Source: a virus. From it: a stretch of 20,379 nt of DNA. The stretch spans positions 1 through 20,379 of IMG/VR virus record IMGVR_UViG_3300009154_000359; one strand, given 5' to 3'. The translations under genes and the position numbers were made by a program. Below are positions 1 to 20,379 of this stretch, piece by piece; the stretch's first letter is position 1; each line of letters begins with the position of its first letter. The notes below the pieces were generated by a model. The model saw nothing but the letters and a program-made list of their open reading frames with translations, searched no databases and was not told the origin of the DNA.

Positions 1-122
1 AACATGGAGGTGCTGTAGTTATACGAAATGGGTACAAGGCGGGTAGAACCCGCAAATACTTGACCGCCGATCAAGTTGACCGGCTTTAGGCCGTAGGGGG
101 CCGAGACCGTAGGATATGCCAT
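1..122 (-). CDS. Probable coat/virion structural protein, N-terminal fragment
   Basis: An open frame on the minus strand starts at ATG 122-120 and runs off the left edge, giving 41 codons beginning MAYPTVSAPYGLKPVNLI, then GGQVFAGSTR. A GGAG ribosome site lies 6 bases upstream (129-132 on the plus strand). Its position after terminase, portal, scaffold-like and 151-residue genes is where head assembly modules carry the major coat protein. The N-terminus resembles virion proteins of aquatic phages that I have seen begin in the same way, but no fold can be judged from 41 residues. Assignment as coat rather than a minor head protein rests mainly on gene order. The codon structure and ribosome site make the gene itself fairly secure. 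Confidence 0.7.
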   Translation of the reverse strand, partial: MAYPTVSAPYGLKPVNLIGGQVFAGSTRLVPISYNYSTSM

Positions 123-137
123 TTAAGACTCCAAAAG

Positions 138-593
138 TTAAATATTTTTCCCGAAAGTGACCTTAGTACTACGCTCTTTAAAAAGCGGCATACGTGGATC
201 GCTTTCGCGCATGAAATTGTTGTCTAGTGATGTCATTTGTGAATCCGCAATCTGTTGGAAATGCGCATTACGTTGTTCAACTAGTTCAACAGGTGTTTTA
301 CAGAGGATAAGTCCACCCACTTCAATCGCATCCTTAAACCGAGATGTATCCTCGTTAAAAGTATGCGCTTCAGGATGTTCTGAAGCCTTTACAGGCTCCC
401 AACCCTCACGGAATTTTGCGGAAATATTTCTGGCGTCATCCTTACCACCGAAGGCGGTACGAATCCAACGAAATTCATAACCGGGCTCTGGGTTAACGTT
501 GGGTAAAAGTTCAGCGGGCATCCATTTTTTAGTTGGACGAGCTTCTTTTTCCCTAGTTTCTAGGGCACGAGTCATACGATTTTGTTCAGTCAT
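138..593 (-). CDS. Conserved phage head-module protein, 151 aa
   Basis: This 151-residue protein sits between the scaffold-like gene and the coat-like gene. It starts with ATG at 593-591, and AGGA lies just upstream, overlapping the end of the scaffold-like frame. It is soluble and charged, with no membrane segment. Segments such as YEFRWIRTAFGGKDDARN (about residues 39-56), then FREGWEPVKASEHPE (61-75), and a C-terminal MRESDPRMPLFKER stretch followed by KVTFGKNI match a conserved pattern I associate with small proteins in this head position of many aquatic phages. The function is unknown; a virion or assembly role is inferred from position only. The gap to the preceding stop is 2 bases, so it is probably co-translated with the scaffold-like gene. 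Confidence 0.85.
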   Translation of the reverse strand: MTEQNRMTRALETREKEARPTKKWMPAELLPNVNPEPGYEFRWIRTAFGGKDDARNISAKFREGWEPVKASEHPEAHTFNEDTSRFKDAIEVGGLILCKTPVELVEQRNAHFQQIADSQMTSLDNNFMRESDPRMPLFKERSTKVTFGKNI

Positions 594-595
594 TT

Positions 596-1558
596 TTATT
601 TCCTCATTTCTTCCGCAACCTTTTTAGCGTAGAGTTCCAGAGGAACACCAAGCTTCTTGGCTAGTTGTACCTGCGTCGGGTTTAGCACGATCTTTCGAGG
701 CGCAGTGCTTCTCGTTGCTGGGGCAACTATATTTGCTTTAGGGCGCTGAGAGTTGGGTGCATCAGCGGATTCACCGGAGGCAAACTTCTCCGGGAATACT
801 TGTCTAATCCGTCCGTTGAGTTTTTTATAGTACTCATCAGAAGTCGGGTCTATACCATCTTCCACGACCAGTTTTTCATGCAACGCAAACGCATATCCGG
901 TCATTTCTCTATCTTTACCAAACCACGAGTTATTAGCTTGTTTCCAAGCTTCAGCTTTAGGATCAGAAGACGTCGTTTGCGCGAGTTGCTCTAGTTGTAC
1001 ACTATTTTTATCTTCTTGTAAAGAGGGTTGTCTAAAATTATTAACCCGCTCTGCAGTTAATTTTGAAGCAGTTAGGGCCTCAGCTGCCTCAGCAAAAGCA
1101 TCAGCATCCCCAGATTCATACGCCTGCTTGTATTTAATCTTAGCTTTTTCCAAGTCAGTAGCCACTACTTTTTTAGCTTGCGTAAGTAATGCTTCTTGGC
1201 TAGTACTAAGAGAACCTTTTAGTTGTTTATTTTCTTCAACAACTGCCCGGGCAATACGTAAAGCTTCGTCTTTTTCTTTAGCAGCAGCTTCTTTTGCCCG
1301 TCGCTCATCGTGATAACCTTTACCTAGATGAGCTAGTCGTTCTTTCAGACGCTTATCTGAATACCTAGAAAGTTCTTCTTCAGTAACTTCCTCTGGTGGT
1401 TCCGGCAGTGGTTTTACGTTCCTATCAGATTCAGGAGTATCGTCAACAATCTCAATTTCTAGCGGGTCTTCTACTGCTATTAGCTTAGAACCCATTTTAG
1501 ATTGTTTGGACTCAACTTCATCCGGAAACTCAAATTCTGTTTTTTCAAATTCGGCCAT
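596..1558 (-). CDS. Putative scaffold protein
   Basis: This 320-residue acidic protein is rich in E, K, A and Q, and is predicted to be mostly helical. The first 75 residues are strongly acidic and low complexity. Residues about 80-170 form a coiled-coil-like stretch (KEAAAKEKDEALRIARAVVEE). A conserved-looking region near NNSWFGKDREMTGYAFALHE is followed by a segment with EYYKKLNGRIRQVFPEKF, and the C-terminus is basic. This layout, and the place between portal and coat genes, fits scaffolding proteins, which guide coat assembly and leave the capsid before or during packaging. An AGGAG ribosome site overlaps the stop of the upstream GroES-like gene, 5 bases before ATG. Sequence divergence of scaffolds makes this a context-led call. 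Confidence 0.75.
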   Translation of the reverse strand: MAEFEKTEFEFPDEVESKQSKMGSKLIAVEDPLEIEIVDDTPESDRNVKPLPEPPEEVTEEELSRYSDKRLKERLAHLGKGYHDERRAKEAAAKEKDEALRIARAVVEENKQLKGSLSTSQEALLTQAKKVVATDLEKAKIKYKQAYESGDADAFAEAAEALTASKLTAERVNNFRQPSLQEDKNSVQLEQLAQTTSSDPKAEAWKQANNSWFGKDREMTGYAFALHEKLVVEDGIDPTSDEYYKKLNGRIRQVFPEKFASGESADAPNSQRPKANIVAPATRSTAPRKIVLNPTQVQLAKKLGVPLELYAKKVAEEMRK

Positions 1559-1567
1559 ACATACTCC

Positions 1568-1975
1568 TTATGGGCGTTGGATTCCACGGGGGTCTTGCAC
1601 CACCGCTTCAACAGAATCATCACTGATTAGCCGCCATTCTGTTCCATGAATTTTCATCCGTGTACCAGTGTTAGGACGAACCAAAACAAAATCACCCACC
1701 TTACAACTTGGCCCGCTAGGAAACCGTTTCTCGTCTTTATACGCATCTGGCCCAAGCTTAGCCACAAACAACACAGGAGATAGAAGCTCCTCATGATGCA
1801 TCATGGTGGCGGTTTTCACTAAGCCAGATTCACTAAGTTCTTCTTCAGCCTTGGGTAACATACAAAGTAAGTTAAACATAACTGGATCAGGGACTTGTCG
1901 CGCTTTCTCTTCAGTCGTTGCGGGAAGTACAGTAGCTGAGGCACCGTCTTGACTTACGAGGATTTCAGTCATCAT
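1568..1975 (-). CDS. GroES-like co-chaperonin (phage-encoded)
   Basis: This 135-residue protein has a C-terminal two-thirds that reads like the GroES beta-barrel. A PDPVMFNLLCMLPKAEE strand region near the N-terminus is followed by a mobile-loop-like segment (about 50-65), VLFVAKLGPDAY, then CKVGDFVLVRPNTGTRMKI and a closing segment with WRLISDDSVEAVVQDP. In GroES the matching elements are VKVGDIVIF, a gly-containing turn, and a terminal ILAIVE strand. GroES caps the GroEL folding chamber; phage versions such as T4 gp31 and marine viral homologues fold their own coat protein. Being embedded between portal and scaffold supports a coat-folding role. The start overlaps the upstream gene by 11 bases, suggesting coupling. 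Length exceeds canonical GroES (about 97) through an N-terminal extension of about 25 residues. Confidence 0.72.
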   Translation of the reverse strand: MMTEILVSQDGASATVLPATTEEKARQVPDPVMFNLLCMLPKAEEELSESGLVKTATMMHHEELLSPVLFVAKLGPDAYKDEKRFPSGPSCKVGDFVLVRPNTGTRMKIHGTEWRLISDDSVEAVVQDPRGIQRP

Positions 1976-2156
1976 TATCTCTTTCTAAACGAGTTTTCAG
2001 GTCTTGCAAGTTGTAATTGGCGTGGTCAAGACCGCGAATAACACCCACCAATTCTCGGTACTCAGCGTAGTCTTTAACTGCGCCAGTACAAAGCTTATCT
2101 ACCGCCTGCTGGCGGAATTCATTGTTTTGCTTTTTAAGTAGATCAAACTCGGTCAT
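1965..2156 (-). CDS. Small helical phage protein, 63 aa
   Basis: This small, charged, helix-forming protein contains the recognisable core AVKDYAEYRELVGVIRGLD (about residues 26-44), followed by LQDLKTRLERDNDD. I have seen this type of small ORF directly after portal genes in many podovirus- and siphovirus-like genomes, without a known function. Its ATG overlaps the portal stop by four bases (ATGA), and its end overlaps the GroES-like gene by 11 bases, so the three are probably translated as a coupled set. There is no signal peptide or membrane segment. A role as a portal-associated or assembly factor would be inference from position only. Confidence 0.8.
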   Translation of the reverse strand: MTEFDLLKKQNNEFRQQAVDKLCTGAVKDYAEYRELVGVIRGLDHANYNLQDLKTRLERDNDD

Positions 2157-4702
2157 TTAGTACCTTCCGGTGGCTTTGATTGATTAGCCGCTTGTTGTGC
2201 ATGCAGCATTTGCTGTAACTTCTGTGCTGCTGCAATATTGCGGTTTTGTTCAGCCAGCGACATCTTGTGGCCATGCATCTGGTCAGCTTGTTGAACCCCC
2301 CGGCTATGCAGTTGTTGTGCTTGCTCCATCTCCATCTGATGACGCTGCGCTTGTTGCTGCATTTCCTGCTGATGTCGAGCTGCAGCCATCGCTGGGTCTT
2401 CTCCAGCTTGACCCTGTGTTTGCTGTGCTTTTAGCTGCAACTCAGCCTGTTTAATCTGCAAATCACCCTGTACTTTTTGCGCTTTAGTATCAGCTTCTTG
2501 CTTCTTAATTTGAAGCTCAGCTTGTTGCATCTGTACAAGCGGGTCTTGCGCCATTTCTTGATTCTTCTTCTGCTGGGCCATAGCCATGTTCTGCTGTAAC
2601 AACTGAACAGACGCTTTGGCAACCAACTGCGACAACTGGACCTCAACATCTGGAGGCAGCTTCTCGTTGGGCGCGGGCAACGAAACACCAAGCTGTTCTT
2701 CGATTTTCTTGCGGTACAAAAACGCCAAGTGTTCTGCGTTGTGCGCTTGGACCGCAGCCATCATCTGCTGGGCCATCGGGTTCTGCCCCATCTGTTGCAT
2801 GATCATGGGGTCTTGCGTGAACGTACTGTGCACAGCGATGTGTGCATCATGGTCTTGGTAAATAAACGCTTTGGTTGGTTCCCCTTTAAGGAATGCCATG
2901 TTCTCACTTATAGGATCACGCGGAGTCTGGTCATCGTCCATGGGCACCAGCTTCTCAGCATTCTTTACCCCCAAGACATCAATCATCTGACGATGCAACT
3001 GCGGTAAGTTATAAATCTGCGGCGCTTGCGTGGACATCTGCATGACCGCTTGGTACTGCATAATCCGCTGGGCCATTGTGCTGCTATTGGGATCGCTTAC
3101 CGGAATCACCTCGCACATATCGTAATCTTCGCGCTTAGCCGAAGCATCGCCCGAGGCGGGCTCATAGTCATAGTCAGCCGGTGTGTTATCCCGAATAATG
3201 CTTTTGAGCAGCTTAAACTCTTCCTTCATGGAGTTGTGCACGCGAGCTTGTACAGCTCCCATGATCTTCAACTGCCTCTCCAAAAGTGCCAACGTAGTAC
3301 CCACCGGGGACTGCGCACTCATATCGCTGACCTTCATATCCGCGATAGACCCTAGACGGCGACCCTCATCGGTAATCTGATTTAACAGTGCTAGCAGAAC
3401 TTGGCTCGGCTCCTTGTACGGGAGCGTCATGATGTTATCTTTGATAGCCCCGCTTGGGATATCTACATCCCTAAACTCTCCCGGAGCGATGGGCGTGTCA
3501 TCACCCTTAACGCGCATGCCACGGGCTTTTAGCCCGCCGGGTAAATTAGAAAGAGTGCCCGCATCAACAAGCTGCCGGATAAGAGAAGTACCAGCGCGAG
3601 CGTAGCCGCCAATGATATGGATGAGACCCATACCATATGCTCCAAAGCCCGGAATATAGTCATACTGCACCAAGTGCTGACGTTTCTGACATGTGTCATC
3701 ATCTTCACTCCAGTTACGGTAGATAGACAGTACCTTATTAGTACCCTTATCTATAGTAATAATGTATGGCAGCGCGATCCCATCTTCATCCTCATGTCCG
3801 GGCAAATCCAAAACTGTCTGCACTTCATACAGCTGGTAGCGGTCATCGTCCGTTAGAGAATATCCTTGCTCATCAGCTTTTTTCTTCTCTACATCCGTGT
3901 AACTCATTACTGGCTCACCTAGTTCTACATCACAGTAGAACCCGGCAACCTGTAGCTTACGCAGCTCATTCTTTGTCTTGCGCATCACATGGGTGACGCG
4001 TTCTGCCATCCTTGCGTTACTGGACCCGTAAGGAATAATCACATCTTCGGCGGGCACGAACAGTGAAGTTTCCCGGTTAAGTCCGGGATCAAAATACACC
4101 TTCTTAAAGGCAGCGCCAGCCAACCCCAAGTTAAACAACATGCGTTCATGTTCAGAACGATACTCAGGCATACCCTCGGTAAGCCTGTAGTTCATATCAT
4201 CTTTTACTCGCTCGGCTGCTTCTTCTTTAAGGCGGTCAATCGCGCCAACAATTTCGGTCTTAACTGGGCCCGCAGCAGGAAACGTCTCAGTGATCGTCTC
4301 ACTTTGGAATCTAATAGCCGCTTCGGTAAGAACCGTAGAAAAGACTCCACACGCTCCATTCCATGGTTCAGTACGTTCTTCATACTTCATCCCCAAAACA
4401 TCTAGACCTTTTACATACGTCTCAGTCCAATCTTTGCGAGACGTAATATCTGCTTCTACAAGTTCTATTAAATCACCAGCAATCTCCTGCAACTCACCCT
4501 CATCCATATCCTCGGCAAGATTCTTAGAAAACTCATCGTTAACTTCCTTGCCCGGGTCAAGGGTAATTTCTACGGAACCATCATCCATGGTGACCATATC
4601 TGGAATTCCGATTTCAATTTCTATACCTTGTTGATCCCCCATGTCATCCATAATCCCCCCAAATCCGGGACCTATTGCTTTATCAATATTAGAAGTAGCC
4701 AT
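2153..4702 (-). CDS. Portal protein (head-tail connector)
   Basis: This 849-residue protein lies directly after the large terminase. The N-terminal 70 residues are acidic and Met/Asp rich. The core (about 90-560) has features of portals: a DWTETYVKGLDVLG segment, TEPWNGACGVFSTVLTEAAI, VPAEDVIIPYGSSN, and a region with ISGxYARAG-like sequence and long amphipathic helices. The last roughly 220 residues (from about 630) are extraordinarily rich in Gln and Met with coiled-coil periodicity, reminiscent of the C-terminal barrel of long P22-type portals (P22 gp1 is about 725 residues). Portals form the dodecameric DNA channel at one vertex and bind terminase. An AGGA ribosome site overlaps the terminase stop, 7 bases from ATG. 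Portal identity is supported by length, order and sequence style; the subfamily is uncertain. Confidence 0.88.
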   Translation of the reverse strand: MATSNIDKAIGPGFGGIMDDMGDQQGIEIEIGIPDMVTMDDGSVEITLDPGKEVNDEFSKNLAEDMDEGELQEIAGDLIELVEADITSRKDWTETYVKGLDVLGMKYEERTEPWNGACGVFSTVLTEAAIRFQSETITETFPAAGPVKTEIVGAIDRLKEEAAERVKDDMNYRLTEGMPEYRSEHERMLFNLGLAGAAFKKVYFDPGLNRETSLFVPAEDVIIPYGSSNARMAERVTHVMRKTKNELRKLQVAGFYCDVELGEPVMSYTDVEKKKADEQGYSLTDDDRYQLYEVQTVLDLPGHEDEDGIALPYIITIDKGTNKVLSIYRNWSEDDDTCQKRQHLVQYDYIPGFGAYGMGLIHIIGGYARAGTSLIRQLVDAGTLSNLPGGLKARGMRVKGDDTPIAPGEFRDVDIPSGAIKDNIMTLPYKEPSQVLLALLNQITDEGRRLGSIADMKVSDMSAQSPVGTTLALLERQLKIMGAVQARVHNSMKEEFKLLKSIIRDNTPADYDYEPASGDASAKREDYDMCEVIPVSDPNSSTMAQRIMQYQAVMQMSTQAPQIYNLPQLHRQMIDVLGVKNAEKLVPMDDDQTPRDPISENMAFLKGEPTKAFIYQDHDAHIAVHSTFTQDPMIMQQMGQNPMAQQMMAAVQAHNAEHLAFLYRKKIEEQLGVSLPAPNEKLPPDVEVQLSQLVAKASVQLLQQNMAMAQQKKNQEMAQDPLVQMQQAELQIKKQEADTKAQKVQGDLQIKQAELQLKAQQTQGQAGEDPAMAAARHQQEMQQQAQRHQMEMEQAQQLHSRGVQQADQMHGHKMSLAEQNRNIAAAQKLQQMLHAQQAANQSKPPEGTK

Positions 4703-4711
4703 AATGTGTTC

Positions 4712-6244
4712 CTAGTAATACACCGCATTGCGGCGCTTAGTCAATTTAATTTCATCTACTTCGTCAGTAGGCAGACGTAGAAATCCACCCGAACGAAAAC
4801 GCATAAGCGCTAGAGTTGTAGCGTCAACCAAGTCATCGTGCTGCCCGCTGGGGAATTCAGCAATCTCGTCAACTAGCTCTTCAGCCCATCTGGTTCTAGG
4901 GACCCATACTTTACCGGACGCGATTATGTCCGAGACAGCATTCAGGCGGGCAATTTTGTCCTGACCCCTACTTGGGGTGTACTCTTGAACTGGAATCCCC
5001 ATAGCTCTTAGCTCATATATAAGCGGAGCCCCAGTAGCTTTCTTCTCAACAAGTACCCCGTCGGGTTCCCATTCATTGTATTCTTCTAGTACATCTTTCT
5101 TTAGCTGTACCCACTCAACACGCTTCTTGTACGTATTAAGCAGAATAATATTCGGGGCATTCATATCCTCGTTTGGGTAAAAAACACCCCAAGTCGTGCC
5201 CGCTGAATAATCTGCCCGCTGTGTTTTTTCAAACGCCGTATCCCACGTCTGCAGGATGAAATCACACTGGGGTGGACGTTCTTCTTCCCACCATTTCCAC
5301 CAATCCCGCTTCACAATTGCTGACTCATTACCTACAGGATTTTGCTGGTACTGTGCCTGCCACTTGGAATTAGGCAGCTCTATACGAAGAGCTTCCAACT
5401 CACTCAAGCTCCAGAATTCTGGCCATAAGGGTTTACCCGAAGGCATGATTGCAGGGAACTCAATCACTTCCCACTGCTCACCACCCCGGTTTGCAGCGGC
5501 TTTTAATACCTGACCGGTCAAATCTCGCTGCGCCCACCGTGTCATCACAATAATAATAGCCCCACCCGGTTGCAAACGTTGACGCGGGCCAGACGTATAC
5601 CATTCTGTTACCTTATCAAAGACCTCCGGGTTAGATGCAGCAAGTGCAGCTTCCTGTTCTGAGTGCGGATCATCAATAATCAACAGGTCTGCGCCCTTAC
5701 CAGTCACCGTACCGCCTACGCCAATAGCAAAATAGTCGCCGCCCTTGCTGGTATTCCACCTTCCAGCGGCTTTTGAGTCTTGTTGAAGCTCAAGATTGGG
5801 GAAAATTGAGCGATAAGTCTCTGAGTCGACCAAATTTCGCACTTTTCGACCAAATCCAACTGCCAATTCACCCGTATTTGAGCTTTGAATCACCTTTTTA
5901 TTAGGGTATTTACCTAGAAACCATGCTGGAAGCAAGTAACTAGCGAACTCTGACTTGGTATGGCGGGGTGGCATGTTGATAATCAGCCGTTTGCACTCCC
6001 CGTTCGCCACGCGTTCGAAGGCGCGGGCCATAATTTTGTGGTGTCGCCCGCCTATGAACTCTGGCCAAGTTTTTTCTACGAACCCCATAAACGTATTCTG
6101 AGCTTTTTCCTTCTCGAGGATTTGCTCGCGGCGTTCCAAGTCCCGCAGGATAGTTATTTTCTGAGACTCCGGTAGCTTGCCTAGCTGCGCCAGCAAAGCT
6201 TTGAACTCCGGGTCTAGGGTTTCTATTGGCTGGTCAGGTCTCAT
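4712..6244 (-). CDS. terL: Terminase large subunit (ATPase/nuclease)
   Basis: This 510-residue DNA-packaging motor protein is numbered here from the ATG at 6244. The ATPase has a Walker A-type loop, MPPRHTKSE (about 91-99), a Walker B segment LLIIDDPHS (about 187-195) and a coupling motif VMTRW (about 233-237). The C-terminal RNase H-like nuclease has the acidic triad positions D335 (QTWDTAF), E400 (LVEKKATG) and D470/D471 (GQHDDLVDA). It cuts concatemeric DNA and pumps it through the portal. A longer frame exists from TTG at 6259, but the ATG has GAGGA 8 bases upstream and overlaps the small terminase stop by 11 bases, so ATG is preferred. All catalytic positions are intact. Confidence 0.95.
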   Translation of the reverse strand: MRPDQPIETLDPEFKALLAQLGKLPESQKITILRDLERREQILEKEKAQNTFMGFVEKTWPEFIGGRHHKIMARAFERVANGECKRLIINMPPRHTKSEFASYLLPAWFLGKYPNKKVIQSSNTGELAVGFGRKVRNLVDSETYRSIFPNLELQQDSKAAGRWNTSKGGDYFAIGVGGTVTGKGADLLIIDDPHSEQEAALAASNPEVFDKVTEWYTSGPRQRLQPGGAIIIVMTRWAQRDLTGQVLKAAANRGGEQWEVIEFPAIMPSGKPLWPEFWSLSELEALRIELPNSKWQAQYQQNPVGNESAIVKRDWWKWWEEERPPQCDFILQTWDTAFEKTQRADYSAGTTWGVFYPNEDMNAPNIILLNTYKKRVEWVQLKKDVLEEYNEWEPDGVLVEKKATGAPLIYELRAMGIPVQEYTPSRGQDKIARLNAVSDIIASGKVWVPRTRWAEELVDEIAEFPSGQHDDLVDATTLALMRFRSGGFLRLPTDEVDEIKLTKRRNAVYY

Positions 6245-6917
6245 CAGGAGATTCCTCAACTGGCTCGGACTCTATCTCCAGAGTAGGGGTTAACCCTAGC
6301 TCTTCGTCGATATCGATCCCCAGCGGAGTGATATCAACTGCGTTCATACGCATCATCTTGCGTATCTTGTCTTTGATTGCTTCGTCAATATCGGCTACGT
6401 TGTTATAGGTAACCGTGATTTCTGTCTTGTCGGAGAACAATCCGACGTCTGAAATCTTACCCAGCATCTCAGTGGCTTTAATCTCAATCCGGGGGTCGCC
6501 GCAAGTGGCCAAGTCCAGAAGTTTGTTGGTTACGACCAACCGGAGTTCGGCGGCATCTGCAACCAATGGGTTGTTGTACTCCCTAAGCATTGTACCGATA
6601 CGGTCTGCAACCGACATCTTTTCTAGGGCGTACGGGTTTTTCTCAACCGGGGCTTTTGGGGGACGGCCACGTTTCTTTGGTGCCTCGCCGGTCATAGCTT
6701 CTTCGTACTGCTGTTTTGCTATTTCAGAAAACTGGGCAAAAACAGCGTCCGCTTCAATTTGAGCTACTGGCTCATCGTCAAAATGAGCACCAAGTCCTTT
6801 AAGGACGGCGGCAGTATTAGAAGCAATCTGCATGTTCTCACGCAGAGTTGATGCTTCCTCGGGTTCCAGACTATCTGGATAGGGAATGGTTTTGTCGGGT
6901 GTGATATGTAATGCCAT
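6234..6917 (-). CDS. terS: Terminase small subunit
   Basis: This 227-residue protein lies immediately before terL. It contains an AT-hook-like basic patch KKRGRPPK (about residues 81-88) and the segment IEIKATEMLGKISDVGLFSD in its C-terminal half, a pattern I recognise from small terminases of aquatic phages. The C-terminus is acidic. Small terminases form rings that recognise the packaging site and stimulate the large subunit. The open frame extends to 7058, but the extra 47 residues are a Pro/Phe/Leu-rich translation of G-tract DNA, and a promoter predicted at 6951-6980 would start transcription after 7058 has been passed. The ATG at 6917 is therefore chosen, even though its GGAG lies a long 15 bases upstream. 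A slightly different start cannot be excluded. Confidence 0.82.
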   Translation of the reverse strand: MALHITPDKTIPYPDSLEPEEASTLRENMQIASNTAAVLKGLGAHFDDEPVAQIEADAVFAQFSEIAKQQYEEAMTGEAPKKRGRPPKAPVEKNPYALEKMSVADRIGTMLREYNNPLVADAAELRLVVTNKLLDLATCGDPRIEIKATEMLGKISDVGLFSDKTEITVTYNNVADIDEAIKDKIRKMMRMNAVDITPLGIDIDEELGLTPTLEIESEPVEESPDET

Positions 6918-6950
6918 GGAGGAAAAGGTGCACTCCAAAAAATATGGGGG

Positions 6951-6980
6951 AGTATAACCATAGGGAACCAGAAAACACAA
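6951..6980 (-). promoter_or_regulatory. Predicted sigma70 promoter for the leftward packaging/head block
   Basis: Read on the minus strand there is TTGTGT (6980-6975) and TATACT (6956-6951) separated by 18 bases. Transcription would begin near 6944, leaving about 27 bases of leader before the terS ATG at 6917 that contain the GGAG. The -10 box is a 5/6 match and the -35 is weaker. It supports the shorter terS start. Confidence 0.4.
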
Positions 6981-7042
6981 GGGGGGCCTAAAAATATATA
7001 GGGGGGTGGGGTTTAGGGGGACCCAATTAAATGACGGGGGGG
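6981..7042 (+). other. Cluster of G-tracts (possible G-quadruplex)
   Basis: Runs of 4-7 G occur at 6981-6986, 7001-7006, 7008-7011, 7016-7020 and 7036-7042, partly separated by telomere-like TTTA. Three tracts lie within 20 bases and two more flank them at longer loops. Quadruplex formation is possible but not demonstrated. Confidence 0.4.
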
Positions 7043-7122
7043 TGTTTTTAAATTTCACTCTCCCATTGCACGGAACACTGTGTTGTCCTGGGTCCCGTCT
7101 CCGAAGCGCAATTTGGGGGGTG

Positions 7123-7137
7123 CCGGTACCGTACCGG
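7123..7137. repeat. 15-bp perfect palindrome
   Basis: CCGGTAC-C-GTACCGG has perfect 7-bp arms around one central base. It abuts the first tandem repeat. It could be an operator or part of a terminase nicking site; nothing in the sequence decides this. Confidence 0.65.
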
Positions 7138-7229
7138 AGCGAAGTCGGTCGATTTTTGAAACCCCTCCGGCGCGAAGTCGGTCGATTTTTTACAGTCTTT
7201 CCGGCGCGCGAAGACGATTTTTTTTTTCC
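7134..7229 (+). repeat. Three tandem repeats of about 33 bp
   Basis: Units start at 7134, 7167 and 7201, each with CCGG. Units 1 and 2 share the identical 19-base core GCGAAGTCGGTCGATTTTT (7139-7157 and 7172-7190). Unit 3 is diverged (GCGAAGACGATTTTT at 7208 onward, with a longer T-run and closing TTCC). The GTCGATTTTT end resembles one half of the 29-bp dyad element found in the rightward block. Confidence 0.75.
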
Positions 7230-7332
7230 TTGCGTAGCATAGCGGGCGGCGTTACGCGGCGGTGGAGATTCACCCCTATTCTGGCCATTAGCGTATAGTA
7301 TTAAGTATGGAAAGAGCGATCACTCAGACCTA

Positions 7333-7361
7333 GGAATTATCGTCATTCTGTCGATTGTTCC
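7333..7361 (+). repeat. 29-bp dyad element, copy 1
   Basis: This copy follows the plan GGAA-n3-6-n3-6-n3-TTCC with halves TCGTCA and TGTCGA around TTC. It ends 36 bases before the ATG at 7398. It shares its last 18 bases with copy 3 (CATTCTGTCGATTGTTCC). Confidence 0.8.
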
Positions 7362-7397
7362 TGCGCAGTATGCGCGACCTTTATTGGAGAATTGATC

Positions 7398-8075
7398 ATG
7401 GCAAATCAAGCCACTATGCCTGCTCAGGCTCAAGAGCAAACGGTGCAGTCCGCGGTCGCGGTTGTCGTCAACATGATCGGCGGCCGTCCAGCTGTCGAGT
7501 TGCAGGAAACAATCTTCACCATTGGTGAAGAAACCTTCGATGCTGAGGCGCTGATGGCGCGCGGCGTTGCGGCGCGTGACGTGTTGGATTCGAACCTACA
7601 CGATATCGTTAAGGGTATCCCTTACCTTGAATTCATGTTGGTGCGTGACTTTTACAAGTCGGGCATCACTGATAAGGGTAAGTCGGATGACGCGGCGCAA
7701 AAAGTGTGGGAGCGCAGTGTCAACCGGATGGTGTCGACCTTTGACTTCGTGAAGCCTAAGTCGGAAGCCAAAGACGCGGTGCGCAAAGCTGAAGCGAAAG
7801 CCAAGGCGATCGCGGCGTTCGAAGCTCAGGATGATGACGCGCTAGAAGACGCGCGTGCCGACCTGCTGGAGAAAGGCGATCAAGCCTCACTTCGTAAGGC
7901 GCTGACGATCGGCAAAGAACTCGAGCGGCGTAATGCTGACGTGATCAAAGCTGACGCTGATCAACGCAAGCTGATCGTTTCCAAGATCGTGACTCGCGTC
8001 AAGGAATTGAGCAAAGCGGGCACGGATGACGCTGACAACTTGTTGGCCTCGGTGCTTATGATGCTGGGAGCATAA
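7398..8075 (+). CDS. Unknown early protein, 225 aa
   Basis: This is the first rightward gene. GGAGA (7386-7390) lies 7 bases before the ATG at 7398, which is preferred over an in-frame TTG at 7392. I do not recognise the family. The N-terminus (1-25) is Ala/Gln rich. A central region includes GIPYLEFMLVRDFYKSGITD. Residues about 120-200 are highly charged and Ala/Lys/Glu-rich, with strong helix and coiled-coil character (EAKDAVRKAEAKAKAIAAFE). The gene is more GC-rich than its neighbours and has about eight GATC sites, roughly three times the chance expectation. First position after a control region and a dyad copy suggests an abundant early product; function unknown. Confidence 0.85.
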   Translation: MANQATMPAQAQEQTVQSAVAVVVNMIGGRPAVELQETIFTIGEETFDAEALMARGVAARDVLDSNLHDIVKGIPYLEFMLVRDFYKSGITDKGKSDDAAQKVWERSVNRMVSTFDFVKPKSEAKDAVRKAEAKAKAIAAFEAQDDDALEDARADLLEKGDQASLRKALTIGKELERRNADVIKADADQRKLIVSKIVTRVKELSKAGTDDADNLLASVLMMLGA

Positions 8076-8077
8076 CC

Positions 8078-8275
8078 ATGGCGGGCGCGGACATTCATGC
8101 CGTGCCCGCCTACGGGCGGGACTACAAATCTGCGTCTGCCGTTAAGGCGGACTGGGCGGCTGGAAAAGATTTCCGGTGCTACCTTACAGGGCGTTATCTG
8201 AGCGCCCGCGATAATCTGGAAAATCAAATCTGGGTTCGCTACTCCAACCTTCGCAAGATCGTTCGGGTTTCGTAG
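8078..8275 (+). CDS. Small conserved-looking protein, 65 aa
   Basis: The ATG lies 2 bases after the stop of the preceding gene, with GGGAG inside the end of that gene, so the two are almost certainly co-translated. The core VPAYGRDYKSASAVKADWAAGKDF (given here as two adjoining parts, VPAYGRDYKS and ASAVKADWAAGKDF), followed by an Arg-rich beta-like tail (IWVRYSNLRKIVRVS), matches a pattern I have met in small phage and plasmid proteins of unknown function. There is no membrane segment or cysteine motif. A strong intrinsic terminator follows directly, so this gene closes the first rightward transcription unit. Confidence 0.8.
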   Translation: MAGADIHAVPAYGRDYKSASAVKADWAAGKDFRCYLTGRYLSARDNLENQIWVRYSNLRKIVRVS

Positions 8276-8281
8276 TAACAC

Positions 8282-8306
8282 GGGGGCTTCGGCCCCCATT
8301 TTTTTT
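8282..8306 (+). terminator. Intrinsic terminator after the first rightward operon
   Basis: The stem GGGGGC/GCCCCC with a stable TTCG tetraloop is followed by A and eight T. It starts 6 bases after the stop codon at 8275. This is a textbook rho-independent terminator. Confidence 0.95.
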
Positions 8307-8465
8307 GGCCCAAAATTTCCTGCGCGGTTCCCCACGGAGCCGCGCCCGCGATGCCCGTTCCTAGCAACGGTGTAGTCCGTCTGTGCGTGGCGGGCGGTGT
8401 TCCGCATGGCATTGCGCTGTTATCTTGCTATGCCAGTTCCGATAGCAACGGGCGAGGCCCGCCGT

Positions 8466-8494
8466 GGAATTGTCGACATTTCGACGATTTTTCC
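8466..8494 (+). repeat. 29-bp dyad element, copy 2
   Basis: The GGAA and TTCC ends have the standard spacing, with inner halves TCGACA and a diverged CGACGA. It is the only copy without a start codon nearby: the next gene is 683 bases downstream. Confidence 0.65.
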
Positions 8495-8660
8495 GCGCTG
8501 GTAGAGAGGCAACGCCTCGCCAAGTGCGAGATAAGTTAAGCGGGCGTGGCTTACCCTATTCCATAGAATATTTGTACGCTTCAAACCCTGGCCAATAAAA
8601 CACGGCGGGCTTGGCTGTTACGCACACAATCGTCTTCCAGAAACGTTCTAGCCCCCATAG

Positions 8661-8750
8661 TTTTGTAAGATACGTTACTTTGAAAAAAGTGCCTCTTTTT
8701 TAGGCATTTTGGACCCCTATTTCTTACATAATGGCACGTATCTTACAAAA
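8661..8750. repeat. 15-bp perfect inverted repeat around a hairpin
   Basis: TTTTGTAAGATACGT (8661-8675) is repeated perfectly in inverse at 8736-8750. The 60 bases between contain a smaller hairpin, TGCCT-CTTTTTT-AGGCA followed by TTTT (about 8690-8710), so the RNA could form a long nested stem. TCTTACAAAA from the right arm recurs at 9069-9078 and 9872-9881. Confidence 0.8.
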
Positions 8751-9010
8751 AGAATGAGACCCAAAAGCCCGCTAAGTCCTTGATTTTATTAGCTTCTTCT
8801 TCTATTCTATTTAGTTTTATAATATTAGTAAATCGGATTTTAAAAAATTGGGGTTAGAGAGAGAGCCGTTTCTTTTTTGGTCTTAAAATTTTTGGCTGAG
8901 AATAGGATGATCGCCAAAAAGCAAAAATTTTTTTCCTCTCACTGGTAAACCCTGTTTTTCATTTAAACTCGGTTACGGTATCTTATTTAACTCCGAACCC
9001 CTTGATTTCA

Positions 9011-9038
9011 TTGACTTTTTCCCAAAGTTTGATAAGAT
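9011..9038 (+). promoter_or_regulatory. Predicted sigma70 promoter before the HNH-like gene
   Basis: TTGACT (9011-9016), 16 bases, then TAAGAT (9033-9038). The -35 shares TTGACTTT with two other promoters in this window. Transcription would start near 9045, giving a leader of about 130 bases that contains dyad copy 3 and the right arm of the long inverted repeat. Confidence 0.4.
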
Positions 9039-9100
9039 ATCGAGCGGGTTATGTAATAAATCGACGTTTCTTACAAAACCCCAAAACGCCACTTTCGTCC

Positions 9101-9129
9101 GGATTAAACGACATTCTGTCGATTGTTCC
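9101..9129 (+). repeat. 29-bp dyad element, copy 3
   Basis: The left half is diverged (GGAT, ACGACA) while the right half TGTCGA-TTG-TTCC is perfect. It lies 47 bases before the ATG at 9177. Confidence 0.75.
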
Positions 9130-9176
9130 GTTTCCATCAACCTATTCTCAGCCGAAATTTTTAATTAGGAGTCCAC

Positions 9177-9935
9177 ATGGCCCGCCCCATAAAGTACAAC
9201 AACGCCGATGACCTCATCGCTAACACCACCCAAATAAACGACTGCCTCGTGTGGCGCAGCCAAGGCGGGACTTGCCCCGTCCTGTCCCCCGCGTCTGTCA
9301 TGGCCCGCATGTTCATGACCACGTCCATCGCACGTATCATGTTCACCATCTGCCGCTACATCCCAGCGAGCAAGAAACTCATCCGCTGCTGCGACAACGA
9401 CTACTGCATCAATCCCTTCCATTTCGTCGAGTCGGGCAAGATACGCCGAACTCGGTATCGCCTGTCACGCCCGCTGACTAACATCACCAAAAGGGGCTAC
9501 CTGAAAATACGTGTCGTGCCCATTGCTACGCCGACCAGTCTTTTGCCCGACCAAGAAAAGACCCGCCATCTGATTGCACCAACAGACGCCGAGATCAAAG
9601 CGCTACGCCCGCAAGACCCTGAACTTCTCCATATGCTTGCAAACGCTGCCGCCCAAGCGGGCTTTGATGGCGAGGGCGTTCTAGACAAGAACTCTCGCTA
9701 CATTCCCAAGAAACGTGTTCGTCGTCCGATGGAGCCGACCCCCGACAAGCCCGTCCTGACCGTCAAACTTGCGAGGCCCGTTCCTGACCCCAAGCGCGAA
9801 GATGTAACGCTTGATGACATACTCAGCGACGCATGGTTAGATAAGATTGAGGAGCGCAGACGTGAGAGGTCTCTTACAAAACTATCGCGTATTCCAGAGT
9901 GGGACAAGCCCCCTAAAACGCGGAATGCCACTTGA
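9177..9935 (+). CDS. Degenerate HNH-like/zinc-binding protein, 252 aa
   Basis: The ATG at 9177 follows AGGAG (9167-9171) with a 5-base spacer. Residues about 18-84 resemble an HNH_3-type nuclease domain: NDCLVWRS at the start and RCCDNDYCINPFHFVE (70-85) at the end, matching the family pattern C-x-N-x-x-C-x-NP-x-H. The usual HR and DH histidines before this are not in place, so catalysis may be lost and the domain may only bind zinc and DNA. Residues about 140-252 are Pro/Arg-rich and appear disordered, with a helix containing DDILSDAWLDKIEERRRE. It could be a free-standing homing-type endonuclease remnant or a DNA-binding regulator. It is the first gene after the large non-coding region, and a promoter starts at its end. 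Confidence 0.7.
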   Translation: MARPIKYNNADDLIANTTQINDCLVWRSQGGTCPVLSPASVMARMFMTTSIARIMFTICRYIPASKKLIRCCDNDYCINPFHFVESGKIRRTRYRLSRPLTNITKRGYLKIRVVPIATPTSLLPDQEKTRHLIAPTDAEIKALRPQDPELLHMLANAAAQAGFDGEGVLDKNSRYIPKKRVRRPMEPTPDKPVLTVKLARPVPDPKREDVTLDDILSDAWLDKIEERRRERSLTKLSRIPEWDKPPKTRNAT

Positions 9936-9960
9936 CTTTGTCAAACAAGTGTGGTACAAT
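9927..9960 (+). promoter_or_regulatory. Strong predicted sigma70 promoter
   Basis: TTGACT (9932-9937), 17 bases, then TACAAT (9955-9960). The -35 lies in a 16-base block, GCCACTTGACTTTGTC (9927-9942), that is repeated exactly at the second strong promoter (16668-16683). It overlaps the end of the HNH-like gene and drives the small ORF/AAA+ cluster. Confidence 0.75.
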
Positions 9961-9976
9961 GTACTTTAGTACATTG
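9957..9976. promoter_or_regulatory. 20-bp palindromic operator candidate overlapping a promoter
   Basis: CAATGTACTTTAGTACATTG has perfect 9-bp arms around TT. It overlaps the -10 box and the expected start site near 9967. A protein bound here would block transcription, so a repressor operator is the natural reading. Confidence 0.65.
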
Positions 9977-10015
9977 AGGCAAGCGAGGCGCAAGTACTAG
10001 GTTCCTTGGGGCGCG

Positions 10016-10044
10016 GGAATCGTCGACATGGTGTCGATGTTTCC
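10016..10044 (+). repeat. 29-bp dyad element, copy 4
   Basis: GGAA-n3-TCGACA-TGG-TGTCGA-n3-TTCC is intact. It lies in the leader of the transcript from the promoter at 9932, about 50 bases after its start, and 37 bases before the ATG at 10082. Confidence 0.85.
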
Positions 10045-10081
10045 CCCCAAGGTTTTGTTTCCCATCTATTTGGAGTACCTT

Positions 10082-10300
10082 ATGACCACTATGACCCGCG
10101 ACGATGCACAGCACGTCCTCGACACCTGCCACAGCGAGACAATGGAGTGCATACAAATGTATGCATCCGGTCTCATCACCCTCCCCGAGATGGTCAATCA
10201 TCTCATCCTCGTCAAGCGTGTCTACATTTCCGTCATCAGCACCGACGGCGTATTCGACCCCGCAACGGGCTTATCTCCCCTTTCTCTCCAAGGAGCCTAA
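10082..10300 (+). CDS. Small unknown protein, 72 aa
   Basis: GGAG (10072-10075) lies 6 bases before this ATG. An upstream in-frame ATG at 10028 falls inside the dyad element and has no ribosome site, so 10082 is chosen. The protein reads MTTMTRDDAQHVLDTCHSE and then METIQ-like helical sequence through LPEMVNHLILVKRVYISVIS. It is predicted helical and soluble. I do not recognise the family. It is the first gene of the cluster driven by the promoter at 9932, with AGGAG for the next gene inside its 3' end. Confidence 0.75.
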   Translation: MTTMTRDDAQHVLDTCHSETMECIQMYASGLITLPEMVNHLILVKRVYISVISTDGVFDPATGLSPLSLQGA

Positions 10301-10301
10301 C

Positions 10302-10469
10302 ATGACCGCCCAGCACAACAAAAACCGTTTCGAACCCGAAGTCAAGGCGCCTACTCTCGATGAGTGGCTTGCGTGGGCAGACGAGCACAGCTATGACACC
10401 GAGTGGGTCTACAACCTCACCGCCGAGCAGCGCGTATGGCTTGCTGAACAGGCACAATTCGATGAGTAA
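10302..10469 (+). CDS. Small acidic protein, 55 aa
   Basis: The ATG at 10302 follows AGGAG (10291-10295) by 6 bases and lies 1 base after the preceding stop. A longer frame starting at 10104 is only the translated shadow of the previous gene. The protein is acidic and Trp-rich (LDEWLAWADEHSYDTEWVYN, then LTAEQRVWLAEQ), consistent with a compact helical fold. No family is recognised. Its end overlaps the zinc-ribbon gene by 8 bases. Confidence 0.75.
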   Translation: MTAQHNKNRFEPEVKAPTLDEWLAWADEHSYDTEWVYNLTAEQRVWLAEQAQFDE

Positions 10470-10731
10470 TTACCATTCTACAGAATACGATGACGAAGAT
10501 ACCTTGTCGTCATCAACTACTTATTGCCGCATTTGCAGCGGCGAAGTGCATCACGCACGTTCGGTACTTGGCTACCGAGTGTGCATGAAGTGCGGTGATC
10601 GCCTTGCCCGCGATGAGCGGGCGGGGTGGTGCATCGTGCAAACGTACGGCAAGGGGCCGTACCAATTCGTTACCCGCGAGGCCGCACCCAAGGTTCTCAT
10701 GGATACGAATCAGAAATCCCCGCGTTCGTAA
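10462..10731 (+). CDS. Small zinc-ribbon protein, 89 aa
   Basis: The ATG overlaps the previous stop (ATGAGTAA), implying translational coupling; no strong ribosome site is visible. Two CxxC pairs, CRIC (22-25) and CMKC (41-44), with aromatic and glycine residues between, form a typical zinc ribbon or knuckle. The N-terminal 20 residues are acidic and Ser/Thr-rich. The C-terminal segment GWCIVQTYGKGPYQFVTRE may be a short beta unit. Such small zinc ribbons often bind nucleic acid or proteins; which applies here is unknown. It ends 3 bases before dyad copy 5. Confidence 0.78.
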   Translation: MSNYHSTEYDDEDTLSSSTTYCRICSGEVHHARSVLGYRVCMKCGDRLARDERAGWCIVQTYGKGPYQFVTREAAPKVLMDTNQKSPRS

Positions 10732-10734
10732 CTC

Positions 10735-10763
10735 GGAACGATCGACACGGTGTCGATCTTTCC
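10735..10763 (+). repeat. 29-bp dyad element, copy 5 (most symmetric)
   Basis: The 13-base arms match in 12 of 13 positions around CGG, including GATCGACA/TGTCGATC. It fills the gap between the zinc-ribbon stop and the AAA+ gene, 32 bases before the ATG at 10796. Confidence 0.9.
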
Positions 10764-10795
10764 TTTCTTTGTTTATTCTTTATATAGGACTCATC

Positions 10796-11875
10796 ATGGC
10801 AGAAGTAAAATTTAACCGTCGCACCATCAATTTCAGCGAAACGGTTGACCTCATCCTCAACAGCGGGCACAACTGCGTGCATCTCGAAGGCGAGCCCGGC
10901 GTTGGCAAGACTGCAATCCACGACACCATCGTGGCCAAGACAGGATACCGCAAGGTGTACATCGACGGCCCGAACACCGACGTGGGCCAAGCGGGCATGC
11001 CCATCCCCAACCACGGCACGCGTACCTTGGACTTCTACCCTGCCGACTACTTTGGTCTGCATATCGACGAGCCCAAGATCATCATGATCGACGAGTGGAC
11101 GAAGACCGAGGACTACGTGAAGAACACGCTACATCCTATGCTGCACGAGCGGCGTATGGGTACGCAGAAGCTACACCCGCTGGATATCATCTTCACCACC
11201 GGCAACCAAACGAGGGACGGCGTGGGCGACTCGGCCAAGTCTCATACACGTAATCGCCAGACATGGGTCACGTACATGAAGCCGACTGCTGACGAGTGGT
11301 TGATCTGGGCGGGCAACAACGGCATAGCTGCCGAGGTTATGGCATGGGTTACCGAGTATCCGCATTGCATGGCTAGCTACATGGACGGTGGTCAGAAGGA
11401 GAATCCGTACATCTTCAACCCCGAAGACGCATCACAGACTGCGTACGTCTCTCCGCGCTCGCTTGCCAAGGCATCGCATTGGGTCAACGTACGTGACCGC
11501 ATCACGGAGAACGCATTGGTTGCCGCTCTTGACGGGACAATAGGTCACTCCGCGTCTCGTGATTTGCAAGCATACGTCTCGCTTGCGGATCAGCTCCCTT
11601 CCCGCGAGTCCATACTCAACCAGCCTGATAACGCATTGGTTCCTGCCAGCCCTGCTGCGCAATGCATCTTGTTGTTCAAAGCTGTGCAAGCATCGCAGCG
11701 CGATACGTTTGGTACGTGGATGCGCTACGTCCGTCGCTTCCCCAAAGAAGGCCAAGCCTTGTTCGTCAACAACTTGTTGGAGAACGAGGCCAAGAAAGAT
11801 TGGGCCATTGTGCACCCCTCATTCGTCACATGGGCGCGTGAGAACCAGTACATGTTCGCTGGCCTCAAGGGCTAG
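10796..11875 (+). CDS. MoxR-type AAA+ ATPase
   Basis: This 359-residue ATPase starts at ATG 10796, with AGGA 6 bases upstream; an upstream frame to 10595 overlaps the zinc-ribbon gene and is not real. Walker A is GEPGVGKT (32-39), Walker B is IIMIDE (95-100), and a sensor-1-like Asn lies in FTTGNQ (133-138). The DGPNTDVGQAGMPIPN region (57-72) is where MoxR/CobS-type ATPases carry their family insert. MoxR ATPases act with VWA-domain partners to remodel protein complexes, as CobS does with CobT in cobalt chelation. The VWA gene lies just downstream, and a DUF3150-like gene follows, matching that partnership. The target in the phage is unknown. Confidence 0.9.
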   Translation: MAEVKFNRRTINFSETVDLILNSGHNCVHLEGEPGVGKTAIHDTIVAKTGYRKVYIDGPNTDVGQAGMPIPNHGTRTLDFYPADYFGLHIDEPKIIMIDEWTKTEDYVKNTLHPMLHERRMGTQKLHPLDIIFTTGNQTRDGVGDSAKSHTRNRQTWVTYMKPTADEWLIWAGNNGIAAEVMAWVTEYPHCMASYMDGGQKENPYIFNPEDASQTAYVSPRSLAKASHWVNVRDRITENALVAALDGTIGHSASRDLQAYVSLADQLPSRESILNQPDNALVPASPAAQCILLFKAVQASQRDTFGTWMRYVRRFPKEGQALFVNNLLENEAKKDWAIVHPSFVTWARENQYMFAGLKG

Positions 11876-11903
11876 GAACAATCGTCAACTTGTCGATAAA
11901 TCC
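11875..11903 (+). repeat. 29-bp dyad element, copy 6
   Basis: Its first G is the last base of the ATPase stop codon (TAG-GAA). Halves are TCGTCA and TGTCGA, and the right end is ATCC rather than TTCC. It lies 13 bases before the ATG at 11917. Confidence 0.75.
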
Positions 11904-11916
11904 AAGGAAAAATTAA

Positions 11917-12102
11917 ATGACTCAACAAACTGTATGCGATGTCATCATCGGCATCACCGGTGTTTTATTCATAGCCATCGGGTTCTCAAATTTTAGTGGC
12001 CTGCCCAACCTAGACAAGTTCACCTTGGTCTGGGGTGGGATGTGCATTGGCTATATCGTGACTACATATTTAAACAAGGAAGAAGATGATGATCAAGTCT
12101 AA
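11917..12102 (+). CDS. Small two-helix membrane protein, 61 aa
   Basis: AAGGA (11904-11908) lies 8 bases before the ATG. Two hydrophobic segments (about 8-25 and 35-52) are joined by a short loop containing LPNLDKF, and the C-terminus is acidic (KEEDDDQ). This is an inner-membrane hairpin protein of unknown function. It lies between the ATPase and the VWA gene and overlaps the latter by up to 17 bases, so it is co-translated with the pair and could anchor them at the membrane. That role is inference. Confidence 0.75.
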   Translation: MTQQTVCDVIIGITGVLFIAIGFSNFSGLPNLDKFTLVWGGMCIGYIVTTYLNKEEDDDQV

Positions 12103-13363
12103 ATTGCCCGCTGAGAAGCGGCTGGAGTTAGTGCACGTATCGTTGATGCGTGACGACAGGTTCAAGGCATACGTCGGTCTGTTCATGGTGGGCAAGACCG
12201 AGGTGGTCGAAGACCCGATCACGGCCTGCACCAACGGGCGTGACGCTAAGTACGGGCGTGGATTCGTGGACGAGTTGACTGACAAAGAGCTAGCCTTTCT
12301 TGTCATGCACGAGAACATGCACAAAGCCTACCGCCACATGACTACGTGGCGGGCGTTGTGGGATACGAATCGCATGGCCGCGAATATGGCGTGTGATCAC
12401 GTCATCAACTTGCAATTGGTTGACATGGACCCCAACGAGTCCATGATTGCCTTCCCGCGTGACAAGGACACGAACAAGCGCTTTGGTGTTTACGACGAGC
12501 GCTTCAAGGGTATGGACAGCAAGCAAGTGTTCGACATCTTGGTCAAAGAGAACAAGGACAAACCCAAGCGGGGCAACGGTAAGCCCGACGATGGAAAAGG
12601 CGACAGCGGTGTCGAAGATTCCGAAGCAGGCGATGACAGCGGTGACGGTGACGGCGGCCTTGACCAGCATGACTGGAAGGGCGCGAAGGACATGGACGCC
12701 GAAGAACGCAAGCAGCTGGAGCGCGATATCGAGCAAGCCATACGCCAAGGCGGTATCTACGCGGGCAAGACGGGCGCGAACATGCCCCGCGAGTTGTCCG
12801 AGTTGCTCAAGCCGAAAGTTGTGTGGCGCGAGGTGTTGCAGCGGTTCACCAAGATGCACTTGCGTAATCGGGAGAGCCCGTCATGGCGCAAGGCGCATCG
12901 TAACTTTCTGTGGCAGGACATGATCTTGCCTTCCATCGTAGGTAAACGGATGAAACACTTGGCGATAGGCATCGACACATCAGGTTCCGTGGTGGGCCCG
13001 TTGCTCGACGCGTTCCTGTCTGAGTTGAACAAGATATGCCAAGACATGATGCCCGAGCGTATCGACGTTATGTATTGGGATACACAGGTGTGTCAGCACG
13101 AGGTGTTCAAAGGTTCGGACAGCACCAACATCGTGCATCGCACTAGCCCCAAAGGCGGTGGTGGTACTAACCCCGACTGCATTGTCGAGTTCATGCACAA
13201 GAAACACATCAACCCTGATGCTCTTGTGATTCTGTCGGATGGGCATATGCATAGTGATCCGGCAGCTTGGGCACGTATGAAAGCGCCGACCCTGTGGTGC
13301 ATCATCGGTAATGATTCGTACGTTCCCCCGTACGGGCAACTCGTCAATGTGAAGGAGGTGTGA
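12086..13363 (+). CDS. VWA-domain protein with metallopeptidase-like N-terminus
   Basis: This 425-residue protein has an N-terminal domain with a zinc-metallopeptidase-like HENMH (75-79, the HExxH pattern), as in the DUF2201 family. A low-complexity acidic and glycine-rich linker (about 158-195) follows. The C-terminal VWA domain (about 290-420) has a complete-looking MIDAS: DTSGS (297-301), Thr in GGGGTNPD (357-364) and an Asp in LSDG (384-386). MoxR ATPases and VWA proteins form chaperone-like pairs, so this is the probable partner of the ATPase at 10796. AAGGA at 12076-12080 serves ATG 12086, or ATG 12089, which also fits. Confidence 0.88.
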   Translation: MMIKSKLPAEKRLELVHVSLMRDDRFKAYVGLFMVGKTEVVEDPITACTNGRDAKYGRGFVDELTDKELAFLVMHENMHKAYRHMTTWRALWDTNRMAANMACDHVINLQLVDMDPNESMIAFPRDKDTNKRFGVYDERFKGMDSKQVFDILVKENKDKPKRGNGKPDDGKGDSGVEDSEAGDDSGDGDGGLDQHDWKGAKDMDAEERKQLERDIEQAIRQGGIYAGKTGANMPRELSELLKPKVVWREVLQRFTKMHLRNRESPSWRKAHRNFLWQDMILPSIVGKRMKHLAIGIDTSGSVVGPLLDAFLSELNKICQDMMPERIDVMYWDTQVCQHEVFKGSDSTNIVHRTSPKGGGGTNPDCIVEFMHKKHINPDALVILSDGHMHSDPAAWARMKAPTLWCIIGNDSYVPPYGQLVNVKEV

Positions 13364-13364
13364 G

Positions 13365-13583
13365 ATGGAAGTATTGCTACACATAGGCGACAAGTCTTTC
13401 TTCCTTGAGCTAGAGGAAGCAATGAAGGTGTCCGAGATACTGTGCGCTGCGCAGTACTTGGGTACGTCGTGGCTGGGCTCGCGCAATGTTGCTGCCCGCA
13501 GGCAACCGGACGCTAAGTCTGCGAGTGTTGCGCCGGTAACGGCGTACTTGTTACTGGAGCTGGAACAGGGGGAAAAGAAATGA
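13365..13583 (+). CDS. Small unknown protein, 72 aa
   Basis: The ATG lies just after the VWA stop, with GGAGG (13354-13358) inside that gene's end. The sequence begins MEVLLHIGDKSFFLELEEAM and then KVSEILCAAQYLGTSW, reading as beta-strand then helix. It ends in LLLELEQGEKK. No family is recognised. It overlaps the next gene by 4 bases (ATGA), so it is part of a coupled string from the VWA gene to 14754. Confidence 0.75.
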   Translation: MEVLLHIGDKSFFLELEEAMKVSEILCAAQYLGTSWLGSRNVAARRQPDAKSASVAPVTAYLLLELEQGEKK

Positions 13584-13738
13584 AAGAATCTGCGTACATG
13601 GTCAACTTGAACCGTGAAACATTCGAGCTGCTCCAACAGGTGCAACAAGAACTATCTACTGACCTAGGGTTTGAACCAACCAACGGTCAGGTTATCCGTC
13701 ATTTAATTTCGATTTATTTCAAAGGAACATTAGCATGA
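13580..13738 (+). CDS. Ribbon-helix-helix-like small regulator, 52 aa
   Basis: This short gene has GGGGGAA before its ATG, a 4-base ATGA overlap with the preceding gene, and another with the following gene (ATGA 13735-13738). The layout fits a ribbon-helix-helix fold: a short strand (MVNLN, 7-11), a first helix (RETFELLQQVQQELSTDLG, 12-30), a turn with Asn-Gly (35-36), then a second helix (QVIRHLISIYF). RHH proteins such as Arc and MetJ dimerise and insert the strand into DNA. The sequence is divergent and short, so RHH is a structural guess. It is a candidate binder of the 29-bp dyads. Confidence 0.7.
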   Translation: MKESAYMVNLNRETFELLQQVQQELSTDLGFEPTNGQVIRHLISIYFKGTLA

Positions 13739-14754
13739 GTTACTACAACACATATGGCGTAATGCGTATGGACAGCTTTGCCGAGGTGAAGAAGTGGTAC
13801 GAACGGGTAATCCCTATTCGCGGGAATGCGGACAAGGTCAAGCCCTTGGGCAACCGCAGGTACCACTTCGCGGCGAACATCACCATGCCTGATGCCGACA
13901 CCGTCGATCTTAATTACTGCGGCGCACCGCTGGTGAGGTGGAAACCGGACAATACGTTTACCGTGTTTTCCACAAAATACGCCAACGCTTACGGGCCAGA
14001 CAACATGACTCCGTACTTGCCAAGGGGTTGTTTCTTCTCGTGGAACTCGGGTCGGATGTTTATTAACCTACCCGGCAACAAGACCTATCTGATGGACCTC
14101 AATCAAGAGATGCGGTTTCAGATGGTCGAGGGAAAAGTCTTTATGTTGAACAAACCAGTAGCTTATTCGTACAGGATTAAGCGAGCGCCATTGGCTAAAG
14201 TCATGAAAGAGTACCAGCCTTTCCTTGACTGGTTACAGGTTGTGCTTGCTGTGTCACATCCTATGAACAACGACGAACTTAATATGCCGTATTCGTTGTT
14301 TGTGGAGCAAGCGGGCGTGAAGCACAAAGAGTACTACAACACCCTTGTCACGAACGCAAGCAAAGAGACAGAGAACAGGCGAACGCGTATCTACTCGGAA
14401 AGCAATCAATGGCTTGGCCTACCGTTTTCGAAGCGGGGCAATGGTTCTGCTGCCAAGGGTTTCCATAAGCCAACCTCCGAGTTGCTACACGAGTGGGTAG
14501 TGGACACGAGTGCGGTTAACTGGGCACAAGCTATGTACGTCATAGCCAAACAGGCTGCTGAGTCTAGGTACAGCCACAGCTATAGTTCCGCGTATATACG
14601 TACGCTCAAGGTAGATCATGCCAAAGACTACTTACGTGACCTTGCGATATTCCTGAACAGGGACGAGGTAATTGAGAAGATGCGTCTGGAAGATGGTGAA
14701 GCGCCGTCAAAGCGCAACACTAATTTCTTTACCGAGATCAGTTTTGTCTTATAG
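13735..14754 (+). CDS. Unknown conserved-looking phage protein, 339 aa
   Basis: The ATG overlaps the small upstream gene by 4 bases (ATGA), and AAAGGA lies upstream. It is a soluble protein rich in Tyr, Trp and Asn. Segments such as RRYHFAANITMPDAD, WKPDNTFTVFSTKYAN and GRMFINLPGNKTYLMDL suggest a beta-rich N-terminal half, while about 200-330 is helical. I see no catalytic motif and do not recognise a family. It lies within the ATPase/VWA gene set and ends with dyad copy 7, whose first base is the last base of the stop codon. A role with that module is inferred from co-location only. Confidence 0.85.
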   Translation: MSYYNTYGVMRMDSFAEVKKWYERVIPIRGNADKVKPLGNRRYHFAANITMPDADTVDLNYCGAPLVRWKPDNTFTVFSTKYANAYGPDNMTPYLPRGCFFSWNSGRMFINLPGNKTYLMDLNQEMRFQMVEGKVFMLNKPVAYSYRIKRAPLAKVMKEYQPFLDWLQVVLAVSHPMNNDELNMPYSLFVEQAGVKHKEYYNTLVTNASKETENRRTRIYSESNQWLGLPFSKRGNGSAAKGFHKPTSELLHEWVVDTSAVNWAQAMYVIAKQAAESRYSHSYSSAYIRTLKVDHAKDYLRDLAIFLNRDEVIEKMRLEDGEAPSKRNTNFFTEISFVL

Positions 14755-14782
14755 GAATCTTCGACATAGTGTCGATAGTTCC
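14754..14782 (+). repeat. 29-bp dyad element, copy 7
   Basis: TCGACA-TAG-TGTCGA is intact, with GGAA/TTCC ends. The first G is the end of the upstream TAG stop, as in copy 6. It lies 21 bases before the ATG at 14804. Confidence 0.88.
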
Positions 14783-14803
14783 ACTAACCTTTTGGAGAAT
14801 ACC

Positions 14804-15670
14804 ATGCTAGAGAATACAGTTGTTTCCCTTTCCTCGATGGCCATGCTTGTCGAGTTACGTATCAGTACTTGGACCGCTCGCAAGCGTGACAACGAGACTT
14901 CCGTCGATATCAACAACTCCAAAGAAGCATCGCAAGACGCGTCTTCGGTTTACAAATACTTGATGGCGGGCAGTGATCATCTTGACAAGATCGTCAAGTA
15001 CTCGGCCAAGGCCCGTGCGTGGCACGGTACGCAGACCCTGCCTTGGATGAAGGGTGTGTCCTTGCTTCCGATGGAGAACTTCTTTAAGTACCGCGAACAA
15101 CTGGGTACGATGGAAGCAAACTTCTACGCGCTGGTGGATGACTTTGTGCTTGCGTACCCAAAGCTTGTGAACGACCAAGCATTCAAGCTGGGTAAGTATT
15201 ACCGTGCTGATGAATTCCCCGATGCGGAGACTTTGCCGCGTAGGTTTAAGTTTGAGTACCACTTTCTCCCTGTTCCAGAGAAGGGGGACTTCCGCGTCAA
15301 TTGCGAGGCGCGGTTACGGTCTGACCTCGAAGAACAGTACGAGAAGATGTACACGACCAAGTTGGCCGAGGCCATGCGTGACCCATGGGATAGGTTGCAT
15401 GACTTGCTTGGCCGCATGTCCGAGCGCCTGAGTGACAAAGAAGACGGGAAACGCAAGATATTTCGTGACTCCATCATCACCAATGCAACGGAGATGTGCG
15501 ACTTGCTGACTAGGCTGAACATAACCAAAGACCCAGCGCTAGAGAAAGCGAGACGCATGCTTGAGCAATCCATCAACGGGTTTGACCCCAAGGACTTGCG
15601 TGATAGCAGCGGTGCACGCTTGGAGTTGAAGACAAGCGTCGAAGATATCCTCAGCAAATTTAACTGGTAA
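14804..15670 (+). CDS. DUF3150-like protein, 288 aa
   Basis: GGAG (14794-14797) is 6 bases before the ATG; the longer frame to 14672 overlaps the previous gene and the dyad and is rejected. The N-terminal LVELRISTWTARKRD (about 15-29), a following VYKYLMAG helix and the TLPW (about 82-85) segment resemble DUF3150 proteins, which are repeatedly found beside MoxR ATPases and VWA proteins in phages and bacteria. The rest is helical and charged with an MxPWDRLHDLLGRM-type segment near 190-205. The role of DUF3150 is unknown, but it is expected to be the third partner of the ATPase/VWA module. The family call is from memory of its sequence style, so moderate. Confidence 0.72.
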   Translation: MLENTVVSLSSMAMLVELRISTWTARKRDNETSVDINNSKEASQDASSVYKYLMAGSDHLDKIVKYSAKARAWHGTQTLPWMKGVSLLPMENFFKYREQLGTMEANFYALVDDFVLAYPKLVNDQAFKLGKYYRADEFPDAETLPRRFKFEYHFLPVPEKGDFRVNCEARLRSDLEEQYEKMYTTKLAEAMRDPWDRLHDLLGRMSERLSDKEDGKRKIFRDSIITNATEMCDLLTRLNITKDPALEKARRMLEQSINGFDPKDLRDSSGARLELKTSVEDILSKFNW

Positions 15671-15681
15671 GGAGAAAACAC

Positions 15682-16560
15682 ATGAGCAAATTGGCAAACA
15701 TAAAGATGGTAGAGAACTACGTGCTAGACCCTAGCTTTGAAGAACTTATACATACGCTGGCCCTGCGTCATCCGTTGTATACATTCGGAACTAAAGGCAT
15801 AAAGCCTGACGACCTAGAGTGGATTAGCGGCAAAGCGCCTAAGTTTAAGATGAGACCCGAAGACACCCCTAACGAGACGCGGTTCGTTTCGTATCTGAAG
15901 GTGTACTCAGGAGCCGAAGAGTTGGGCATTATAGCTATGGACGCCGCTTACGTAGATGGCAAACGCATACCAAAATATAAGTTGGACTGTTGGCGGTTGG
16001 GGGAAAGGGAAAACTCCAAAACGTCGTCTATTAAAACGACAAAGCTTAACGTAGCATTACGTACGTTCAAGAAATTCTTTATACCACGGGCGATGCTTGA
16101 GTTGTATGAGAACGCGAAAGTTGAATTGGATAATAACTTTCGTAGCTGTTTGCGCCTGTTGCAGCGGCCCATAGATCATGGTCAGCTATCGCCTAACTCG
16201 GTAAGTATGGAACGATACGCATATCTAACGATAAACAATCTGGCCATGGACCCCGATCTGCATAAACTTATGACGCAATCATTCTGTTCTGAGAAATATG
16301 CTGTAGCCATGTCCAAGTACATGCTTGCCAAAACTATGGAGAACATGGACGCTCATGTTGTAATAGCATACAACGAGGGTTACTTGTACTGGAACAAAAC
16401 AGAAGACGAAGTAGGTGAACTGCAACATCTGGCGTACGAGGATATGCCCGAGCCATTGAAGAACAACCTTGCTGTACTACAGCTATGTAAGGACAACGAA
16501 CTTGTTCGAGACGTGGGCTATAGGTGCCGCTCAGACTTGTTCCTAGTGATACCAGCGTAA
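15682..16560 (+). CDS. Unknown phage protein, 292 aa
   Basis: AAGGAG lies upstream of the ATG, 11 bases after the previous stop. It is a soluble, mixed alpha/beta protein. The N-terminal part has LALRHPLYTFGTKGIKPDD, a middle part DAAYVDGKRIPKYKLDC, and a helical part with TFKKFFIPRAMLELYENAK. No catalytic motif is obvious and I do not recognise the family. It is the last gene before a strong terminator, so it closes the ATPase/VWA transcription unit. Confidence 0.85.
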   Translation: MSKLANIKMVENYVLDPSFEELIHTLALRHPLYTFGTKGIKPDDLEWISGKAPKFKMRPEDTPNETRFVSYLKVYSGAEELGIIAMDAAYVDGKRIPKYKLDCWRLGERENSKTSSIKTTKLNVALRTFKKFFIPRAMLELYENAKVELDNNFRSCLRLLQRPIDHGQLSPNSVSMERYAYLTINNLAMDPDLHKLMTQSFCSEKYAVAMSKYMLAKTMENMDAHVVIAYNEGYLYWNKTEDEVGELQHLAYEDMPEPLKNNLAVLQLCKDNELVRDVGYRCRSDLFLVIPA

Positions 16561-16573
16561 CCAGTAAGTGAAG

Positions 16574-16600
16574 AGACCCGCCTAGTGCGGGTCTTTTTTT
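16574..16600 (+). terminator. Intrinsic terminator closing the ATPase/VWA unit
   Basis: An 8-bp stem AGACCCGC/GCGGGTCT with a CTAGT loop runs into a T-run to 16600. It begins 14 bases after the stop codon at 16560. Strong and unambiguous. Confidence 0.93.
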
Positions 16601-16604
16601 GTCC

Positions 16605-16633
16605 GGAATTTTCGACAGCTTGTCGATGTTTCC
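16605..16633 (+). repeat. 29-bp dyad element, copy 8
   Basis: TCGACA-GCT-TGTCGA with GGAA/TTCC ends. It lies just after the terminator and about 40 bases upstream of the -35 box at 16673, so here it precedes the promoter rather than lying in the leader. Confidence 0.88.
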
Positions 16634-16667
16634 ACCTAGGGTTTGTACCTAGAAATATTTTTTAAAA

Positions 16668-16700
16668 GCCACTTGACTTTGTCTAGTAGAGTGCTATATT
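16668..16700 (+). promoter_or_regulatory. Predicted sigma70 promoter of the nuclease/polymerase unit
   Basis: TTGACT (16673-16678), 16 bases, then TATATT (16695-16700). The block GCCACTTGACTTTGTC (16668-16683) is identical to that at 9927-9942. The expected start site is about 16707, which is the A of the next ATG, so the mRNA may be leaderless. Confidence 0.72.
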
Positions 16701-16706
16701 TCAGGT

Positions 16707-17021
16707 ATGGCACATACACCCGAACGCAAAGTCAAAGACAAAGTGGTAGCGCTGCTCAAGCAGTACGACGCCTACTTCTTCTCACCCCCGAGCAATGGAT
16801 TCGGGCGGTCGGGGATACCCGATATCATAGCTTGCTTGTACGGTCGTTACATAGCCATTGAGTGCAAGGCGGGCGACAACAAACCGACGGCACTACAGAT
16901 ACGCGAACTCGGTCTTATCACCAAGGCTGGTGGTGTGGCTTTGGTCATACGCGAGAACAACATAAACGAAGTAGCCCTAGCGCTTCAATCAATCAAGGAA
17001 GAACATGACAACACAAAATGA
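16707..17021 (+). CDS. VRR-NUC family nuclease, 104 aa
   Basis: This is a stand-alone VRR-NUC domain, a PD-(D/E)xK fold nuclease. Visible catalytic elements are GIPDI (36-40, Asp39), IECKA (51-55, Glu52 and Lys54) and Gln64 in the following helix. The N-terminal HTPERKVKDKVVALLK is the usual first helix. Phage VRR-NUC proteins are about this size; they are structure-specific nucleases that can act on Holliday junctions or flaps. It sits directly before the DNA polymerase gene, suggesting a recombination or replication job. There is no ribosome site before the ATG, and the predicted promoter would start transcription at or next to it. Confidence 0.9.
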   Translation: MAHTPERKVKDKVVALLKQYDAYFFSPPSNGFGRSGIPDIIACLYGRYIAIECKAGDNKPTALQIRELGLITKAGGVALVIRENNINEVALALQSIKEEHDNTK

Positions 17022-17048
17022 TGCCCGTTCCCATGGTGGGGATGGCGC

Positions 17049-18875
17049 ATGATTACGATAGACTTTGAAACGTACTACGACCGTGACTTCTCCCTGACCA
17101 AACTGACTACCGAAGAATACGTCAGATCAGATTTGTTTGAGGTCATCGGTGTCGCGGTCAAGGTCAATGACGAGCCGACGCAATGGTTTTCCGGTGGTCA
17201 CGCAGAAATGGCTGAGTGGCTTGCTCAGTTCGATTGGTGCAACCACTTCGTGTTAGCCCATAACGCTATGTTCGACGCGGCAATTTTGACGTGGGTCTTT
17301 GGGCAAAAACCAAAGGCATGGCTTGATACGCTGTCTATGGCAAAAGCAACGTTGGGTACACAAGTAGGCGGTAGCTTACGTAAACTTACAGAGCATTTTG
17401 CCTTGGGCGTTAAAGGTACAGAAGTTGACGACGCACGAGGTCTGCATCGTGAAGACTTTACCCCTGCATCACTTGCTAAGTACGGTGAGTATTGCCGTAA
17501 CGACGTAGACCTAACTTATAAGTTGTACGCTGAACTTAACGTGGGATTTCCTACCATTGAGAAGCGTCTGATTGACGCGACTATTCGCATGTTCAGCGAC
17601 CCGCTGTTGGAGTTGGATACTGAGCGGCTAGAGGAGCATCTCATCAATGTACGTCTGCGCAAGGAGCAGTTGTTCACAGATGCAAAAATTACTAAGGACG
17701 TATTGAACAGTAGCGCCAAGTTTGCGGAACTTCTCAAAGCGCAGGGCGTAGCCCCTCCTATGAAAATAAGCCCTGCTACGGGGAAACCCACCTTTGCGTT
17801 TGCGAAGAGTGATGCGGCCTTCGTAGCCTTGCTTGAACATCCTAACGAAGCAGTGCAAGCATTGGTAGCTGCCCGAGTGGGCGCTAAATCTACGTTGGAA
17901 GAAACACGTACTGAGCGTTTTATAGCTATCTCTCAGCGCGGGCATATCTGCGGTGCATTACGCCGCATGCCTATCCCTTTGAAATATTACGCTGCCCATA
18001 CGGGTCGGTGGGGCGGGTCTGACAAAATTAATCTTCAGAACTTACCTAGTCGTGGCGAGGAGAAGAACAAACTAAAGCGGTGCATCGTAGCGCCTCGCGG
18101 GCATGTCATCATTGATTGTGACTCATCGCAAATTGAAGCGCGAGTCTTGGCATGGCTGGCAGGACAGAGCGATACGTTGGAGTTGTTCCGCTCTAAAAAA
18201 GATGTTTACAGTTACATGGCGGGCACGATATACAGTAAGCCCCCCACAGACGTAACCTTTGATGAACGTTTTATTGGTAAGACTACTGTGCTTGGTGCTG
18301 GTTACGGAATGGGCGCGGAGAAGTTTCAGTTGCAGCTTCAGAACATGGGCAAGCATTTGGAACTTGATGCATGCCGTCACATCATCAAAGCGTATCGCGC
18401 ATCCCAGCATAAGATTTCTATGTGGTGGACACATTTAAATATGGTGCTAGAGAAGATGTCAGCGCAAAAAACATGTTTAGTTGATTGGCAAGACTTGTTA
18501 GAACTAAGCCCATTTACCGGTATCAAACTGCCCAACGGGCTGTATCTCAACTACCCCGAGTTACGACGCCACGCTAATGGAGAGTTTACGTACATGACCC
18601 GTAACGGTGTGAACAAAATTTATGGGGGTAAGGTTGCGGAGAACATATGCCAAGCTGTTGCCCGTTGTGTTATTGGCGAGCAGCTGCTTGAGGTAAACAA
18701 GCGATACCGTGTGGTGCTTACTGTACATGATGCTATAGCTTCGGTTGTACCGGAAGACGAAGCATCTGAGGCTAAAGACTATATAGAAAAATGTATGAGG
18801 ACTTCTCCTGCATGGGCGCATGGGTTGCCTCTTGACTGTGAGTCAGGCATGGCTCGAAATTATGGAGATTGTTAA
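17049..18875 (+). CDS. polA: Family A DNA polymerase
   Basis: This 608-residue replicative polymerase carries an N-terminal 3'-5' exonuclease: DFET (5-8, Asp5 and Glu7), HNAMFD (71-76) and YCRNDVD (148-154). The polymerase part has motif A, IIDCDSSQIEAR (354-365, Asp356/Asp358), motif B with R407, K411, Y419 and G420, and motif C, TVHDAI (558-563, Asp561). There is no 5'-3' exonuclease domain. Aligning K411 to E. coli Lys758 places Leu415 at the position of Phe762, a Leu variant reported as common in aquatic phage polymerases. GGGGA upstream of ATG 17049 is a fair ribosome site. All catalytic residues are present. Confidence 0.95.
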   Translation: MITIDFETYYDRDFSLTKLTTEEYVRSDLFEVIGVAVKVNDEPTQWFSGGHAEMAEWLAQFDWCNHFVLAHNAMFDAAILTWVFGQKPKAWLDTLSMAKATLGTQVGGSLRKLTEHFALGVKGTEVDDARGLHREDFTPASLAKYGEYCRNDVDLTYKLYAELNVGFPTIEKRLIDATIRMFSDPLLELDTERLEEHLINVRLRKEQLFTDAKITKDVLNSSAKFAELLKAQGVAPPMKISPATGKPTFAFAKSDAAFVALLEHPNEAVQALVAARVGAKSTLEETRTERFIAISQRGHICGALRRMPIPLKYYAAHTGRWGGSDKINLQNLPSRGEEKNKLKRCIVAPRGHVIIDCDSSQIEARVLAWLAGQSDTLELFRSKKDVYSYMAGTIYSKPPTDVTFDERFIGKTTVLGAGYGMGAEKFQLQLQNMGKHLELDACRHIIKAYRASQHKISMWWTHLNMVLEKMSAQKTCLVDWQDLLELSPFTGIKLPNGLYLNYPELRRHANGEFTYMTRNGVNKIYGGKVAENICQAVARCVIGEQLLEVNKRYRVVLTVHDAIASVVPEDEASEAKDYIEKCMRTSPAWAHGLPLDCESGMARNYGDC

Positions 18876-19549
18876 TGGCAAATATTACTTGGTCCTACAG
18901 CAGCTTGTCGCTGTACCAACAATGCCCTAAAAAATATTACCACCTCAAGGTATTGAAAGATATCAAAGAACCGTTGAGCGAGGCTATAACTTTTGGGAAC
19001 ACGATACACAAAATTGCAGAGCAGTACGTTAGTAACAACACCCCTATTCCAGAGCCGTTTAAAGAGATCGAACCAGCACTTGAGTCCATACGTAACATGG
19101 AAGGCAAGAAGCTATGCGAGAACAAACTTGGTTTGACCGCCAATCTAGAGCCATGTGGGTTCTTCGATAAAAAAGTATGGTGGCGCGGGATAGCTGACAT
19201 TATTATTTTGCAGGGCGATAGGGCATTAACTATTGACTACAAGACAGGTAAGAAAAGTCAGTACGCTGACTTGAAACAATTGGAAGTGCTGTCGCTTGCG
19301 ATTTTTAAGCATTTCCCGGAAATTAAAAAAGTCAAAGCAGGCTTGATGTTCCTATTTGCTGGTGACTTTATAAAGGCTGACTATCTATCGGATAACCAAG
19401 ATGAAGCTTGGGGTCCATGGATATCGGATGTTGGGCAGTTGCAATCCTCGGTTGAACATAACGTATGGAATGCAAAACCCAACTTTACTTGTCGGGGCTG
19501 GTGTCCCGTTACATCATGTGTTCATAATCAAGGAAGCAAAAATGGCTGA
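18875..19549 (+). CDS. Cas4/RecB-like PD-(D/E)xK nuclease
   Basis: This 224-residue protein starts at ATG 18875, overlapping the polymerase stop by one base (TAATG), with GGAG 7 bases upstream. Motifs are those of Cas4/RecB-type exonucleases: His45 in GNTIHKIAEQ, Asp108 in GIAD, and DYKTGK (121-126, Asp121 and Lys123), with Gln135 following. Four cysteines, Cys17 in QQCPKKYY and C-terminal Cys206, Cys210 and Cys215 (CRGWCPVTSC), match the iron-sulfur cluster arrangement of AddB/Cas4 enzymes. Such enzymes resect or process DNA ends. Placement behind the polymerase implies replication or recombination. No Cas1/Cas2 or array is present, so a CRISPR role is unlikely. Confidence 0.88.
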   Translation: MANITWSYSSLSLYQQCPKKYYHLKVLKDIKEPLSEAITFGNTIHKIAEQYVSNNTPIPEPFKEIEPALESIRNMEGKKLCENKLGLTANLEPCGFFDKKVWWRGIADIIILQGDRALTIDYKTGKKSQYADLKQLEVLSLAIFKHFPEIKKVKAGLMFLFAGDFIKADYLSDNQDEAWGPWISDVGQLQSSVEHNVWNAKPNFTCRGWCPVTSCVHNQGSKNG

Positions 19550-19979
19550 TCAAACTATATCTTCTCGTGTTCGCGCATACATTAAATTAAACCCTAATGC
19601 AACGGATAAAGAAGTTGCCGCAGCATTGGGTTTTTTCAACAATCAAGTAGCAGCTATTCGGTGGCGCGACAAAAGATATGGCGCGCCAAAACATAAGTAC
19701 AAGTACAGAAAAGCTAACAAGTTTGAAACAAACAGTATCACCAGTAGTGATAAAAGTCTTGTTGAGCAGCTAGAAAAATCTGATCCGGTAAAGCACCCAG
19801 CGCACTACAAAGTAGGCGGCATCGAAACCATCGACTTCATCGAAGCCAAACAACTCAACTACAACTTAGGTAACGTGGTCAAGTACATCACCCGTGCAGA
19901 CCACAAGGGCAATCAACTGCAAGACCTACAGAAAGCGCAATGGTACTTAGCCCGTGAGATCGAGAGGGTACAAGCATGA
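19542..19979 (+). CDS. DUF3310 protein with HTH-like N-terminus, 145 aa
   Basis: The ATG at 19542 follows AAGGA and overlaps the nuclease stop by 8 bases; a longer frame to 19401 is a shadow of the nuclease gene. Residues about 5-45 look like a small helix-turn-helix (NATDKEVAAALGFFNNQVAA). Residues about 81-143 are a clear DUF3310 domain: DPVKHPAHYKVGGIETIDFI, then NLGNVVKYITRADHKG and LQKAQWYLAREIE. DUF3310 is widespread in phages and sometimes labelled as a nucleotide kinase-like protein, with no settled function. The fusion with an HTH-like unit suggests DNA contact, which is inference. Confidence 0.88.
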   Translation: MADQTISSRVRAYIKLNPNATDKEVAAALGFFNNQVAAIRWRDKRYGAPKHKYKYRKANKFETNSITSSDKSLVEQLEKSDPVKHPAHYKVGGIETIDFIEAKQLNYNLGNVVKYITRADHKGNQLQDLQKAQWYLAREIERVQA

Positions 19980-20197
19980 ATTGTTGTGACGAGTACGGCC
20001 AATGTAATCAAGGCCGCAACTGCCCTGTCAGGGCTTACCAAGAAGAGACTGGCGTAGTGACCTACATCGTCAAGTTTCTGGCCATCATCGGCTTCTACAC
20101 CTTCTTGATGATCGTGTTGGGCTACCTGTGGGCAAGCACCCCGCTGGTGAAGGAGCGTACGTGTACCCCTGACTTGATTGATAGGATATTCAAATGA
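19976..20197 (+). CDS. Small Cys-rich membrane protein, 73 aa
   Basis: The ATG overlaps the previous stop by four bases (ATGA). The N-terminus MNCCDEYGQCNQGRNCPVR holds four cysteines (3, 4, 10, 16), a motif I have met at the start of small phage proteins of unknown function. One transmembrane helix spans about residues 28-52. The C-terminal tail is short and charged. The cysteines may bind metal. It is part of a coupled run of small genes. Confidence 0.8.
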   Translation: MNCCDEYGQCNQGRNCPVRAYQEETGVVTYIVKFLAIIGFYTFLMIVLGYLWASTPLVKERTCTPDLIDRIFK

Positions 20198-20298
20198 CTT
20201 GGCCCTTCCCGCCATTCCCTATGCCCCCGCAAGCGCCGGTCAAGGATACCAAGCCCGCGCCAATTAACCCTAACGATTTTGAGGACGCGTTGATATGA
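20194..20298 (+). CDS. Tiny Pro-rich protein, 34 aa
   Basis: The frame has a four-base ATGA overlap at both ends (20194-20197 and 20295-20298). The protein is MTWPFPPFPMPPQAPVKD followed by TKPAPINPNDFEDALI, with ten prolines. Such short coupled Pro-rich ORFs occur in phage early regions. Both overlaps and an uninterrupted frame support it as real, despite its size. Function unknown. Confidence 0.6.
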   Translation: MTWPFPPFPMPPQAPVKDTKPAPINPNDFEDALI

Positions 20299-20379
20299 AA
20301 GTAAAAGAACTGATTGAGAAGCTGCAAGAGTTTGACCCCGAGCTTATGGTGGTACGCCCCGGATACGAGGGTGGCGAGA
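20295..20379 (+). CDS. Partial small protein, MKVKELIEKLQEFDPEL family-like
   Basis: The gene starts with an ATGA overlap and runs off the right edge after 28 codons. The N-terminus (MKVKELIEKLQEFDPELMVV, then RPGYEGGE) matches a pattern common to small phage and bacterial proteins of unknown function with the core ELIEKLQ-x(2)-DP-x-L-x-V-x-V. Its identity is uncertain; a conserved small regulator or metabolic accessory protein is possible. Confidence 0.7.
   Translation, partial: MKVKELIEKLQEFDPELMVVRPGYEGGE

Follow-up and report, generated by a model that had tools for sequence, protein, structure and literature searches.

Eight copies of a 29-bp dyad were located among the rightward genes of a virus contig (IMGVR_UViG_3300009154_000359; the window is the whole stretch of DNA analysed, 20,379 nucleotides, and makes up the entire record), and the evidence leans toward their being operators bound by a single DNA-binding protein of the phage, encoded by the first rightward gene and acting as a roadblock or repressor. 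The binder is inferred from covariation and repression from geometry. In each related freshwater phage lineage the whole set of sites has been rewritten, likely in concert with a single phage protein, the link to the protein again resting on covariation. The features concerned are as follows:

7333 to 7361, dyad S1, within the first rightward gene's leader (that gene being the candidate regulator); same place in relatives
7398 to 8075, + strand, candidate dyad-binding protein of 225 aa, all-helical, unknown family, proposed from covariation with the motif
8466 to 8494, dyad S2, in the stretch separating the first gene block from 9177; two mismatches
9011 to 9038, + strand, sigma-70-like promoter TTGACT-16-TAAGAT upstream of S3 (dyad at about +70); consensus match only
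9101 to 9129, dyad S3, 47 bp ahead of the ATG at 9177; two mismatches
9932 to 9960, + strand, sigma-70-like promoter TTGACT-17-TACAAT with TG, upstream of S4 (dyad at about +63); consensus match only
10016 to 10044, dyad S4, after 9935 and 37 bp ahead of the ATG at 10082
10735 to 10763, dyad S5, in the AAA ATPase gene leader; the slot most conserved among relatives
11875 to 11903, dyad S6, overlapping the AAA stop codon at its final base; the ATG at 11917 is 13 bp on
12086 to 13363, + strand, VWA-domain gene, whose acidic linker holds dyad S7 in relatives only; S7 is missing from the window
13580 to 13738, + strand, ribbon-helix-helix-like protein of 52 aa, weighed as binder and demoted
14754 to 14782, dyad S8, in the gap from 14754 to the DUF3150 gene at 14804
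16575 to 16600, + strand, intrinsic terminator GACCCGC-CTAGT-GCGGGTC-T7 directly before S9, read from sequence
16605 to 16633, dyad S9, 4 bp past the terminator and upstream of the VRR-NUC promoter
16673 to 16700, + strand, sigma-70-like promoter TTGACT-16-TATATT with TG, downstream of S9 and feeding the VRR-NUC gene at 16707; consensus match only

The initial annotation had reported these eight copies, each exactly 29 bp, their absence from the leftward block, and the placement of seven of the eight 13-73 bp ahead of a start codon; all three claims held. Scored at 20 fixed positions, the eight copies match with ≤2 mismatches. Those at 8466, 9101 and 11875 depart from the supposedly fixed pattern at two positions each and that at 7333 at one. 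Among 300 dinucleotide shuffles there were no matches at ≤3 mismatches and 0.6 at ≤6, and a reversed-pattern control found none in the window. The consensus of 118 copies is GGAATNRTCGACA-N3-TGTCGAYNATTCC, symmetric and sharply bounded, with no conservation in the flanks; the conserved core is slightly longer than first described, with T at position 5, R at 7, Y at 23 and A at 25. The claim that the sites are always intergenic holds for the window only, since relatives have an extra copy inside the VWA gene.

The dyad recurs at orthologous positions in approximately 30 IMG/VR contigs from this phage clade, and in a complete 64.6-kb genome all eight copies fall inside 9.3 kb. Loss of the motif from the same gaps in close relatives, or many matches in the leftward block or inside coding sequence, had been named as grounds for refutation. 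Close relatives retain the motif at the same gaps, and neither the leftward block nor the remainder of the complete genome contains it; matches inside coding sequence exist, but as a recoded regulatory site. Of the 159 relative loci tested, 134 had a dyad family of their own. At the same slots relatives hold their own dyad sets with a different half-site (e.g. GGACAaAGTGTCA, GGACAaacTGACAT, GGACAaacCCGTG and GACAaaCTTAG), and four relatives have 8-10 GTGTCA-type copies and no TCGACA-type copies, a reciprocal exclusivity. The slot in the coding linker of the VWA gene, which the window has lost, has been rewritten without moving in at least 11 lineages; its alignment position is constant over 11 lineages, with DNA and peptide both recoded. 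At this slot a DNA site within a gene overrides the encoded peptide. The sequenced relatives MinM2, HTVC027P, 023Pt_psg01, DSL-LC04 and KPP25 showed no convincing dyad families above composition noise. No close cultured relative was found by megablast, and of three prophage leads in bacterial genomes the only long one (L339) consisted of VRR-pol alone, without dyads.

Once relatedness was removed, the first gene was the only conserved early gene to track the motif (partial Mantel r = 0.56; other conserved early genes about 0). The test admitted as many as two paralogs from each genome; rerun with one copy each, it returned 0.50. Correlations for the ribbon-helix-helix protein and the small terminase dropped to about 0.1 with the first gene included. 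A sliding-window partial correlation peaked at helix SDDAAQKVWERSVNRM (0.61), and at similar AAA identity (0.75 vs 0.72) helix identity was 62% in same-motif pairs as compared with 21% in different-motif pairs. Residues 97-115 are a putative recognition helix, inferred from this covariation and from helical prediction; the predicted structure matches no known DNA-binding fold. The analysis shows the sites, with their synteny and recoding, and a covariation with a phage protein; that the first-gene product binds the dyads is inferred from the covariation, without binding data, and its role as a repressor is also inferred. The AlphaFold2 model of the 225-aa protein (pLDDT 90.8) had no fold match, no Pfam, PHROG or PDB match was found, and tblastn of a relative's version against 50,697 phage records returned nothing. 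On balance, we regard this previously undescribed phage protein as the probable switch restraining these early genes, repression being an inference.

Near-consensus sigma-70 promoters lie ~40-80 bp (about 50) upstream of many dyads, which therefore fall in transcribed leaders, at about +26 to +60 from predicted transcript starts. Strong promoters whose -10 element falls 40-80 bp upstream of the dyad centre numbered 67, against 3.9 expected. A strong promoter at -90 to -35 was found for only ~16% of dereplicated dyads; the remainder would therefore need a roadblock, not a promoter operator. A start codon follows within 0-40 bp for 44% of dyads (7% at random), and where a dyad lies 8-45 bp ahead of a start, the gap holds a Shine-Dalgarno sequence in 92% of cases.

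In the mechanism we propose, host RNA polymerase would start at the promoters upstream of many dyads, and the 225-aa protein would bind, probably as a dimer with one recognition helix per half-site. Whether seated in the transcribed leader or elsewhere in the same transcription units, between genes or within one, the bound protein would block initiation clearance or elongation in the manner of a stoperator; the stopping of elongating polymerase is inferred. The dyad in the regulator gene's own leader would allow autoregulation, and accumulating protein would shut down or balance the early and replication operons. As specificity drifted between lineages, the protein helix and all 7-10 sites would change jointly, and relatives would therefore not cross-regulate one another. 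Binding, dimerisation, repression and timing are all inferred, there being no binding or expression data.

Against the operator reading stand the lack of a known DNA-binding fold in the AlphaFold2 model and the occurrence of two paralogs in some genomes; against the stoperator reading, a palindrome has no orientation, and known stoperators function in a single orientation (PMC9283540). Nor is it obvious why repression would be needed, because no lysogeny module was detected: PF00589, PF00239 and PF13614 (integrase, resolvase and ParA) were absent from nine contigs, including the complete genome, with positive controls. A lysogeny immunity repressor belongs to a temperate phage, and without integration or partition genes in these nine contigs that criterion was not met.

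The alternative that survives best, though unlikely, keeps the same protein and sites and gives them a positive role, as a Q-like antiterminator or activator that would load on host RNA polymerase at the dyads and carry transcription through the early block. The distance of dyads from predicted starts, the position of S9 after a terminator and before a promoter, and the enrichment of downstream promoters at +60 to +80 (15 vs 1.9) favour it. Against it, many dyads have no nearby promoter and one is inside a gene; Q-like proteins require a site only at the promoter.

It is very unlikely that the dyads are RNA hairpins in mRNA leaders, serving a phage RNA-binding protein as binding sites or a nuclease as substrates. 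The sites are mostly transcribed, just upstream of Shine-Dalgarno sequences, and a 13-bp stem with triloop forms in many lineages. Against this, the dyads show no RNA-pairing signature: the outer triplets gave 100 Watson-Crick pairs, against 134 expected under independent sides; G/T combinations across lineages (65, vs 83 A/C) show no G:U excess; the loop is the most variable portion; and the flanks are unconserved. S9, moreover, sits upstream of its gene's promoter. A search of Rfam found no match to a known RNA family. The preference of the initial annotation for a two-fold DNA-binding protein over an RNA hairpin was thus supported, as was its statement that no regulon with this motif was known; lineage-specific recoding and the likely binding protein had escaped it.

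Also very unlikely is the ribbon-helix-helix protein (13580-13738) as binder in place of the first-gene product. Its fold suits symmetric operators and it correlates weakly with the motif (0.32). It is missing from many dyad-bearing lineages (L131, L135, L144 and others), an identical beta strand occurs alongside different half-sites, and the correlation falls to 0.09 given the first gene; we rejected it as not universal and without independent signal. A centromere- or initiator-like role, in which the dyads organise, segregate or replicate the genome, draws support from their clustering in the replication half at about one per kilobase; the excess just before start codons, the lack of any ParA found and the strong coupling to promoters make it very unlikely as well. 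A mobile palindromic repeat (REP- or RPE-like), repeatedly inserted, could account for the in-frame copy within a gene and is all but excluded by fixed slots, low copy number and full recoding of the same positions in relatives.

A phage RNA-polymerase promoter was also rejected as the identity of the dyad, the 118 copies having no directional conserved flank. None of the large ORFs scanned in the complete genome is a polymerase, and a PF00940 search was uninformative (silent control).

Among known systems, the operator reading most resembles the stoperators and Rep of Cluster A mycobacteriophages (L5/Bxb1; PMC6550527, PMC9283540): many copies of one site lie scattered in short gaps of transcribed regions, a criterion met here, some are at promoters, and motif and protein diverge together between lineages, the repressor role here being inferred. 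Cluster A stoperators are 13 bp, asymmetric, monomer-bound and transcription-oriented, at 20-30 per genome in a temperate group (PMC6550527, PMC9283540). The dyads, in contrast, are near-symmetric palindromes of 27-29 bp, at 7-10 per genome in the early block only, and do not meet the criterion of an asymmetric, transcription-oriented site; the protein has no Pfam, PHROG or fold match and is unrelated to Rep (HTH plus a second DNA-binding domain), and no integrase was detected. The SAS/ESAS of Cluster K mycobacteriophages are likewise repeated inverted repeats just upstream of starts, conserved at orthologous genes (PMC3203893). ESAS, imperfect repeats of 17 bp whose spacers vary, are joined to the start-associated sequence; their function is unknown and no binder is named (PMC3203893). 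The dyads, in contrast, keep a constant spacing within each lineage, and the present analysis puts forward a candidate binder. Lambda cI and P22 C2 combine two-fold operators, co-evolving specificity, autoregulation and heteroimmune specificities; the dyads share the first three, binding and autoregulation being inferred, but are spread through the early block rather than confined to one or two control regions. In N15, several inverted repeats over the phage genome, the distributed centromeres, bind one phage protein, SopB, an arrangement that the dyads may share (binding inferred); that system needs SopA/ParA, however, and none was found here.

An uncharacterised, widespread freshwater phage family gains a defined regulatory system and a named candidate for its regulator, and its dozens of co-evolved protein-DNA pairs form a natural data set from which a recognition code might be read. 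Should the phages be truly lytic, operator and regulator specificity would be diversifying in the absence of lysogeny, and one would have to ask what drives it, e.g. interference between co-infecting relatives. It is possible, no more, that an undescribed helical DNA-binding family operates a network of distributed roadblocks in phages that are obligately lytic, its specificity diversified like lysogeny immunity, such that co-infecting lytic phages each have a control code of their own. That would amount to heteroimmunity without lysogeny, and the code linking helix to half-site would be a readable one.

All eight copies of the 29-bp dyad described in the initial annotation (starting at 7333, 8466, 9101, 10016, 10735, 11875, 14754 and 16605) were recovered from the window. 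Two further claims also held: the dyad was absent from the leftward block (0 matches), and seven of the eight copies lay ahead of a start codon, at 13-73 bp from copy end to start. Eight matches were observed at ≤2 mismatches versus 0 expected (300 dinucleotide-preserving shuffles), and the reversed-pattern control gave 0 matches in the window. In the window, an IMG/VR virus record of 20,379 bp, terminase and portal genes run leftward, replication genes rightward.

Features of the window
7134-7190, two 24-bp direct repeats at the divergent junction, 96% identical, 33 bp start to start
7398-8075 (+), first rightward gene, candidate dyad-binding regulator
8883-8911 and 9136-9164, arms of a 29-nt inverted repeat on either side of dyad S3 (9101-9129), 90% complementary, 224 nt apart, sequence unrelated to the dyad
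10462-10731 (+), small zinc-ribbon protein, conserved among relatives (140 loci), which might be a regulator that binds RNA polymerase
10796-15670, conserved AAA ATPase/VWA/DUF3150 block; the VWA protein (12086-13363, +) has relatives in many N4-like phages
13580-13738 (+), ribbon-helix-helix-like protein (RHH)
16605-16633, dyad S9

A search of IMG/VR returned 40 loci on 31 contigs matching the exact motif pattern, and 30 of these contigs encoded relatives of the window's genes. Contig G024 carried a single exact match (L036:872-900) and no gene related to the window, and is likely a chance match or a fragment. Mismatch counts were bimodal with a clean gap (0-4 in real copies, ≥5 in background). 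Among 118 distinct copies, information was limited to the 29 bp, with a near-symmetric consensus, GGAATNRTCGACA-N3-TGTCGAYNATTCC, and no conservation in the flanks. Dyads occupied orthologous positions, namely upstream of the first gene, in the gaps between the first genes, on either side of the AAA gene, and upstream of both DUF3150 and the VRR nuclease. No copy was found beyond the polymerase gene in this comparison of clade contigs. The relative G001 has a 128-bp terminal repeat and is therefore a complete genome of ~64.6 kb; all eight of its dyads fall within 48,381-57,658.

Between lineages, the dyads have very likely been recoded in place. Contig G033, with a polymerase 57% identical, lacked the window-type motif and carried nine copies of GGACnnAGTGkCA-N3-TGmCACTnnGTCC. 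Reciprocally, four large records held 8-10 GTGTCA-type copies each and 0 of the TCGACA type. A de novo dyad finder detected a family in 134 of 159 loci; some families comprise 3 copies only, and a small number of AT-rich families could be spurious. Most share an outer frame, (g)GACAa/tTGTC(c), around an inner half-site that varies (AGTGTCA, acTGACAT, AGTtACA, CTTAG, acCCGTG, ACTTtCA, aaTGAGcA, AATAAG, TCGACA with a 4-bp spacer, and others); a deeper group uses the short dyad CCTAACA-n-TGTTAGG. An extra copy lies within the acidic linker of VWA in 11 clade contigs, where it is inserted in frame and encodes GNDRQ-(G/D)V-DGS; it is absent from the window and from the distant G033. More distant lineages fill this slot with their own dyad, aligned to almost identical columns (202-218), and the encoded peptide differs with the dyad (GQTSNTKVCP, GQNEESSECL, SDKTAPHGNV, and others). 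At this slot, the DNA site is conserved rather than the peptide.

The dyads are very likely real sites that function at the DNA level. The initial annotation had favored DNA recognition over an RNA hairpin, and this reading held on evidence from pairing, wobble, loop variability, and Rfam. Outer triplets in the window clade formed 100 Watson-Crick pairs, against 134 expected with independent sides, such that pairing was not above chance. Mismatches at conserved positions across all lineages (65 G/T versus 83 A/C) thus showed no wobble preference. The central triplet was the most variable portion, and Rfam contained no match for the dyad. In the window clade alone, G/T exceeded A/C in the core (16 versus 7), a difference that we interpret as slight asymmetry between the left and right halves, not as pairing.

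The first rightward gene likely encodes the dyad binder, an inference from covariation without binding data. Protein identity was set against motif similarity in 42 dereplicated loci, with AAA-ATPase identity held fixed. The first gene gave r = 0.66 and partial r = 0.56 (0 of 300 permutations); partial r ranged from -0.20 to 0.05 for zinc-ribbon, g13735, VWA, DUF3150, g15682, and VRR. Once the first gene was added, RHH, the rival candidate, fell from 0.32 to 0.09 and small terminase from 0.34 to 0.11; the first gene held 0.52-0.57 in the same joint tests. A sliding window along its protein peaked at SDDAAQKVWERSVNRM (partial 0.61). Identity in this helix was 62% in same-motif pairs versus 21% in different-motif pairs at comparable AAA identity (0.75, 0.72). 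Read by eye, W-x-R helices may accompany half-sites ending in ACA, and other residues GAA, GAGcA or CTTAG. Mantel tests correct only incompletely for shared ancestry, and the covariation is therefore strong but not conclusive.

The protein family had no match in Pfam, PHROG or PDB sequences. The AlphaFold2 model was all-helical (pLDDT 90.8, pTM 0.51; helices 76-92, 97-115, and a long 162-207), without a fold match in PDB or BFVD; the long helix could mediate dimerization. Eight loci (L234, L238, L226, L227, L256, L207, L239, L213) represent genomes with two paralogs of the candidate regulator, whose putative recognition helices are alike and fit the same dyad type. Short-dyad (CCTAACA/TGTTAGG) phages (L318, L331, L306, L257, L324) encode a different protein of 162-187 aa at the same first position, after small terminase, with a similar NPSxVWxxVR stretch; it could be an analogue or distant homologue.

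Dyads were concentrated ahead of genes: 44% of 548 distinct dyads sit 0-40 bp before a start codon (7% of random positions), and 18% are centered inside an ORF of ≥90 aa (68% of random positions). Across 425 dereplicated windows, 67 strong sigma-70 promoters placed their -10 between -80 and -40 relative to the dyad center, where 3.9 were expected, and the interval from -40 to -15 was depleted; many of the promoters were near perfect (TTGACA-17-TATACT). The window's overall promoter count was not above shuffles, so the promoter evidence is one of positional enrichment across relatives. The usual order is promoter, leader of ~30-45 nt, dyad, ~24 bp with a Shine-Dalgarno (92%), and start codon; few dyads are separated from the start by a -10 hexamer (1.7% for its strong form). 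S9 is the exception, with terminator, dyad, and VRR gene promoter in that order.

A protein bound in transcribed leaders and between genes would be in the best position to obstruct promoter clearance or elongation, and the first gene, with its own upstream dyad, would then provide an autoregulated brake on the early operons. We lean toward such repression or roadblock, an inference made without binding or expression data. Antitermination, the rival, is consistent with dyads in leaders and with the S9 arrangement but fits internal sites less well, and is unlikely.

The closest working analogue of the dyad system is the stoperators of cluster A mycobacteriophages, including lineage-specific divergence of motif and repressor (PMC6550527). 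However, cluster A sites are 13 bp, asymmetric, monomer-bound, and orientation-dependent (PMC9283540), and the candidate regulator is unrelated to the cluster A repressor; the dyad system is therefore not a stoperator member. ESAS elements (PMC3203893) resemble the dyads only in start-codon position. Nine large contigs yielded no integrase, resolvase or ParA, leaving lysogeny unsupported, without excluding other routes; a lytic lifestyle is likely. Within the 50 kb analyzed, no dyad family was convincing in the nearest sequenced relatives by TerL (DSL-LC04, 57%; 023Pt_psg01, 54%; HTVC027P, 54%). A VRR nuclease and polymerase pair sharing 54% identity with that of the window lies on a Dehalococcoidia MAG chromosome (L339:9699-11845), without dyads or regulator. 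The complete relative G001 encodes a 2,462-aa virion-type protein (L052:8337-15725) with an LPD39 domain and a DarB-like C-terminus.
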